In this document: in pieces, positions 1 through 64,000 of the stretch | How the letters are laid out: every line of letters starts with the position of its first letter | Numbering within the stretch: position 1 is the stretch's first letter | Assembly (NCBI RefSeq): GCF_002177135.1 | Contig: NZ_MWPH01000001.1 | Span: forward strand, 1-64,000 | DNA length: 64,000 nucleotides | From: Natronolimnobius baerhuensis | GTDB lineage: Archaea; Halobacteriota; Halobacteria; Halobacteriales; Natrialbaceae | Direction: 5' to 3' | The notes under the pieces: model-generated | What the model was told of the DNA's origin: nothing | What the model saw: the letters and a program-made list of their open reading frames with translations, nothing else | The model's database searches: none | Translations under genes and position numbers: made by a program

Positions 1-112
1 CAGAGCGGCGAGGTGCCTCCCGTACCCATCCCGAACACGGAAGATAAGCTCGCCTGCGTATCGGTTAGTACTGGAGTGGGCGACCCTCTGGGAACGCGGA
101 TTCGCCGCCCCA
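1..112 (+). rRNA. rrf: 5S ribosomal RNA, 3' part
   Basis: The window opens inside a 5S rRNA. The conserved haloarchaeal core around CCCATCCCGAACACGG (about 27-42) and the segment around CAGTACTGGAGTG-like bases (about 66-80) are present. The terminal GCCGCC near 104-109 would pair with the GGCGGC at the missing 5' end. Roughly the first dozen nucleotides lie outside the window, so the gene is partial only because of the window edge. It marks the end of an rRNA operon running into this window on the plus strand. Confidence 0.95.
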
Positions 113-136
113 TTCATACTTTCATATTGCTTCATT

Positions 137-168
137 GAGCAACAGCAGTGCTCTGTGGAGCTTTTTGT
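137..168 (+). terminator. Probable rRNA operon terminator
   Basis: A short hairpin (GAGCA at 137-141 pairing with TGCTC at 149-153) is followed by CTTTTTG at 161-167, with more T-rich sequence to about 190. It lies about 25 bases after the 5S rRNA. T-runs are the usual archaeal termination signal; the hairpin may be incidental. Confidence 0.5.
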
Positions 169-242
169 ATGTATTTCGCAAATTTTTGTAAAAACACAGT
201 CCCACTGTTCGGCTGAATCGAAACGTACTCCTGTCCGTTCTG

Positions 243-1256
243 GTGAGTGCAGATGGAAACGTGCGTTCACGGATAGAAAGTACCGAGACGGCCGGGGCAG
301 TTCAACTGGCAGGATATCTCACACTCCTTGTGACGCCTGCTGCGTTGCTCGCCACTGCGATAGGCGCGTCGTCGGCTCACTCGAGTGCAACAATTGGGTT
401 CGGAGTGGCAGTCGTCCTCGTGGGATCGGTTTCAGTCGTGAGTGAGCGAGGGCGGTTGTTTGAGACGGAACGAAGCGCACGAACGGGGACACAACAGGAT
501 GTTGGCACGGTTTTTGCCGTCGTGCTCGGGGCGGTGTGTACATATCTGTTGAGCGTCGCGGGTGGATTCGGGCCGGTTCTTGCGTCTGCGGTCGTCGGAG
601 TTGGGGTTGGTATTGCCGTTCCGAGAATGGACTCTCAGGTCTACTGTGGTTCGTTTGTCGGGATGGTGTCGCCAGCAGTTATACCATCACTCGAGTATCT
701 CGTCGTCGCGGGACTGATCGCTGGCGGGGTGTTCGTGGCGACGGACGAGGTGTTCGGTGGCGTTGGGGGAAAACTCGGGACGATTGCGCTGTGTGGGTGT
801 GCTTCGATAGTGGCGCTGACTGGCCTTGAGTATGGTGCTGGTGGGGCACCAGCATGGGAGTTCGCGGCACTTGTTGTGCCGGTTGCGGTTGCTGGTGCAG
901 TGGTGACTCTCCTGGTGAGTGTGCATCTCGGGTTTGGGGCCGTTGTCGGCTCTGGAGTCGTTGGTGTTGGTGCTAGTGTGGTCTTCCCACTGGCGAGTTC
1001 GGAACCAGCAGTTGGGACGATGCTCGCTGCCGTTGCATTCTGTGCGTCGTTTGTCGGAATGTCGAGCGTGACACGCCTCGAGATGCGCCACGTTGCACTT
1101 GCGGGTGGACTGTGTGGCCTCGTGTATCTCGTAACGATGCCGGCGTTCGACGGTGCCGGTGGAAAGCTAGGCACGGTTGCGTTTATCGCCTGTTTGGCGA
1201 TGATTGGGGCGACCGAACTGGAAACGCACATCCGAACTCGTCTCGCTCGAGACTGA
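243..1256 (+). CDS. Hypothetical polytopic membrane protein
   Basis: The 337-residue protein starts at GTG 243 (MSADGNVRS). After a short acidic N-terminus the sequence is almost entirely hydrophobic Val/Ala/Gly-rich segments, about ten transmembrane helices, with no obvious soluble domain. Internal similarity between the halves (two segments with GKLGT: VGGKLGTIAL near 180 and AGGKLGTVAF near 312) suggests an ancient duplication. No catalytic motif is seen, so no function is assigned. It lies just after the rRNA operon and is convergent with ubaA, ending 50 bases from its stop. A transporter or membrane scaffold is possible, but this is a guess. Confidence 0.75.
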   Translation: MSADGNVRSRIESTETAGAVQLAGYLTLLVTPAALLATAIGASSAHSSATIGFGVAVVLVGSVSVVSERGRLFETERSARTGTQQDVGTVFAVVLGAVCTYLLSVAGGFGPVLASAVVGVGVGIAVPRMDSQVYCGSFVGMVSPAVIPSLEYLVVAGLIAGGVFVATDEVFGGVGGKLGTIALCGCASIVALTGLEYGAGGAPAWEFAALVVPVAVAGAVVTLLVSVHLGFGAVVGSGVVGVGASVVFPLASSEPAVGTMLAAVAFCASFVGMSSVTRLEMRHVALAGGLCGLVYLVTMPAFDGAGGKLGTVAFIACLAMIGATELETHIRTRLARD

Positions 1257-1306
1257 CCTCACGGAACCGTCATGGGGACACCAGAACTGACGGACACTGG
1301 TCGGGA

Positions 1307-2143
1307 TCAGTCGGCTGATAACGAGCAGGTTCCCTCGTAGGTTGCATCCTCAACAGATGTGATTTCGGGGTCATCACCACAGACTGGACAGGCTGGATTC
1401 TGCTTGATTTCGACCGGTTCGAAACTCATATCCATTGCATCGTACATAAGAAGGCGCCCCTCGAGCAGGTCACCCGTGTCGAGGAGGTATTTGACGACTT
1501 CGGTGGCCTGGATGCAACCGATGGTACCGGGGAGGACGCCGAGGACGCCGGTTGTCGCACAGTCTGCGACGGTGCCGGGTTTGGGGGCTTCGGGGAAGAG
1601 ACAGCGATAGCAGGGGGGCCTCGAGTCGCCGGTACGAGCGTTCGAGAAGGTGGTGACCTGCCCTTCAAAGCGATAGATAGCGCCATGGGAGAGAGGGGTT
1701 TCGGTGAGGACGCAGTGGTCGTTGAGCAGGTACCGGGTGGGGAAGTTATCGCTTGCGTCGAGGACGATATCGTAGTCGGCGACGAGATCGTCGACGTTCG
1801 ATGGGGAGAGGCGTGTTTCGTGTGTCTCAACGTCGATGTCTGGGTTGAGTGCGGTGACGTAGTCGGCTGCACTGTCGACTTTCGGGCGGCCGACGTCGGC
1901 ATCTGCGTGGATAATCTGGCGTTGGAGATTCGAGCGTTCGACGGCGTCGTCGTCGACGATACCGAGGCGGCCGACTCCGGCTGCGGCCAGGTATTGGATT
2001 GCCGGCGAGCCGAGGCCGCCTGCGCCGACGACGAGGACGCTGCCCTCGAGGAGGCGTTGTTGTCCGTCGGGGCCGATTTCGTCCATGATGACGTGTCTCG
2101 AGTAGCGCTCGAGTTGGGTTGCGTCGAGGCGAAGGTCGCTCAT
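1307..2143 (-). CDS. ubaA: E1-like SAMP-activating enzyme UbaA (HesA/MoeB/ThiF family)
   Basis: UbaA-type proteins adenylate the C-terminal glycine of ubiquitin-like SAMP proteins for protein conjugation, tRNA thiolation and molybdopterin synthesis. Visible here: the nucleotide-binding GAGGLGSPAIQYLAAAG, the Asp/Arg motif of DDDAVERSNLQRQ, the zinc CxxC pairs CYRC and CPVC, and the predicted catalytic Cys in DCATTGVLGVLPG. The protein is 278 residues, the usual length for MoeB/UbaA without a rhodanese domain. The start MSDLRLDATQLERYSRH at 2143 was chosen because it matches the family N-terminus; an in-frame extension upstream overlaps the next gene and looks non-coding. It follows the NmrA-type gene by 76 bases on the same strand. 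Confidence 0.93.
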   Translation of the reverse strand: MSDLRLDATQLERYSRHVIMDEIGPDGQQRLLEGSVLVVGAGGLGSPAIQYLAAAGVGRLGIVDDDAVERSNLQRQIIHADADVGRPKVDSAADYVTALNPDIDVETHETRLSPSNVDDLVADYDIVLDASDNFPTRYLLNDHCVLTETPLSHGAIYRFEGQVTTFSNARTGDSRPPCYRCLFPEAPKPGTVADCATTGVLGVLPGTIGCIQATEVVKYLLDTGDLLEGRLLMYDAMDMSFEPVEIKQNPACPVCGDDPEITSVEDATYEGTCSLSAD

Positions 2144-2219
2144 GGGCGGGTCTTGGGCTGAGAGTGTCAAAAAGTCGCGGGTCGATTCCATCGAGTGTGG
2201 ATAGGAGTCACTGACTGTC

Positions 2220-3002
2220 TCAGCTGGTCTTGTCGCTGTGGGTTGCCATCCACGCGTTCCAGGATGTCGTCCCAACAGTCCGGTTAGGACAGGTTGCCGC
2301 TCCGGCACGAAAGCCGGACGCGACTGCCCCTGGAAGCGGGAGTCGGATAATCGGTCGCCAGTGCCCGTGTTCCGCACGGTAGGCTCGAGCGAGGTCGCCG
2401 AGTGAGTGAACGTGCGGGCCACCGAGTGGGGCACATCGGCCGTGAGGCTCGAGTGTTACGTAGTCTGTGAGTGCAGTGCCAGCCTCATCGACAGCGATGG
2501 GCTGAAGTTGGAACGCCGTTGGCAACGGCCACACGGGCAGACGAGCTATTGTCGACAGCAGGTCGAAGACGAACGAGTGAAACTGCGTGATGCGAACGAT
2601 TGTCGATGGAACAGGACTCGACTCGATAGCCCGTTCAGCCGCCAGTTTGTGCTCGTAGTACGAGTACGGAATTTGATCAACACCAACGATAGAGACGTAG
2701 ACGAAATTCGAGACGCCGCTGTCAGCAGCCGCCTCGAGAAGTCGTTCGGTGCCGCGAACGTCGACTGCCTCGCTATCACCCCGCGGTGCTGTTGCGGCAT
2801 GGACGACAATATCGACGCCCTCGAGTGCCCGCTCGAGGCCAGTGCCGTCGGTGAGGTCGAGTGTGACCCACTCGTCAGCAGTTTCTGGAGGTGGTGATCG
2901 GCTTGCGGCTCGCACTGTCAGTCCGTCTGCGGCGAGTTCTGGTCGAAGTGTTTGACCGAGCGTCCCAGTCGCCCCAGTGAGGAGTACGTGCGGTTCAGCC
3001 AT
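2220..3002 (-). CDS. NAD(P)-binding NmrA/epimerase-type protein
   Basis: The 260-residue protein has a Rossmann fold. The N-terminal glycine motif GATGTLGQTLRPEL (about 9-22) and the VDIVVHAATAPRG segment are typical of atypical short-chain dehydrogenases of the NmrA/SDR-a group. A YSYYEHKLAAE segment resembles the YxxxK region (Tyr and Lys spaced correctly). The substrate cannot be inferred; relatives include NADH:ubiquinone-like subunits, sugar epimerases and redox sensors. A TATA-like TTTATA on the minus strand (3025-3030) lies about 25 bases from the ATG, so the transcript is probably leaderless. It is divergent from the Nudix gene across a palindrome-rich spacer. Confidence 0.85.
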   Translation of the reverse strand: MAEPHVLLTGATGTLGQTLRPELAADGLTVRAASRSPPPETADEWVTLDLTDGTGLERALEGVDIVVHAATAPRGDSEAVDVRGTERLLEAAADSGVSNFVYVSIVGVDQIPYSYYEHKLAAERAIESSPVPSTIVRITQFHSFVFDLLSTIARLPVWPLPTAFQLQPIAVDEAGTALTDYVTLEPHGRCAPLGGPHVHSLGDLARAYRAEHGHWRPIIRLPLPGAVASGFRAGAATCPNRTVGTTSWNAWMATHSDKTS

Positions 3003-3163
3003 ACGGGATATACTGTCAATAGGGTATAAAGTATTGGTGTATAAGGGTGTTGGCGTCGAATATACAACGAGATAGTGAGACTGTGGCAGTCACTAAGGTC
3101 CCTTAGTCTCATCCAATTACATTGGGGCGCTGTTTTAAGTATGAGGGCGTGGGAAATAGTTGT
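3003..3163. promoter_or_regulatory. Divergent promoter with nested palindromes
   Basis: The spacer contains a minus-strand TATA (3025-3030) for the NmrA-type gene and a plus-strand TTTTAAG (3133-3139) for the Nudix gene; both are about 25 bases from the start codons. Between them is a perfect inverted repeat ACTAAGG-TC-CCTTAGT (3092-3107), nested with a second pair TGAGACT (3076-3082) and AGTCTCA (3105-3111). The position between two core promoters fits an operator, but the regulator is unknown. Confidence 0.6.
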
Positions 3164-3628
3164 ATGTCTGATGTAACGTACGTCCCCAAAGCGTGTGCGT
3201 ACATTACCCGCCACACGGGTGAACTGCTGGTCTTCGACGGCCCAGGCCACGATGGAATCCAGATTCCGAAAGGAACGCTCGAGGACGGCGAATCGCCTCG
3301 AGATGGACTCTTTCGTGAAGTCATGGAAGAGACTGGCCTCTGTACGTTGACCGCACCGACGCATCTCACGACCGACGTCTGGACGCGCCGCGAGTCGCCG
3401 CCGCGACGCTACGTGCGCCACTTCTATCACGCAACCGTACACGAATCGCGCGACAGGTGGACACACACCGTGACTGACGGCGGCGAGGAACACGGTGCCG
3501 AGTTCGATCTTTACTGGATTCAGCCTTCGACGGCCCAGACACGGGAGTTTGCGCTGGACCTCGATGACTACATCCACTTCCTACCGTCGTATACGCCAGC
3601 CGACCGCGTTGTCTCGGCCTCGGACTAA
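3164..3628 (+). CDS. Nudix hydrolase
   Basis: The 154-residue protein has a full Nudix box, GTLEDGESPRDGLF followed by REVMEETGL, that binds Mg and hydrolyses nucleoside diphosphate derivatives. The preceding IPKG matches the usual lead-in to the box. Substrate is not predictable from the sequence. The start MSDVTYVPK at 3164 was chosen because a TTTTAAG box lies about 27 bases upstream and the region before it is promoter-like. The gene is convergent with the FAU-1 gene, whose stop lies 36 bases away. Confidence 0.9.
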   Translation: MSDVTYVPKACAYITRHTGELLVFDGPGHDGIQIPKGTLEDGESPRDGLFREVMEETGLCTLTAPTHLTTDVWTRRESPPRRYVRHFYHATVHESRDRWTHTVTDGGEEHGAEFDLYWIQPSTAQTREFALDLDDYIHFLPSYTPADRVVSASD

Positions 3629-3664
3629 CTGTCCGGATGCTCTCTCTGAGCGCTTGGTATCGAC

Positions 3665-5116
3665 CTATGGCGACAGCGCGCGCTCGACTGCTTCAGCCAC
3701 GCTCGTTGCCTTCTCTGCCAACGTCTCGGAGACGAGTCCATCCGAAACGGCGGCCTCGAGTTCGTCAGCATCGACGATTTCGACGGTGCCATCGGGCGTC
3801 CGAATCACGTCGATATAGAGATCGACGTATCGCGCTTCGTCCGGGAAGAGTTCGACCGGCGTACAGATGTTGACGTAGGTTCCCTTCGTCGAGTCGTCCG
3901 CCGCCTTGTACGTCGTCGGATACCACCACCGGCCCTCGCGGAACTTCGTCACCGCGACGTCACCATCTTCTTTGGGCACCTCGAGTGCATCGTAGGAGCC
4001 ACCGCCGCGCATCGACCGCTCGAGTGTGAGCGAGCCGTCCGCGTCCCAGTTGGTGACCTCGCCGCGTCCGAGCGAGATGTGTCGCCCGTCGGGCTTGCCA
4101 TGGCCAATTGCGAGGCGGTCCCCCGCGGTTGGCCCGAACTGCTGTGAGACGGCGTCAAACGGGAACGCCTCGTCGTCCGTTCCTGCGGTGCTGTCGTCGA
4201 CGGTCGAGCCAAGAATCCCCTCCGCGAAATCAACGGCTGCACTCGCTGCTCGATCCGCGGCTTTCGTCCGATGGTGGCCGGGCATCGTTGTCTCGACCTG
4301 TCGGCGCTCACTATCAAGTTCGAATCGTGACTCGCGGCCAAACCAGCACCACGCCGTCGTTTGCGGCGTCGCTAGCTCTTTCGGCTCGCCATCCGAGGGA
4401 CTCTCGGGCGCGTCGGCGAGCGCGCCCTCGAGTGCGGTCGCTCGCTCAACCGCCTGCTCGAGCGCGGTTCTCATTGCCTCAAGGTCGGCGTCGAATGCGC
4501 TGTGTTCCCAGTACAGCCCCCACCCGTCCGGAACCGACGGCGAGAGCAGGTCGGTCATGCCGACGAGTTCGGTTGCGCGTTCGCCTCGCCCGGCCGCCGA
4601 GATGCCGGTTCGATCCTGCGAGAGCGAGCAGAGTCCCCCCTGAATCTCGAGTGTTGGCTGGACCCGGGGATCGTCGTCGGTCCACGGCGGCGTCGGCTCA
4701 TCGATCTGGACGCGGTACTGGTTGGCCTCGTCGACGTAGCCATCGACGTCGTCGTAGGGCAGGTAGCCACGCCGGCCGTCGCCGAGGTCCACCGTCGCAC
4801 CGCCACCGCCCCCGGCGTCGATCACCTCGGCGTCGAACACCGCACCGCGCGGGGCGTCGTCGTCCCAGCGGAACGTGTCGATTTCGAGGTCCTCGAGGTC
4901 GGCGAGGACGGTTTCGACCGCCTCGCGGTCACCGGAGACCTCGAGTCCCTGCCGGTCGCGCGTCGTTTCGATACGAACGTCGGCTGGTGCGGTCTCGAAC
5001 CCGTCATCGAAGCGTTCCTGAATCGGGTCCGAGGCCTGGACGACCTCGAGACCGTTTCGCTCGAGGCGGTGGGTGATCGCGGTGGTGTAGATCCCGCGGA
5101 CGCGAACCGTCGTCAT
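3665..5116 (-). CDS. fau1: FAU-1/AU-1-type RNA-binding protein with DUF402 domain
   Basis: The 483-residue protein matches archaeal FAU-1, reported in the family as an AU-rich RNA-binding protein with RNase E/G-like activity. The N-terminal half has an S1-like part (AEVIDAGGGGGATVDLGDGRRGYLP, in pieces around residues 100-125). The C-terminal DUF402 part carries KFREGRWWYPTTYK, GTYVNICTPVELFPDEARYVDLYIDVI and the DADELEAAV segment. The start MTTVRVRGIYTT at 5116 overlaps the stop of the upstream gene by four bases (ATGA), indicating translational coupling; the longer in-frame reading upstream lies within that gene. Likely role: RNA processing, perhaps of rRNA. Confidence 0.88.
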   Translation of the reverse strand: MTTVRVRGIYTTAITHRLERNGLEVVQASDPIQERFDDGFETAPADVRIETTRDRQGLEVSGDREAVETVLADLEDLEIDTFRWDDDAPRGAVFDAEVIDAGGGGGATVDLGDGRRGYLPYDDVDGYVDEANQYRVQIDEPTPPWTDDDPRVQPTLEIQGGLCSLSQDRTGISAAGRGERATELVGMTDLLSPSVPDGWGLYWEHSAFDADLEAMRTALEQAVERATALEGALADAPESPSDGEPKELATPQTTAWCWFGRESRFELDSERRQVETTMPGHHRTKAADRAASAAVDFAEGILGSTVDDSTAGTDDEAFPFDAVSQQFGPTAGDRLAIGHGKPDGRHISLGRGEVTNWDADGSLTLERSMRGGGSYDALEVPKEDGDVAVTKFREGRWWYPTTYKAADDSTKGTYVNICTPVELFPDEARYVDLYIDVIRTPDGTVEIVDADELEAAVSDGLVSETLAEKATSVAEAVERALSP

Positions 5117-5496
5117 TGGAGTGTCTCGCGGTTGGCCGCGAACCGGACCCGGTCGTGAATCGTCGGGCCAAGCGTCAGTTCGACGTACTCCTCGTCTGCA
5201 TCGAGGATCCGGCCATCCTCGACGAACGCGCCCCACGTCTCGAAGCGCAGCCAGCCCCGCATCTCGGCTGCGTGTGTCGTCACGTCGAGAGAGTCAACCG
5301 AGTGCTCGGGAAACTCCGCACTCGAGTGAGCCATATCCATATCCGAGTAGACCGTATCGTGCCGGTCGAAAAAGTCCGCAAGCGCGTTTGCGTCGGCGTC
5401 TACTGCCTCCGCGATTGCCGTCGAGGCCGCCTCGAGATCTTCGGTCTCGAGGCCGACGGCGCGCAGCGCCTGTTGCGTTCGCTGGTCGAAGTGCAT
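5113..5496 (-). CDS. Conserved haloarchaeal protein, DUF7532-like
   Basis: The 127-residue acidic soluble protein starts MHFDQRTQQALRAVG and has no membrane segment or known catalytic motif. The C-terminal half is probably beta-rich (WLRFETWGAFVEDGRI, EEYVELTLGPTIHDRVRF). Its stop overlaps the start of the FAU-1 gene (ATGA, 5113-5116), so both are probably made from one message, hinting at an RNA-related accessory role. The family name is from memory and uncertain. It is divergent from the PrsW gene. Confidence 0.8.
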   Translation of the reverse strand: MHFDQRTQQALRAVGLETEDLEAASTAIAEAVDADANALADFFDRHDTVYSDMDMAHSSAEFPEHSVDSLDVTTHAAEMRGWLRFETWGAFVEDGRILDADEEYVELTLGPTIHDRVRFAANRETLQ

Positions 5497-5611
5497 AGGC
5501 GACGATTGGCGCGAGGAAACTTTGCTGTGTGGATTCTCGTACAGTGGTCACAACGTCGTGGGACGGCCGTTCGGACCGAACGCTTACCGGAACGGCGAGT
5601 GTAGGGCCAGT

Positions 5612-6625
5612 ATGGCGCGCAAGCGCGACCCGGTTGAGCAAGCAAGCGACGAGTCGCGGGACCTCTATGAAGTCTCGACGTGGGAGCCGCGGTCGACGCT
5701 GGATCGCCTCTCGGCGGTCGTGTACGCGCTACTCAACTACGGCTTTCATGGCATCGTCGTCGGCGTCGCGCTCATCATCACCCTCGTGTTGCTCGTCCAG
5801 CCAGGGGTTCTGATTCTCGAGGATCCGGCGCTTGGCCTCTTCTTCGGGCTGTCGGTCGTCCCCGCAGCATTGCTGGCGGGCTTCATCTGGTATACGGATA
5901 TCACGTCGAACGAGCCGTTGAGCCTCCTCGTGGCGACGTTTGTGCTGTCGATCCTCTTTGCGACGTTTGCCGGTGTCGTCAACACGTATACGCAGCCGTA
6001 CTTTCAGGCGATTCCGTTGGTCGGACTCGTCCTCTATTTCTTCCTAATCGTTGGCCCCGTCGAAGAGGTGGTGAAGCTGCTTGCGGTCCGAATCTTTGCC
6101 TATCGAAGCGACTCCTTTGATGCGGTCATCGACGGTGCAGTCTACGGCGCGGTCGCCGGCCTCGGCTTTGCGGCGTTCGAAAACATGCTCTACATCTCTG
6201 CTGAAGTTGCGACGGCAGATGCCAGCCCGTTCGCGGCGGCAACTGGAATTACGACCGTGCGGGCGCTGGTCGGCCCCGGCCACGTCATCTTTTCGGCAAT
6301 CGCTGGCTTCTATCTCGGCCTCGCGAAGTTTAATCCCGACAAGGCCGGTCCAATCGTCGTCAAAGGACTCCTCGTCGCAGCGGTCGTCCACGCAATGTAC
6401 AACGTCACCGTCGGAATCATCCCCGACGCCATCGCCACGCTGTACCCGATCAGTTTCGGGATGGCGTTTATCGCCTACGTGATCCTCTATGACCTCGCCG
6501 TCGGCTACTACCTCTACCGGAAGATTGCTCGATACCGGCGAACCTACCGCGAGGTCAGAGACGATACCGGCGACCCACCAGCGGCCGAACTCACGGAGTT
6601 TGACCCACCAAATCGACAACCCTGA
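5612..6625 (+). CDS. PrsW family intramembrane metalloprotease
   Basis: The 337-residue membrane protein has about eight or nine helices. The PrsW signature residues are present: the glutamate pair in VGPVEEVVKLLAVR, the FAAFENMLY motif, the H of LVGPGHVIFSAIAGFYLG, and H-A-M-Y-N in VVHAMYNVTVG. In Bacillus, PrsW cleaves an anti-sigma factor; in archaea the substrate is unknown. The start MARKRDPVEQ at 5612 was chosen over an upstream extension because the cytoplasmic, charged N-terminus begins there. It lies divergent from the DUF7532/FAU-1 pair and 75 bases before an interrupted membrane gene. Confidence 0.9.
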   Translation: MARKRDPVEQASDESRDLYEVSTWEPRSTLDRLSAVVYALLNYGFHGIVVGVALIITLVLLVQPGVLILEDPALGLFFGLSVVPAALLAGFIWYTDITSNEPLSLLVATFVLSILFATFAGVVNTYTQPYFQAIPLVGLVLYFFLIVGPVEEVVKLLAVRIFAYRSDSFDAVIDGAVYGAVAGLGFAAFENMLYISAEVATADASPFAAATGITTVRALVGPGHVIFSAIAGFYLGLAKFNPDKAGPIVVKGLLVAAVVHAMYNVTVGIIPDAIATLYPISFGMAFIAYVILYDLAVGYYLYRKIARYRRTYREVRDDTGDPPAAELTEFDPPNRQP

Positions 6626-6700
6626 CTGCATTCCACATCCGTCCTACTGACAGGGACACTCAGGAGAACATATATTTCACTGGAAACGGAATTGTCGCAT

Positions 6701-7045
6701 ATGGTTCTCGCCTCGCTCGTCGCATTTGTTGTTGCACTGCTCGCCGGTGGACTGGCGATCTATATCGGTGCGGCAGTCATCGTCGACGCCGACGACTACG
6801 GCCACGCGGTCGTAACTGCCCTCTTCGGTGCGATTGCCTAGGGGCTTACATCCTGGATCCCACTAATTGGCCTCTTTATCGCCCTGTTCGCCTGGATCTG
6901 GGTCATCAACTGGCGTTACCCCGGCGGGTGGGGCGCTGCAGCAGCTATCGGAATTGCTGCCTGGGTTTCCGCCCTCGTAATCCTGTTCGTGCTCAATGCC
7001 ATTCTCAACCTCGGCGTTGGCGCGTTCGGCGTCCCCGGTGCCTAA
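6701..7045 (+). pseudogene. Small membrane protein interrupted by a TAG codon
   Basis: From ATG 6701 the frame reads MVLASLVAFVVALLAGG and continues as a four-helix membrane protein, but codon 47 (6839-6841) is TAG. The same frame goes on without further stops as GLTSWIPLIGLFIAL, then INWRYPGGWG, to TAA at 7043. One base change (TGG to TAG) would restore a 114-residue protein. A TATATTT box (6671-6677) lies about 27 bases before the ATG. The most likely reading is a recent nonsense mutation; a sequencing error, or a functional short 46-residue product, is also possible. Confidence 0.75.
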
Positions 7046-7069
7046 ACCGAATCGGCTCACAAAAATCGC

Positions 7070-7675
7070 TTACTCGAATCGCGCTTCTAACAGTCGCTCG
7101 ACGTACTTCGAGAGTACGTCGACCTCGAGGTGAACCGGATCGCCCGGCTCTTTGTCCGATAGCGTCGTCAACTCGTACGTTGTGGGGATAATAGCGACTG
7201 TAACAGTCCCCGCTGTGGTGTCCAGATCGGCGACAGTCAGACTGATCCCATCCAACGTGATCGATCCCTTTTCGACGACATAGCGGGCGTACCCCTCGGG
7301 AAGGTCAAACTCGAAGAACCAGTCTTCGTCGACGGATTCGATAGCCGTCACCGTCGCGACCGCATCGACGTGACCCTGGACGACGTGGCCGTCGAATCGC
7401 CCATCAGCCGGCATCGCTCGCTCGAGGTTGACCTGGTCGCCGACCTCGAGGTCGCCCAGATACGTCCGCTCGACGGTTTCGGTTGCGAGAAAGACTTCGA
7501 ACCAGGAGCCGTCCTCGAACTGTTCGACCGTGAGACACGCACCGCTGACACTGATGCTCTGGCCGTGTGTCAGCCCCGTCGCGACCGACTCCGCGCCAAT
7601 GCGAAGCCGAAGGCCGTCGTCCGTCCGTTCGCGTGCTGCAATCTCGCCGGTCTCCTCGACGATTCCCGTGAACAT
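7070..7675 (-). CDS. ribE: Riboflavin synthase, alpha-subunit (lumazine-binding) type
   Basis: Converts two molecules of 6,7-dimethyl-8-ribityllumazine to riboflavin. The 201-residue protein has the start MFTGIVEETGEI and two tandem lumazine-binding barrels. The first has the GQSISVSGACLTV and GRFDGHVVQGHVD segments, the second EKGSITLDGISLTV. This is the bacterial-type trimeric enzyme, not the unrelated pentameric RibC of many other archaea, so bacterial ancestry is likely. The start at 7675 is fixed by the conserved N-terminus. No FMN riboswitch was seen. It is convergent with the interrupted membrane gene. Confidence 0.95.
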   Translation of the reverse strand: MFTGIVEETGEIAARERTDDGLRLRIGAESVATGLTHGQSISVSGACLTVEQFEDGSWFEVFLATETVERTYLGDLEVGDQVNLERAMPADGRFDGHVVQGHVDAVATVTAIESVDEDWFFEFDLPEGYARYVVEKGSITLDGISLTVADLDTTAGTVTVAIIPTTYELTTLSDKEPGDPVHLEVDVLSKYVERLLEARFE

Positions 7676-7786
7676 ACGCGGAGATACCAGCCCACAGCTA
7701 AAGACGTTCTGAATCCGAGACGCATCACAGTTCCGTGATAACCGTAGTCGGCGGCCTTTTGAGAGTTGCCACACTACCACGCAGCA

Positions 7787-8038
7787 ATGGCCGGTCTCAT
7801 CGAGACGATCAAGTTCGCCGGTGTCCTCATCTTCGCCATTCCAGCCGCACTTGCCGGCCTCGAGTTCCTGCTCGTTCGCGGACAGACACTCGTCGGCGTC
7901 GGATTACTCGGCCTCGCGGTTGGACTCCTTGTGCTCCAGCGGTATCTGACGACACCCGGCGATTTGCCGGGAATTGCCGCGAAACGCGCTGTTGGTTCGA
8001 TGACTGACGACGAGACACCCGACGACGACCGTCCTTAA
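7787..8038 (+). CDS. Small conserved haloarchaeal membrane protein
   Basis: The 83-residue protein starts MAGLIETIKFAGVLIF and has two hydrophobic helices (about residues 8-28 and 33-54) followed by a charged C-terminal tail with DDETPDDDRP. It resembles small DUF-type haloarchaeal membrane proteins (DUF7533 is a possible match, from memory). Its TAA stop (8036-8038) overlaps the TAA of the convergent M24-like gene. Function unknown. Confidence 0.75.
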   Translation: MAGLIETIKFAGVLIFAIPAALAGLEFLLVRGQTLVGVGLLGLAVGLLVLQRYLTTPGDLPGIAAKRAVGSMTDDETPDDDRP

Positions 8039-9171
8039 TCAGTAAGTGCCGCTGGTTCGAGCGACCGCGAGGGTGACTCGAGCCACGAGACGCTCCCGTC
8101 GTGCTTTGCGAGCACGTCTGCGAGTCGAAGCCACGACCCGTCCGCGAGTTCGACTGCCGCCTCGAGACAGATTACAGTTCCCGGTTCGACCAACTCGCCG
8201 CCGTCAGATGGTCGTTCAGTCGGCTCAAGGCCGATTCCCGACACTCGTGTCTCGATCCCGTCGTCTTCACCAAAGGCTCGGATCTCGGCCTCGAGGTCGG
8301 CTTCGACGGCTCGAATCGATTCGGAATCGGCAGTGAGCATGGACTGACTCGAGCGAAACGCCTGCGTGAGTGCAACGTGGGCGCGTCGCTCGCGGCCACC
8401 GTCGCTGTCGACGACGAACGTCCGGACGAGTCGGCCGTGATAGCCGTCAGGCCCCTGTGGCGACACCGAGACAGTGATCGGCTCGCCAGGACGAAGCGGG
8501 TCGGTTGACTCGCGGGCTGGCCCCTGACGCACTACCGAGTTGTCGGCGGGAAACGCTCCCGATGAGATGATTGCCTGATCGAGTGCCACCCGAAGGTGCT
8601 CAGCGGTGATTGGTTCTCCATCTCGCTCGAGTTGGCCATCAGAAACGGTTGCATCCGCGAGAATCGCAGCTCCACGGCGAATCCCGGCACTCGCAGCCGC
8701 CTGTGTCGTCTCGGTGTTTGCACGCTCGGCGGCGGTCTTTGTCGTGCGAGCGCGCTCGAACACATCGCTCGAGGCGAGTGTCAGTCCCGCCGCCTCGAGA
8801 TACAGCGCCGCGTCGTAGGGGATCGTCGCCGGTGTCAGGACCGTCCCCTCACCGTGTCGGTCGACAAGTGTCTCGCCGAGTGCCGTCGCTGGATGTGTGT
8901 TTGTCTCGGTGGCATCGAAAACAGCCCACTCCGTGCCATCGTAGCCGAGTGCAACGACCCGATTCTCGGTTCCGTCGTGTTGACCCACGAGCGCCGACAG
9001 ACAGTACTGTCCGACCGGCGTCTGCGCCGCTTCGACGGCGACGGCGGCACACGCCTCACGGTCTGCGAGCGTTTCGTCGATGACGGACTCGAGGTGGCCT
9101 CGGCGCTTCCGGTTTCGTTCAGTTCCCTCGCGGGAACCGCGGTCAGCGTCGTCCATCGCCCCGTCAGTCAC
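8035..9171 (-). CDS. M24 (Xaa-Pro aminopeptidase-like) homologue, metal site lost
   Basis: The protein is up to 378 residues and has an N-terminal creatinase-like half and a C-terminal pita-bread half (PGEPITVSVSPQGPDGYH, LVRTFVVDS, VSGIGLEPTE, PGTVICLEAAVEL). The five metal ligands D-D-H-E-E of active M24 enzymes are mostly replaced: no Asp near 236, R247 for the second Asp, S311 for His, E337 kept, A351 for the last Glu. It is therefore likely a pseudoenzyme with a binding role. The GTG at 9171 overlaps the TGA of the helicase gene (GTGA); an ATG at 9156 is an alternative start. The pair is probably one operon. Confidence 0.85.
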   Translation of the reverse strand: MTDGAMDDADRGSREGTERNRKRRGHLESVIDETLADREACAAVAVEAAQTPVGQYCLSALVGQHDGTENRVVALGYDGTEWAVFDATETNTHPATALGETLVDRHGEGTVLTPATIPYDAALYLEAAGLTLASSDVFERARTTKTAAERANTETTQAAASAGIRRGAAILADATVSDGQLERDGEPITAEHLRVALDQAIISSGAFPADNSVVRQGPARESTDPLRPGEPITVSVSPQGPDGYHGRLVRTFVVDSDGGRERRAHVALTQAFRSSQSMLTADSESIRAVEADLEAEIRAFGEDDGIETRVSGIGLEPTERPSDGGELVEPGTVICLEAAVELADGSWLRLADVLAKHDGSVSWLESPSRSLEPAALTD

Positions 9172-11060
9172 GGCGCTTCGGCTTCGATTTCGTCGCTGTC
9201 ACTCTCGCTTTCGTCCGCGTCGACAGGCTGTTGGGCCTCCTCGACCAGGTCCTCGAGTGGCTCATCGGAGAGTTCGTTCTTCAAGAGGACGTCGATTGGC
9301 AGCGTTGGCGCGCCATCGACGAGATTCTCGAGGAGGACGAGTCGTTCGCGGGCGCGAGACATGCCGACGTAGAAGACACGTCGTTCGTTGTCGGTGAGGA
9401 CGGGAACGGGCGAGGTCGTTTTGGTGAACTCCTCGATGCCGGGAACGCCTTCAGGGTCGTCCACGGTCGCGACCATCTGCTCGACGACCTTCTCGGTGAG
9501 GTCGGTGCCGACGATGACGTGGTCGGCTTCACGACCCTTCGCGGAGTGGATGGTGCCGACACGGACGCGGTCGGTTTCCATCCCGTGGTACTCACCGATT
9601 GCGAAGTACGAGCGAATGCTCTTTTTCTGGAAGTTCGTTACCTTGCGGACCATATCGGCCGCAGAGGCCGTATCGGGCATGAATGGCGCGTGGTCTTTGA
9701 TGACGCGGGAGGGAATCATCAGTTCCTGCAGGTCCTCGATACCGGCTTCCTCCTGGCGTTCGTCAATCGTATCGAACAGATCGTCGCGTTCGTTCGTGCC
9801 GAACGCCGAGTCCTGCAACATATCCGCGAGTCGACGAGCCTGCAGGCCGGTCACGTCGTCGCCGTCGTCGATTGCTTCAACCGCACGGACGTATTGGGTC
9901 AGTCGATCCGTCCACATCCGCTGGTCGGTCAGCGAACTGAACGGGACGCCCTCGGTGATGAACTCATCGATAAACTGGAACATCTGATAGCGCGCCCGGA
10001 ACAGGACCATCACCGATCCCTCGCTTTCGACGAGCGTCCGGCGAACGTTGCGAACCACATCGAGCATCGAGGCGTTCGCTCGAGCCTCGACTGCACCGCC
10101 TTCCTTACGCGGTTTCAAGTCTTTATCCTGGCGCTGATCGATGTGTCGAATCTCCTGATTGACGGCGTTGAGCACGTTCGAGGGCAGTCGATAGGAGTTC
10201 GGGAGAATAATGTCGTCGTCGACTTCTTCCTCGAGCAAGAGCGCGGGGTCGGCACCCTGCCAGGAGTAAACGACCTGGTCGTCGTCGCCGGCGATCAGGA
10301 CCTGCTCGACGTGTGGTTTCCATTCCTCGTAGACGTCGTACTGCAACGTTGTAATGTCCTGAAACTCGTCGATCACCAGATAGTCGACGCTTGGAATCAG
10401 CGAGCGCTGTTTGACGCGCTCGAGCATGTCTGCGAAGCCGATTTTTCCCTGTTCGCCCTTGTAGGTGCGCCAGCCACGAATCGCTTCGGGGACGTCGATC
10501 CGGTCGTCGTCGCTTGGCCACGTCGGCGTGTACTTGTTGCCTTCCTGGGCGTTCGAGTCGATTTCCGGTGGGAGGCGAACCTCCTCTTCGTCCCACTGGA
10601 AGGGGACGTCGTACCAGTCCGAGACGTCACGACTCGTTCGCTGGAGCCACTGACTGGTTGCGATAATCTTGTTTCCAATCGTTGTCGACCGTGCTGTTCG
10701 GCGACCAGCACCCGAGTACTCGTCTTCGAACTCGAGGCCGAACTCCTCACAGAACTCCTCTTTCTCGGATTCGCCGATGACGTCGCTGCGAGAGAGATCC
10801 AGTAGATCGTACGCCTTCGCGTGCATCGTACAGACGTTGCCCTGTAGTGCACGTGGGCTCTCGTCAAGTCGTTCAGCCAGTCGTTCACGAACCTCCTGTG
10901 CGGCCGCTCGCGTGTACGAGACGACGAGGATATCCCGGAACGTCACGCCATCCTGCTCGAGAATTTCTTCGACGTGATCCAAAAGGGCGGTCGTCTTCCC
11001 GCTTCCCGGACCACCGAACAACCGGGTAACCTTCGTCTCCGTGGTAGCCATTGTACCCAT
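9168..11060 (-). CDS. UvrD/PcrA-type superfamily 1 DNA helicase
   Basis: The protein is about 630 residues. Motif I (Walker A) is FGGPGSGKTTALLDH near residue 16. Motif Ia is VVSYTRAAAQE, motif II VIDEFQDIT, motif III VLIAGDDDQVVYSWQGA, motif V TIHSAKGREADHVIV and motif VI RVFYVGMSRARERLVLLE. This is a complete 3'-5' SF1A helicase core. An acidic linker runs near the C-terminus (ADESESDSDEIEAEAP). The start could be ATG 11060 or 11051. The downstream M24-like gene begins on its stop. It probably acts in DNA repair or replication-fork processing. Confidence 0.92.
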   Translation of the reverse strand: MGTMATTETKVTRLFGGPGSGKTTALLDHVEEILEQDGVTFRDILVVSYTRAAAQEVRERLAERLDESPRALQGNVCTMHAKAYDLLDLSRSDVIGESEKEEFCEEFGLEFEDEYSGAGRRTARSTTIGNKIIATSQWLQRTSRDVSDWYDVPFQWDEEEVRLPPEIDSNAQEGNKYTPTWPSDDDRIDVPEAIRGWRTYKGEQGKIGFADMLERVKQRSLIPSVDYLVIDEFQDITTLQYDVYEEWKPHVEQVLIAGDDDQVVYSWQGADPALLLEEEVDDDIILPNSYRLPSNVLNAVNQEIRHIDQRQDKDLKPRKEGGAVEARANASMLDVVRNVRRTLVESEGSVMVLFRARYQMFQFIDEFITEGVPFSSLTDQRMWTDRLTQYVRAVEAIDDGDDVTGLQARRLADMLQDSAFGTNERDDLFDTIDERQEEAGIEDLQELMIPSRVIKDHAPFMPDTASAADMVRKVTNFQKKSIRSYFAIGEYHGMETDRVRVGTIHSAKGREADHVIVGTDLTEKVVEQMVATVDDPEGVPGIEEFTKTTSPVPVLTDNERRVFYVGMSRARERLVLLENLVDGAPTLPIDVLLKNELSDEPLEDLVEEAQQPVDADESESDSDEIEAEAP

Positions 11061-11148
11061 TCAAGGGCGCAACACTCTTAAGTGACGTGGGTTCTTTCTG
11101 ACGTAATTCCATCCGGTATGATATGAACAAAACACCTCGCGAGCCTTC

Positions 11149-11313
11149 CTACGACGACGGATTTCGCGGGGAACGCGCGCGTCGAATCTCTGCCCCATCA
11201 CGAATTTTATCCTGGCAATCTGGGCACACACGCGGGTTATCGACCCCGCGTGGCGTAAACACGCGAGCGTACGCATCGGTGACAAACGAGCCACAGTTCT
11301 GACATTCTGGCAT
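11149..11313 (-). CDS. Small zinc-ribbon protein, DUF7563-like
   Basis: The 54-residue protein begins MPECQNCGSFVTDAYARV and has two CxxC knuckles (CQNC at 4-7 and CPDC at 30-33), then a basic tail ending RRARSPRNPSS. Four cysteines in this layout form a zinc ribbon. Small proteins with this N-terminus are common in haloarchaea (DUF7563 from memory). It lies about 90 bases upstream of the helicase gene on the same strand and may share its transcript. Function unknown. Confidence 0.8.
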   Translation of the reverse strand: MPECQNCGSFVTDAYARVFTPRGVDNPRVCPDCQDKIRDGAEIRRARSPRNPSS

Positions 11314-11530
11314 AGTTACTCAGTTGACCTATTCTCCCATACTCCATTATAATTGTATCGTTGATGGTTATTAGAACAGGCTAAAACACTCGCACAATAA
11401 ACCGAATGAGGACTCGAGATCCCGACCGCGAATCGATACCTCGAGGTGGTTGTCTAGTAACAACTGAAACTGTTTCACACCAATCGCATCGCTGTCGTTC
11501 GATTGGGTGTGTATTGACTTTCAGTGGCTA
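11314..11530. other. Intergenic spacer with no recognised gene
   Basis: The sequence is relatively AT-rich (for example TATAATTG near 11350 and ACAATAAAC near 11394). It probably holds the promoter of the DUF7563-like gene, reading minus, and the 3' end of the HVO_0416-type gene. No RNA gene or repeat was recognised. Confidence 0.5.
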
Positions 11531-11713
11531 CTATAGTCTCGGATCCCACCCACAGACGGTACAGGAACTGGCAGACGAATCGTGAAGTCCGCCACAGTCT
11601 GGACACTGTTTCTTATTATACTCTTGTTCCCAGCCGACCTCTTCGACAGAGTGACCGCGGTCAGTGAGGAACTGGTCAAACGCGTCGTCGGCATCAGTGG
11701 GTGAGGATGCCAT
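11531..11713 (-). CDS. HVO_0416-family zinc finger protein
   Basis: The 60-residue protein starts MASSPTDADDAFDQFLTDRGH and ends with a zinc-binding part: KKQCPDCGGLHDSSASSCTVCGWDPRL, with CPDC and CTVC knuckles. The helical N-terminus and C-terminal zinc finger match the HVO_0416 family of small haloarchaeal proteins. Its role is unknown. A TATA-like TTTAATAC on the minus strand lies about 25 bases from the start. Confidence 0.85.
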   Translation of the reverse strand: MASSPTDADDAFDQFLTDRGHSVEEVGWEQEYNKKQCPDCGGLHDSSASSCTVCGWDPRL

Positions 11714-11995
11714 GGGCGTGACAATGTCTTACACAGTATTAAACCATTGGGTTGGTACGAGAGACTGCCACATGATTGGGTACTAGTAACACACTGTGTC
11801 GTGACTATTCGATACAGAGAAGCGTTTGAAACAGTGACTTCCACCCCTACAGCGCCATTTGACGTTCCGGGCACCTGCCTGTGACACTGTTCGGCCCCGT
11901 TCCGTCGAACTCCTGTCGGTCGGACTGGTCGACGGGAGATGTGTCCATCTCACCTCGAGCGAACCTTTCTTTACAGGCCGCCTCGGAGATATCGT

Positions 11996-12226
11996 ATGGA
12001 CGACGCTCGTGACCGCGAGCCCGAGCGGGTGTTACTCGCCGTCCTCGGCGCTGTCATCGTTGGACTCCCACTTGCGATTACGCAACTCGAGGTGAGTCCC
12101 CATCGCTTTACCCCGGGGACGGCCGTCGTGAGCGCGTTGCTTCTGATTGGTGCAGTTGCGGCCCCTGCGCTGTTGTTTTCTCGCTGGCAGGCCGCAGAGC
12201 CGTCACTCGAGCAGCGTCGGCGATGA
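11996..12226 (+). CDS. Small two-helix membrane protein
   Basis: The 76-residue protein starts MDDARDREPERVLLAVL. It has two hydrophobic helices (about residues 13-31 and 43-62) separated by a short polar loop (SPHRFTPG), and a charged C-terminus. No motif indicates a function. It is followed at 84 bases by the acyltransferase gene on the same strand. Confidence 0.7.
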   Translation: MDDARDREPERVLLAVLGAVIVGLPLAITQLEVSPHRFTPGTAVVSALLLIGAVAAPALLFSRWQAAEPSLEQRRR

Positions 12227-12309
12227 CAGCGTTGGCGGTTCATTACTCAGAACCGGCACGCCAAACGCACAACCGAACCCCTATCAACTCTGCGGGCAAT
12301 AGCCCGCAT

Positions 12310-13209
12310 ATGACAAAGCGGTACGTCTCGCTCCCCGATGCGGCTGAAGCGGGGATGCGTGAGTTTATCGATGAGGTCGACCGCCGACTCTCGGGCGACG
12401 AGGACACCTGCTCGGTCGTCGAGGACGTCCTGATCGACCTTTCGGGCGACCGTGAGGCTTACGAGCGCTGGCAGGCAGGCGAGGACGTCTCAGCCGCCGA
12501 GCGCGTCCGCTTACAGAGTTACGATCCCTGTAACACGACCCTCGAGAGCGAGTACTACGCTGAAAAGGACGAAGACGTGTTCCGGCGCTCGAAACACCTC
12601 CAGTGGCTCTGGCGGCAGTTCGATAGCCTGCCAATCGCGGACAACGTCGAATTTGCCCTGCGATTCCGACGGATGCTCGCGGACCATCTATTCGAGGAGT
12701 GTGGCGAGAACTGCCGATTTTTCAAGGGGATTACGTTCACCTACGGCCACAACATTACGATTGGTGACAACACGATTGTCCACGACGAGGTGCATCTGGA
12801 CGACCGCGGCACGCTCACCATCGGCGACCGCGTCTCAATCTCTGACGGCGTCCACATCTACAGCCACGACCATGACGTCGTCGACCAGACCGACGTCCGC
12901 AACTACCACACCCAGATCGAAGACGACGTGCGCCTGACCTACGACTCGATGGTTCGAGCGGGCAACAAAGTCGGCGAAAACGCCATCGTCGGCGCACGTG
13001 CAATCGTCCAGCACGATGTCCCTGCACACCACATCGCCGTTGGCATGCCGGCACAGAGCGTCAAAATCAAACCCGGCTGGGAAGACGATGCAACCTCACT
13101 CGAGGATGCCGGCGTCAATCGACAGGCCGAGCGTCGACTCGAGTATGACTTGCCCGAGAATCTCGAGGTCTTCGATGAGTTCCAGCGCGACCTCCAGTCC
13201 TCACAGTAA
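12310..13209 (+). CDS. Hexapeptide-repeat (left-handed beta-helix) acyltransferase
   Basis: The 299-residue protein starts MTKRYVSLPDAAEAG. The N-terminal 150 residues are helical and acidic. The C-terminal half is a left-handed beta-helix with repeats such as ITIGDNTIVHDEVHLDD, LTIGDRVSISDGVHIYSH and GENAIVGARAIVQHDVPAHHIAVGMPAQ, as in maltose O-acetyltransferases and NodL. The putative catalytic His lies in HIYSHDHDV. The acceptor is unknown; surface sugar or small-molecule acetylation is a fair guess. The start at 12310 sits just after the sequence GCATATG, with only weak Shine-Dalgarno. Confidence 0.88.
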   Translation: MTKRYVSLPDAAEAGMREFIDEVDRRLSGDEDTCSVVEDVLIDLSGDREAYERWQAGEDVSAAERVRLQSYDPCNTTLESEYYAEKDEDVFRRSKHLQWLWRQFDSLPIADNVEFALRFRRMLADHLFEECGENCRFFKGITFTYGHNITIGDNTIVHDEVHLDDRGTLTIGDRVSISDGVHIYSHDHDVVDQTDVRNYHTQIEDDVRLTYDSMVRAGNKVGENAIVGARAIVQHDVPAHHIAVGMPAQSVKIKPGWEDDATSLEDAGVNRQAERRLEYDLPENLEVFDEFQRDLQSSQ

Positions 13210-13285
13210 GTCACAGTCGCCAGACTGTCTGTTCAACCGCTGAAACGGGCAATATCCAAGTGGACTGAGAACGTATGTCACACCG

Positions 13286-13633
13286 ATGGAGCTCTGGGGA
13301 TGGCTCATCGGTTACGTCCTGTTGTTCGCCTGTCTCCACCTGGGGCTGTACTACGTGTACGTCCGTCGCGAAAGTGACCACGGCGACGCGACGGATCAGT
13401 CACAGACGCCATCCCTCACGGATCCCAACCGGATGCAATCACAGACTGCGCCCCGGGCTGACCGGTATCCACCCCGGCCAGAGGAGTACGGCGACCGGGA
13501 TGAACCCGACGAATCCGCGCCTGACCGCTCACTCGAGGGCGAGACGATCCGGTGTCCACACTGTGGCGCGACCAACGCGGCCGATCCAACATATACGTAC
13601 TGCTGGCGCTGTATCTCAATGCTTCGGCAGTAA
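13286..13633 (+). CDS. Membrane-anchored zinc-ribbon protein, DUF7577-like
   Basis: The 115-residue protein has one N-terminal transmembrane helix (WGWLIGYVLLFACLHLGLYYVYV, residues about 4-26), a polar Pro/Asp-rich linker, and a C-terminal zinc ribbon with CPHCG and CWRC. This layout is common in haloarchaea (DUF7577 from memory). Function unknown; the cytoplasmic ribbon could hold a partner at the membrane. It is convergent with the TraB-like gene, 15 bases apart. Confidence 0.8.
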   Translation: MELWGWLIGYVLLFACLHLGLYYVYVRRESDHGDATDQSQTPSLTDPNRMQSQTAPRADRYPPRPEEYGDRDEPDESAPDRSLEGETIRCPHCGATNAADPTYTYCWRCISMLRQ

Positions 13634-13648
13634 TCGTCGGCGCTCGAG

Positions 13649-14401
13649 TTACTCCTGTTCTAGCGTCTCAGCCAGCGTCTCGAGGTGGTCGACACCAACG
13701 ACTGCGACGACGTCGCCGTCGGTGTCTGCGCGGAGTTCCGCGAGTCGGTCACTCATACAGCGTTCGCGTGTTTCGTCTCGATAGGCGAGTGCACTGCCGT
13801 CGGTATCGACACTGCCGAGTAGTGCCTGGACGGTTGCGACGTGGCCGCGTTCGTGGTCGGCCTGTTCGGCCGGCGAATCGTCGTGCGAACACTCGTACTC
13901 GATTGGGTCGTCGTAGGCCACCGTCATCGACGTCGCATGGTTCAGCGTCGCAGCAACGCGACAGGTCAGTGCCTCTCGAGTCGCACCACTGAGACTCGAG
14001 ATGACGCGTCTGGCGGTTGCTGCCGAGGCACGGTCGGCGACCAGGCGCGCAACGACACGGCGGAGGAACGACCAGTTCGGCGCGTCAATGCCGACGACGT
14101 CGGCGTCAGTGGCACGGATCGCGGCACTCATCTCGCCACCAAAGCGCGGTGGACCCTCATCCGCGTCAGTATCGTCGGCGTACGTCCGATACAATGCCAC
14201 CGCGGCCGGGGGTAACTCGAGAGCGAGTGTGTCGGGGTCGACGGCCTCGAGGACACGTTCGACACGGCCAACGCTCGCGGGGTGGTCATGGACGACACCG
14301 AGGAGGTAGCAATTCCCAGCAGCACCGCCGATATGTCGGCAGTACTCTGGGGTAATACGGGGGTCAGCAAGCGATTCGAGGAGGGGCGGGGACTCTGCCA
14401 T
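13649..14401 (-). CDS. TraB/GumN-like domain protein
   Basis: The 250-residue soluble protein has the family's N-terminal GVVHDHPAS and LALELPPAAVALYRT segments and the C-terminal VAVVGVDHLETLAE. TraB-type proteins are related to EreA/ChaN-like hydrolases; the His-rich motifs and the glutamate of LALELPP may form a metal site. In Enterococcus TraB reduces pheromone signalling, while archaeal roles are unknown. No membrane segment is visible, unlike longer TraB proteins with a C-terminal membrane part. Confidence 0.82.
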   Translation of the reverse strand: MAESPPLLESLADPRITPEYCRHIGGAAGNCYLLGVVHDHPASVGRVERVLEAVDPDTLALELPPAAVALYRTYADDTDADEGPPRFGGEMSAAIRATDADVVGIDAPNWSFLRRVVARLVADRASAATARRVISSLSGATREALTCRVAATLNHATSMTVAYDDPIEYECSHDDSPAEQADHERGHVATVQALLGSVDTDGSALAYRDETRERCMSDRLAELRADTDGDVVAVVGVDHLETLAETLEQE

Positions 14402-14645
14402 CGGTCGGATAGTAATACGAGACTACCGGCATAACCCTTCTGTTGTCTGGGCGTATGGGGTGCCTACCGGAGCGGTAATTACGCATGTGCCGGTGATCAC
14501 CGAACAGTCTCAGCCTACCGGTGCGTAACCTCGCCGTAGGTGTGTTTAACGGTTTGAACAGTTTATTGGGGTCCCCGTCTCGGTTGTCGATAGCGTAGTC
14601 ACTGGTCGCCGTCGCCGACGGTGGCCGTGAGTCCAACCAGAGCCA

Positions 14646-14891
14646 ATGACACGCGAGATGATTACGAGCGAGGAAGAAGGAAAACGCGTCCTGAACACCG
14701 ATGGGACACCGGTCGGCCGCATCGTCGAGGTCCGCGATGGACGGGCGTACGTCAATCCCGATCCGACGCTGACGGAGACGATCAAAGCCAAACTTGGCTG
14801 GGGAACGGCCCCAGACGACGCCCACCCACTCGACGGCGGGAGCATCGAGAAGATCACGGACGATGCGGTCCATCTCCGTGGAACGCTCTGA
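14646..14891 (+). CDS. PRC-barrel-like small protein
   Basis: The 81-residue protein starts MTREMITSEEEGKRVLN. The sequence around TDGTPVGRIVEVRDGRAYVNP has the pattern of a PRC beta-barrel, as in RimM C-terminal domains and photosynthetic reaction-centre H subunits. The end (EKITDDAVHLRGTL) matches the last strand. Many haloarchaea carry such stand-alone proteins; the role is unknown, possibly RNA or protein binding. Confidence 0.8.
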   Translation: MTREMITSEEEGKRVLNTDGTPVGRIVEVRDGRAYVNPDPTLTETIKAKLGWGTAPDDAHPLDGGSIEKITDDAVHLRGTL

Positions 14892-15154
14892 TCGCGTTCG
14901 CGAACGTGTAACGCAGCAGAAAACGCATCACAGTCCTGACCCAACGGTCAGTTGGCGAGGATGTGGGAATCACTGTCGTTGCCATCGACGTCCCCCGTTT
15001 GGCCTACTCGTGCCCTCCTCGCCGCAGCATCCACTCCGATCTTGTTGCCCGATCACCGCCTCCCACACCTGCCTCGGTGTGCGGTTGTAACTGCGTCTGT
15101 TGTCACAGCACCAACTCTCGAGTACCGTCCGTGAAAAGAGGGTGAGCGGTCGCC

Positions 15155-16414
15155 TTAGACGCCTGTCGAGTAGCGGAGAATGCCGGCAAAGCCGCCAAAG
15201 GCGTTGTAGAGCTGCTCGCCTTTCTCGAAGTCAGTCGAGATGAACTTCGTTTCGGTGCCGCGCTGTTCGGCGATTTCGATCAGGTGGTCGATAGCGTCCT
15301 CGCGGTCGTCGTCAGTTGCATCGACCTCACTCCCACAGTCGCTACAGGAGTGTTCGGGCGTGGACTTTCGGCGGTCGACAACCTCGCGGTCCGTATTCCC
15401 ACACTCCTCACAGTCGTAGGTGATAACGTCCTTCCGGAGGTCTTCGCTGATGAGCAGTCGGTCGACTGCACCCATAATGAGGTTCTGGCGAGTCTGGTCA
15501 AATCCGTAGGTCGCCTGGTTGCCAGCGTTGAGTTCCTCGAAGAACTCCTCCATCTGCTGTTTGTCCTTGATAACCTCCGCATCCGCGAGTGCGTCTTCTG
15601 CGTTATCGACGAGGTCGTGCAGTCCCGACTCGTCCGTGTAGGCGACGTCGAACTTGCCGATGACGTTATCCTGAATCTCGTGGTGGAGATAGTCCCCGTC
15701 GAGGAACTCGTCTTTCGTCGGCGAGGGGCCACCGACAAGAATCCCATCGAGTTCGTGGCGCTTGGGAACGAACAGATCGTTTGCCATCCCCGCGACCTCC
15801 TGATAGAAGTTGTCGATTGCCTCGAGGCGCAGTCGGGCGAAACGCTGGGCGGACTGACCACCTTTGCGCTGCTTGCCGGGGACAAGCGAGGAGGCGGACT
15901 TGACCGGCTCGACGCGCTTGCCCTTCAGCCAGCCAACGTTCGCTTCGCGTCGGTCGAGGACGACGAGCCCGTAGAGGCCCTTGTCCGCGAGCATCTCCTC
16001 GAGTGGCTCCGTCAGAAAGTCCGAGTCACAGTGATAGCGGAAGGATTCGACGGGTTGGGGCGGGCTCTCGAGGACTTTCGTGACCATCTCGGTGCGGCCG
16101 CCGCCGGAGTCGACAGCACCCGAGAACAGAACCAGCCCGTTGTCGGGCGGGTAGGTGTCGAAGTAGCGAAGCCGGTCTTTGATGCTCGTGAGGGCATCCT
16201 GGACGGCCGTTCGCGTCTGTTTTGACTTGATGTTGGCCGCTTCGCTGTGTTCCTGAGTTACGTGTGCAACGACGTCACTGACCTGTCGGTCGTCGGGAAC
16301 GTAGATCGTTACGAGTTGTGTTCCGGAGCCGTCGAAGTCCTTGAGATCCTCGATTACCTTCCGGAACTCGTACTTTTTCCGGTCGGATTGCTCCTGCTCA
16401 CCCTCCTGGCTCAT
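15155..16414 (-). CDS. prf1: Peptide chain release factor aRF1
   Basis: Recognises stop codons and triggers peptide release on the ribosome. The 419-residue protein has the three eRF1 domains. The N domain carries the NIKS stop-recognition motif (AANIKSKQTR). The M domain carries GGQ (KQRKGGQSAQRF). The C domain has a zinc finger of the archaeal type (CEECGNTD, then CSDCGSEVD). The start MSQEGEQEQSDRKK is the natural ATG. It is divergent from minD across 192 bases. Confidence 0.97.
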   Translation of the reverse strand: MSQEGEQEQSDRKKYEFRKVIEDLKDFDGSGTQLVTIYVPDDRQVSDVVAHVTQEHSEAANIKSKQTRTAVQDALTSIKDRLRYFDTYPPDNGLVLFSGAVDSGGGRTEMVTKVLESPPQPVESFRYHCDSDFLTEPLEEMLADKGLYGLVVLDRREANVGWLKGKRVEPVKSASSLVPGKQRKGGQSAQRFARLRLEAIDNFYQEVAGMANDLFVPKRHELDGILVGGPSPTKDEFLDGDYLHHEIQDNVIGKFDVAYTDESGLHDLVDNAEDALADAEVIKDKQQMEEFFEELNAGNQATYGFDQTRQNLIMGAVDRLLISEDLRKDVITYDCEECGNTDREVVDRRKSTPEHSCSDCGSEVDATDDDREDAIDHLIEIAEQRGTETKFISTDFEKGEQLYNAFGGFAGILRYSTGV

Positions 16415-16606
16415 TAGCCGTACAAAACGGTGCTGTGGCTAAGTATTCTTTGACACGCTACGCGTCGTATTGACAGTCATGCCTATGGAACACGTGGCTC
16501 ATCTATTGTTCCATACCGGGCCGAACTAAATTATCGACACCTCACTGCTCGTCTCGAGGTGACGATTTAAGGTGTTCCCGTTCTACAGTCCGGACAGTAC
16601 TCGAGT

Positions 16607-17563
16607 ATGTCTCAAGAGACGGTCTATGCTATCGCGAGCGGGAAGGGTGGCGTCGGGAAGACGACGACGACGGTCAATATCGGAACGGCGCTTGCACAGG
16701 CGGGCAAGCGCGTGGCCGTCGTCGACGTCGATCTCGGCATGGCGAATCTCGCTGGATTCGTCAGCCTCACCCCTGACTCGACGACGCTACACGACGTGCT
16801 GGCCGGTGACGCATCGATTGAGGACGCCACCTATCGACTGGCGGATAACATCGTCGCGGTTCCAAGCGGAACGGGACTCGACGAGTACGCCGAGGCCTCT
16901 CCGGAGGGGCTTGGCGATGTCGTCGACGAACTTCGAACGGCGTACGATTACGTCTTCCTCGACGTTGGTGCCGGCATTAGCCACGAGACCGTGTTGCCAC
17001 TCGGTCTCGCCGATGCCGTCCTCGTCGTCTCGACGCCCGAACCCGCAGCTGTACAGGACTCAAAAAAGACTATCGAACTGACTGCCCGCGCCAATGGCTC
17101 CGTTGCCGGCCTCGTCGTCACCCGGACCCACCCCGGAAGCGACATCTCCTACGAAGAAATCGCAGCCAGACTCGAGATCCCGCTGCTCGGGACGATCCCC
17201 GAAGACAGCGCGGCCCGTGAGAGCGTCTACGCCGGCACGCCACTCGTTGTCTACAACGCAGAAGGGTCGGCTGCAATCGCCTACCGGACGCTCGCGGCCG
17301 ATCTCGCCGGGATCGAACTTGCCGCGCCAACACCGCGCTCGAGCGGTGATACGGCCGATGAGCCGGAGGCGGAAACTGAGTCGGCCCAACCGGCTGCCGA
17401 TGCTGACTCCACTGACGACGCGGACTCGAGCGCCACCGAATCTGCGACTGCCGACGATGACGCTGCTGACGTCGACGACGCGAGCGACGATGACGACTCG
17501 AGCCAGGAAGCCGCACCCGACGATGTCTCGAGTGCGATCACCGAAGCCGAGTCCGATCACTGA
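16607..17563 (+). CDS. minD: MinD/ParA-family ATPase with acidic C-terminal tail
   Basis: The 318-residue protein has a deviant Walker A motif GKGGVGKTTTTVN, the switch region VVDVDLGMANL and the DVGAGISHETV segment typical of MinD. After residue about 245 the sequence becomes a low-complexity Asp/Ser/Ala/Glu tail of about 70 residues with no sign of a membrane-targeting amphipathic helix. In haloarchaea MinD homologues position archaellum and chemotaxis arrays, not the Z ring. A TTTAAGG box near 16566 lies about 35-40 bases before the ATG. Confidence 0.9.
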   Translation: MSQETVYAIASGKGGVGKTTTTVNIGTALAQAGKRVAVVDVDLGMANLAGFVSLTPDSTTLHDVLAGDASIEDATYRLADNIVAVPSGTGLDEYAEASPEGLGDVVDELRTAYDYVFLDVGAGISHETVLPLGLADAVLVVSTPEPAAVQDSKKTIELTARANGSVAGLVVTRTHPGSDISYEEIAARLEIPLLGTIPEDSAARESVYAGTPLVVYNAEGSAAIAYRTLAADLAGIELAAPTPRSSGDTADEPEAETESAQPAADADSTDDADSSATESATADDDAADVDDASDDDDSSQEAAPDDVSSAITEAESDH

Positions 17564-17932
17564 CCAGCGAAGTCGGACCAACGCCCGCAGGGCACTCCAT
17601 CACACTGGAGCGACGACCGAGGTCGGTTCAGTACCCGATGAAACACCGGTATCGACACGGTAGGCACTGCCTGGAACCGCGTTTTCACTCCTCGAGGCCC
17701 CAAAATTCATCGAAGGTGGTGACTACTTTGAACCCAAGACACTCATCACGTCGAAAACGTCACCTTTCCTGACTGATTTGATCCTGTGAACAGTGGCTAT
17801 ATGCCGGAAATTGCTGTTCTCTGGGCCTCAAACAGTCAAACTCCGACTCACGATTGATGGCAGCCGCGATCATTTCACGCAGAGACTGGTACGAGCTAAT
17901 TACTAATCCTCGAGTCTCTCGAGCGGTTGAGC
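17564..17932. other. Intergenic region with possible decayed coding sequence
   Basis: No complete gene is seen in this 369-base stretch. From about 17664 to 17790 a plus-strand frame reads protein-like (for example KFIEGGDYFEPKTLITSK, 17703-17756) and ends at TGA 17787-17789, but it has no start codon. It may be a gene remnant. The end, CTAATTACTAATCC near 17896, probably holds the lipoprotein promoter. Confidence 0.4.
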
Positions 17933-18469
17933 ATGGAGCGACGAAAAATCCTCCTTGGAAGCGGAGCCGCGCTCGCAACAATCGTTGCGGGCTGTTCCAG
18001 TTCCGAGACTGGTGACGACGACCCGAGCAACGACAGTGAAGATTCACTAACTGACCACGACGACGATGACGACTACGACGACGATCACGACGCGGACGAT
18101 GATGACGACCGTGATGACGATCACGACGACATCCCCGGCTACAGTGGCGACGTCTCGTTCGACAGCGACAAACTCTCCGTCGAGAGCGTCGAGCGCAAAG
18201 ACGACACACTCGATATCGTCGTCTACACGGACACGACCGACTCCTATGAACTCCGCAAAGAGTTCGAAAAACTCGGCGACGAACTCGAGAAATCGATTGA
18301 CGACCCCGAGGCGTTCATCGCCGAGATCAACACACTCGAGTTGATTATCGAGTACGACGGCAGTCGCGTCCTCTCGGTGTACGTCGATGTGCAGTGGGTC
18401 ATCGACTACATGCACGGCGATCTGACAGAGGAAGAACTCGGCGACAAGGTCTACGAGACCAAAGACTAA
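17933..18469 (+). CDS. Secreted lipoprotein with Asp/His-rich tract
   Basis: The 178-residue protein has an N-terminal RRK, a hydrophobic stretch (ILLGSGAALATIVAGC) and a lipobox with Cys at residue 20, fitting a Tat-exported haloarchaeal lipoprotein. After the Cys comes a very acidic linker of about 40 residues made of Asp, His and a few Tyr/Arg (DDDDYDDDHDADDDDD). The C-terminal 110 residues are a mixed alpha/beta domain without recognised family. The tract could bind divalent cations; this is inference. The ATG at 17933 is preferred to an in-frame TTG at 17927. Confidence 0.8.
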   Translation: MERRKILLGSGAALATIVAGCSSSETGDDDPSNDSEDSLTDHDDDDDYDDDHDADDDDDRDDDHDDIPGYSGDVSFDSDKLSVESVERKDDTLDIVVYTDTTDSYELRKEFEKLGDELEKSIDDPEAFIAEINTLELIIEYDGSRVLSVYVDVQWVIDYMHGDLTEEELGDKVYETKD

Positions 18470-18547
18470 CGTCCAGCGCTCGAGTGCGTTCGGCCCGACA
18501 CAGTTTCCGTTTTTCTTGACGTTGATCCAACAGTGATCGCTGGCGCT

Positions 18548-20338
18548 CTACATAGACCGCGGCGCGTCGACACCCAGAATCGTGAGTGCGTTCGCGACCG
18601 TGTGTTTCGAGGCCGCAACGAGCGCAAGCCGTGCATCTCGCACGTCGGGGTCGACGTCATCGGCGAGCACCGGACACTCCCGATAAAAGGCGTTGAACCG
18701 ATCCGCGAAGGTCCGCGTGTAGGTCGCGATCTGGTGTGGTTCCAGGTCGTCCGCCGCCTCGTCGACGACCGCCGGGAACGTCGCAATCGTCTCGAGGAGA
18801 TCCTGTTCGGCTTCCGTCTCGAGCAGGTCGGCCTCGAGCGCCTCGAGTTCGATGTCCTGGTCGACGAGGTCGGTGTCGGCATCCAGTCCGGCCTCCTCTA
18901 AGATACCACAACAGCGCGCGTGAACGTACTGGACGTAGGGCGCGGATTGGGCTTCGAAATCGAGCGCCTGATCCCACTCGAAGGTGATCGCTTTCGTCGG
19001 CTGTTTCGAGACGATATCGTAGCGGACCGCGCCGATGCCGACCTGGTGGGCGATGCGCTCGATGTCCTCCTCATCCAGGTCGTCGTCGCGGATGCGGTCG
19101 TCCAGTCGGTCCTCGACTTCCTGGCGCGCGCGGTCGATGGCCTCGTCGAGGAGGTCGTCCAGATCGACGCCGGTTCCCTCCCGGGTGGACATCCCGAGTC
19201 CGCCGGGGAGGTTGACCCACGAGAAGATGACGTTCTCGAGTTGGTCGACATCGTTGCCGAGCAGGTCGAGCGTCTGTCGGAGCTGGGTCGCCTGTAGCTT
19301 GTGGTCCTCGCCGAGGACGGTCACAGCGCGGTCGTAGTTGTCGAACTTCCACTCGTGGTGGGCGAGGTCACGCGTCGTGTACAGCGTGGTGTCGTCCGAA
19401 CGCAAGAACACCATTTTCTTGTCGATACCGTGTTCCTCGAGATCGAGTTGCCAGGCGTCTTCCTCGTAGACCGCTTCGTCGAGTTCTTTGAGCCGTCCCA
19501 CGAGGTCGTCGGTGTCGCCGTTGCGCATAAAGCGCGTCTCCTTGACGAACTCGTCGAACTCGGCTGGCAAGCGCTCGAGACACTCCTGCATCCCAGAGAG
19601 CACCTGATCGACGACCTCGCTGACGCGCTCGTAGGTCTCCTCGTTGCCTGCCTCGAGGCCCTGCATGATCGACTCGATTTCGGCTTCGGCCTCAGCGACC
19701 TCGGCTTCGGGACCGTTCTCGAGGAAGGCGTTCCCTTTGCGGTAGTAGCGCACGAGGTCGTACTCGATGCGGTCGCGCTCGGGATCGTCCTCGAGGTCGG
19801 ACTCGTCGAAGGTTTCGTAGGCCCAGGTGAAAACAGCCATCTGCCGACCGGCATCGTTGACGTAATAGTGGCGATCAACGTCGTAACCGGCGTAGTCGAG
19901 CAGGGTCGCGACGGCGTCGCCGATGATCGGATTTCGTGCGCGCCCGACGTGGACCGGCCCCGTCGGGTTCGCGCTGGTGTGTTCGACGACGACGCTGGTG
20001 TCGCGATCCGTGAGTGCGCCGTAATCCGAAGCAGTGGCCTCCGCAAGCGTATCGGAGAGGTAGGCGTCGCTCGGCAGGAAATTCAGGTACGGCCCCTGCG
20101 TCTGGAGTTCGCCAACGTATCGAAGAGCATCGACGTCGATTTCGTCGGCGATTTCGGCTGCAACCTGTGGCGGCGCTGCGCCCGCTTCGCTCGCGAGTCG
20201 GAACGCCACGCTCGAGGCGAGGACGCTCGGAACGTCCTCGGGCGGTTCTTCGAGACCGAGATCATCCGTGGGGTACTCGAGGCTCGAGAGCGCCCCCTCG
20301 AGGGCGTCTGCGACCTCGTCGCGTAGGGAGAGGAACAT
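18548..20338 (-). CDS. argS: Arginyl-tRNA synthetase
   Basis: The class I enzyme charges tRNA-Arg. The 596-residue protein starts [15 protein letters not shown]. It has the N-terminal Add1 domain, the HIGH-equivalent HVGR in [19 protein letters not shown], the KMS-region equivalent [19 protein letters not shown] and a C-terminal DALR anticodon-binding domain ending [16 protein letters not shown]. It is full length. It is convergent with the lipoprotein gene and follows, on the same strand, the membrane gene at 20405-21037 with a 66-base gap. Confidence 0.97.
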
Positions 20339-20404
20339 ACCCGCTGGTATTCAGGGGGCGACTAAAGGAATGTCGGGTTCCGCTGCAGTGTGGTCGATGG
20401 CGGA

Positions 20405-21037
20405 CTACTCGAGCAGCCGTGTGGCGGCCAGAAGTGGAAGTGCGTAGACGACCGACAGGAGGGTTGCTGCGAGCGTAATCGGGAGCAGGTAGAGGCCGAG
20501 CAGAACTCCCCAACCGGCGTTTATTGCGATCAAGCCCACGAGCACTGTCAGTCCGAACAGCGGGAGCGCCGCGAACCCGGCGACACTGAGATACCGCTGG
20601 CGTCGGGTTGAACTCATGCCGATCACGAACAACCAACTAGTTCCGTAGGCGATGAACACCTGTGGACTCGTGAGTGGTGTCAGTATCGACGATGATCTGA
20701 ACGGACTCCAGTATCGAGGAAGCACGACAACGAGGACTGCGACCGCGACGACAGCCACTGCACCCGTTCCGACGGCCGCGCCAAACGACAGTGGTTCCGA
20801 CGGCCGTCTCACCGACCAGCCTCCGACGACCACTCCGGCAAGCAGTGCGACGACACCGATTGCCATCGGATCGAAGAGCTGAACGGACACCCGCGGATAC
20901 ATGAACAGAAACGGTATCGACCGGCTCACTCGCTGGAAAAACGGCTCGACAGCGTCGAACACACTCGAGAGTGCCAGACACGCAATGGCGACGCCGACCA
21001 ACCCGATCCCCACCCGCCGCTGAGACCCAACCACCAT
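20405..21037 (-). CDS. Hypothetical integral membrane protein
   Basis: The 210-residue protein (start MVVGSQRRVGIGLVG at 21037; an in-frame TTG lies 12 bases earlier) has about six hydrophobic helices separated by short polar loops (for example WSPFRSSSILTPLTS and SSTRRQRYLS). No family motif is recognised. It lies upstream of argS on the same strand. Confidence 0.7.
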   Translation of the reverse strand: MVVGSQRRVGIGLVGVAIACLALSSVFDAVEPFFQRVSRSIPFLFMYPRVSVQLFDPMAIGVVALLAGVVVGGWSVRRPSEPLSFGAAVGTGAVAVVAVAVLVVVLPRYWSPFRSSSILTPLTSPQVFIAYGTSWLFVIGMSSTRRQRYLSVAGFAALPLFGLTVLVGLIAINAGWGVLLGLYLLPITLAATLLSVVYALPLLAATRLLE

Positions 21038-21180
21038 AACTACTGACAAGTTATGTGTTTCAATAATAAGTCTTCTTCACCGACAGAAGTGCGACTGTCG
21101 GGGTGTGTCTTCCTCGAGTTCGTTCAGATCGGAAAACCGCGCAAGCGAACTCGAGGGTCGCAGGGAATCACTCGAGACAA

Positions 21181-21879
21181 TCAGTTCGTCGAGTCCGAAA
21201 ACGTCAGTTCGTCTTGGCGCTCGCGCTCGACAGCAGTCTCAGCGGTGGCTCCAGCACCGCTATCACTCGAGCGTTCCGCCTCAATCTTCTCGATCAGCAA
21301 CTCCACCGCAACCTGATTCGCGCCTTCGGGGATAATCACATCTGCATTTTTTGTCGTCGGCTCGACAAAGCGCTCGTGCATCGGTTTCACCGTCTCGAGG
21401 TACTGCTCCATGACGCCCTCTAAGTCGCGTCCGCGCTCGACCACGTCGCGTTCGATTCGGCGGAGGATGCGCACGTCTGCGTCGGTCATCACGTAGAGAC
21501 ACAGATCAAGCATCTCGAGGATGGCATCATCGTACAGCGCGAAGATACCCTCGAGGACGATTACGTCGCTCGACTCGACGGTGACGCGGTCGTCCGTGCG
21601 GTTGTGGATCTCGAAGTCGTACTGTGGCATCTCGATTGGTTGCCCCTCGAGCAGTGTCTCGAGGTGCTCGCGCAGGAGGTCCCACTCGAACGCGTCGGGA
21701 TGGTCGTAGTTGACCTGTTCTCGCTCGGTGAGTTCGAGATGCGAGAGATCCTCGTAGTAGTTATCCACTGGAATACGGGTAATGGCTTCCCCGACGTGGT
21801 CGGCGACAGTGCGGGCGACTGTTGTCTTCCCAGCACCCGTTCCCCCGGCGATTCCGATGACGAACGACGGACTACGCAT
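21181..21879 (-). CDS. udk: Uridine kinase
   Basis: Phosphorylates uridine and cytidine in pyrimidine salvage. The 232-residue protein starts MRSPSFVIGIAGGTGAGKTT with Walker A GGTGAGKT. It then has the DNYYEDL nucleoside site, the NYDHPDAFEWDLLREHL segment, VIVLEGIFALYDDAI and the lid RRIERDVVERGRDLEG. The C-terminal 30 residues are a low-complexity acidic extension. Its start lies inside the 3' end of the Nudix gene (8-base overlap), so the two are probably co-translated. Confidence 0.93.
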   Translation of the reverse strand: MRSPSFVIGIAGGTGAGKTTVARTVADHVGEAITRIPVDNYYEDLSHLELTEREQVNYDHPDAFEWDLLREHLETLLEGQPIEMPQYDFEIHNRTDDRVTVESSDVIVLEGIFALYDDAILEMLDLCLYVMTDADVRILRRIERDVVERGRDLEGVMEQYLETVKPMHERFVEPTTKNADVIIPEGANQVAVELLIEKIEAERSSDSGAGATAETAVERERQDELTFSDSTN

Positions 21880-22417
21880 CGGTCGTGAAAAACGTGGCTG
21901 CTGTCTGGAATCGGTCCTCATGCACCGGCCGGAAGCGTTCGCTCGAGGCCGCAAACTCGCTCAGTGTCCAGAATTGGGCTGCGTTCGCATCGCTGCCGGC
22001 GTTCGGTTCGCCGGTCGCGTCGGCTCGGTCGGCGACGTAGTACATTGTGACGACGTGTTTCCCGTTGTGCGGTTCCAGTGCGGTTGCATCCAGCACCTCG
22101 AGGTCCGCCGGGTCGACGGAGATACCGGATTCCTCCTCGAGTTCGCGCGCCGCGGCGACGTGTGGTTCTTCGCCGACCTCCATGTGCCCGCCGGGGAGGG
22201 TCCACTCGCCGACGCCTGGCGGGACGCCACGTTCGACACAGAGGACGGCTGGCTCCGGCCCTGAACGGTCGACGACAGCGACGCCGGTACAGGGAACTGG
22301 ATTGTGCCAGATCACGCGCTCGCAGGTCGGACAGCGCTGTCGCTCGCGATCTTCGAGCGTAATCGCCTCGAGTGCGTCGCCACACTGCGGACAGTAGTCG
22401 GGTGGGCGGCTGACCAT
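21872..22417 (-). CDS. Nudix hydrolase with N-terminal zinc ribbon
   Basis: The 181-residue protein begins MVSRPPDYCPQCGDAL, with a zinc ribbon (CPQC, CPTC), as in NADH pyrophosphatase (NudC)-like proteins. The Nudix box is GGHMEVGEEPHVAAA followed by RELEEESGI. Substrates may be NADH, dinucleotides or capped nucleotides, but the family is too broad for a firm call. It overlaps the uridine kinase gene by 8 bases. Confidence 0.88.
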   Translation of the reverse strand: MVSRPPDYCPQCGDALEAITLEDRERQRCPTCERVIWHNPVPCTGVAVVDRSGPEPAVLCVERGVPPGVGEWTLPGGHMEVGEEPHVAAARELEEESGISVDPADLEVLDATALEPHNGKHVVTMYYVADRADATGEPNAGSDANAAQFWTLSEFAASSERFRPVHEDRFQTAATFFTTDA

Positions 22418-22449
22418 CGATCTCTACGCCCTTCTCTGGGCCGGGGGTA

Positions 22450-23595
22450 TCAAAGCGTTTTCAATCCGCTGCCGGTCAGCGGGACGACCACGTCGTCGGT
22501 CTCGTCGATGACGCCGTCTGCGCGATACGCCTCGAGCGCGGCGGGTGCGACCGCACTCGTCGGTTCGACGTAGAATCCCTTCCGGTGGAGTCGGTCGAGC
22601 GTCGCCTCGATGGGGTCGTCGCCGAGGGAGATTGCGTCGCCGTCGGTTGTCTCGATTGCCTCGAGAATCTCGTCGCGTCGCGCGGGCGTGGCGATCTGGA
22701 TGCCGTCGGCGATCTCGCTGGGTGCGGGGTCGTCACTGTTGTCGCCGCCACTGTCATCGCTGCCGGCGTCGGACTCGTCGTCGTGTTCGTCCTCGAGGGC
22801 CTCGACGATGGGGGCGTGGCCGGTCGTCTGTGCGCCAAGCAGTCGGGGCATTCCGTCGACGATTCCGGCCTCGTTGAGCAGCGAGAAGCCGCGGTAGGCA
22901 CCGAGAAACAAGGTGCCGTGACCAATCGGGAGCACGACGGCATCGGGGACGGTCCACCCGCGCTGGGCGGCGATTTCGAACGCGATAGTCATCGTTCCCG
23001 CGTAGAACGCGGGGTTCCAGGCGTGGCTCGCGTACCAGCCCTCTCCCGATTCGACTGCGTCGATACAGGCGTCCGTGACGTCCTGGCGGGTTCCCTCGAT
23101 CCGAACCGGGCGCGCGTCAGCGCGCTGGATCGTCATCAGTTTTGACTGTTTGACATCTGCAGGAACGTAGATATCCGCCTCGAGGCCTGCGCGTGCGGCG
23201 TAGGTCGCAATCGCCGCACCCGCGTTGCCCGACGAATCCTCGAGGATGGTGTCGACGCCGAGTTCGACCGCTCGCGAGAGCGTCGTCGTCGCACCGCGGT
23301 CTTTGAACGACCCTGTCGGAAAGACGTACTCGAGTTTGAATTGGGCGTCCCACTCGGGGGCGTCGACCAGCGGTGTAAAGCCCTCGTAGAAGGTGACGTG
23401 GGGCTCGATTGGCAGGAACTCGAAGAACGTCCAGAGGCCGTCGCTGGTGTCGAGTCGGGGCAGTGGAAGCGGATTTCCTTCGGGTAGGGGCTGCTCGACG
23501 AACTCGAGGGCACAGCCACAGACACAGCGCCAGGGTTCGTCGGGGCCGGCCGCGTACGTCCGGTCGCAGACGGGACAGTGGAGATCGCTCGGCAT
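22450..23595 (-). CDS. thrC: Threonine synthase-like PLP enzyme
   Basis: The 381-residue protein starts MPSDLHCPVCDRTYAAG with a rubredoxin-like zinc ribbon (CPVC, CVCGC). It has the PLP-binding lysine in PTGSFKDRGATTTLSRA and the SSGNAGAAIATYAARAGL phosphate-binding loop typical of threonine synthase. A halophile-type insertion of about 25 acidic residues (EDEHDDESDAGSDDSGGDNS) lies near residue 270. The start at 23595 leaves a single-base gap to the stop of the upstream aspartoacylase-like gene; the longer reading overlaps that gene. Confidence 0.88.
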   Translation of the reverse strand: MPSDLHCPVCDRTYAAGPDEPWRCVCGCALEFVEQPLPEGNPLPLPRLDTSDGLWTFFEFLPIEPHVTFYEGFTPLVDAPEWDAQFKLEYVFPTGSFKDRGATTTLSRAVELGVDTILEDSSGNAGAAIATYAARAGLEADIYVPADVKQSKLMTIQRADARPVRIEGTRQDVTDACIDAVESGEGWYASHAWNPAFYAGTMTIAFEIAAQRGWTVPDAVVLPIGHGTLFLGAYRGFSLLNEAGIVDGMPRLLGAQTTGHAPIVEALEDEHDDESDAGSDDSGGDNSDDPAPSEIADGIQIATPARRDEILEAIETTDGDAISLGDDPIEATLDRLHRKGFYVEPTSAVAPAALEAYRADGVIDETDDVVVPLTGSGLKTL

Positions 23596-23596
23596 G

Positions 23597-24556
23597 TCAG
23601 TAGGAGTCGATATCGGTGCCGACGGAGCAGACGTACTCGCCGGTTGCGACCTGTGGGAGTCGGCGGGTTCGCCAGAGAATACCGTCGCTGTCGGCGGTGA
23701 CCGTCGTTTTCGTCTCGCCGAAGGCCGTCGTGATTTCGAAGATGGGCTCACCATGAGCGACGCGCTCGCCGAGTTCTTTGTGCATCTCGACGAGGCCGCC
23801 ATTTGGCGACCCATACTGCTCGAAACTGTTCGCGCGCGTCTGGCGCTCTAAGTCGTTGGCTTCCTCGAGGAAGTCGTAGTAGCGCAAGACGTTGAACACG
23901 CCGGAAACGCCCTTCTGAATGCTTTCATCATCCCAGCCGACGCAGCCGCCGAGTTCGGGGTCGACGGTCGGGATGCCCTCGTCGGGGGCGGCACGGGCGA
24001 GTTGGCCGTCGGGGCCTTTCTGATCTAACACGTAGCCACAGCCGAAGGCTTTCGCGAGTTCGAGGCACTCCTCGTAGAGACGATGGCGCTTGCCACAGCG
24101 GACGCGAACCTCGTTGAGCATCCGACTTGTCGAGCCCTGATGGAGGTCGAGAACGAGGTCGGCGCGTGTCGCCACGTCGAACGTTGCTGCAGCGATTCGC
24201 TCGCTCGAGGTGCCCGACTCGTTGCCCGGATATGCGCGATTCATCTTCGTGTCGTCGATGGGATTCCGGTGTTCGGCGACCTGATAGGCGTGGTAGTTGA
24301 CGATGCCGACGATGAGAATCGTGCCGGTGATAGTGGCGGGGTCGAGTTGGGGCACGACGCGCTGGATAACGCCGAGTCCGTTGAGTTCGTCACCGTCACT
24401 GACAGCCTGCAGATAGAGGGTTTTCCCCGATGAGGAGCCGTTGATTACGGCAACCGGCAGGCCGAACGGGTCCCCGTCTCGAGTCTCACCGACCTCGAGA
24501 CGACCCGTATCGACCTCCCCGGGTGCGGCACTCGCCGTTCCGAGCGTCGTCGTCAT
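23597..24556 (-). CDS. Succinylglutamate desuccinylase/aspartoacylase-family protein
   Basis: The 319-residue zinc amidase homologue starts MTTTLGTASAAPGEV. The second zinc-His region DLHQGSTSRML and the C-terminal beta-barrel (GERVAHGEPIFEITT) are recognisable. The first zinc motif, usually HGxE, reads SDGDELNG at 53-60, with Asp54 in place of His, so the metal site is altered or uses Asp. It is one base upstream of the threonine synthase gene, so the two are probably cotranscribed. Substrate unknown. Confidence 0.85.
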   Translation of the reverse strand: MTTTLGTASAAPGEVDTGRLEVGETRDGDPFGLPVAVINGSSSGKTLYLQAVSDGDELNGLGVIQRVVPQLDPATITGTILIVGIVNYHAYQVAEHRNPIDDTKMNRAYPGNESGTSSERIAAATFDVATRADLVLDLHQGSTSRMLNEVRVRCGKRHRLYEECLELAKAFGCGYVLDQKGPDGQLARAAPDEGIPTVDPELGGCVGWDDESIQKGVSGVFNVLRYYDFLEEANDLERQTRANSFEQYGSPNGGLVEMHKELGERVAHGEPIFEITTAFGETKTTVTADSDGILWRTRRLPQVATGEYVCSVGTDIDSY

Positions 24557-24657
24557 GTCATCCACGACGGACCGGCCGGCCTTTATTGGTTCGGTGTTTC
24601 CCGGCCGGCGGCGGGTCGAAATCGCGCGTCGGGTCGCTGGTGTTGCCCGTTGTTTCA

Positions 24658-26184
24658 CTACAGGAACAGGTCGTAGTAGTACGGACTGATGAAGCCTTCG
24701 ACCACTGCGGCAATCGCCAGCAGGATTCCGACGCCGATCAGCACCCAAAACGCACGCTCGAGGCGGTCGGCGAACGCGACGCGGCTGAGTCGTCCCTGAA
24801 CGGCTCGGAACCACGCAATCCCGAGCGAGATCCCGACGACCGTTGCGATGAAAATCGCCGGAATCTCGAAGATGCCGTGGGGGATCACGAACGCCAGCAA
24901 CTCGAGCGGTTCGACCTCGAGTCGAGCCATGACGCCCAGGAAGACGCCGTTGAACACCAGTGAGAAGATCGCTGGAATCGCGAGTGCAAGGCCGCCAAAA
25001 GCAGTCATCAGCGCGACCAGCCAGTTATTGCCGAAGAACTCGAGGGCTGCAGCCGGCGGCATGTGGCCCTCGAGTCGGGCCGCAATCGAGGCCTCGAGCA
25101 CGCCGACATCGGTGTAGGGATCGGCGAGTCGCCAGCCGACCCAGAACGACACGAGCGCGAGGGCGACGACGATGGCGTGGGTGCCAAGCGTTCCGCGGAC
25201 GAACGTGACCATTTCGGTCCAGCCGTGTCGCAGTCCTCCTGTGGTTCGTCGGCGGAGTGGCCGCTCGGCAGGCGCTGGCGGCGTCAGTCGGCCACGATAC
25301 TGTACGTAGAGCGAACTCTTCAGCAGGTCAAGCGCCGGCAACAACACCAGTGCACTCAGCAACGGAATAATCGCAGTGACCTCGACGAGCGCGAGCAGGC
25401 CAGTGAGTGTCGAGATTGCGAACATCGCCCCAATCGACACCACGTAGTAGACGATAGCTCCGACGGGTTGTGCTCGGATGAACCGTCCGGCGCTCGAGAC
25501 CGAGTCGAAAATCCCTGCATCGTCGACGACGACGGCGACCGGCGCGAACGCAAACAGCGCGCGGATGACTGCGAGAACGCCGACGAACACGAGCGCGACG
25601 AGCAGACCCATGAGAACGCCAACGAGCGGGTCCGCAACGGCGAGCAGTCCGACGAACAGCGTCGCGCCGATGCCGCCACCGACGAGGACGACCGCCCAGA
25701 GGAAGAACTCGAGGACGTAGAGACCGGCGATCCGAAGCCAGTACCGGCGCGCACCGGCGATTCCGGCAACGAGTCCGCGTTCGTCACGCAGCCGCCCGTA
25801 ACACGCCGACAGCTGGCTGGCGGTGACGATGCCGTACAGGATGATGGCACCGAGAACGCCCACAATGACTGTCCCGACTGCAAGCACCAGTATCGGGAAC
25901 GGAAACAGCAGTTCCAGTATCGGAAGTAACTGTTCGAACCAGGCCTCGAACGCATCGGGGTTCGCTTGGGGGTCCGGCATCGGGTCAACTGTCTCGAACT
26001 CGGCCAGTGCCGCCTCGAGTCGGCCGGTCGTCTCGAGGTAGTAGTAGCCGATGAACGCCGCGATAAATGGAATCACGCGGATAATGGCAGGAACGGCAGC
26101 ACCGAGTACGTACAGCGGTAAGATGTCGGCCGGTCGCCGCCGGAAGACAGCGCCGACAGCTCTGACAGCAGTTGCAATCGCCAT
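24658..26184 (-). CDS. SpoIIM-domain (stage II sporulation M) membrane protein
   Basis: The 508-residue protein has about a dozen transmembrane helices. The N-terminal half (residues 1-310) is a DUF-type multi-helix domain. The C-terminal half carries the SpoIIM-like segments LVFNGVFLGVMARL and VIPHGIFEIPAIFIATVVGISLG. In bacteria SpoIIM is part of the engulfment peptidoglycan machine; archaea lack this, so the role here is unknown, perhaps membrane shaping or export. It is 101 bases upstream of the aspartoacylase-like gene on the same strand. Confidence 0.82.
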   Translation of the reverse strand: MAIATAVRAVGAVFRRRPADILPLYVLGAAVPAIIRVIPFIAAFIGYYYLETTGRLEAALAEFETVDPMPDPQANPDAFEAWFEQLLPILELLFPFPILVLAVGTVIVGVLGAIILYGIVTASQLSACYGRLRDERGLVAGIAGARRYWLRIAGLYVLEFFLWAVVLVGGGIGATLFVGLLAVADPLVGVLMGLLVALVFVGVLAVIRALFAFAPVAVVVDDAGIFDSVSSAGRFIRAQPVGAIVYYVVSIGAMFAISTLTGLLALVEVTAIIPLLSALVLLPALDLLKSSLYVQYRGRLTPPAPAERPLRRRTTGGLRHGWTEMVTFVRGTLGTHAIVVALALVSFWVGWRLADPYTDVGVLEASIAARLEGHMPPAAALEFFGNNWLVALMTAFGGLALAIPAIFSLVFNGVFLGVMARLEVEPLELLAFVIPHGIFEIPAIFIATVVGISLGIAWFRAVQGRLSRVAFADRLERAFWVLIGVGILLAIAAVVEGFISPYYYDLFL

Positions 26185-26242
26185 ACCCGGTATTGCACCG
26201 TCTCTCAGTTAAACGAACCTATCGAAAGGGTAACTGAAACAG

Positions 26243-26521
26243 CTAGTTGAACGTCCGATCATCGAAGCCGTCGCCCTCCGTATCGTCCGTCTGATCTCGC
26301 GAGAGCCGTGGCGTGAAGCCGCCGGTGAGTATTACGGCGACGACAACCAGTGACGCCGACAGCACGACGTAGTTCGCGCTCGGTTCGTAGCCCGCCAGTC
26401 CCGCACCCGTCGAAATGACGAAGATTGCGACCGCGAAAACGACGATTGCGACGAGCCCGATAACGACGATACCGAGCACACTGACGAGCAGTCCGCCGAG
26501 AAGCCGACGTATCGATGGCAT
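26243..26521 (-). CDS. Small two-helix membrane protein
   Basis: The 92-residue protein starts MPSIRRLLGGLLVSVLG. It has two hydrophobic helices, the first longer (about residues 8-40) and the second about 50-66, and a polar, acidic C-terminal tail (DQTDDTEGDGFDD). A longer start at 26539 (MNRGTT) is possible. No function assigned. Confidence 0.65.
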   Translation of the reverse strand: MPSIRRLLGGLLVSVLGIVVIGLVAIVVFAVAIFVISTGAGLAGYEPSANYVVLSASLVVVAVILTGGFTPRLSRDQTDDTEGDGFDDRTFN

Positions 26522-26633
26522 TGTCGTTCCTCTGTTCACAACACGAGACTGTAGTCATTGCGCAATTGCTCTGACTGTCTCAAACCGAGGGAAAACAGCG
26601 CTCGAAAGAGTCGGATCGGTTAGCTGTCCGTCC

Positions 26634-27185
26634 TTAGCCGAGGATGTACCGGAGTTTCGGGTAGCGCTCGATCAGTTTCTCGCCGCCGACCTCGAACTGT
26701 TCGATGTAGCGGTCGGCACCGAGGATGCGTCCAGCGCCGAGTGCGGCGATGGTCAGGAAGACCATCAGGTAGACGAAGTCGCTGTTTGCGAACCCGAGCG
26801 GGCCAGCGACGTCCCAACTGGCGAGGTAGAACATCGACATCTGCATGGCCCCGCCTAAGGCTGCGAGCCTGACGAGTCCGCCCACGAGCAGGCCCACACC
26901 GATCAGGAGCTGGGTTGCCGGGACGATCACGTTGACCATGTCCATGAGTGCCGGGTTTGCCGCCATCGATTCGAAGACACCGGCGAAGGGGCCGCTTGCC
27001 CCCATCAGGTAGCCGCTTGCGTCGAACGCTTCTCCCGTTACCTTCCCGAGTCCAGCACCCAGGAAGACAAGCCCCATCGTTACCCGCAATCCGACGACGA
27101 ACCACGCACTCAACGCGTGGGGTTCACCCTCGAGCGTCACACCGCCGTACCGGCTTTTCAGCCGATTTTCCGAAGCTGCTGCCAT
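26634..27185 (-). CDS. DoxX-family membrane protein
   Basis: The 183-residue protein has four transmembrane helices. The family signature occurs in the first helix (VVGLRVTMGLVFLGAGLGKVTG) and the third (VPATQLLIGVGLLVGGLVRLAALGGAMQM). DoxX proteins relate to a thiosulfate:quinone oxidoreductase subunit, and many have unknown roles in membrane redox. The C-terminus RYIEQFEVGGEKLIERYPKLRYILG is soluble. It is a standalone gene. Confidence 0.88.
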   Translation of the reverse strand: MAAASENRLKSRYGGVTLEGEPHALSAWFVVGLRVTMGLVFLGAGLGKVTGEAFDASGYLMGASGPFAGVFESMAANPALMDMVNVIVPATQLLIGVGLLVGGLVRLAALGGAMQMSMFYLASWDVAGPLGFANSDFVYLMVFLTIAALGAGRILGADRYIEQFEVGGEKLIERYPKLRYILG

Positions 27186-27369
27186 TGGTGGTCACCTTAC
27201 GGGTACACGTTGAACGACTGTTTACTTGAACCGGACTTGTCGTTCCCGATACGAAGGAATGATTCCAGCTGTGTGAAAATCGAAACCGAACATGGTCGGT
27301 ATGTGGTACAGGTGCATCTTCGCCGCTGCGCGGTCCATCACTCGGCCGATTGGGTAGAACGTGAGTTCG

Positions 27370-27540
27370 TTATGATTTTGCGCCGGCGACGCCGCTCCCG
27401 ATTGCCGCGCCACACTCGGTACAAGCGACGAGGTAGAACCGTTTCGACGCCGCGAAGAATCCAGTCGAGGCATCCATTTCGACGAAGTCAACGTCCGAGT
27501 CACTCGTGAAGTCGGCTCCGCAGTCAGGGCAGTGAACCAT
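27370..27540 (-). CDS. Small zinc-ribbon protein
   Basis: The 56-residue protein starts MVHCPDCGADFTSDSDV and ends GSGVAGAKS. Two CxxC pairs, CPDC (4-7) and CTEC (40-43), form a single zinc ribbon around an acidic/aromatic middle (DFVEMDASTGFFAASKRFYLV). Unlike many such proteins it has no N-terminal helix. Homologues are likely in other haloarchaea, but the name and role are not known. It is separated from the SnoaL-like gene by 92 bases. Confidence 0.75.
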   Translation of the reverse strand: MVHCPDCGADFTSDSDVDFVEMDASTGFFAASKRFYLVACTECGAAIGSGVAGAKS

Positions 27541-27632
27541 ACACACAAACGAGTTAGCTCCTATGAATATTTTCTGTTGCTCTGACGAAAATCAGTCCAC
27601 CGCTGACCGTCTCGAGTGCGCAGTTCAATTCA

Positions 27633-27962
27633 TCATCGAGCGTAGGTCTCGAGACGCCGGATTTTCCCGTCTGCAAGCGAGAAGAAATCAGCGAACTCGA
27701 ACAGCGTCTCATCTGAGTCAGTATCGACGACAGTGCCTCGAGCGGCGACCAGTTCGTCGTCTGCGACGAGAGCGTTGATCTCGTGGCGAGTGTTCGGATT
27801 CGGCCGCTCCCCGCGCATGAACTGGATAAACGCTGTTCGATCATCGAAGGTTCGGTCCGGCCGGCGCTGGACGAACGAGGGCGCGAGGATCGACTCGAGT
27901 CGCTCGTACTCGTGGCCATCCAGTGCGTCGTAGTACTGTCGAACGAGACCGGCTGGGTCCAT
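27633..27962 (-). CDS. SnoaL-like (NTF2 fold) protein
   Basis: The 109-residue protein starts [20 protein letters not shown]. The pattern of an N-terminal amphipathic helix, the [21 protein letters not shown] loop and C-terminal strands ([21 protein letters not shown]) fits the NTF2/SnoaL cone fold. Such proteins include ketosteroid isomerase-like enzymes and ligand-binding proteins; no substrate can be assigned. The start lies at 27962; further upstream the reading frame is on the opposite strand of the Tsr3 gene region. Confidence 0.8.
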
Positions 27963-28100
27963 ACGTCGCTCTTTCGACGCGAGTGTCAAAAGTGTGGGCT
28001 GGCTCGGCTGTTCGGTCAGAACAGACACCCGCAACCAGCCGATGTGCTCGAGGTCGAGTATCGACCCGCTTTTCTCGCGTGCGCCCGAAGTCGACCTATC

Positions 28101-28622
28101 GTGGAGTGTCACGTCTACTACGAGGGGGATGACGACCCCGACAAGTGTACCGCCCGTCGACTCGAGCGCTTCGATGAGGCGATTCTCCATCGCTCGATGC
28201 GTCAGGTCCCCTACGGCGTCGTTCTCAACCCCCATGCCGAGCAAGCCCTCTCGCCGGCTGATGCCGAAGACGGACTCGGCACGCTGGTCGCGCTGGATTG
28301 CTCGTGGGAGTCCGCCGAAGCAGCCTCGTTTCGCATGAACGGCGTTCATCGCGCCCTGCCGTTTCTCGTCGCCGCAAACCCAATCAACTACGGCCGCCCG
28401 TTTCAACTGACAACCGTCGAGGCGCTCGCGGCCGCCTGCTGTATCTTCGACGAGTACGACCGCGCCGACGCCCTCCTCGAGCCGTTTCGGTGGGGCAAGA
28501 CCTTCCTGACGCTGAACGAGGAACCGCTTCGGCGTTACAGCGAGTGTGCCGACTCGAGCGAGGTTGTCGCCGTTCAGGACGACTATTTGGCGGACGACGA
28601 CGCTGTCACTGACGAGGACTGA
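28101..28622 (+). CDS. tsr3: Tsr3-family rRNA aminocarboxypropyltransferase (DUF367)
   Basis: Tsr3 transfers the aminocarboxypropyl group of SAM to a hypermodified small-subunit rRNA base. The 173-residue protein has [26 protein letters not shown], the [17 protein letters not shown] segment, [12 protein letters not shown] and [27 protein letters not shown], matching archaeal DUF367/Tsr3. The start GTG at 28101 was chosen because the family N-terminus begins at ECHV; no ATG is available near it. It is followed by the L40e gene 59 bases later. Confidence 0.9.
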
Positions 28623-28681
28623 TCACACGCGAGTGAGTCGGGACCACAGCGGTTATATGTACCACGGGCTAACGGAGCGAC

Positions 28682-28831
28682 ATGCCAAGTTTCGACGCTG
28701 CCGAAGACCGGACACTCGAGAAGATGATCTGCATGCGCTGTAACGCACGCAATCCACAGGATGCAGACAGTTGCCGCAAGTGCGGCTACAAGAACCTGCG
28801 TCCGAAAGCCAAAGAACCCCGCGCCGCATAA
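28682..28831 (+). CDS. rpl40e: 50S ribosomal protein L40e
   Basis: The 49-residue protein reads [16 protein letters not shown], then CMRC and CRKCGYK zinc knuckles and the basic end [10 protein letters not shown]. This is the archaeal L40e of the large ribosomal subunit, here without a ubiquitin fusion as usual in archaea. It lies 59 bases after the Tsr3 gene, so they may share a transcript linking rRNA modification and ribosome assembly. Confidence 0.96.
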
Positions 28832-29094
28832 CGCTGCGTTCCTGCGTTTTTCGTTCCGTTATTCGTTCAGTATCGACCGTCCACGAACCAGTGGGTAGCG
28901 TGTGCTGGCCAGTCCCCTCGATAACTGATACGTATAACTATCCATAATTATTCGGACCTAACTTCTCAAAATGTCTGTGCGTTAGACGTAAATCAAAGAC
29001 ACTAATTAGGTTGATTCCAACTCTCGGCCATGATCGTGTCCATATCCACGACTGAACAGAAAATTGAGATGAGCGCGAATACTGGAGGTGACCG
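28832..29094. promoter_or_regulatory. Upstream region with leader ORF and Shine-Dalgarno
   Basis: The spacer before the mechanosensitive-channel-like gene has an AT-rich part (CCATAATTATTCGG around 28943-28956). A short ORF from ATG 29030 encodes MIVSISTTEQKIEMSANTGG plus two residues and ends at TGA 29096-29098, overlapping the ATGATG of the downstream gene. A strong GGAGGTG (29084-29090) precedes that start, unusual in this mostly leaderless genome. Confidence 0.55.
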
Positions 29095-29835
29095 ATGATG
29101 CAACCACTGCTTATCGACGGCATTCGAATGGCAGTTACGGATAACATCGTCGGATTCGTCGAATTCCTGCCGACACTGATCGGCGCTGCGGTACTCGTCT
29201 ACATCGGACTCTATCTCGGAAGGAAACTCGAGCCGATGGTCACCGACGCCGGCCGTCGTGTCGAACTCGACGAAAAAGTCCGTGAGACTCCCTTCGACGC
29301 GCTGTTTCCGGACGGCGACGACGGCGTCTCGAGGGTGTTTGGAGTCCTCATCAAGTTCTACGTGGCAGCGATCGCACTGGTTGTTGCGATCGAGTGGCTC
29401 CTCATTCAGATTGCGACGACGAACTGGTATCTGACCGACTACCTCCAGGAACTGCTGGGCTACGTCCCGCCGTTCGTTATCGGCGGCGCAGTTCTGTTCG
29501 TGGGCTTTTACGTGGCCAACTGGGCAACCGACGAAGTTCGCGACTCCGTACTCGCCGACCGGTTCGATATCTCGCCGCTCGCGGCCGGGACGACCAAGGC
29601 GTTTCTGTACTTCGTCGTTCTCGTCATCGGTCTCGACACGATGGGCGTCGACGTGACCATCCTCCACACGTTCGCGCAGGCGTTCGCGTACGCCGCCGGC
29701 CTCGCGCTCGCGCTGGCTGTCGGCATCGCGTTCGGCTGGGGCGGAAAAGACTACGTCGCAGAGAATATCGATAGCTGGTTCCAGCCGTCCGAAAACGCGG
29801 CCGACGATGCGACAGCAACCGTGAGCGACGACTGA
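29095..29835 (+). CDS. Mechanosensitive ion channel-like membrane protein
   Basis: The 246-residue protein has four predicted transmembrane helices (about 20-44, 85-104, 122-142, 164-205) and segments such as LPTLIGAAVLVYIGLYLGRKLEP and AAGLALALAVGIAFGWGGKDYV. This matches the conserved TM-helix family (PF05552-type) related to MscS but lacking the large C-terminal soluble vestibule. It may be an osmotic-tension channel or a regulatory membrane protein. Start is ATG 29095 or 29098, preceded by GGAGGTG. Confidence 0.85.
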   Translation: MMQPLLIDGIRMAVTDNIVGFVEFLPTLIGAAVLVYIGLYLGRKLEPMVTDAGRRVELDEKVRETPFDALFPDGDDGVSRVFGVLIKFYVAAIALVVAIEWLLIQIATTNWYLTDYLQELLGYVPPFVIGGAVLFVGFYVANWATDEVRDSVLADRFDISPLAAGTTKAFLYFVVLVIGLDTMGVDVTILHTFAQAFAYAAGLALALAVGIAFGWGGKDYVAENIDSWFQPSENAADDATATVSDD

Positions 29836-29852
29836 GACTGCCGAACGGAGTC

Positions 29853-30464
29853 TCACTCCTCAGGATACTTCGGCTCTCGTTTTTCTGCACGCTCGAGTGC
29901 CGTCTCGACGACATCGCGCACGTCGCCGTGGAAGATGCCGCCGTGACCGGCGTACATGTGCTTGACGTCCGCAGGCATGCGCTCGAGTAAATCCTCGATG
30001 CTCTCGATGAGTCGCTCGCGTGACTGGCCCGGCATGTCGGTGCGGCCGAAACTGCCGTACTCGAACGCGCCGTCGTCGTGGACGACGACATCGCCGGAGA
30101 ACAGCGTTGACTCGGAGACGAACGAAACGTGGTCATCAGCGTGGCCAGGCGTGTAGACCACCTCGAACTCCTTGCCGCTAATGTGGACGGTATCGCCATC
30201 ATCGAGTGCGTAATCACGCAGTTCGTGATGGCTATGGGCGTACACCTCGGGATCGAAGGCATCGACGACGGCCTCGAGTTGCTCGACGTGGTCGCCGTGT
30301 TGGTGGGTCAGGACGACGGTATCGAGGTCGTCGGTGTGGGTGGCAATGGCGTCGACGACGCCGTCCCACGAGCCGGCATCGACCAGCGTTGTCTCCTCGC
30401 CGACCACCAGAAACGCGTTGCAGGTGAACGTCTCTGCATCCTCTGTGACGTGATGGACTTCCAT
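29853..30464 (-). CDS. Metallo-beta-lactamase-fold hydrolase
   Basis: The 203-residue protein starts MEVHHVTEDAETFTCNAFLV. The metal motif LTHQHGDHVEQ (HxHxDH), then the histidine of YTPGHADDHVSF, the aspartate of LFSGDVVVHDD, and the HGG of MYAGHGGIF complete a two-metal site. This is glyoxalase II-like in size, but the specificity is unknown. It is convergent with the channel-like gene and divergent from DUF5786. Confidence 0.9.
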   Translation of the reverse strand: MEVHHVTEDAETFTCNAFLVVGEETTLVDAGSWDGVVDAIATHTDDLDTVVLTHQHGDHVEQLEAVVDAFDPEVYAHSHHELRDYALDDGDTVHISGKEFEVVYTPGHADDHVSFVSESTLFSGDVVVHDDGAFEYGSFGRTDMPGQSRERLIESIEDLLERMPADVKHMYAGHGGIFHGDVRDVVETALERAEKREPKYPEE

Positions 30465-30613
30465 AGTTGCTCTCTCAGTATCAGACAGTAAAATCCTGGT
30501 GTCGCCCACCCGACGTTGCCTCGAAATCAGAAGCGACAGTTGATTTTCGCAGTGTATTTGTCGCAATAATTGACCATGGATTTTTTGACTCTCACGCTCG
30601 TATGGTTACCTGT

Positions 30614-30790
30614 ATGGGATTCGGGAGCTACGACGAATCCGAGCAACAAGACGTCGATGCTGACTTTGATGACGATGATGCAGTCCAGTCCTCGGAAACC
30701 GATCACGACGGAACGATAGAATTCGAAAATGGGGCCTCGAGCGATGAACTGCTCGACCGACTCAAAGACATAAAAGACGGCGACGAGTAA
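30614..30790 (+). CDS. DUF5786-type small acidic protein
   Basis: The 58-residue protein begins MGFGSYDESEQQDVDADFDDDD, is highly acidic and lacks cysteines. The N-terminus matches a small family conserved in haloarchaea (DUF5786). It ends four bases before the DUF99 gene, so the two are likely in one operon. Function unknown. Confidence 0.85.
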   Translation: MGFGSYDESEQQDVDADFDDDDAVQSSETDHDGTIEFENGASSDELLDRLKDIKDGDE

Positions 30791-30794
30791 GCCG

Positions 30795-31400
30795 ATGAAA
30801 GCCGGGGTGCGGGCGCTGGGCATCGCCGAATCGTACCACGGCGACGACGAGACCGGTTCGGAGAGCACACTCGCGGCTGCTGTCGTGCGTGCCGATCAGG
30901 TGGTCGACGGACTCGCATACACGTCGTGTACTGTCGGCGGCACGGACGCGACGGCCGCCGTCTGTGAACTCGTTGCTGATCTCGGTCGCCCGGACGTTCG
31001 GTACGTCTTGCTCGGCGCTGTCGCCCCCGCGTGGTACAACGTTCTCAATCTCTCAGAGATTGCACGCACAGCTGACCGGCCGGTGATCGCCGTTACGTTC
31101 GAAGACAGCGACGGCCTCGAGGCCGGCATTCGCGGTGCGTTTTCGGATGGCGAACGCGACCAGCGCCTCGAGACGTATCGCTCGCTCCCAGAGCGCCAGG
31201 CGGTGTCTGTCAACGACGAGACGGTCTACGTCAGGTGTGTTGGCCTCGAGCGCAATGTGGCAGCCGAGGTCGTTCGCGGATTTACGCCCGAAGGCGGCCG
31301 ACCGGAACCGATTCGGGTCGCACGGCTCGCGGCTCGAGCGGGCGATACCTACGCGCGGTCGCAGACAGCGGATTCGGAATCGGAAAGGCGAAAGACGTAG
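30795..31400 (+). CDS. DUF99 protein (endonuclease V/dU-like)
   Basis: The 201-residue protein starts MKAGVRALGIAESYHGDDE. Its fold resembles endonuclease V, with Asp/Glu-bearing strands (DGLAYTSCTVGGTDAT, RYVLLGAVAPAWYNVL, VIAVTFEDSDGLE). Archaeal DUF99 members have been described as endonucleases that act at deoxyuridine. It lies between DUF5786 and the uracil-DNA glycosylase gene, supporting a uracil-repair role. Confidence 0.85.
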   Translation: MKAGVRALGIAESYHGDDETGSESTLAAAVVRADQVVDGLAYTSCTVGGTDATAAVCELVADLGRPDVRYVLLGAVAPAWYNVLNLSEIARTADRPVIAVTFEDSDGLEAGIRGAFSDGERDQRLETYRSLPERQAVSVNDETVYVRCVGLERNVAAEVVRGFTPEGGRPEPIRVARLAARAGDTYARSQTADSESERRKT

Positions 31401-31425
31401 TAGGTGTCCGGCAAAGCCAGCACCT

Positions 31426-32028
31426 ATGGGCGAGATGGAAGAGTGTTCCGTGACCGAGTGTACGCGCTGTCCCGAACTGGTCGACTCTCGCAGTCAGATC
31501 GTCAACGGCACCGGACCCGAAGACGCCGACGTACTGTTCGTCGGCGAAGGGCCGGGTGCACAGGAAGATACGGAGGGCGAGCCGTTCGTCGGCCGCAGCG
31601 GCTCCGTGTTAGACGATCAACTTCGGACTGTCGGACTCGACCGCGAGTCAGTTCGGATCACCAACTGCGTACGCTGTCGACCGCCGGAGAACCGCGATCC
31701 AACTACCGAGGAACTCAGCAACTGCCGTGGCTACCTCGAGACCGAAATCGACCGCGTCGATCCGGACGTGATTATCACGCTCGGGAAGGTGCCGAGTGAA
31801 CACCTCCTCGAGCGCTCGGTTGCGGTGACCAAGGAAGCAGGCACCGTCGAGGAGGTGCGGATTCAGGGGACGCCACGGCGACTCCTGATTTGTGTCCACC
31901 CCGCGGCGATGCTGTATGACCGCAGTCAGGAAGACACGTTCAACGAGACGATTGCACATGCAGCGGAACTCGCTGGCGTTGAGGGCAGCGAGGGCGGAAG
32001 CGGCCAGACGCACCTCGACAACTTCTGA
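31426..32028 (+). CDS. Type IV uracil-DNA glycosylase
   Basis: The 200-residue protein removes uracil from DNA. Motif A, VGEGPGAQEDTEGEPFVGRSG, and the C-terminal histidine motif ICVHPAAMLYD are present. Four cysteines of the Fe-S cluster are visible: C-x-x-C in ECTRCPEL and C-x-x-C in NCVRCRPPEN. The start MGEMEECSVTEC is ATG 31426 (alternative 31435). It is 25 bases after the DUF99 gene, so the two are probably co-expressed. Confidence 0.92.
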   Translation: MGEMEECSVTECTRCPELVDSRSQIVNGTGPEDADVLFVGEGPGAQEDTEGEPFVGRSGSVLDDQLRTVGLDRESVRITNCVRCRPPENRDPTTEELSNCRGYLETEIDRVDPDVIITLGKVPSEHLLERSVAVTKEAGTVEEVRIQGTPRRLLICVHPAAMLYDRSQEDTFNETIAHAAELAGVEGSEGGSGQTHLDNF

Positions 32029-32127
32029 TTGTGGTGGGGAGACGTCTGATCGCAGTACCGATTGGTCTGACCGTGTAAGGTTAGCGGGAAGGGTAATGCA
32101 CTTTAGCGCTTCCCACCGAGTACCAGT

Positions 32128-32832
32128 ATGAGCACTGTTTCGTCTGCAACCGAGCAATCGCTTGCATCCGTCGTCGTCGTCGACTACGGCCTGGGGAACC
32201 TCCGCAGCGTGACTCGCGGCTTAGAGCGCGCTGGTGCCGATGTCGAGATCACCGACGACCCCGACGCGTTCGCCGCTGCCGATGGGATTGTCCTCCCCGG
32301 TGTCGGCGCGTTTCGCGAAGGTGTCGAGAACGCTGATCCGCTCCGCGAGGAACTCCTCGAGATTGCAGCAAGCGACACGCCGCTGTTCGGGATCTGTCTC
32401 GGGATGCAGATGCTGTTGACGACCAGTGAGGAAGGCGAAACTGATGGCGACGCCGCTGTCCAGGGCCTGGACCTGATTCCGGGAACCAACGTTCGATTCG
32501 ACGAGGGTCAGAAGGTCCCACACATGGGCTGGAACGAACTCGAGGTCGAGCGCGAGCACCCGTTGGTCGAGGGCGTCGACAACGTTGCGTCGGAGACGCA
32601 ACCAGCAGACGGATCCGTCGACGGCGAGTACGCCTACTTCGTCCACTCCTACTACGCTGTCCCGGACGACGAGAACGCAGCCGTCGCGACCACGGAGTAC
32701 GGCCTCGAGTTCCCGTCGATCATCGCCAACGAGGATGGCACCGTCTTCGGCACGCAGTTTCACCCCGAAAAGAGCGGAGAAACTGGGTTGCAGATCCTAC
32801 GGAACTTCGTTGAGATTTGCAGTCAGGAGTGA
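32128..32832 (+). CDS. hisH: Imidazole glycerol phosphate synthase glutaminase subunit HisH
   Basis: The 234-residue class I glutamine amidotransferase provides ammonia for HisF in histidine synthesis. The catalytic Cys lies in FGICLGMQML (about 92), and the His/Glu pair in TQFHPEKSG. The oxyanion-type loop (VVVDYGLGNLRSV, LPGVGAFREG) is intact. Its last 54 bases are repeated about 200 bases downstream in decayed form. The orc1 origin region follows. Confidence 0.96.
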   Translation: MSTVSSATEQSLASVVVVDYGLGNLRSVTRGLERAGADVEITDDPDAFAAADGIVLPGVGAFREGVENADPLREELLEIAASDTPLFGICLGMQMLLTTSEEGETDGDAAVQGLDLIPGTNVRFDEGQKVPHMGWNELEVEREHPLVEGVDNVASETQPADGSVDGEYAYFVHSYYAVPDDENAAVATTEYGLEFPSIIANEDGTVFGTQFHPEKSGETGLQILRNFVEICSQE

Positions 32833-32979
32833 CGGCCGCGAGCGAACAACGTGAGCGAGCGGTTTTTTGGCCTCTTGCCGAACGAAGTGAGGCAACGGTC
32901 AGCGAGAGCACGCTCTCGCCAGACAGATTTTTGCGCGAGGGTGAGTGGAACGAACCCGAGTGGAAAAAGGTGGGCGTGA
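32833..32979. other. Spacer between hisH and the duplicated hisH tail
   Basis: This 147-base segment contains GAGCGAACAACGTGAGCGAG, then a T-run GGTTTTTTGG around 32870-32877, plausibly the hisH terminator, and a second T-run near 32928. No gene is seen. It separates the two copies of the hisH 3' end. Confidence 0.5.
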
Positions 32980-33033
32980 GAGACTGGGTTACAGATCCTT
33001 CAGAACTTCGTTGTAATTTGCAGTCAGGAGTGA
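32980..33033 (+). pseudogene. Decayed duplicate of the hisH 3' end
   Basis: The 54 bases match 32779-32832 (the last 17 codons and stop of hisH) at 48 positions. In the hisH frame it reads ETGLQILQNFVVICSQE and TGA, against ETGLQILRNFVEICSQE in the intact gene. Three of the six differences are synonymous and all three synonymous changes are at third positions. Nothing upstream of 32980 matches hisH, so this is a fragment only. Confidence 0.8.
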
Positions 33034-33069
33034 CCCTGCGGTCGTATTTCTGTGTGCTGCCGTGGAGAC

Positions 33070-33090
33070 ACACCCCGGAGTGCCGCTGTA
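33070..33090 (-). repeat. ORB-type box 1 (inverted)
   Basis: Reverse complement of TACAGCGG + CACTC + CGGGGTGT. It is the only box on the minus strand and lies on the opposite side of the AT-rich region from the others. Confidence 0.8.
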
Positions 33091-33267
33091 TAGTGGTGCG
33101 GTGGGCGTGCAGTTTTCGAAGTGACTCGGACTCGAGTATCGCCAACTGTGAGTCGTTTGTCTACGAGCGGGCCGGTACTCTCTGGAAACAGCATTGTTCG
33201 ATAGCGGTGTGGTTCTCCGAACTCGTCTCAACTTTCCAAGTTCACTGTTTGACCATCCTTGTCCCAA

Positions 33268-33345
33268 TACCAGAATAGATAAATACAATATCTTTGTAAT
33301 AGTCCAGTAAGTCAATCGAACGATATCTGTTCGATTCGGATCGAA
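33268..33345. other. AT-rich candidate DNA-unwinding element
   Basis: This stretch is clearly richer in A+T than its surroundings (for example ACCAGAATAGATAAATACAA at 33269-33288 and ATCTTTGTAAT at 33290-33300). It lies between the inverted box at 33070-33090 and the direct boxes starting at 33525. Position and composition fit a duplex-unwinding element of an archaeal origin; not tested. Confidence 0.6.
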
Positions 33346-33524
33346 CACCACCCGAGTTCGAGGTAAATTCACCCTTCTCGAGGCCTCATTCCCGTGACTT
33401 TGGTATCAATACCGGCTCTCCTCTGGCGCTGAGAATTGTGACTGATTGGTATCTCGGCAGTGCAGTGACTCGAGCAATTCACCAGTCCACCCACCATTTC
33501 GACTCGACCACTCACGGATATCGT

Positions 33525-33545
33525 TACAGCGGCACCGCGGGGTGT
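33525..33545 (+). repeat. ORB-type box 2
   Basis: TACAGCGG core with a GCGGGGTGT end. It starts 32 bp before box 3. Confidence 0.8.
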
Positions 33546-33556
33546 CTGTCTCCCCA

Positions 33557-33577
33557 TACAGCGGCACTCCGGGGTGA
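33557..33577 (+). repeat. ORB-type box 3
   Basis: TACAGCGG core, CACTCC middle and GGGGTGA end. It starts 32 bp after box 2 and 64 bp before box 4. Confidence 0.8.
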
Positions 33578-33620
33578 GAATCCCCACCAATGGGTCTCTT
33601 GACACGAGTTCGCGTTCGAA

Positions 33621-33641
33621 TACAGCGGAACCGTGGCTGGC
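33621..33641 (+). repeat. ORB-type box 4 (degenerate G-run)
   Basis: TACAGCGG core intact, but the usual GGGG is replaced by GGCTGG. It is the weakest match together with box 9. Confidence 0.65.
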
Positions 33642-33699
33642 TGACGTCAGCAGGTCGACTCAAAGAGTGTCTCGGACTGGCTGCACTTCCGGGAATCGA

Positions 33700-33720
33700 T
33701 ACAGCGGCACTCGGGGGTCC
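33700..33720 (+). repeat. ORB-type box 5
   Basis: TACAGCGG core with CACTCGGGGG. It starts 79 bp after box 4 and 31 bp before box 6. Confidence 0.8.
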
Positions 33721-33730
33721 GGCGTATGTA

Positions 33731-33751
33731 TACAGCGGCAATCAGGGGTAC
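33731..33751 (+). repeat. ORB-type box 6
   Basis: TACAGCGG core with CAATCAGGGG, ending GTAC. It pairs with box 5 at 31 bp spacing. Confidence 0.8.
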
Positions 33752-33843
33752 CCGGTCACGTCTCTGTGTCGGCGACTAGGGACTCACATCGCGTGGACCT
33801 CGAGTAATGCACTCGAGATACCCACCGAAATCGTCCCGGTCTA

Positions 33844-33864
33844 TACAGCGGAACCACGGGGTGT
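33844..33864 (+). repeat. ORB-type box 7
   Basis: TACAGCGG core with AACCACGGGGTGT, one of the three fullest matches. It starts 32 bp before box 8. Confidence 0.85.
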
Positions 33865-33875
33865 CTTGGCCCTTA

Positions 33876-33896
33876 TACAGCGGAACCGAGGGGTGT
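33876..33896 (+). repeat. ORB-type box 8
   Basis: TACAGCGG core with AACCGAGGGGTGT. It pairs with box 7 at 32 bp spacing. Confidence 0.85.
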
Positions 33897-33937
33897 ACAA
33901 TCGGATTCTCGAGACATCACGCGGGGAGACCCATCCT

Positions 33938-33958
33938 ATACAGCGGAAACGCGGTTCC
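33938..33958 (+). repeat. ORB-type box 9 (degenerate)
   Basis: TACAGCGG core with AAACGCGG, but the G-run is GGTT. It lies just before the orc1 promoter and 62 bp after box 8. Confidence 0.7.
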
Positions 33959-33960
33959 GA

Positions 33961-33970
33961 AGGTTTAAGA
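33961..33970 (+). promoter_or_regulatory. orc1 TATA-like box
   Basis: GGTTTAAGAT lies about 30 bases upstream of the orc1 ATG at 34000 and directly after box 9. Binding of Orc1 to box 9 would lie over the promoter, so autoregulation is possible. Confidence 0.6.
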
Positions 33971-33999
33971 TAGGGCCGAATCGTATCCTCGAGCAGTGA

Positions 34000-35199
34000 A
34001 TGTCGGATTCGATGGACTATTTCGGAACGGAGAACGAAATCTTCCGGAACAAGGAGCTGCTGCAGGTCTCACACCTCCCCGACGGTGATCGAATCATCGG
34101 TCGTGAGGACGAACTAACGAATCTCGCGAACGCGATCAAGCCCGCGACGCGTGGGAATACGCCAAACAACGTCCTCGTCTACGGAAAGACGGGCACTGGC
34201 AAATCGCTGTGCTCGAAGTTTATCACGAATCAGGCAATCGACCGCGCCAAGCAAAATGATATCTCGATTGGCGTCGCCTACGTCGACTGTCTGCAGGAAT
34301 CAACCGAAACGCAGGCCGTCCAGTCGGCTGGCCATCGGCTCAACGACAAAGCCGAGACGGACATTTCGATCCCTCACTCGGGGCTGAGCACAGCCGAGTA
34401 CTACCGTCGGCTCTGGCAGATCATCGACACGCGCTACGACGTCGCCTTGATCATCCTCGACGAAGTCGACAAGATCGAAGACGACGATATCCTGATGCAA
34501 CTCTCGAGAGCCGTCGAATCCGGGAAACTCACCTCGAGTACGGTTGGCGTCATCGGCATTTCGAACAAGGTCCGGTACAAGGATTCACTCGACGAACGCA
34601 TCAAGTCGAGTCTGTGTGAACGCGAGTACGTCTTCTCGCCCTACGATGCGACCCAGATCCGCGAGATTCTCCGCTCGCGCTCCGACGCATTCCACGAGGG
34701 CGTCCTCGAGGACGGCGTCGTTCCCCGCGTCGCCGCCCTCGCGGCCCGCGAACACGGCGACGCGCGCAAGGCAATCGACATTCTCCGCTTTGCGGGCGAG
34801 ATCGCCGAGGAGAACGACCGCGAGCGCGTGACCGAGTCGTGCGTCGATCAGGCCCACGAACGCGAGGAGACGAGCCGGCTGGCCGAACTCATCTCCAAGA
34901 GTCCGAGTCACGCGAAACTCGTCCTCGAGGCCATGGCGTTGCTCACCCAGCAGAAAGAGGGGACTGACGTGCCGGTGCGGACGAACGAGGCCTACGAACT
35001 CTACAAGCGCCTCTGTGATCGCGATCAGTCTGACCACCTGAAGCTCCGTCGGGTTCGGGATATCCTCTCGGAACTCGAGTTTCTCTCGATCATCGAACAG
35101 GAGCGCAAGTGGGCGGGGAAGGGAAAGGGTAACTACATGGAGAATCGGCTGATTGACGATCCCGAAGTGATTATCGCCGCGTGTAACGAGTCGGACTGA
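34000..35199 (+). CDS. orc1: Orc1/Cdc6 family replication initiator
   Basis: The 399-residue protein starts MSDSMDYFGTENEIF. The AAA+ core has Walker A YGKTGTGKSLCSKF, Walker B ALIILDEVDKIEDD, sensor 1 VGVIGISNKVRYKDSL and sensor 2 in the AREHGDARKAIDILRFAGEIA helix. A C-terminal winged helix (RLCDRDQSDHLKLRRVRDILSELEFLSII) binds origin DNA. The nine TACAGCGG boxes just upstream are its likely binding sites. Whether this is the main origin of the chromosome or a secondary one cannot be seen from this window. Confidence 0.96.
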   Translation: MSDSMDYFGTENEIFRNKELLQVSHLPDGDRIIGREDELTNLANAIKPATRGNTPNNVLVYGKTGTGKSLCSKFITNQAIDRAKQNDISIGVAYVDCLQESTETQAVQSAGHRLNDKAETDISIPHSGLSTAEYYRRLWQIIDTRYDVALIILDEVDKIEDDDILMQLSRAVESGKLTSSTVGVIGISNKVRYKDSLDERIKSSLCEREYVFSPYDATQIREILRSRSDAFHEGVLEDGVVPRVAALAAREHGDARKAIDILRFAGEIAEENDRERVTESCVDQAHEREETSRLAELISKSPSHAKLVLEAMALLTQQKEGTDVPVRTNEAYELYKRLCDRDQSDHLKLRRVRDILSELEFLSIIEQERKWAGKGKGNYMENRLIDDPEVIIAACNESD

Positions 35200-35256
35200 C
35201 ACCCGTCCGCGCTCGAGTGGGGTGGCTTTACGTCTGTGTTCTGCGAACCCGTTGGT

Positions 35257-36087
35257 ATGTATGGCGTGCTGACCGACGACCGTGAACTGGCGCAAGCAGG
35301 CGTCGGTGACCGGCCACACTTTTTCGCAGAGGCCGTCGATGGGACGCGTCGCGAACCGCTCGAGGCGGCAATCAACGCCGTTGCCTGCTGGGGCGATACG
35401 GCGACGGTTCGAGACGACCCGACACGGGCTGCCGTGACCGCCGACGGAGTTCGTGCAACACCCGATGCTCGCGGGCATCACTGGGGGACTGTCTGTCCGA
35501 GTGATTCCGAGTACCGCGAGGCGCTGCTCGAGCGAATCGAACGCGTCGGCAGCGTCGGCGACGTTCGACTCACGACGGTCGGCGTTCCCGGCGCATCGTT
35601 CTGTCACTGCGAGCGCTGTGATCACGCGTTCGATGAGAGCGACCACACCGACCGCGGAGTCTGGCGGGCAGCGCTCATCACGGCGTTCGTCGCTGACGCT
35701 GCCGAGCGCGTCACCGGCGACCTGCTCGTGACCTTGTATCCGGATCCGTATCCCGGCCACCTGCGCGAGCGGACCGGTCTCGAGCCGGCTGCACTCGAGC
35801 CACACGTCGACGGCTTCGTCGTCCCCCTCTGTGGCGTCGGCTACGGGACGACCTACTGGGTCGAGTCACTGGCACAGGGGTTTGCAAGCGAACTCGAGGG
35901 CCTGGACGTCCCGCTCACGATTCAACTCTCAGCGGCCGACACCGAGGCCGACCGGCTTGCAGAGCTGACCCAACAACTCGAGCCCTATGCTGACCGGTTC
36001 GTCTACGGGACCCACCCTGACGATGCAGCGACCGTCCGGGATGTGATTCGGCGTCTGTCCGGAGCCAACGTGCACACCCCCGCCTAA
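35257..36087 (+). CDS. Hypothetical protein, probable TIM-barrel-like
   Basis: The 276-residue protein starts MYGVLTDDRELAQAGVGD. It is soluble and acidic. Segments such as VRLTTVGVPGASFCHCERCDHAF (CHCERC is a cysteine cluster) and LLVTLYPDPYPGHL, then VDGFVVPLCGVGYGTTYWVESLA, alternate strand-like and helix-like parts. This is compatible with a glycosidase-type barrel, but no family is recognised. It follows orc1 by 57 bases on the same strand, so it may share its transcript. Confidence 0.75.
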   Translation: MYGVLTDDRELAQAGVGDRPHFFAEAVDGTRREPLEAAINAVACWGDTATVRDDPTRAAVTADGVRATPDARGHHWGTVCPSDSEYREALLERIERVGSVGDVRLTTVGVPGASFCHCERCDHAFDESDHTDRGVWRAALITAFVADAAERVTGDLLVTLYPDPYPGHLRERTGLEPAALEPHVDGFVVPLCGVGYGTTYWVESLAQGFASELEGLDVPLTIQLSAADTEADRLAELTQQLEPYADRFVYGTHPDDAATVRDVIRRLSGANVHTPA

Positions 36088-36155
36088 TCGACGTGCACTT
36101 TCCCACCTGAGCCGTTCCCACACTACTTTATTCCACGCGCTCACAGTCTCTGGTC

Positions 36156-36560
36156 ATGCCGCAGTTCGAACGACGCGTGAGTCTCGCCATCGGTGTCCTC
36201 TTTCTTGCAACCTTCGGGTGGTCGCTGTGGTCCAGTCTCGAGGTGCTGCTCGATGGATTGGATTCGACAACGGCACTCCTGACGCTCGCTGGCGGTGGAC
36301 TGATGCTGTTGGCGGGGATAACGTTCGTCGTTGCAGGTGTCGTCGATCAGCTGTCGGTCGGAACGCAGACGCTCGAGTGGTGGCAGATCCAGAGCGTTGG
36401 CTACGTCGCGATTGGGTTGTATATGGCCATTTCCGGCATCGTCCAGGCACCGCTGTCACTTCTCGGAGGCATGCTCCTGCTCGGTGGGGCAGCCATCATC
36501 GTCTTCGGACTCGTTCGCGCACGTGCGGGGCCGCCGACGGATGACGCGACTGCGGTGTAG
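36156..36560 (+). CDS. Hypothetical four-helix membrane protein
   Basis: The 134-residue protein starts MPQFERRVSLAIGVLFLAT. It has four hydrophobic helices (about residues 9-28, 38-60, 78-96, 99-118) and a short Thr/Asp-rich C-terminus. No motif known. Its stop abuts the stop of the convergent SWIM gene. Confidence 0.7.
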   Translation: MPQFERRVSLAIGVLFLATFGWSLWSSLEVLLDGLDSTTALLTLAGGGLMLLAGITFVVAGVVDQLSVGTQTLEWWQIQSVGYVAIGLYMAISGIVQAPLSLLGGMLLLGGAAIIVFGLVRARAGPPTDDATAV

Positions 36561-36917
36561 TTACAGCAACTCGCGGACTTCCGAGTACCACATGTCGTGG
36601 TAGTCGACGTGGCCGACACGGCGGGCGATGGCGACCGCGAGGGCATGCCAGCACAGCTCTGTCGGATCCTCATCGTCCAGATTGTACTCGCTGTCCTTGC
36701 AGGTACAGCCACCGTCTTCGACGATGTACTCGTCATCGTAGCCGACGACAATCGTAAAATCTTGGTAGGCTTTGACGCGACCCTCGCCGACGGCCTCGAT
36801 GGCGCGAACCCCACGGTCGCCGTGCAGACGCGAGATCTGATCGACGAGATCCGGCGTCAACTCGCCTGCCTCCTCGAGGTCGGCTTGCCACTGCTCGACG
36901 GGGTTCGCGTTCGACAC
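36561..36917 (-). CDS. SWIM zinc finger protein
   Basis: The 118-residue protein has a SWIM-type zinc motif CxC-(n)-Cx[18 protein letters not shown] followed by [16 protein letters not shown] domains occur in DNA- and protein-binding proteins. A preceding helical and beta region ([21 protein letters not shown]) fits the usual SWIM frame. It is divergent from trm1 across 109 bases. Function unknown. Confidence 0.85.
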
Positions 36918-37026
36918 GTTCGTGACTGTGTCCCGGACTGTAAAATCGGTTCGGTTGTCCCGCGCTTATTCTGTGGGTCATGCCTCAGCGCCAGTCGACA
37001 ATCACGGCGCTTTTCGCGTTCCCGCG

Positions 37027-38160
37027 ATGAGACGCAGTATGCGCGTCACCGAGGGTGGACTTGAACTCGAGGTCCCCGGCGAACAGACCGAGGGCATCGA
37101 GGAGTCGGTCTTTTATAATCCGCGCCAGGAGTTGAATCGGGATCTGACGATTGCGACGCTGCGAGCCTTCCGCGAGCGCGAAGAGCGCGCCGAGAGCTAT
37201 CTCGATGCGATGACCGCAAGCGGCATCCGCGGCGCTCGAGCAGCCGCTGACGACTGGGACGTGACCTGCTGTGACTTAGACTCCGAGGCAGTCGATCTGG
37301 CTCAAGAAAACCTCGAGCGCGTCGGCCTTGCCGAGGAGACGCGAGTCGAACACCGGAACGTCAACGCGCTCATGCACGACGAGGCGTTCGACGTGATCGA
37401 CCTCGACCCCTACGGCTCGCCGATGCCCTTTGCCGACGCGGCTTTTGCACGCTGTCGGGATCTGGTCTGTGTAACCGCGACCGACACCGCGCCGCTGTGT
37501 GGCGCACACTTCAACAGCGGCATTCGATCCTACAGCGCCGTCCCACAGAATACGGACTACCACGCCGAAATGGGTGTTCGAACCCTACTGTCGGCACTCG
37601 CGCGCAGCGCAGCGCGCTTCGATGTCGGGGTCGAACCAATTCTCACCCACGCCAGCAGCCACTACGTCCGCACCTATCTCGAGCTCGACCGGAAAGCCAG
37701 CGCGGCCGACGCCACCCTCAAGCACCTCGGCTACATCTCTCACTGCGAGGATTGCCTGTATCGCGAGGCCGAGTACGGCATGATCGCGGACCCACTCGAG
37801 TCCTGTCCCCACTGCGGCGGCGAGCGCATCCTCGTGGCTGGCCCGGTCTGGCTGGATGCCTACTGCGACTCCGAGTTCGTCGCCGAGGTCCGCGAGACGC
37901 TTCCGGATTCGTTTGGCACTGCTGAGAAGGGCCGAGAGCTCTGTCGAACGCTCGAGGACGAACTCGACGAGCCGACGCACTACGATCAGCATAAACTGTG
38001 TCGCACCTGGGGGCTACCGGCGAACGCGATGGACGACTTTCTCGCAGATTTGCGAGCAGCGGGCTATGAAGCCTCGAGCGCCCACTATGGCGGAACGACG
38101 TTCAAGACGGACGCGAGCGTCGGCGAGATTCGAACGGCGACCGAAGATGGACTTGTCTAA
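37027..38160 (+). CDS. trm1: tRNA (guanine(26)-N(2))-dimethyltransferase Trm1
   Basis: The 377-residue SAM enzyme methylates G26 of tRNA. The N-terminal [16 protein letters not shown], the SAM-binding [13 protein letters not shown] and the catalytic [16 protein letters not shown] are typical. The C-terminal region has a zinc-binding part (CEDC, CPHCGGE) and the ending [16 protein letters not shown]. The start is ATG 37027; ATG 37039 is a possible alternative. Confidence 0.96.
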
Positions 38161-38178
38161 CGCGTACGGTACTCGCCG

Positions 38179-38382
38179 TCAGTCGTCGTCCTCAGCATAG
38201 AGCCTGACGAGTCGACACTCCGGGCAACAGACCGCCTGCAAGCGTGCGCTGTCCGAGACACCCAATTTTCCGAGCAGTCCATCTCGTTTTCCCGTTCTGA
38301 TCGTCAGTTTCATCCCCTCTCCGTCGCGGACGGGAGTCGGCTCCATCGTCACGCCACAGTCTGGGCACCGTCGCTGTTCCAT
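38179..38382 (-). CDS. Small CxxC zinc-ribbon protein
   Basis: The 67-residue protein begins MEQRRCPDCGVTMEPTPV and has a second CxxC (CPEC) near 53-56. A basic stretch (LTIRTGKRDGLLGKLG) lies between. It is divergent from the BrkB-type gene. Function unknown. Confidence 0.75.
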   Translation of the reverse strand: MEQRRCPDCGVTMEPTPVRDGEGMKLTIRTGKRDGLLGKLGVSDSARLQAVCCPECRLVRLYAEDDD

Positions 38383-38484
38383 ACGATAGAGTTACCGTGC
38401 CGACAGATAATGCCACGGTCCGTGACAGACTCGAGTTCGTGCCACACAATAACATATCTTTCTGGCCGCCTAACTGTGGGGTAC

Positions 38485-39819
38485 GTGATTGATCGTAGTT
38501 CTGCACTCGAGTACAGTCGTCGCGCCCTCGATATCGCCCGCACCGAACAGCTGACGCTCCTGTCTGCCGGTGTTGCCTTCTATGGCTTCCTTTCGCTCGT
38601 TCCGCTCATGTTGCTCGCTCTCGGGATCGCTGCATCGATTGGCGGTGAAACGCTCGCAGCCCGACTCACAGCCGCCGCTGGCGACGTTCTGACACCAACG
38701 GCACAGCAACTGCTCGCCGAGACGGTCCTCGATGAGGGTGGCCGTCAAAGCGCCACGATTGTCGGTGCTTTCGGTCTGATCTGGGGCTCGAGTCGCGTCT
38801 TCCGCGGGCTCGACCGCGCCTTTTCGAAGGTGTACGGCACCGCAGCGACGAAATCCCTGCTCGATACCGTCTGGGACGCCATGATCGTCTTTCTGGTGAT
38901 CTCAGGCGGTCTCGCGTTGGTCGGCATTCTCGAGATCGTGCTCCGATTCGTTCCGATTATCGATCTCGGTCCGGTTGGCCCGGTTCTGGTCCTCTTGGGA
39001 CTCGTCGTTACGTTCCTGCCGCTATACGTTGTGTTTCCGAACGCAAATGTCGGTATTCGCGAGGCGCTTCCGGGAACGGTTCTCGCCGCCGTCGGTTGGT
39101 TCGTGTTGAGTCGGGCGTTTACCGTGTACGCCTCGCTCGCATCCGAGCAGGTCATCTACGGCGCGCTCGGGGCTGTCTTTCTCGTGCTCATCTGGCTGTA
39201 TCTCGGCGCGATCATCCTCGTCTTCGGTGCCGTCTGCAATGCCGTCCTCGCCGACCGTGAATTGGATCGGCAGCTACAAAGTCCCCGCGCTCGACAGGAT
39301 GAGGTAGAAGCGATGACTGACGACGCTACGGGTGGCGACGAGGGGGGTACGGATCCAGCAGATCGCTCGAGCACCAGCGATCAACCAACCGACTCGCAGA
39401 CACGCACCCACTCGCGCTCGAGTCCGAGTGCCCGGACCCGTGACCGTGCGGACGATCCGGCAGCACTCCGCGAGGAGATCGAACGCCTGCGCGACCGCGT
39501 CGAGGAGTTCGAGGGCAACGTCGAACGTCGAACAGTCGAGAAAGACTCGCTCGAGGGCGAACTCAAACGGTACGTCCGTCGACGCGTTCGCAGCGGCCAC
39601 GCCCATGGCTGGGGACCGTATCTCGTCTTGCTGTATGGAACGGCCATGAGCATCGCGGCGTTTTATTTCCTCGAGGGGATCTGGGCGATCCTCGCGATGT
39701 TTACCGTCTGGACGTCGACGCTCGGTGTCTACTTCCTGATGGTGCTGTTCGGTGCCGGCCTCTCGATTCTCGGCATTCCGGGTCGACTCCGGAACCGTAT
39801 CGGTGAGTGGCGCTCCTAA
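38485..39819 (+). CDS. YihY/BrkB-family membrane protein with coiled-coil insert
   Basis: The 444-residue protein (start GTG 38485; GTG 38476 is possible) has six N-terminal helices of the YihY/BrkB type (AGVAFYGFLSLVPLMLLALG, ASEQVIYGALGAVFLVLIWLYLGAIILVFGA), then a hydrophilic stretch of about 100 residues with a coiled coil (REEIERLRDRVEEFEGN), and two further C-terminal helices. The C-terminal extension is unusual for this family. A TAACATATC (38451-38459) lies about 25 bases before the GTG, so the transcript is probably leaderless. Function unknown; the name RNase BN for this family is a historical error. Confidence 0.85.
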   Translation: MIDRSSALEYSRRALDIARTEQLTLLSAGVAFYGFLSLVPLMLLALGIAASIGGETLAARLTAAAGDVLTPTAQQLLAETVLDEGGRQSATIVGAFGLIWGSSRVFRGLDRAFSKVYGTAATKSLLDTVWDAMIVFLVISGGLALVGILEIVLRFVPIIDLGPVGPVLVLLGLVVTFLPLYVVFPNANVGIREALPGTVLAAVGWFVLSRAFTVYASLASEQVIYGALGAVFLVLIWLYLGAIILVFGAVCNAVLADRELDRQLQSPRARQDEVEAMTDDATGGDEGGTDPADRSSTSDQPTDSQTRTHSRSSPSARTRDRADDPAALREEIERLRDRVEEFEGNVERRTVEKDSLEGELKRYVRRRVRSGHAHGWGPYLVLLYGTAMSIAAFYFLEGIWAILAMFTVWTSTLGVYFLMVLFGAGLSILGIPGRLRNRIGEWRS

Positions 39820-40014
39820 GTCAGCGACGGCGCTGTGTCACATTTCCCACCAGTCTCTCCTCGCTGACTGCCGTTCGACGATCTCTCGGACTGCGTGTCC
39901 CATCTTCAGCCAAGTTGCATCGCTCGAGTACTCGAGCGAATCCGAAGAAAACGAGCTGTGCGGCCGAATACCGGCCGCGAGGCCGATCAAACGTGAGCGC
40001 TCACACTGACGTCG

Positions 40015-41367
40015 TTAGTACTTCTCGAGGTACCGGTCGAGTTCCCAGTCGGAGACGTCGATGAGGTACTCCTCGAACTCTTGGCTCTTGGCTTCGACGA
40101 ACTTCGGTGCGACGTGCTCGCCGAGGGCATCGTAGATGACCTCGTCATCTTCGAGTGCGTCGACGGCTTCGCCGAGGTTCGATGGCAGCGTGTCGATGCC
40201 GTACTCGTCGCGTTTTGCTTCGTCGAACTCGTAGATGTTCTCACGAACCGGGTCGGGACAGTCGAGATCGTTCTCGATGCCCTCGAGACCGGCGTGGATG
40301 AGTGCGGCGAGTGCGAGGTACGGATTACAGGACGGGTCGGGGAAGCGCGCTTCGATACGCGAGGCGGCCGGGACGCGGGCGGCCGGTTTCCGGATCAGCG
40401 CGGAGCGGTTGCGGTCGGACCAGGCGACGTAGACAGGGGCTTCGTAGCCGGGGACGAGGCGCTTGTAGCTGTTGACCGTCGGGTTTGCAACAGCGGTGAT
40501 TGCCGGTGCGTGCTCTAAGATACCGGCGGTAAAGGCGTGTGCCTCTTCGCTCAGGTTGAACTCGTCGTCGTCGTCGTGGAACGCGTTCTCGCCGTCTTCG
40601 AACAGCGAGATGTGCGTGTGCATGCCCGAGCCGTTGATCTTCGGGATTGGCTTCGGCATGAAGGTCGCGTGGTAGTCGTGCTGGGAGGCGATGGCGCGGA
40701 CGACAGTGCGGAAGGTCGCGACGTTGTCAGCCGTCGTCAGCGCGTCGTCGTACTCGAAGTTGATCTCGTGTTGGCCTTCAGCAACTTCGTGGTGGCTGGC
40801 CTCGATTTCGAAGCCCATCTCCTCGAGTCCGTAGATGATGTCGCGGCGAACGTCGCTGGCGAGGTCTTTCGGTGCAACGTCGAAGTAGCCGCCAGCGTCG
40901 TTGGTTTTCGTCGTCGCGCGGCCGTCTTCGTCTTCTTCGAACAGGAAGAACTCGGGCTCCGGCGCGGCGTTGACCGTATAGCCCATCTCCTCGGCGCGGT
41001 CGAGTGCGTTCTTGAGAACGCGACGCGGGTCGCCCTCGAACGGTTCGCCACTCGAGGTGTCATAGACGTCACAGATCATTCGTCCCGCGGCGCTGTCCTC
41101 GTTGTTGCGCCATGGGAGGACGGCGAAGGTTTCTGGGTCAGGAACCAGTCGCATGTCCGATTCTTGAATGCGAACGAACCCTTCGATAGACGACCCATCA
41201 AAGTAGATGCCCTCAGCAAATGCCTTCTCAGCCTGGCGGGCTGGGACGGCAACGTTCTTGACCGTCCCCAGGATGTCGGTAAACTGCAGTCGGAGGAAGT
41301 CAACGTCTTTCGCTTCAATCTCATCGAGTACCGCCTGTTCCGCCTCGCTGATGTTTCCGCTTGTCAT
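40015..41367 (-). CDS. glnA: Glutamine synthetase, type I
   Basis: Makes glutamine from glutamate, ammonia and ATP. The 450-residue protein has the catalytic [19 protein letters not shown] segment, [41 protein letters not shown] and the glutamate-binding GYFDVAPKD. It lacks the long insertion of GSI-beta forms and the typical adenylation Tyr loop (here [12 protein letters not shown]), so it is probably of the GSI-alpha type regulated by small effectors. The start is [10 protein letters not shown]. It is divergent from an lrp gene. Confidence 0.97.
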
Positions 41368-41493
41368 CTTTCTAGTCGTCCTCTTCAAGAATCTCCGCTA
41401 CTAAAACCCTACTGCTCTCTGCAAATCTTCCGTCACTCGGCTGGAATTGTATATTCGTAAATTTCTAAAGGGTTGAACGAGTGGATGGATGTG

Positions 41494-41955
41494 ATGACGT
41501 ACGAAAATCTCGATGCAAAACTAGTAAACGCGCTTTTGGGCGATGGCCGTGCGAGTCTTCGGAGTCTCGCCGAGGACCTTGATGTCTCCGTGACAACCAT
41601 TTCGAACCACCTCTCAGATCTCGAGGATGAGGGCGTGATCGAAGGCTACACACCACGTCTCAATTACGACGCTGTCGGCTACGACGTCACTGCCGTGATC
41701 CAGTTGCAGGTCGAGGGGAACGCCCTGCCTGACGTCACTGACACACTGAGTGACCACGAACAGATGATCAGCGTCTACGAGGTCACCGGTGACTACGACG
41801 TAATCGCCATCGGCAAGTTCATGGACACTGATGGGATGAACGAACAGATCAAGTCCCTGCTCACCGATCCGGATATCAAAGCCTCGAACACGAGTGTCGT
41901 TCTCAACGCAGTCAGTGAGAACAAGCAGTTCGAACTCGAGGTCGACGAGCGCTAG
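41494..41955 (+). CDS. lrp: Lrp/AsnC-family transcriptional regulator
   Basis: The 153-residue protein has an N-terminal winged helix ([21 protein letters not shown] followed by [19 protein letters not shown]) and a C-terminal RAM ligand-binding domain ([36 protein letters not shown]). It is divergent from glnA across about 126 bases, so it probably regulates glutamine synthetase in haloarchaea (LrpA1-type). The start MTYENLDAK at 41494 is the family N-terminus; an in-frame ATG at 41485 is possible. Confidence 0.93.
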
Positions 41956-41987
41956 AGCACGCCACTCGCCCGGTATCGTCCCCGTCG

Positions 41988-43922
41988 TCAGTCGTCTTCC
42001 ATCAGCGCTTTCGCTGCCCGTTCTCGATCACCTGCCTGTGCACTCCACAGCGTCGCGTACTGGCCATCGGCCGCGAGCAGTTCGTCGTGACTCCCGCGTT
42101 CGACGATCTCTCCGTCATCCATTACGAGGATCGTATCCGCGTCTTTGACCGTCGAGAGGCGGTGTGCAATCGCAAGCGTCGTCCGATCCTCAGTGAGTTC
42201 GTCGATTGACTGTTGAATCAGCAACTCCGTCTTCGTATCGACCGCACTCGTCGCTTCATCGAGGATCAACACTGCCGGATCGGCGAGGACAGTGCGTGCG
42301 AGTGCGATTCGCTGTCGCTGTCCGCCGGAGAGTTTGACCCCACGCTCGCCGACTCGAGTGTCGTAGCCCTCAGCGAGGTCGGTGATGAACTCGTGGGCCT
42401 GGGCGGCTTTTGCGGCCGTTTTGACGTCCTCGTCGGTGGCGTCGAAGTGTCCGTAGCGGATGTTGTCCGCGATTGTGCCATCGAAGAGGAACGTATCCTG
42501 GCTGACGTAGCCGACTGCCGACCGAAGATCCGAGAGTGCAATCTCGCGAACATCGTGGCCATCGAGTCGGATGGTCCCGTCCTGGACGTCGTACAGTCGG
42601 AGCAGAAGTTTGAGCACTGTCGATTTTCCCGCCCCAGTCGCGCCGACGAACGCGACCGTCTCGCCCGGTTCGGCGTCGAAGGAGATATCTTCGATGACAG
42701 TCTCCTCGAAGGCCGTCTCGTCGCCCGATCCCGCCCGAACCTCGCTGTCCTCGTAGCTGAAGGAGACGTCTTCGTAGGCCACTTGGCCCTGGACCGGCTC
42801 GAGAGCCGCTGGCTCGTCCGGATCGTCGACGTGGACCGGAATGTCCATCAGGCCGAAAATGCGCTCGCTCGAGGCTTTGGCATTTTCGTACTGGTCGACG
42901 ATGTTCGACACTTCGGCGAGCGGGTCGACGATGCGCTGGGTGAGCATGAGGAAGATAACGAAATCGCCAACCGAGAGCGTGCCCGTCATCGGTCCCGGCG
43001 CGGTGTTTGTCGTGAGCCAGTAGCCTCCGACGAGGAAGGTCGCGGCGAAGGCGACGCCGGCGAGCAGTTCCATGCCCGGCCGGTAGATGTAACTCAGTCT
43101 GAGCACGTCCATTGTCCGCTCGAACATGTTCATCGAGGAGTCACTGACCCGCTCAACTTCGTAGGCCTCGCTCGAGGTCGTTTTTGTCAGGCTCATGCCG
43201 GCGATGGCGTTCTCGAGGCGCGTATTCAGTCGGCCGACGGACGAACGCTGGCGAACGTAGCGGGGTTCGACGACGCGCATGAACCAGAGCGTAAAGACGA
43301 CCATCGCGGGCACGGCAAACAGGGTGACGAAGGCGAGTTGCCAGTTGAGATAGAAGAGCACGGCCGCGATTCCGCCGACCATGACGATCAACCGGGCGGC
43401 GTTCATGATCGCGTTATCGAGGAACATCTCGAGGTTCTGGGTGTCGTTGTTGAGCACGGCCATGACCTCGCCGGTCTGTTTCTCGTCGAAGAAGGCCATA
43501 TCGAGTTGTTGCATCTTCTCGAAGGAGTCGACCCGGACGGTGTGCATCACGCTGTGGGCGAACAGATTCGCGGTGACGCCGTAAATCCAGGTAAAGACGG
43601 CGACGAGGAGAAACGAGATGATGATCGCGGCGACAGAGAACTGGAACTGTGCGATTTCTGCGGTTGGCAACCACGCACTCGGAACCAGCGGGAGGTCGAA
43701 CGCTTCCGCGTTTGGCGCGACAAAAATCGCGTCGATAGCGGTCCCCAGGATCAACGGTGGGATGAGACTCGCCATGCGGGCGATGAAGTTCGCGACCATC
43801 CCAACCGAAAAGTAGCCGAGATAGCCGGGTGCGTACTCGCGAAAGAGTCTCGTCAGCGGTCGGTCGACATCCTCACGATAGGCGTCAAACGGTGTTTCGT
43901 CCTCTGTGGTACTCACTGCCAA
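41988..43922 (-). CDS. ABC transporter, fused permease and ATPase
   Basis: The 644-residue half-transporter has an N-terminal six-helix membrane domain (about 35-330) and a C-terminal ATPase with Walker A GATGAGKSTVLKLL, signature LSGGQRQRIALARTVL and Walker B VLILDEATSAVD. It resembles MsbA/LmrA-type exporters; substrate unknown. The start is ATG 43922. It is convergent with lrp (33 bases between stops). Confidence 0.93.
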   Translation of the reverse strand: MAVSTTEDETPFDAYREDVDRPLTRLFREYAPGYLGYFSVGMVANFIARMASLIPPLILGTAIDAIFVAPNAEAFDLPLVPSAWLPTAEIAQFQFSVAAIIISFLLVAVFTWIYGVTANLFAHSVMHTVRVDSFEKMQQLDMAFFDEKQTGEVMAVLNNDTQNLEMFLDNAIMNAARLIVMVGGIAAVLFYLNWQLAFVTLFAVPAMVVFTLWFMRVVEPRYVRQRSSVGRLNTRLENAIAGMSLTKTTSSEAYEVERVSDSSMNMFERTMDVLRLSYIYRPGMELLAGVAFAATFLVGGYWLTTNTAPGPMTGTLSVGDFVIFLMLTQRIVDPLAEVSNIVDQYENAKASSERIFGLMDIPVHVDDPDEPAALEPVQGQVAYEDVSFSYEDSEVRAGSGDETAFEETVIEDISFDAEPGETVAFVGATGAGKSTVLKLLLRLYDVQDGTIRLDGHDVREIALSDLRSAVGYVSQDTFLFDGTIADNIRYGHFDATDEDVKTAAKAAQAHEFITDLAEGYDTRVGERGVKLSGGQRQRIALARTVLADPAVLILDEATSAVDTKTELLIQQSIDELTEDRTTLAIAHRLSTVKDADTILVMDDGEIVERGSHDELLAADGQYATLWSAQAGDRERAAKALMEDD

Positions 43923-44027
43923 CTCGCTATCCGTCGAACCCGTAAACTGCCTGCGATGGCGGCGAGTTACGCCGGTTGACGCCGGTTTCGACTTGAAATT
44001 GATGGCCCTGACGCACTCGACTGGTCC

Positions 44028-44168
44028 TCAGCGAACGTAGAGAATCGCAATCCCCAGTGCCAATAGGAGCACACCCCACCAGATCGAGTCGCCAGGCAGG
44101 GCGACCAACAACAGGGTGACGATTCCGGACGTGAATATCGACCAGCCGATTGTGGTCTGATAGGTCAT
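44028..44168 (-). CDS. 46-residue membrane microprotein
   Basis: The frame reads MTYQTTIGWSIFTSGIV and ends GIAILYVR then TGA (44028-44030). Two hydrophobic helices (about 8-25 and 29-44) are joined by PGDSIWWG. The length and composition fit small haloarchaeal membrane proteins. It lies between the thermosome and the ABC transporter genes, on their strand. Function unknown. Coding status is supported by an uninterrupted, helix-rich frame and an ATG start. Confidence 0.7.
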   Translation of the reverse strand: MTYQTTIGWSIFTSGIVTLLLVALPGDSIWWGVLLLALGIAILYVR

Positions 44169-44343
44169 GTGCGTTCTACGACAGCGAGCCACATTAGTTA
44201 CGCGGGTATCAGATTCGCTGTCTGTCTCGAGCGCGAGAACGGCTGTTCGAGAAACACTTCAATAGACTCAAAACGGGTTGCGAACGGTCGTGTTCGGGTA
44301 CGAGACGGTCGTGTGGGTGGTGGAAGGTGGTGTGGAGCCGAAC

Positions 44344-46011
44344 TTACATCATGCCGCCCATGCCGCCGCCCATGCCGCCCATGCCGCCAGCACCGCCGGG
44401 GCCGCCGGCTTCGTCGTCGCCCTTGTCGGTCGACAGGTCGCCAGCGGAGATGATGTCGTCAATTTTGAGGACAAGGTTTGCGGCCTCAGCAGCGGAGGTC
44501 ACAGCCTGTTCCTTTGCGTGGGCTGGCTCGACAACGCCAGCCTCGTAGGTGTCCTCGACGTCGCCCGAGAAGACGTTCAGACCGGCTTCGATATCGCCGT
44601 CCTCGTGGGCTGCACGAAGGTCGACGAGCGTATCGATGGAGTCGAGACCGGCGTTTCCGGCGAGCACGCGTGGGACGAGCTCGAGCGAGTCGGCGAAGGC
44701 TTCGACGGCCAGCTGTTCGCGGCCGGAGACGGAGTCGGCGTAGTCACGAAGGCGCGAGGCGAGTTCGACCTCGATGGCACCGCCGCCTGCGAGGACACGG
44801 CCGTCCGAGACGGTCTGTGCGACGACATCGAGTGCGTCGTTGACACCGCGCTCGAGTTCGTCGACAACGTGTTCGGTCGAGCCGCGAAGCAGGAGGGTGA
44901 CGCCGTGGGCGTCGTCGCCTTCGACGTAGAACAGTTCGTCTTCCTCGTCGCGGGTGACGTCACCGTGGCCGAGGTCGGCTTCGGTTGCGCTTGCGAGGTC
45001 GGAGATAACGGCGCCGTTGACGACTTCCGAGAGGAACTCGAGATCAGACTTCTTGGCGCGGCGGACGGCGAGGATGCCCTCCTTGGCGAGATAGTGCTGT
45101 GCGAGGTCGTCGATGCCTTTCTGGCAGAAGACGACGTCAGCGCCGAGGTCGGCGATCTGTTCGACCTTCTCTTTGAGCTGTTCTTCCTCGCGGTCGAGGA
45201 ACTTCTGGAGCTGGTCGGGGTCCGTGACGGAGACTTCGGTGTCGACGTCGGCTTCCTCGACTTCGATTGCCTGGTTGAGCAGGAGCACGTCGGCGTCTTC
45301 GGCCGAGGTTGGCATGTTGTCGTGGACGGGATCTTTGTCCACGATGCCGCCAACGAGCAGATCGGATTCGCCGGCGCTGCGGCCGGTCTGGGTCTCAATG
45401 TTGAGGTACTCGAGGTCGACGACGTTGTCGCCCTCGTCGCTCTCGACGGTGACCTGCTTGACGGCGTCGATGATGAGCTGCGAGAGGTGTTCTTTGTTGA
45501 CTTCGGTGCCCTTGCCGGTCATCGAGGTTTCGGCGACCGAGCGAAGGAGTTGCTCGTCGTCGGTGTCGACGTCCTGTGCGATGTCGTCGATTTCTTCGCG
45601 AGCCTGCTCGCTTGCGAGGTGGAAGCCCTTGATGATCGCCGTTGGGTGAATGTCCTGCTCGAGGAGGTCCTCAGCGTTTTTGAGGAGTTCGCCGGCGATT
45701 GCAACGGCGGTCGTGGTGCCGTCACCAGCCTCGTCTTCCTGGGTTTCGGCGACCTCGATGATCATCTCGGCCGTCGGGTTGTCGATGTCCATCTCCTGCA
45801 GGATGGTGACGCCGTCGTTCGTGATGGTGACCGATCCCATCGAGTCGACGAGCATCTTGTCCATTCCCTTCGGTCCGAGCGTCGAGCGGACGGCCTCGGC
45901 GACCGCACGCGCGGCGCTGATATTGTAGTCCTGGGCGTCCTTGTCCTTGACGCGCTGGGAATCCTCGCTCATCACGATCATCGGCTGTCCCTGCTGCATT
46001 CGCTGGCTCAT
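44344..46011 (-). CDS. thsA: Thermosome (group II chaperonin) subunit
   Basis: The subunit builds the archaeal double-ring ATP-driven chaperonin. The 555-residue protein starts [20 protein letters not shown]. ATPase motifs are [16 protein letters not shown], the Lys in [12 protein letters not shown] and the [17 protein letters not shown] segment. It ends in a Gly/Met tail ([14 protein letters not shown]), typical of these subunits. The start at 46011 matches the family; the further ATG 46026 would begin upstream of the likely transcript start. Which of the paralogues (thsA/B/C) it is cannot be told; the symbol is tentative. Confidence 0.95.
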
Positions 46012-46033
46012 AGTCAGCTGATTCATTGATTGT

Positions 46034-46052
46034 GATTCTATATAAATTCTTT
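46034..46052 (-). promoter_or_regulatory. Thermosome TATA box
   Basis: The minus strand reads GAATTTATATAGAATC around 46032-46048, a strong archaeal TATA box. It lies about 30 bases before ATG 46011, leaving a leader of only a few nucleotides. Heat-inducible chaperonin promoters are common, but no specific heat-shock element is clear. Confidence 0.7.
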
Positions 46053-46213
46053 GGTATTGTGTTCTCGAGTTGTACCCTGACTACTGTCTGAGCGGCCAGT
46101 AAACCACCGTACTGCAGTCGATACCCCGTGCTATGTTGTGTTGTGGTATCGAGTCCCGACCGTCCCCCGTTGACGGCGTTTCACGACACATTTAAGTAAT
46201 TCCGGACGGCGGT

Positions 46214-46948
46214 TCAGGACTCGAGTGGCTCGAGCAATACGGGGTCGTCGTTCGCTGGATTGTTGACAGCCTGTGAGACTGGATAGGCGCACATTTCGTC
46301 GTCCGGATACGGCTCGAGGAGCGCCTTTGGATCATCGGCTGTCAACCACTCTCGTTCACTGCCGGGCTCGAGGATGACGGCCATTCGGTGGTGCAAGTCC
46401 GCGATGCGGTCGTTTGGCTCGGTCGTGATGATCGTAAACGTCTCGAGCGGGCCGTCGGCTGCATCGTCGCCCTCGACGCCGCCACCAAACGCGTCGAGGC
46501 CGGACTGAGTGGTCTCGTCGTCGGGTTCCCAGCGCTCCCACAAGCCGGCCATCGCGAACGGGCGGTCGTCCTCGAAGGTGACTCTGTAGGGTTGTTTTCC
46601 GCCACTGCCGTTCTCGCTCTCGTCGCCGTCGGTCCCCGTCTCGACCCACTCGTAAAACCCATCCGCTGGGACCAAACACCGACGCTGCTCGTAGGCTGCC
46701 TGAAAGCTCGGCTTCTCGTCGACCGTCTCCGCACGCGCGTTGATCAGCCCGCCGGTGTCGTCGTCGGCCCACGAGGGCACCAGCCCCCACTCGAGATGCT
46801 GAACCGCCTCTGGTGCATCGCTCGTGATAACTGGCAGTTTCTGGCCCGGCGCGGCGTTGTACCGCGGCGTGTAGGAGTCATCGACGGTCACACCGAAGCG
46901 ATCTTCGAGGTCGTCGCGCTCGAGGGTGAGTGTGTAGCGACCGCACAT
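46214..46948 (-). CDS. SRAP (HMCES/YedK) DNA-protein crosslink protein
   Basis: HMCES/YedK proteins protect abasic sites in single-stranded DNA by forming a crosslink through Cys2. The 244-residue protein starts MCGRYTLTLERDDLEDRFG, so Cys2 follows the initiator Met. The NARAETVDEKPSF motif, GFYEWVE and LHHRMAVILEPG complete the active site (N, E, H residues). An acidic low-complexity insertion occurs near 115-130. The start is fixed by the conserved MCGRY. Confidence 0.93.
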   Translation of the reverse strand: MCGRYTLTLERDDLEDRFGVTVDDSYTPRYNAAPGQKLPVITSDAPEAVQHLEWGLVPSWADDDTGGLINARAETVDEKPSFQAAYEQRRCLVPADGFYEWVETGTDGDESENGSGGKQPYRVTFEDDRPFAMAGLWERWEPDDETTQSGLDAFGGGVEGDDAADGPLETFTIITTEPNDRIADLHHRMAVILEPGSEREWLTADDPKALLEPYPDDEMCAYPVSQAVNNPANDDPVLLEPLES

Positions 46949-47316
46949 ATGGTAGTGGAGGCGCTCGGTCGGCAAACGTTTGCCGTTTTTTCCGCTCAAG
47001 TGACTGGTTTCGCCGTGATCGATTCGAACTCGAGGAGAGCAGTATTCTGGTTCCCTGCCTCACGGCGTCCCCTGACAACACGAACGCGAGGACATCGGTT
47101 TTTCGTCGGGCCTCGTCGCCACAGATTCAGATATGCCGCTGATGCGTGTCTCTGACTCGCGGGAAGCGAAATGCCTAAACGCTAACTGACCGATCAGTCA
47201 AGTACTGTGGATACGTTTCATCAGTACACCTCGAGCGAGTGCCCGAACCGGCTCGTTTCGGTCGCCCTGCTCGAGAGCTGTTTTGCTAGTTTGCTTCAGT
47301 ATCCCGTGATCAGCCG
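46949..47316. other. Intergenic region with TetR-type palindrome
   Basis: No gene is recognised in these 368 bases. It carries the promoter of the SRAP gene on its left side and the region upstream of the MFS gene on its right, with the palindrome at 47183-47201 described separately. Confidence 0.5.
47183..47201. promoter_or_regulatory. Palindrome resembling a TetR operator
   Basis: TAACTGA-CCGA-TCAGTCA: the arms ACTGA/TCAGT are inverted repeats around CCGA. It lies about 115-130 bases before the MFS transporter start. Palindromes of this form are typical of TetR/AcrR operators, but no TetR gene is in the window. Confidence 0.55.
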
Positions 47317-48657
47317 ATGAGCGGTGCGGACGATCCAGTCACTGATCCTGACGGCAACCCCAACAGCGGGTCGACCAACTCGAGTGGACTCTCGCGCAGC
47401 GAGTACCTCGTTATCGCGTCGGTGATCGCGAGTACGTTCTTCGTCGGCTTCGGCGGCGGCGTCATCTTCCCAATCTTGCCGAACCTGGGCCAGGTGCTTG
47501 GCATCTCGCCGTTTCTCGTCGGCATCATCCTGAGCGCGAATCGCTTCTCGAGGCTGTTTGCGAACGCGCCGGCGGGTAGTCTGGTTGACCGGATCGGGAC
47601 GCGAAAACCGTTCGTCGTCGGCATGTTGATCCAGGCGCTCGCGACTTTCGGCTACGTCATCGCGTACGTCGCGCCGGCACCCGAAGCGTGGTTCTTACTC
47701 GCGCGGATCATCTGGGGACTTGGGAGTGCGCTCGTCTTTGCGACGGCGTATACGATTGCTGCGGACGTCAGCAAGAGCGGCTCGCGCGGCCAGAGTATGG
47801 GGCTCATCCGCGGCGGGAGTATCTTCGGCTTCCCGACCGGGCTCGTCCTCGGTGGCATCGTCAGCGACGTCGCTGACGGCGTCCTCTTTGCGCTGCCCGG
47901 CGACGTGATCGCGTTTATCCTCGCGACCGTCTTCTCGCTGTTCGCGGCGGCGCTTGCCTACGCCACTGTCCCAGAGACCCACGTCGACGGCGAGGTCAAC
48001 CGCTCGATCAAGCCCTGGGAGATCGACTACACCGTCTCGACGCTCACTGTCGGCCTGGTTAACTTCACGATCCTCTTTGCCTACATCGGCGCGTTGTTCG
48101 CGACACTCGTGCTCTTTCTGGGCGAACTTGAGGTCAGCGTCTTCGGCTTCGATTCACAGGGCAGTTCAGGCATCTTCATGGCTGTGACGGTGATCGCGGC
48201 CGCCGTATTCATGTTCTATGGCGGCTACGTCAGCGATAATCGCGGCTCTCGAGTGCCGACACTGCTGGTGTTCGTGCTTATCTCGTCCGTTGGCTTTCTG
48301 TTGCTCGCGGTCGCTTCCTCCGTCTGGACGCTGACGCTTGCGTGCATCTTCATCGGTGCCGGACAGGGCGGGACGAGTGGGCCGCTCATCGCCTTGCTCG
48401 CCGATCTAACCCCGAACGACCGGATGGGTAGAGCAACTGGTACGAACAACGTCCTCGGCGATATCGGCGGCGGGGTTGGACCGCTCGTCTCGCTCCCACT
48501 CGTCGAAACCGTCGGCTTCTGGCCGATTTACGCCGCTTGTGCGCTCTTGCCACTGATCGCAGGCGGTATCTTACTCCTCGGAATGAAATACGAAACCGGT
48601 CATCTGTTTCCGACGACAGCCGTCATCGACACTGACGGGAACTCACCGGCCGACTAA
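47317..48657 (+). CDS. MFS transporter
   Basis: The 446-residue protein has twelve transmembrane helices in two halves. The motif-A region in the loop between helices 2 and 3 reads NAPAGSLVDRIGTRKPF. The first helix is preceded by a hydrophilic N-terminus (PNSGSTNSSG). It resembles drug or metabolite efflux carriers; substrate unknown. The TetR-type palindrome upstream suggests regulated expression. Confidence 0.88.
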   Translation: MSGADDPVTDPDGNPNSGSTNSSGLSRSEYLVIASVIASTFFVGFGGGVIFPILPNLGQVLGISPFLVGIILSANRFSRLFANAPAGSLVDRIGTRKPFVVGMLIQALATFGYVIAYVAPAPEAWFLLARIIWGLGSALVFATAYTIAADVSKSGSRGQSMGLIRGGSIFGFPTGLVLGGIVSDVADGVLFALPGDVIAFILATVFSLFAAALAYATVPETHVDGEVNRSIKPWEIDYTVSTLTVGLVNFTILFAYIGALFATLVLFLGELEVSVFGFDSQGSSGIFMAVTVIAAAVFMFYGGYVSDNRGSRVPTLLVFVLISSVGFLLLAVASSVWTLTLACIFIGAGQGGTSGPLIALLADLTPNDRMGRATGTNNVLGDIGGGVGPLVSLPLVETVGFWPIYAACALLPLIAGGILLLGMKYETGHLFPTTAVIDTDGNSPAD

Positions 48658-48681
48658 CCGCTGACCTGCTCGAGGCCGTCT

Positions 48682-49161
48682 CTATCCAGCGAAGTCGTAC
48701 AGTTCGTCGCCAACGTGATGGAGCGAGTCGACGACTTTCCCTTCAGTCCCGACCATTTCGTCCCCGTTGACGCGAGCGCGACCGACTGCGAGCACTTTGC
48801 CGTGGGACTCCTCGGCGATGATGACCAGGTCATCTGGCGAAATGTCGTCGGTCGCCTCCGTAATACCGGGGCGCATCACGTCTGCACCGTCGCTGACGAA
48901 CGAAATTGCACCCGAATCGACGGTCACCAGTCGCTTTTCGGGTTCGTAGGCGTTGGCTCCGCGCACGGTTAGAAACGGCTCGTCGTCGAAGTACGCGACC
49001 TGGGGCTCGCCGTCGATCAGGATCACTTCCCAGTCTGTTTCTTCGAATTCGACGCGCTCGTAGGTATCGCCGTCGGACTCGACACCAAGGTGGTCAGCCA
49101 GTGCATCCTCGAGGTCCGAGACGGCGTCGCTCCGGAGATGATGCCGCGATTTGACCTGCAT
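48682..49161 (-). CDS. PUA-domain RNA-binding protein
   Basis: The 159-residue protein starts MQVKSRHHLRSDAVSDL. The C-terminal half carries a PUA domain: KRLVTVDSGAISFVSDGADVMRPG, VIIAEESHGKVLAVGRARV. The N-terminal half resembles the pre-PUA domain of archaeal TGT-related or eIF2D/MCTS1-like proteins. It probably acts on rRNA or tRNA or in translation initiation. The start ATG 49161 is typical. Confidence 0.88.
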   Translation of the reverse strand: MQVKSRHHLRSDAVSDLEDALADHLGVESDGDTYERVEFEETDWEVILIDGEPQVAYFDDEPFLTVRGANAYEPEKRLVTVDSGAISFVSDGADVMRPGITEATDDISPDDLVIIAEESHGKVLAVGRARVNGDEMVGTEGKVVDSLHHVGDELYDFAG

Positions 49162-49246
49162 ACCCGCGCTACTTGCTGTATGCATTTAATGGATTAGATT
49201 TCACTTCGTAACCGCACATATTACGCTCGAGGGCGATACTGCTGGT

Positions 49247-49888
49247 ATGGGCTGGACACTCGAGGGAGACGGAACGGACCGTATGGAAGGGCTGAGCGAT
49301 GGTGTCTTTGCCATCGTGCTGACGCTGCTGGTGTTACAGTTCGAGGTTCCAGACGTCGACGCGGCGGCGTTACCTGGGGCACTTGCCGATCAGGAGACGC
49401 TGCTGATTAGCTACCTGCTGAGCTTTGTCGTCGTTGGTCTCTACTGGATCATCCATCACAACCTGTTTCAAAACCTCGTCGCCCACAACCGAGTATTGCT
49501 GTGGCTGAACCTGCTGTTCTTGCTCTCGATTTCGTTCTTGCCCTATCCGACTGAGGTGCTTGGCAGCTATGGGACTGCCTTCGCCTGGATGCTCTACGCC
49601 GGCAACCTCGCGCTGGTTGGCATCTTGCTCACACTCACCTGGGCCTACGCTGCGCGATCCGGATTTACCAGCGATGATATTACCGACGACATAGCGACCC
49701 TCATCACGATCCGTGGGCTGCTCGGTCCGTTCGTCTTTGTGCTCTCGATTGGCGTTGCGACGGTGTCCGTCTCCGTCGCCTTTTTCGTCCCGTTGTTGAT
49801 CGCGCCGCTCCAATTTCTGTGGGTTCGACACTATAATCGCGTGACCAACGACTCGAGTGCCACTCAGTCCGTTGACCAATCACAGTGA
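49247..49888 (+). CDS. TMEM175-family potassium channel-like protein
   Basis: The 213-residue protein has six helices. The signature RMEGLSDGVFAIVLTLLVLQF in the first helix is the FSDGVFAI pattern of TMEM175 channels. IIHHNLFQNLVAHNRVLLWLNLLFLL follows in the family position. Bacterial and archaeal TMEM175 proteins are tetrameric K+-selective channels; a role in potassium balance is expected in a halophile, which accumulates KCl. The start is ATG 49247. Confidence 0.88.
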   Translation: MGWTLEGDGTDRMEGLSDGVFAIVLTLLVLQFEVPDVDAAALPGALADQETLLISYLLSFVVVGLYWIIHHNLFQNLVAHNRVLLWLNLLFLLSISFLPYPTEVLGSYGTAFAWMLYAGNLALVGILLTLTWAYAARSGFTSDDITDDIATLITIRGLLGPFVFVLSIGVATVSVSVAFFVPLLIAPLQFLWVRHYNRVTNDSSATQSVDQSQ

Positions 49889-50000
49889 TATCGCCCACCC
49901 CACAGCAGGCGTCGGAATCCAGACCGGTCGCTCGAGCGGAGACTCTGTTCAGTGCGAACGTGTAACAATCGCTAAGTAGTAACGCGACCATCTAGCTCGT

Positions 50001-50309
50001 ATGTGGCCTTGGTCCTCACAAAACCGGACGACGACGGTCACCTGTCTTGCCTGTGGCGAGGAGATTGGCCGGTCGAAGGCCCGTGAGTACGATAAGTACG
50101 GCAATCGCTGGGACCGCGAAGACAAGGCCTTCGAGTATCTCTGTAAAGACTGTCATCGTGAGCTCTGTCCTCACCCACGCCATGGTCTCGAGGACCTCTT
50201 GGTAGAACTCGAGGCCGGCGAACGTGACCAGGAGGCGTTCTTACGGGCGTATCTGCTCACCGTCCAGAAACGCCAGGATCGCGTCGAAGAACGCCGCGAG
50301 TGGGAGTGA
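50001..50309 (+). CDS. Hypothetical zinc-binding protein
   Basis: The 102-residue protein starts MWPWSSQNRTTTVTCLACGEEI and has CLAC and CKDCHREL cysteine/histidine clusters (LCPHPRH follows). The C-terminal part is a charged helix rich in Arg/Glu (EERREWE). It resembles DUF7562-type haloarchaeal proteins (from memory). It is convergent with the ABC permease, seven bases apart. Confidence 0.75.
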   Translation: MWPWSSQNRTTTVTCLACGEEIGRSKAREYDKYGNRWDREDKAFEYLCKDCHRELCPHPRHGLEDLLVELEAGERDQEAFLRAYLLTVQKRQDRVEERREWE

Positions 50310-50315
50310 ACCGTC

Positions 50316-51113
50316 TCAGAGATCGCTCGTTTTAAACTGCAGGTAGCCGGCTGCGGGTGCGAGGACGGCCCATCCAGCGAGTACGAAGATGCCAAACGCA
50401 GACAGCCTCTGATCGAACTCCTCGCCGATGACGAACTCGAGAGCGCGCTCGTAGGCGACCGACGGTGAGAGTGTGCCGACGTAGTCGTGCCACCACGGCT
50501 GCTGGGCGGGCATCTCGAAGCCGTAGACGATGTAGGTCGTCACCTCGGGGACGAATCGCCAAGCGAGGACGAACAGCAAGAACGTACAGAACGCAGCGAT
50601 TGAGGCCCACGTCTGGTCGCGCGTCAGCATGGACAGACAGATCGCAATAGCGATGTAGGCGAGGCCGAGCGCGCTTGCAAGCACGGTGAAGCCGAGCAAT
50701 TCAGTGGTTGCCAGTTCGACGCCAAAGACGAGTGCGAGTATCGCTGCGGTGATAGTGCCTGCCGCGAGCGCGAGCGTGAGGATGACGAACCGGCCGAGAT
50801 AGGTGCCGATGACGACATCGCGTCGGTTGTGGGGCAGTCCGAGCAGCAGGGTCAGTTGCCCATCTTCGCGGCGCTTAACGATTGCCGCATAGGACAGCAT
50901 CAACCCGACTGCCGGGACGAGCATGATCGCAAAGAGGTTGAGAAACTCCACGAGGTCAACGGGGTCGGCAAAGCCCTCGCGTGCCTGCCCGACGTGGAAG
51001 TACGTGACGAGTCCGAACAGGATGATGAACATCGCAGCGTTCGAGTACAGCTGCCGGTTGCGAATCGCATCCCCGATCTCCTTGCGAGCGATCAGCCGCC
51101 AGCCGCGAGTCAT
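50316..51113 (-). CDS. ABC-2 type transporter permease
   Basis: The 265-residue protein has six transmembrane helices and the ABC-2 layout: a cytoplasmic N-terminus (GWRLIARKEIGDAIRNRQLY), then LLSYAAIVKRREDGQLTLLLGLPHNRRDVVIG. It overlaps the ATPase gene by four bases (50316-51113 against 51110-52018), a fixed operon. Substrate unknown; NosFY-type is possible, or lipid/polymer export. Confidence 0.88.
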   Translation of the reverse strand: MTRGWRLIARKEIGDAIRNRQLYSNAAMFIILFGLVTYFHVGQAREGFADPVDLVEFLNLFAIMLVPAVGLMLSYAAIVKRREDGQLTLLLGLPHNRRDVVIGTYLGRFVILTLALAAGTITAAILALVFGVELATTELLGFTVLASALGLAYIAIAICLSMLTRDQTWASIAAFCTFLLFVLAWRFVPEVTTYIVYGFEMPAQQPWWHDYVGTLSPSVAYERALEFVIGEEFDQRLSAFGIFVLAGWAVLAPAAGYLQFKTSDL

Positions 51114-52018
51114 CGTGCTCCCTCCGTATAGGAAACGAACAGGTCCTCGAGCGAGGCCTCGCCGGTCGTAAAGTTACGAACCGTTCCGCCAGCAGCACGA
51201 ATTTCGTCTAACACGGAGAGTTTCGCCTCGTTCGTACAGGCGACGACCAGTTCGCCGTCGCGTTTGATCACCGACGAAACGCCCTCGAGCGAGTCGATTT
51301 CGGGTGCGAGTGCGGTCGGGTCTTCGGCGATATCGACCGTCAGTTCGGCGTCGGCGTCGACTGCGCCGCGCAGGCCGTCGATGGTGTCGACGGCGACGAG
51401 TTCGCCGCCGCGGAGAATGCCCACGCGGTCGGCGACGGCTTCGACCTGTTCCAGGATGTGACTCGAGAAGAAGACCGTCGCGCCGCGGTCGCGTTCCGCG
51501 CGGACGATCTCGCGCATTCGCCGGACACCGTGGGGGTCGAGCCCCGTCGAGGGTTCGTCGAGGATCAGCAGGTCGGGTTCGCCCACGAGCGCCATCGCGA
51601 GTGCGAGTCGCTGTGTCATTCCCTTCGAGTAGTCCCTGGCGAGTCGGTCGCCAACGCCCTCGAGGCCGACGCGCTCGAGAAGGACGTCTGGATCGTCGTC
51701 GGCCGCGTTCGATTCGATGGCGTATTCGACGTGCTGGCGGCCGGTCATCGTCTCGAAGGCGGCGAAGCCTTCGGGGAGGATGCCGGTGCGGTTTCTGACG
51801 GCGACTGGGTTGGCGGTCACGTCGTGGTCGAGGACCTCAACAGACCCGCTACTCGGGTGTGTGTAGTGCAACAGGATGTCGATTGTCGTCGACTTGCCGG
51901 CGCCGTTCGGCCCCAAAAAGCCGAACACCTCGCCGGAGTCCACCTCGAGATCGATTCCGCGAAGGGCATCGACGTTCCCGAAGCGCTTCTGTACATTGCG
52001 GAGGGCAATCGCGCTCAT
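51110..52018 (-). CDS. ABC transporter ATP-binding protein
   Basis: The 302-residue protein has Walker A GPNGAGKSTTIDILL, signature YSKGMTQRLALAMALVG and Walker B LLILDEPSTGLDP followed by the His-switch region SSHILEQVEAVADRVGIL. It is the ATPase partner of the downstream permease (four-base overlap). The C-terminal part is a regulatory domain (VSSVIKRDGELVVACTNEA). Confidence 0.92.
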   Translation of the reverse strand: MSAIALRNVQKRFGNVDALRGIDLEVDSGEVFGFLGPNGAGKSTTIDILLHYTHPSSGSVEVLDHDVTANPVAVRNRTGILPEGFAAFETMTGRQHVEYAIESNAADDDPDVLLERVGLEGVGDRLARDYSKGMTQRLALAMALVGEPDLLILDEPSTGLDPHGVRRMREIVRAERDRGATVFFSSHILEQVEAVADRVGILRGGELVAVDTIDGLRGAVDADAELTVDIAEDPTALAPEIDSLEGVSSVIKRDGELVVACTNEAKLSVLDEIRAAGGTVRNFTTGEASLEDLFVSYTEGAR

Positions 52019-52123
52019 TACAGACTGTTCATGTTTGAGGGATACTATGTTTTGCTATCTGGATGGTTTCTCCGAGTCCGGCGTCCCGACACGACTTTCA
52101 CCACCACGTCCGTAGGCGGTGGT

Positions 52124-53428
52124 ATGAGTGACGATGCAGACGCCCAGGCCGAAGCCGGGACGGCGGAGGGCCAGGGCCCTGTCGAAATCAGCGAGGATCT
52201 TGCGCGACATCTCGAGAACAAACGCGAGGAACTCTTTGAGAAGTTCGAAATTCCCGATGGCTTCCCACAGACGGTACTCGATGAGGCCGAAGAACGCACC
52301 GAGGGAGTCCAACAGGAGATCGCTGACGAGGCCGACGAACGCGAGGATCTACGGGACCTGACGACGTGGACGACGGACCCAATCGACGCCCAGGACTTCG
52401 ATGATGCGATTTCGGTTGAAGAACGCGACGACGAGTACGTTCTCTGGGTCCATATCGCGGACGTGACCCACTACGTCAACCCCGAGACGGCAATGTGGGA
52501 TTCGGCCGTTGAGCGCGCGAACACGGTCTATCTGCCGGGCTATACGATCCACATGCTCCCGCCCGTGCTGGCCGAGACGGTCTGTTCACTCGTTCCCAAC
52601 GAGGACCGCCTCGCTCACACCGTCGAGATGCACCTCGACAAGGAGAATCTCTCCTACGAGACCATCGAGATCTACAAGTCGGTTATCCAGTCCGACGAGC
52701 GACTGACCTACTCGCAGGCCGAAAAGCGACTCGACGATCCCGACGCGCCGCTGCACGAGGAGAACGTGTTGGTCCACGAACTCGCCGACCAGATGCACGA
52801 ACAGCGCAAGGAGGACGGCTCGCTCGTCTTGAATCCCGCTCGAGACCGCGCGCACACGATCATCGAGGAATGCATGCTCAAGGCCAACAAGGCCGTCACG
52901 CACACGCTGATGTGGGATCGTGGCGTCGAGGCGATGTACCGCGTTCACCCACAGCCAAGCCCTGACGAGTGGTCGAAAGCCCTGCAGGAGATTCAGGACC
53001 TCGATGGCGTCTCGATCCCCGGCAGCACCTGGGACGACCCCCGAAAAGCCGTGAACGCCACGCTCGAGGAGGCACCCGGTCGCCAGCTCGATAAGATTCA
53101 ATGGGCGGTGATGAAGGTGATGCCGCGAGCGAAGTACATGAACGACCCATTCGGCGGCCACCACGCGCTGAACTTCGAGATTTACGGCCACTTCACGAGT
53201 CCGATCCGCCGCCTGTCGGACCTGATCAACCACTGGATCGTCTACCAGAACGATGTGCCGGAGACCCTCATCAAGCTCTGTGATCGCGCGAGCGACAAGC
53301 AAAAAGACGCTGAGCAGTGCGAACGCGAGTACAAGAACTTCCTCCAGGAGGTCGGCCTCGATCCGATGGCGGTCAACAATCGTGGGATCGAAGTGGTAGA
53401 TGAGGATGAGGCCGAGAAAACGCTATAG
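52124..53428 (+). CDS. rnr: RNase R-type exoribonuclease (RNB domain only)
   Basis: The 434-residue protein is a 3'-5' exoribonuclease. The RNB signature TDPIDAQDFDDAISVEE has the catalytic Asp cluster. Downstream come HIADVTHYVNPE, LPPVLAETVCSLVPNEDRLAHTVEM, GHFTSPIRRLSDLINHWIV. It lacks the N-terminal cold-shock and C-terminal S1 domains of bacterial RNase R, as known for the haloarchaeal enzyme. The start MSDDADAQAEAG is preferred; the N-terminus is acidic. It is divergent from the ABC ATPase gene. Confidence 0.93.
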   Translation: MSDDADAQAEAGTAEGQGPVEISEDLARHLENKREELFEKFEIPDGFPQTVLDEAEERTEGVQQEIADEADEREDLRDLTTWTTDPIDAQDFDDAISVEERDDEYVLWVHIADVTHYVNPETAMWDSAVERANTVYLPGYTIHMLPPVLAETVCSLVPNEDRLAHTVEMHLDKENLSYETIEIYKSVIQSDERLTYSQAEKRLDDPDAPLHEENVLVHELADQMHEQRKEDGSLVLNPARDRAHTIIEECMLKANKAVTHTLMWDRGVEAMYRVHPQPSPDEWSKALQEIQDLDGVSIPGSTWDDPRKAVNATLEEAPGRQLDKIQWAVMKVMPRAKYMNDPFGGHHALNFEIYGHFTSPIRRLSDLINHWIVYQNDVPETLIKLCDRASDKQKDAEQCEREYKNFLQEVGLDPMAVNNRGIEVVDEDEAEKTL

Positions 53429-53441
53429 AGACGGCCACTCC

Positions 53442-54002
53442 TCAAATCGACTTTTCGCAGACGTACTCCTCGAGGCCATCCCCGAGATCCGTCTCTCGGA
53501 TTGTGACTCGCTCGAATCCCACTGACTCGGCGAACGAGATACCGACCTCGTTATCCGCGAGGACAGCCAGCCGGATACGGTCGAAGGAGTCCTCGAGCGT
53601 CGTCTCGAGGTGCTCGAGAAGGGCCGTCCCGACGCCTTCGCCCCAGCTGTCCGGCCGGACGTAGAATCGCGCGAGGTAGGCCACTACCGGGTCTTCGGGC
53701 CAGGGGACGACGTGTGCGAAGGCGCGACAACGCTGGAGTCCCGTGAGGACGTCGCCCTCGGAGTCCGTGATGATGTCGTCAGTGCTTTTGTCCGGTTCGA
53801 CGACGACGAACTCGACGTCGTCTCGGCTGCTTGCGTCGGCAATCGCGGACTCGAGGTCGCCGAGTGCGTACCAGTCGTCGACGACGCTATCGACGGTGTC
53901 GGAGCCCAGCACGTCGTCGTAGGTCGCGTGCCAACTCTCGCGGGCCGTCTCGTGGATTGCCAGGACGTCGTCGGTGGTTGCGCGTCGAACCGCGTCAGTC
54001 AC
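53442..54002 (-). CDS. GNAT-family N-acetyltransferase
   Basis: The 186-residue protein has the GNAT motif A with YLARFYVRPDSWGEGVGTALLEHLETTL (the V-x-x-x-x-x-GxG acetyl-CoA loop) and the C-terminal IRLAVLADNEVGISFAESVGFERV. The start is taken as GTG 54002 (MTDAVRRATTDDV) because the reading frame has no ATG at the conserved N-terminus. Substrate unknown. Confidence 0.85.
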   Translation of the reverse strand: MTDAVRRATTDDVLAIHETARESWHATYDDVLGSDTVDSVVDDWYALGDLESAIADASSRDDVEFVVVEPDKSTDDIITDSEGDVLTGLQRCRAFAHVVPWPEDPVVAYLARFYVRPDSWGEGVGTALLEHLETTLEDSFDRIRLAVLADNEVGISFAESVGFERVTIRETDLGDGLEEYVCEKSI

Positions 54003-54192
54003 ATGTGTGTCTACCACTCCATCGACAAAAAGCTCGCGGCTGGCTATTGAGGGCGTACATCGCCTCTGATACGTATTCGTGGCGTTATTTCCACTGATGT
54101 GTGGTCGTCTCTCGGACCGACCTATCGATGATTCGACTCGTGTCTGCGGTCGGTTCCGAACGGCACGTCGGCCGGACCTCGCAGTCGCTTTG

Positions 54193-55680
54193 CTACAACG
54201 CCAGGTCCCGCGAATCGCCGTCTTCAACGCAGGCAGACCGATCCTCGAGTTCTGCACAGGCGTCGCGGAACAGGCCGTCCAGAATCTCGGGTGTCGTCGG
54301 ATGGTACGCGCGCTTCGGGAGGTCGCGGACGTCGAGACCCATCTCGACGGCGACCTGCATCGTCTTGGCCATGACGTCCGCGTGCAAGTGGAGTCCCTGA
54401 TAGCCAAGCACGGCTCCGCTTTCGGCGTTGACGACCAGCGTTGCCCGCCCCTCCGGGTGATTCTTCGTTTTGAAGACGCCGTCAGAGGATGCCTCGCGGG
54501 TGAGGACGATGGCGTCCATCTCGGCTTCAGCGATTGTCGCAGGCGTGTGGCCGATCCGCGCGAACGGATAGACACCTAGCCCCGAGAAGATGACGTGATG
54601 GGGGATGTTCGTGTAGGGCTCACAGTCCTCGCCACGGTGGTGGGCGAGGATGTTCTGTGCCGCCGAAATCCCCTCCTCTTTGGCGACGTGTAAGATTGGT
54701 TCCCGGCCGTTTGCATCACCGGCAACGAAGACGCGGTCGTCACCTGCGGCCTGCATCGTCGAACTGACCCACCCCTCACCGGGCTCGAGGCCTGTCTCCT
54801 CGAGTCCGAGCCCATCGAATGCGGGACGCCGACCGGTGAAACAGTAGAGGTGGTCGGCCTCGAGCGTCCGTTCGGTGGCGTCGCCGTCGCCCTCAGCGTT
54901 GTCGCCACCGGCCTGCTCGAGGGTCAGGCGAACGCCGCCATCGTCGGTCGACTCGATGTGCGTTTCGTCGGCGTTCGTCAGCACGTTGATGCCAAACTGC
55001 TCGCGGTAGAGTTCAAGAATCGTCTCGCCGTAGCCGGCTTCCATCTCGTCGAGCGGGTGGTTGTCGTGTTCGATGACGGTCAGATCGACGCCGCCGACTT
55101 CGCTGAGGTAGGGCGCGAGTTCGAGGCCGATATAGCCAAAGCCCATGACGATCCCCGACTCGGGGAATGTGGTCGCATCCAGTACGTCCGCACTCGAGGA
55201 GACGTCGACCTCATCGATGCCGGGGAGGTCGGGGATGTCGAGTACCGATCCCGTCGCGATGACGACGTAATCTGGTTCGAGGCTTCGGCCGCTTTCCTCG
55301 AGTTCGATCACGCGGTCGTCGACGAATCGGGCCGTGTCGTGGACGAACTCGACGGTCTCGCGCTCGGCCAGTTCGTGGACGTGTTTGCGTCGGTGCTCGG
55401 CAAAGCCAGTGATATGCTCGTTTTTCCGGGCGACGACGGCCTCGGGATCTATTTCGGGAACGCCCTCGAGGCGGTCGTCGTGGCGCGCCTGATACCGGTG
55501 TTGGCCAGCCGAGAGGACGTCCTTACTCGGCATGCAGCCACGGAGAATACACAGTCCACCACCGGGGTCGCCGTCGTCGATTAGCGTCAGTTCAACGCTT
55601 GGATCGCGCTCGAGAAGTTCATCTGCGGCGGCGACGCCAGCGCTTCCGTAAGCCCCGATAATCGCCACGTGGACACTCAT
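54193..55680 (-). CDS. Class I pyridine nucleotide-disulfide oxidoreductase
   Basis: The 495-residue flavoprotein has a FAD-binding start VAIIGAYGSAGVAA and the redox disulfide CILRGC (C-x4-C), within GGGLCILRGCMPSKD. Next come the NAD motif SGIVMGFGYIGLELAPYL, and the FAD motif DRVFVAGDANGREP. The C-terminal dimerisation domain ends with the catalytic His-Glu (RAYHPTTPE). It resembles dihydrolipoyl dehydrogenase and mercuric reductase; a halophilic insertion (AGGDNAEGDGDATERT) lies near 255-270. Substrate unknown. It is not linked to a 2-oxoacid dehydrogenase operon here. Confidence 0.88.
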   Translation of the reverse strand: MSVHVAIIGAYGSAGVAAADELLERDPSVELTLIDDGDPGGGLCILRGCMPSKDVLSAGQHRYQARHDDRLEGVPEIDPEAVVARKNEHITGFAEHRRKHVHELAERETVEFVHDTARFVDDRVIELEESGRSLEPDYVVIATGSVLDIPDLPGIDEVDVSSSADVLDATTFPESGIVMGFGYIGLELAPYLSEVGGVDLTVIEHDNHPLDEMEAGYGETILELYREQFGINVLTNADETHIESTDDGGVRLTLEQAGGDNAEGDGDATERTLEADHLYCFTGRRPAFDGLGLEETGLEPGEGWVSSTMQAAGDDRVFVAGDANGREPILHVAKEEGISAAQNILAHHRGEDCEPYTNIPHHVIFSGLGVYPFARIGHTPATIAEAEMDAIVLTREASSDGVFKTKNHPEGRATLVVNAESGAVLGYQGLHLHADVMAKTMQVAVEMGLDVRDLPKRAYHPTTPEILDGLFRDACAELEDRSACVEDGDSRDLAL

Positions 55681-55731
55681 ACTGCCATGGATGGTCGCGA
55701 CAGCCGTTAGTGTGCGGATCAGCCGGATTCG

Positions 55732-56088
55732 TTATGTGTGTTCGTCGTCAACTTCGCTCGTAAACATCTCACGGAGGTCGGCCAACAGCGTGCCGGCACG
55801 GTCGGTGCCGATGTAGACGACCGTCTCCGTCCGGCTATCGAACTCGAGCCAGCCACGTGCGTTCAGCATCGGCAGATGGGTGTGGACGAGTTCGACTTCG
55901 GCGGTGTTCGTCGCTAACTCCGGAATCGTCTTCGAGAGGTAGGTTGCTAACGCAGACAGCGATTCGACAGTTCGGTCGATTTGCACCTCGAAGTAGTAGA
56001 TTACCGCCCGCCGGAGTCGATTACTCAACACGTCCAATAGCTGGTCAACCTCCGTACCCAGTTCGGTCTGGCACGCATGAGCTGTCAT
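55732..56088 (-). CDS. DUF7344-type winged-helix regulator
   Basis: The 118-residue protein has the pattern VDQLLDVLSNRLRRAVIYYFE, then LATYLSKTIPELATNTAEVELVHTHLPMLNARGWLEFD, typical of haloarchaeal wHTH proteins (DUF7344). The first helix carries the LSNRRRR-like motif. It probably binds DNA. It is 51 bases before the flavoprotein gene, same strand, and may regulate it. Confidence 0.8.
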   Translation of the reverse strand: MTAHACQTELGTEVDQLLDVLSNRLRRAVIYYFEVQIDRTVESLSALATYLSKTIPELATNTAEVELVHTHLPMLNARGWLEFDSRTETVVYIGTDRAGTLLADLREMFTSEVDDEHT

Positions 56089-56187
56089 CGCTTGAATGTT
56101 ATTGCCGATAATATATAATGGTATTTGTTGACTTTCTGCAGGTGCGATAGAAAATATGCATCGTGTTGTCCGGTTCCGACGCCCGGT

Positions 56188-56595
56188 CTACTCGACGGCG
56201 AACGTCTCTTCGTCCAGTCCGACACCGCCGAGGAGACACTCGAGCGTGACGATAGCGAGCGCCAGCGCGGCGACGAGTGCGAAGCCAGCGTAGATCAGGC
56301 TGAGACTGGACGCCTCGGTCAGCAGTTGCACGAAGCCGAACGTACTCGAGCCGAGGGCGAGGATTCCGAGGCCGACGGCAGCCACTCGAGGCCAGCCAAT
56401 CGTGACGACGCCAAGCGGGAGACGCTCGAGACCGGCGGCAGTAAGCAGGGCCAGTCCGCCGATTCCGATCCACGCAACCGGAAGCCACGCTGTTGGGGTC
56501 GTCGGCTCGAGGGCGACGGCAAGCCCGACAGCCATTACTAACGAGAGGAGACCACCACCGAGCAACCGGCGGCGAAAGGCAGCTTTGTCGGTCAT
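56188..56595 (-). CDS. Hypothetical four-helix membrane protein
   Basis: The 135-residue protein starts MTDKAAFRRRLLGGGLLS and has four hydrophobic helices (about 10-30, 35-55, 62-82, 95-118) with short loops. The C-terminus GVGLDEETFAVE is acidic. An upstream in-frame ATG exists but the shorter start begins at the positive-charge-rich segment typical of haloarchaeal membrane proteins. Function unknown. Confidence 0.7.
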   Translation of the reverse strand: MTDKAAFRRRLLGGGLLSLVMAVGLAVALEPTTPTAWLPVAWIGIGGLALLTAAGLERLPLGVVTIGWPRVAAVGLGILALGSSTFGFVQLLTEASSLSLIYAGFALVAALALAIVTLECLLGGVGLDEETFAVE

Positions 56596-56902
56596 GACGT
56601 GGCCTTTCGCGTCAGTTCCGGTAATCGTTGGGATTCGACGTAGTGATCGTGTGTCCGCACATCGTCGTATCAGACAGCGTTCCTCGGTATTCAGCATTGA
56701 CACGCGGTGTCTGTGAGCCACTACCGAGACACAGTTGATGGCGACGTGCCCAGCCAACAGACGAGTCATCCGACTCACCCGGCACCACCCGCGTCTGTCG
56801 TGCAACCGGACGAGAACAGGGGTTGGTCGGCAAGTACGAGATCTGGCTGTGTCGGCAATCGTTCCGAGAGATGGCCCGCGATATTGGCTTTCGAACGGAC
56901 GA
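56596..56902. other. Intergenic region, no gene recognised
   Basis: These 307 bases hold the promoter of the membrane gene on the left and the 3' flank of uvrA on the right. No repeat, RNA gene or convincing ORF was found. Confidence 0.5.
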
Positions 56903-59866
56903 CTAGTCGTCGTCCATCGGTGCCGACACCGGTTCGACGCGTTCACCGCGTGGCCCCTCGAGATCGATCTTCGGCAAGAGATCACGCAGGTAGCGGCCAG
57001 TGTGGGAGTCCTCGAGTCGGGCGACGTCTTCGGGAGTTCCAGTCGCGACCACTTCGCCGCCGTGTTCGCCACCTTCAGGGCCGAGGTCGATAATGTGGTC
57101 GGCGTTTTTCACGAGATCGAGTTCGTGTTCGATGACGACGACGGTGTTGCCGTTGTCAGTCAGTCGGTGGAGCACTTCGATGAGTTTGCGCTCGTCCTCG
57201 TGGTGCAGCCCCGTTGTCGGTTCGTCGAGCAGATACAGCGTCTCACCGGAGTCTTTCTTCCCCAACTCTTCGGCGAGTTTGACCCGCTGGGCCTCCCCGC
57301 CGGAGAGCGTCGTCGAGGGCTGCCCGAGGGTCATGTAGTCGAGACCGACGTCTTTCAGCAGTTTCAGGCGACGGCGGATCTGGGAGTTCGCCTCGAAGAA
57401 GTCGTAGGCCTCGCCGACTTCCATGTCGAGGACGTCCGAGATGGTCTTGTCCTTGTAGGTCACGTCGAGTGTGGCGTCGTTGTACCGGTCGCCGTCACAG
57501 GCCTCACAGGGTACGTAGACGTCCGAGAGGAAGTTCATCTCAATTTTCACTGTGCCCTGCCCACCACACTCCTCACAGCGCCCTTCTTTGACGTTGAACG
57601 AAAATCGACCTTTCTCGTAGCCGCGCTGTTTCGCCAGTTTTGTCTGGGCGAACAGGTCGCGGATGTGGTCGAAGACGCCGGTGTAGGTCGCCGGATTCGA
57701 CCGCGGCGTGCGGCCAATCGGTGACTGGTCGATCAGGCGCACGGTCTCTACCTCCTCGAGGCCCTCGAGGCCGTCGTGATCGCCCGGAATGACGCTCGTG
57801 TTGTCGTTCATCTGGCGCGCGAGGCCCTTGTAGAGCACGTCGTGCATGAGCGTGGATTTCCCGGAGCCGGAGACGCCCGTAATCGCGGTGAAACAGCCGA
57901 GTGGAATGTCCACGTCGAGGTCTGCGAGATTGTGCTGACGGGCACCACGGATCGTCAGCGCCCCATCAGCGTCGCGTCGCTCGTCTGGCACGGGAATCTG
58001 TCTGCGACCGGAGAGGTAGTCGCCGGTCACCGACTCCTCACAAGCTTTGACCTCGTCGACGGAGCCGTTGACGACGACCTCGCCGCCGCGCTTTCCGGGG
58101 CCGGGGCCCATGTCGATGACGTTGTCCGCACGGCGCATCGTCTCCTCGTCGTGCTCGACGACGATCAGGGTATTTCCGAGATCTCGAAGTTCCTCGAGCG
58201 TATCGAGCAGGCGGTCGTTGTCCCGCTGGTGCAGGCCAATCGAGGGCTCATCGAGCACGTAGAGCACGCCCACGAGTCCGGCACCGATCTGGGTCGCGAG
58301 CCGAATGCGCTGACTCTCCCCACCGGAGAGCGTGGCGGCCTCGCGGTCGAGGGTTAGATACTCGAGGCCGACTTCGTCCATGAACCCAAGCCGCGCGCGG
58401 ATCTCTTTGAGAATCTCTTCGGCGATGACCTTCTCGCGCTCGGTGAGGTCTGCCTCGAGCGACTCGAAGTGTGCGAGGGCGTCGCCGATGCTCAGTGCGT
58501 TGATTTCGGTGATCGCGGTCTCGTCGACGAGGACGGCTCGACTGGCTGCTTTCAGGCGAGTTCCGTCACAAGACGGGCACTCCGTCGCCGACATGTAGTC
58601 CTCGATGTGCTCGCGGGTCGAATCTGAATCCGTCTCGATATACCGGCGCTCGAGATTCGGGATGACGCCCTCGAAGCGCTTTTGCTTGCGCCGGGTGCCG
58701 TTTTTCGTGCTGCGCTTGAACAGGACTTCGCCGTCGGTTCCGTAGAGAAACGCCTGCTGGATGTCGTCCTCGAGTTCCTCGAACGGCGTCGACAGCGAGA
58801 TGTCGAAGTGGGCGGCGACGGCGTCGAGTCGGGTGCGGTAGTAGGATCGGTTGTAGCTCCAGGGTTCGAAGACGTTCTTCAGCGACTTGGATTCGTCTTG
58901 GACGACGAGTGACTCGTCGATCTCTTTCGTTTCGCCGAGTCCTTCACACTCGGGACAGGCTCCGTGGGGCGAGTTAAACGAAAACGAGCGCGTCTCGATT
59001 TCGGGCACGTCGATCCCGCAGTGCGTACAGGCCAGATCCTTCGAGAACTCGACGACAAACCGGTCGTCCTCGTCGACTTCGTCACCGAGTGCGCCCGTCC
59101 GGCGGGCCGCATCGCCCAGATCGCTCGCGACTTCCTCGGGTGCGTCCGGGAGGATGACCTTTAGCACGCCTTCGGCCTCCTCGAGTGCGGTTTCGACGCT
59201 GTCGATAATTCGTGGCCGATCCTCGGCGGAGACTTTTACGCGGTCGACGATCACGTCGACGGTGTGATCGAAGTTCTCGTCAAGATCCGGGTCGTCAAGT
59301 GTGAGGTCGTACTCCTCGCCGTCGATTTCGACGCGGGAGTATCCCTCTGATACTAGTTCTTCGAACAGGTCCTCGAAGGCTCCTTTCTGGTCGCGGACGA
59401 CCGGCGCGGCGAGTTTGACCCGCGTTCCGTCGGGCAACTCGAGGATGCGCTCGACCATGTTCTGGGCGCTTTGCTCGCCGACTTCGCGGCCACACTCTGG
59501 ACAGTGGGGGGTGCCGACACGGGCGTAGAGAAGACGGAGATAGTCGTGCAATTCCGTGACGGTCCCGACCGTCGAGCGCGGGTTGTTCGCGGCGTTTTTC
59601 TGGTCAATCGAAATCGCGGGTGAGAGCCCCTCGACGGTTTCGACCTGCGGTTTGTCCATCTGGCCGAGGAAGTTCCGGGCGTACGCTGAGAGACTCTCGA
59701 TGTACCGGCGCTGGCCTTCCGCGTAGATTGTCTCGAAGGCGAGCGACGATTTGCCCGACCCCGAGAGACCGGTAACGACGGTAAACGCCTCGCGGGGAAT
59801 CGTCACGTCGATGTCCTCGAGATTGTGCTCTTCGGCCCCGCGTACCTCGATGTTGTCCATGCTCAT
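56903..59866 (-). CDS. uvrA: UvrABC excinuclease subunit A
   Basis: The 987-residue DNA damage sensor is an ABC ATPase with two nucleotide-binding halves. Walker A motifs are [14 protein letters not shown] and [14 protein letters not shown]. Signature motifs are [16 protein letters not shown] and [16 protein letters not shown]. Zinc knuckles are CSDGT-like (CPSCDGTR) and CEECGGQGT. It is full length. The start [10 protein letters not shown] (59866) or MDNIEVRG (59860). UvrA in haloarchaea is of bacterial type. Confidence 0.97.
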
Positions 59867-59918
59867 GTCTTGGATCCAGTGTGTCGTGGTGACAGCTCGA
59901 TTACGAAATGCGATACGC

Positions 59919-59937
59919 GATACATTGTAGCTGTATC
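59919..59937. promoter_or_regulatory. Inverted repeat upstream of uvrA
   Basis: GATACA (59919-59924) and TGTATC (59932-59937) are an inverted repeat around a seven-base spacer, about 55 bases before the uvrA start. It may be an operator for damage regulation or for the divergent gene at 60056. Confidence 0.45.
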
Positions 59938-60055
59938 AGTGGCCCGAGCAACTTAACGAGTCTGAAACCCGAACTCTGTGATATATGTTACCAATCCTCC
60001 CAACTGTGACTGCTGTGACCAAAGTGACTTCGCACGGGACCACAAACAGGGGGTC

Positions 60056-60646
60056 ATGCGCGACGACACCGGGCCTACCCTGTCGGTCGGCGAGTTCGTC
60101 GAATACTGTCAGACACAGGCGGGGCTTCTCTCGGGACACGTCGAGACAATGGCCGAGGAAGCCGACGAACTGCTAGACGAGATCGACACGATGGTCGCCG
60201 ACATCCGCTCGAAACTCGAGGGGCACCCAAACACCCAGGGGACGACAGGCCCATCGTCGACGACCGAACCGGGCGGCGAGGACGTCGACATCAGCGAAGC
60301 CGAGGAACTGGCGACGACACTCGAGCAGAAACAGGCGATTGTCGAGGCCAAACAGGCTCGCATGCAGGCGTTTCAGAAACTCGCGGCGAACTACACCGAA
60401 CTCGCGGCGGACCTCCAGTCCACAGTTGATGACCCACAGGAGGCCGTCCACCGCATCGTCGAGTTCGAAGTCGATGCCGACGCGCCGGTGTACTTCGACG
60501 AGCGCGAGACGCTCGCCGAAGCCGCCGCTGCAGCGAGCGAGGACGACGAGACAGCCGTTGATACTGCACTCGAGGACGAAACAGTTGCAGACGCAGCCGA
60601 CATAGCGTCCAGCGACGACGCTTCTGGCACAGACCGCGACGAATAA
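60056..60646 (+). CDS. Acidic coiled-coil protein
   Basis: The 196-residue protein starts MRDDTGPTLSVGEFVEYCQTQ. It has long helices (AEEADELLDEIDTMVADIRSKL and ELATTLEQKQAIVEAKQARMQAFQKLAANYTELAADLQ) predicted as coiled coils, then an acidic C-terminal tail. It is divergent from uvrA, but no link to repair is evident. Function unknown. Confidence 0.75.
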   Translation: MRDDTGPTLSVGEFVEYCQTQAGLLSGHVETMAEEADELLDEIDTMVADIRSKLEGHPNTQGTTGPSSTTEPGGEDVDISEAEELATTLEQKQAIVEAKQARMQAFQKLAANYTELAADLQSTVDDPQEAVHRIVEFEVDADAPVYFDERETLAEAAAAASEDDETAVDTALEDETVADAADIASSDDASGTDRDE

Positions 60647-60710
60647 CGACACGCCGCCGCTGCGAGACGGCTCGAGTGAGATTTTTGTCCATGCCCCAGC
60701 TAGTGGCTGT

Positions 60711-60875
60711 ATGTCCCAGACAACCCACAGGTGCACCTGTGGCGCAACCCTCCAGTTTCGCCAGGACCTCCTCGAGGAGCGGACCGGTACGTATCCGACC
60801 TGGAAGTGCAAAGACTGCCTGACGCCGGTTCCCGGCCGGATCGGTGAACAACTTCGCCATCAACACCCATCCTGA
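60711..60875 (+). CDS. Small zinc-binding protein
   Basis: The 54-residue protein begins MSQTTHRCTCGATLQFRQDLL and has CTC and CKDC knuckles (CTC at 8-10, CKDC at 33-36) around an aromatic middle (TYPTWK). It ends with IGEQLRHQHPS. It follows the coiled-coil gene by 64 bases on the same strand. Function unknown. Confidence 0.7.
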   Translation: MSQTTHRCTCGATLQFRQDLLEERTGTYPTWKCKDCLTPVPGRIGEQLRHQHPS

Positions 60876-60914
60876 GACACGTTGCTGTTGACTCGCTTGG
60901 CAGTGTAGCCGCTG

Positions 60915-62033
60915 TTACAGCGACAGCGCCTCGAGCAGTTGGTCGACGTCCGTGCGGGTGTTGACGGCATGAATCGATGCTCGAATCGCGTCGGGGTCGG
61001 GAAGCGAGCGGACGACGATATCCTGTTCGGCGAGTCGCTCGACCGTCGCTTCCGGCTCTGAAACGGCAATCGGTACGAGTCCGGATTCGGGTTCTACTGG
61101 ACCCACCAGTCGCTCGTCGGGTATCCCTGCTGCGAGCCGGTCCGTCAGCCGGTCGATACGGTCCTGCACTGTTTCGAGGTCGACCTCAGTGAGCTGACCG
61201 ATCCCAGCGCTCAGCCCAGCGTAGGGAACGGGACTCGAGGTACTGACTTCGAAGCGGCGTGCGCCCGGGTGGTAGCGGTAGTCCGCCCCGTGCTCGTCGG
61301 GGTTCTCGACGCTTCGGTAGCCAATCGCGGGCGGCTCGAGCCTCGAGGCAACGTCGTCTCGCACATAGAGAAAGCCGGAGCCAAAGGGTGCAAGCAGCCA
61401 CTTGTGACCCGCGCCGACGACGAAATCGGCGTCCCATCGCTGGACGTCGACTGGTCCCTGGCCGACTGACTGGACGGCGTCGACGAGCACCAGCGCGTCG
61501 TTGTCGTGGGCGATCTCGACGATCTCTGCAACTGGGAGTCGCGTGCCGTGTGTCCAGGTGAGTGAACTCACGCAAAACAACGTCGCCTCGCTCGCGAGTT
61601 CGGTGACGTCCTCAAGGTCGACTCGTCCGTCCGTGGTCTCGAGCACCCGAATGTCGATTCCTCGCGTCCGCTCGAGGCGTTTCCATGGAAGGACACCCGC
61701 GGAGTGCTCGAGGTCCGTTCGGACAACGACATCGTCTTCGGCCCACTCGAGTGCGCCAGCGATGCGGTTGATGCCGTCGGTCGTGCTCTCGGTGAGTGCG
61801 ATTTCGTTGGGTGTTGCGTTGAGCAGATCGGCGACGGCGGCTCGTGTCTCATCGTAGACGTCGAACGCGGCGGAATACTGCCCGCTTCCACTGGGGGCGT
61901 CGTACTCGTGGGCGGTGAGCGTTCGCTCAGCTGCCTCGACAACGGACCGGGGACTCGGGCCGCTTGCACCCCAGTTGCAGTAGATGGTCGACTCGAGAGC
62001 GGGAATCGTCTCACGAAGCGTGGTCGCGTCCAT
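60915..62033 (-). CDS. Class V aminotransferase-like PLP enzyme
   Basis: The 372-residue protein starts MDATTLRETIPALESTIYC. The PLP-binding lysine lies in VVGAGHKWLLAPFGSGF, the LVDAVQSVGQGPVDV loop precedes it, and NWGASGPSPRSVVEAAERTL is the family N-terminus. It resembles cysteine desulfurases and isopenicillin N epimerases of the class V fold. Specificity is unclear; no cysteine-loop typical of sulfur transfer was found. The start ATG at 62033. Confidence 0.88.
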   Translation of the reverse strand: MDATTLRETIPALESTIYCNWGASGPSPRSVVEAAERTLTAHEYDAPSGSGQYSAAFDVYDETRAAVADLLNATPNEIALTESTTDGINRIAGALEWAEDDVVVRTDLEHSAGVLPWKRLERTRGIDIRVLETTDGRVDLEDVTELASEATLFCVSSLTWTHGTRLPVAEIVEIAHDNDALVLVDAVQSVGQGPVDVQRWDADFVVGAGHKWLLAPFGSGFLYVRDDVASRLEPPAIGYRSVENPDEHGADYRYHPGARRFEVSTSSPVPYAGLSAGIGQLTEVDLETVQDRIDRLTDRLAAGIPDERLVGPVEPESGLVPIAVSEPEATVERLAEQDIVVRSLPDPDAIRASIHAVNTRTDVDQLLEALSL

Positions 62034-62432
62034 TGGGTTTCGTTCGGGTTCTGTCGTGTTCGTTCTGACGCCTGCCGGTGGCCGTCGCGCCAGACCCGCT
62101 GGCTTGAGGCGACAACCGGGGCGCTGTCTGCTGTTCTGTGTGATCGAATTGGGTGTTTGTCGGGTCCTGAAAGTGGGAATGGAGCCATAGAGCGTGTGAC
62201 AGGGTGCCTGGCTCCGGGCAGGTAGTCCACATCGAGCGGTAAAACTGTATTGCCCACCACCATCGCACAGACTGGCCGTTCTCGTCCGTCGCCTCCTCGA
62301 TACTCGAGTCCCGGCTGCCTTGCACTGAACTCGGCCGCCTTGCATTGAAACGGACGCCATTGATGCGGTTCCACAGACTGGAATCGCGCGGGCGTCCTCG
62401 ATTAATACGGTTGTGTGACCCCCGTTTTGACT
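62034..62432. other. Intergenic region with a short tandem repeat
   Basis: No gene is recognised in these 399 bases. Two near-identical 18-bp units (CGGCTGCCTTGCACTGAA at 62312-62329 and CGGCCGCCTTGCATTGAA at 62332-62349) lie in tandem. The end probably holds the promoter of the small gene at 62433 (AATACGG, 62404-62410). Confidence 0.5.
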
Positions 62433-62582
62433 ATGACACAGACACTCGAGATCGACGATGAACTGGCGGATCGACTCGACAGCCACTGCGAGCCGGATCA
62501 ATCCCGCGTCGAATTCGTCGCGGAACTGGTCGCGATGTACGAAACGGATGGGACATTCCTGCAGGAAGGCTACTCGGAATAG
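62433..62582 (+). CDS. DUF7557-like small protein
   Basis: The 49-residue protein starts MTQTLEIDDELADRLDSHC and ends TFLQEGYSE. The N-terminal strand-helix pattern (TLEIDDELADRLDSH) resembles the ribbon-helix-helix fold of antitoxins, and this family occurs widely in haloarchaea (DUF7557 from memory). A toxin partner is not adjacent; the next gene, nrfD, is convergent, four bases away. A role as a DNA-binding regulator is possible. Confidence 0.8.
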   Translation: MTQTLEIDDELADRLDSHCEPDQSRVEFVAELVAMYETDGTFLQEGYSE

Positions 62583-62586
62583 CGTT

Positions 62587-63951
62587 TCACTCCGCCCGAC
62601 CGCTATCCGTTTCGGGTGTGTGTGATCGGTTTTCGTGTCCGTGGTCAGCCCGCAAGTGCTCAATTGCGTGGAGTTCGACGACCGGAACGATTTTTGCAGC
62701 CGTCAGGAAGAACAGCGTCACCATCCCAATCGTGCCGATGATCGAGGAAATCTCGATCAGGCTTGGCACGTATATCCCCGGCGTCGCGTAGTAAATCTCG
62801 AAGGAGGGGTGGAGAAAGCCCTCGACCACGAACAACACCTTCTCGAGCAGCGTTGCGGTAAGGACGGCCAGTCCACAGATGATCGCTCGAGCCTTCGTAA
62901 ACAGCGCCGGCCGAACCGTCGTCGCGAAGATAAAGGCGAGAACGGCTGCGACCAGCCCCATCGAGAGGAGATAGATCGGATGCTCGAGGGTGGCGACCCA
63001 GGCGACATCGAGGTCGACGGGTGGGAAGAACGAGCCGGTCGTGATCTGCTGGAGTTGGAGCCAGAGAAAGAGCAGACAGAAAAAGCCAAGCCAGAGCAAG
63101 AGCCCGCGGAAGACGTCGTCAGTGATGATGTGATCCCAGTCGTAGGCACGCCGGAACAGTGCGGAGAGGATAATGACGCCGCTGATTGCCGAGGTCAGCG
63201 CAATCGTCAGGAACTGCGGTCCTTGCACCCCGCCGAACCAGCGCGGATATGTCGGTAGGACGGCAAAGAGCCACGGAATCACGCCGCCGTGAAGCAGGAG
63301 TGGTGCCATGATAATGATCGCCAGTGCGAGCCACCAGACCATGCGCTGGACGACCTCGTCTTCGTCCTCGGAGTAGCCAATCGTCAACATGTTGTAGATC
63401 GGGCCAAAGTGATCCGGCAGATCGCCACGAAGGCGTGTAATGTCATATCGCAGTGTCAGTGCCAGATAGGTTGCCGTCAACACGAAATACGCCGTAATGA
63501 CCGTCACGTCCCACACCAGCGGCGAGTTGTTCACCGTGATGTGATAGTGGCCAATGACGCTCGTCACCATCCGATCCGGCCGTCCCATGTGGACGATAAT
63601 GTAAAAGCCCGCGGCCGAAAGCCCAGCGAGCGTTAGCATCTCCGCCAATCGAGCGACTGGCATGTACCGATCCATCCCCAGCAGTCGAACCGCTGCCGAG
63701 AGAATGATCCCGCCGTGTGCGATCCCAACCCACCAGATGAACGCCCCGATGTAGACGCCCCAGGTAACCCCACCGCCGGAGCCCCAATCGGAGAGTCCGG
63801 TGACGACCATCCCCTCGTACAACTGGTACATCCAACCGACGAGGAAGAGCGCAAACGCCAGCCCCGCAATCGCCACGAGGATGTAGTACGTTGTCGAGGT
63901 CTCCTGAATTGGCCGCAGTATATCCGCCTTACTCGGCGTTTTCGTACTCAT
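62587..63951 (-). CDS. nrfD: NrfD/PsrC-type membrane subunit of a respiratory oxidoreductase
   Basis: The 454-residue protein starts MSTKTPSKADILRPIQET and has about ten transmembrane helices. Segments such as FIWWVGIAHGGIILSAAVRLLG, VHMGRPDRMVTSV and TVNNSPLVWDVTVITAYFVL match NrfD/PsrC-type quinone-binding subunits of the DMSO-reductase or alternative complex III families. It would exchange electrons with quinone for a peripheral Fe-S/molybdopterin partner, which probably lies beyond the window edge, upstream on the minus strand. A palindrome GTGAGAG-A-CTCTCAC (63952-63966) abuts the start. Confidence 0.9.
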   Translation of the reverse strand: MSTKTPSKADILRPIQETSTTYYILVAIAGLAFALFLVGWMYQLYEGMVVTGLSDWGSGGGVTWGVYIGAFIWWVGIAHGGIILSAAVRLLGMDRYMPVARLAEMLTLAGLSAAGFYIIVHMGRPDRMVTSVIGHYHITVNNSPLVWDVTVITAYFVLTATYLALTLRYDITRLRGDLPDHFGPIYNMLTIGYSEDEDEVVQRMVWWLALAIIIMAPLLLHGGVIPWLFAVLPTYPRWFGGVQGPQFLTIALTSAISGVIILSALFRRAYDWDHIITDDVFRGLLLWLGFFCLLFLWLQLQQITTGSFFPPVDLDVAWVATLEHPIYLLSMGLVAAVLAFIFATTVRPALFTKARAIICGLAVLTATLLEKVLFVVEGFLHPSFEIYYATPGIYVPSLIEISSIIGTIGMVTLFFLTAAKIVPVVELHAIEHLRADHGHENRSHTPETDSGRAE

Positions 63952-64000
63952 GTGAGAGACTCTCACAGTTGTACCCCAACCACTCATTTTGAATCCGTGG

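Follow-up and report, generated by a model that had tools for sequence, protein, structure and literature searches.

Archaeal replication origins are usually characterized by their box content, not by the spacing of their boxes.

In the haloarchaeal origins that adjoin orc/cdc6 genes, an intergenic region upstream of orc1/cdc6 has an AT-rich stretch and inverted ORBs with a G-string, and boxes are paired with a cognate initiator (Wu et al. 2012, PMC3528665). The words "spacing" and "helical" are absent from the main text of that paper. In Haloarcula hispanica oriC1-cdc6A, an AT-rich stretch is bracketed by two inverted ORBs whose G-strings point outward. These two ORBs suffice for autonomous replication, their G-strings are essential, and a G-rich inverted repeat enhances the origin (PMC3936714). 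The oriC2-cdc6E/oriC2D region of the same species has many ORBs of one initiator, including 11 in oriC2D downstream of cdc6E, and titration has been proposed for it (PMC3936714). In bacteria, the DnaA-box arrays of oriC are sensitive to spacing changes of part of a turn but not of a whole turn (Woelker and Messer 1993, as cited in PMC4285127), and initiator boxes also occur in the dnaA promoter.

Here, we describe a locus of this general kind in a 64-kb stretch of DNA (the window), positions 1 to 64,000 of the forward strand of Natronolimnobius baerhuensis contig NZ_MWPH01000001.1 (GCF_002177135.1). It resembles the origins of Wu et al. in its intergenic position, AT-rich stretch, G-string boxes, and adjoining initiator gene. 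However, only the window family shows conserved phased triads, two G-less half-boxes, and 5 to 20 direct boxes against what is usually one inverted box. As in H. hispanica oriC1, two boxes of opposite orientation with outward G-strings surround the AT-rich stretch, but oriC1 needs only two ORBs, and its classical ORB is absent from the window array and found on another contig (C3). Like oriC2D, the window locus has many boxes, although all of them are upstream of the orc gene and phased. Unlike an oriC2D-type titration region, it has no ORB cluster downstream of the gene, a direction in which the window has no TACAGCGG match. The DnaA arrays have unrelated box sequences and another initiator; that likeness is a functional analogy only.

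The box array and the probable oriC1 of the genome

A preliminary description had claimed eight direct boxes and one inverted box sharing TACAGCGG, and a scan of the window found all of them (Table 1). Seven of the direct starts had been placed correctly, but the last one had been given as 33938. It is 33939, which makes the last spacing 63 bp and not 62. The minus-strand copy of TACAGCGG, at 33083-33090, belongs to the inverted box. The window contains 10 matches to TACAGCGG versus 1.07 expected, and none of 100 shuffles reached ten; the tenth match, at 26111, stands isolated from the array. The box pattern in the window is TACAGCGGMAnnnnGGGGTG. When the whole genome was searched for the 20-mer box ATACAGCGGMAMYNNGGGGT with no more than one mismatch, nine places were found, seven of them inside the array. 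One of the two outside matches was examined (C1:370842), and it lies inside a coding ORF. With three mismatches allowed, box-like sites across the genome were only mildly above a reversed-pattern control.

Table 1. Parts of the window locus; direct boxes start at the plus-strand TACAGCGG matches
Feature	Position	Strand	Remark
Inverted full box I, ATACAGCGGCACTCCGGGGTGTGTCTC	33065..33091	-	G-string points away from AT-rich stretch
AT-rich stretch, candidate duplex-unwinding element	33266..33325 (edges approximate)		60-bp GC minimum 0.28
D1, full direct box, AT-rich-stretch side	33525..33545	+	Full in 40/40 orthologous origins, GGGGTGTGTG consensus
D2, full direct box	33557..33577	+	D1 +32 bp
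D3, half-box without G-string	33621..33636	+	D2 +64 bp
M1, full middle box	33700..33720	+	TACAGCGG scan, middle-box analysis
M2, full middle box	33731..33751	+	M1 +31 bp
P1, full direct box, promoter side	33844..33864	+	Ortholog comparison
P2, full direct box	33876..33896	+	P1 +32 bp
P3, half-box without G-string	33939..33954	+	P2 +63 bp; start 61 bp before orc ATG
Promoter-like BRE/TATA TTCCGAAGGTTTAAG of orc gene	33955..33969	+	Abuts P3; putative promoter
orc1/cdc6 gene, 399 aa (P0001), candidate cognate initiator	34000..35199	+	Pfam/NCBIfam

The layout that had been described, with boxes beside an Orc1/Cdc6 gene and with an AT-rich stretch between the inverted box and the direct ones as in haloarchaeal ORB-type origins, was borne out. 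The lowest-GC 60-bp segment lies between I and D1, which both bear GGGGTGTG outward. The gene directly after the boxes encodes an Orc protein that scored 420.7 bits against TIGR02928 (cutoff, 181.3) and has the Pfam domains Cdc6_lid and Cdc6_C. Its ATG is about 30 bp downstream of the BRE/TATA element, which suggests a leaderless transcript. The neighbors in the window are a GATase (HisH-like) gene and a Trm1 gene. Part of the 3' end of the hisH-like gene (32802-32833) is duplicated 201 bp downstream, at 33003-33034, directly before the inverted box (32 nt, 94% identical).

Reading the window locus as oriC1 was ruled out by box type, synteny, and the locus on C3. The classical ORB (TTCCA..CGAAACGAAGGGG) is absent from the window array, and a pair of classical ORBs is on C3 (L219:7272 and 7585) beside the gene for a 576-aa Orc. 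The synteny of oriC1 has been described as genes for a GTP-binding protein, a signal peptidase, and a polymerase (PMC4010727). This was not found at the window locus. The C3 neighbors gave DNA_pol_E_B and GTPase hits and include an ORF that resembles a signal peptidase but gave no Pfam hit. Because C3 holds both classical ORBs and oriC1 neighbors, the window locus is not oriC1 but a separate replicator candidate, and the C3 locus is the probable oriC1. The genome has about a dozen Orc-like matches, and the window Orc is approximately 43% identical to the 576-aa protein over the best segment.

Conserved spacing in orthologous origins

Five of the seven direct-box spacings had been reported as close to one or two times 31 to 32 bp. 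They are indeed within 1 to 1.5 bp of 31.5 or 63 bp (P ~1e-5 for eight boxes placed randomly over the same span, with the period chosen post hoc). However, a single phase for all eight direct boxes, at either 10.5 bp (P = 0.68) or 31.5 bp (P = 0.30), was not found. The preliminary description had named a comparison of orthologous spacings as the decisive computation. We compared 40 nonidentical orthologous origins, including the window and leaving out one rearranged copy (L053). These come from related genomes, and the counts are not independent events.

The common order is I, the AT-rich stretch, D1, D2, D3, 0 to 14 middle boxes, P1, P2, and P3. D1 to D2 was 32 to 34 bp and P1 to P2 was 32 to 33 bp in 40/40 origins, and P2 to P3 was 63 to 65 bp. 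D3 was exact in 29 origins, degenerate at +63 in 10, and lost in one; D2 to D3 was 63 to 64 bp for 29/29 exact copies. P3 always starts 59 to 62 bp before the orc ATG and has a TTTAAG-like element beside it in 40/40 origins. In contrast to these fixed intervals, I to D1 ranged over 285 to 832 bp, and D1 to P1 varied freely (78 to 714 bp). The spacers within the triads have diverged. The P2-P3 spacer is 42 to 44 nt in 40/40 origins with a median pairwise identity of 36%, and the corresponding values are 11 to 12 nt and 36% for P1-P2 and 42 to 43 nt and 43% for D2-D3. Therefore, the length of the spacers is held and not their sequence.

A GGGG or G-string was present in D1 (40/40), D2 (39/40), and the inverted boxes (41/42), but it was rare in D3 (3/29) and absent from P3 (0/40). 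Therefore, D3 and P3 are G-less half-boxes, which make up two of the eight direct boxes in the window. These half-boxes, the locking of the promoter triad to the orc start codon, and the non-oriC1 identity had not been part of the preliminary description. It had pointed out the one-against-many asymmetry, and this is conserved: exactly one inverted box is present in 36/40 origins, with two or three in the other four, versus 5 to 20 direct boxes. I and D1 carry a common extended G-string, GGGGTGTGTSTC, facing outward around the AT-rich stretch. There is also a strand bias, with a G excess inside I (35/40) and a C excess inside D1 (36/40), that resembles the G-rich inverted repeat of H. hispanica oriC1 (PMC3936714).

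Middle boxes also have a preferred spacing. Spacings of 30 to 33 bp made up 22/107 of the middle-box spacings versus 6.4 expected (P<2e-4; 31 distinct layouts and 5,000 simulations, with a simulated maximum of 18). Middle spacings outside 28 to 33 bp showed no phase (R = 0.01). Two origins are exceptional. In Natrarchaeobius chitinivorans (L050), the array preceding the Orc gene at 1851 has expanded to 20 direct boxes, and 14 middle boxes are mostly 33 to 36 bp apart. These are nonintegral turns, off the 10.5-bp phase and at odds with a 31.5-bp step, but the triads nonetheless keep 32/63 and 33/64. In L044, D3 and the middle boxes have been lost. Given these exceptions, helical phase holds as a rule within triads and pairs but not for the array as a whole. 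The phasing that had been proposed therefore stands locally, in D1-D2-D3, P1-P2-P3, and middle pairs, with 32/63 bp conserved among orthologs, and fails globally. Integral turns independent of spacer sequence, as in a phased array, occur within triads and pairs; the data do not support one register running through the entire array. Another origin of the genome has five direct boxes with spacings of 109, 83, 40, and 76, so the rule is specific to the window-locus family.

A BRE/TATA-like element, TATAGAAA/GAAAnnCTTTT, precedes D3 in 19/40 origins (including L032-L036 and L039-L043). It may be a second promoter that is directed into the array. No such element was seen between D2 and D3 in the window.

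Distribution and distant relatives

An ortholog of the window Orc locus was found in 59 of the 121 Natrialbaceae genomes searched. About half of the family is without it, and so the locus is dispensable. Thirty loci in named genomes have Orc orthologs with 80 to 96% identity, and hisH or trm1 neighbors are kept at most of them. Triads were also retained in orthologs from other gene contexts, including plasmid copies.

More distant orthologs (approximately 58 to 65% identity) occur in Haladaptataceae, two other families, and a second Natrialbaceae plasmid type. Their box spacings are 21 to 22, 42 to 44, 63 to 64, 67, 75 to 76, 84, and 227 bp. The 10.5-bp phase had an R of 0.70, or 0.53 (P = 0.002) without the abutting 21- to 22-bp repeats, and the best period was near 10.7; the null was uniform spacings and the genomes are related, which makes these P values guides. 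On a Haladaptatus halobius plasmid (L162), four boxes follow each other at exact 21-bp steps, iteron-like, from -216 to -153 of the Orc start. A Haloarcula-type subfamily mostly has one to four inverted boxes and two to four direct boxes. Its spacings (44+104 or 36+100 bp) are at best weakly phased, and a promoter-proximal G-less box, at about -54 to -57, is mostly kept. Related replicators are on megaplasmids, including one of 311 kb in Halorussus limi with a single Orc at E<1e-40. These megaplasmid relatives, one of which has no second detectable Orc, make it likely that members of the family function as replicators.

Possible mechanism and alternative explanations

From the anatomy, spacing conservation, half-box pattern, and family distribution that these comparisons demonstrated, we propose that the locus is a Natrialbaceae chromosomal Orc1/Cdc6 replicator-initiator unit, distinct from oriC1, with phased triads that assemble the initiator and a promoter half-box that autoregulates it. 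We would put the probability of this reading at about 0.68. It leads us to infer Orc binding, cooperativity, melting, autoregulation, and titration, as follows. The adjacent Orc would bind I and D1, the two full boxes flanking the AT-rich stretch with their G-strings outward, and would help to melt this stretch and load MCM. I and D1 would be the initiation core, to which the direct triads would add phased cooperative binding. Orc molecules on partner boxes, which are three helical turns apart (31 to 33 bp), would sit on the same DNA face, as would a molecule on the weaker G-less box another six turns along (63 to 65 bp), and could thereby bind cooperatively. The fixed box distances suggest such in-register assembly. 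The constant position of the promoter-side triad relative to the orc TATA box suggests that Orc regulates its own gene. The middle boxes vary freely, which suggests titration of Orc, as proposed for oriC2D.

The locus looks like a genuine replicator of known type with a strongly conserved spacing rule, and we found no report of helical spacing of archaeal ORBs in the literature searched, which took in few subscription journals. A spacing rule that holds over approximately 40 genomes with diverged spacers makes cooperative in-phase Orc assembly directly testable, and the fixed promoter half-box gives a testable prediction of initiator autoregulation. A broader idea, which we offer tentatively and at less than even odds, is that the family carries an assembly code. 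Boxes would be at integral turns (two, three, four, and six). The full boxes would serve as anchors, the G-less half-boxes would be cooperative sites of low affinity, and one of these half-boxes would couple assembly to the initiator's own promoter. If true, archaea would have a counterpart to ordered DnaA assembly, and archaeal Orc would form a higher-order in-register complex rather than bind box by box.

The 32- and 63-bp spacings might instead reflect protein size, either Orc packing or neighbor contact, with 32 bp being the shortest distance between two footprints and 63 bp being two steps from which the middle site was lost. With boxes of approximately 21 bp, a gap of 11 nt remains at 32 bp; L050 accommodates 34 to 36 bp, and middle spacings above 33 bp are unphased. 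However, relatives have boxes 21 to 22 and 42 to 44 bp apart, so 32 bp is not a minimum, and integral turns recur. Also, spacings of 24 to 30 and 34 to 41 bp are rare in the 40 origins outside L050. We consider this explanation rather unlikely.

About equally doubtful is that the direct array is mainly regulatory, for orc autoregulation and Orc titration. In that case, I, D1, and the AT-rich stretch would be enough for replication, or it would start at another place. This reading fits the promoter-side triad, fixed to the ATG and TATA box in 40/40 origins but at variable distances from the AT-rich stretch, and the recurrence of the promoter-proximal G-less box in most Haloarcula-type orthologs. 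In H. hispanica, an ORB-rich region lowers the activity of oriC2, and oriC1 works with two ORBs (PMC3936714). Even so, conservation is just as strong in the distal triad, next to the AT-rich stretch, and control of the promoter alone does not account for this.

Still less probable is a dormant origin whose initiator gene is the main reason for its retention. In Haloferax mediterranei (PMC4595724) and H. hispanica (PMC4441112), orc-linked origins that are dormant or deficient have been reported. The absence of the locus from about half of the Natrialbaceae would agree with dormancy, as would GC skew and gene-strand-corrected third-position skew, which gave no consistent replication signal around two orthologous origins. 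However, near-invariant spacing over orthologs with 80 to 96% identity indicates continuing selection on the array, and the locus has persisted in various gene contexts and also on plasmids. Finally, slippage can create direct repeats, and the Haladaptatus 21-bp repeats abut exactly, but a functionless by-product of tandem duplication is very improbable, given that box cores are near-invariant among orthologous origins, that spacers have diverged yet are fixed in length, and that middle-pair spacers are only 0.29 to 0.34 identical to triad spacers, which argues against recent copying.

Other loci were also considered. A J7 study described an oriC4 with 8 ORBs, and its plasmid pFJ2 gave no transformants (PMC5350488). 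At first, oriC4 resembled an ortholog of the window locus, but the pFJ2 forward primer best matches the C3 oriC1-type locus (4 mismatches). A search with the pFJ3 primer returned no useful match. With these primer results, we draw no ARS inference from the J7 plasmids. A locus at 1.259 Mb of contig C1 (L002, G000:C1:1259219-1260367) was rejected as oriC1 because its ORBs and neighbors do not fit. It encodes a 490-aa Orc (44% identical) and has its own ORB-like set, TTACAAACGCGAGGGGGGTGTG, which makes it one more candidate for an origin on the same contig. In two ortholog copies, one in Natrinema versiforme JCM 10478 (L053) and one at G217:C63:120674-121828, the start region is disturbed or the reading frame contains a TAG; these copies are possibly decaying replicators.
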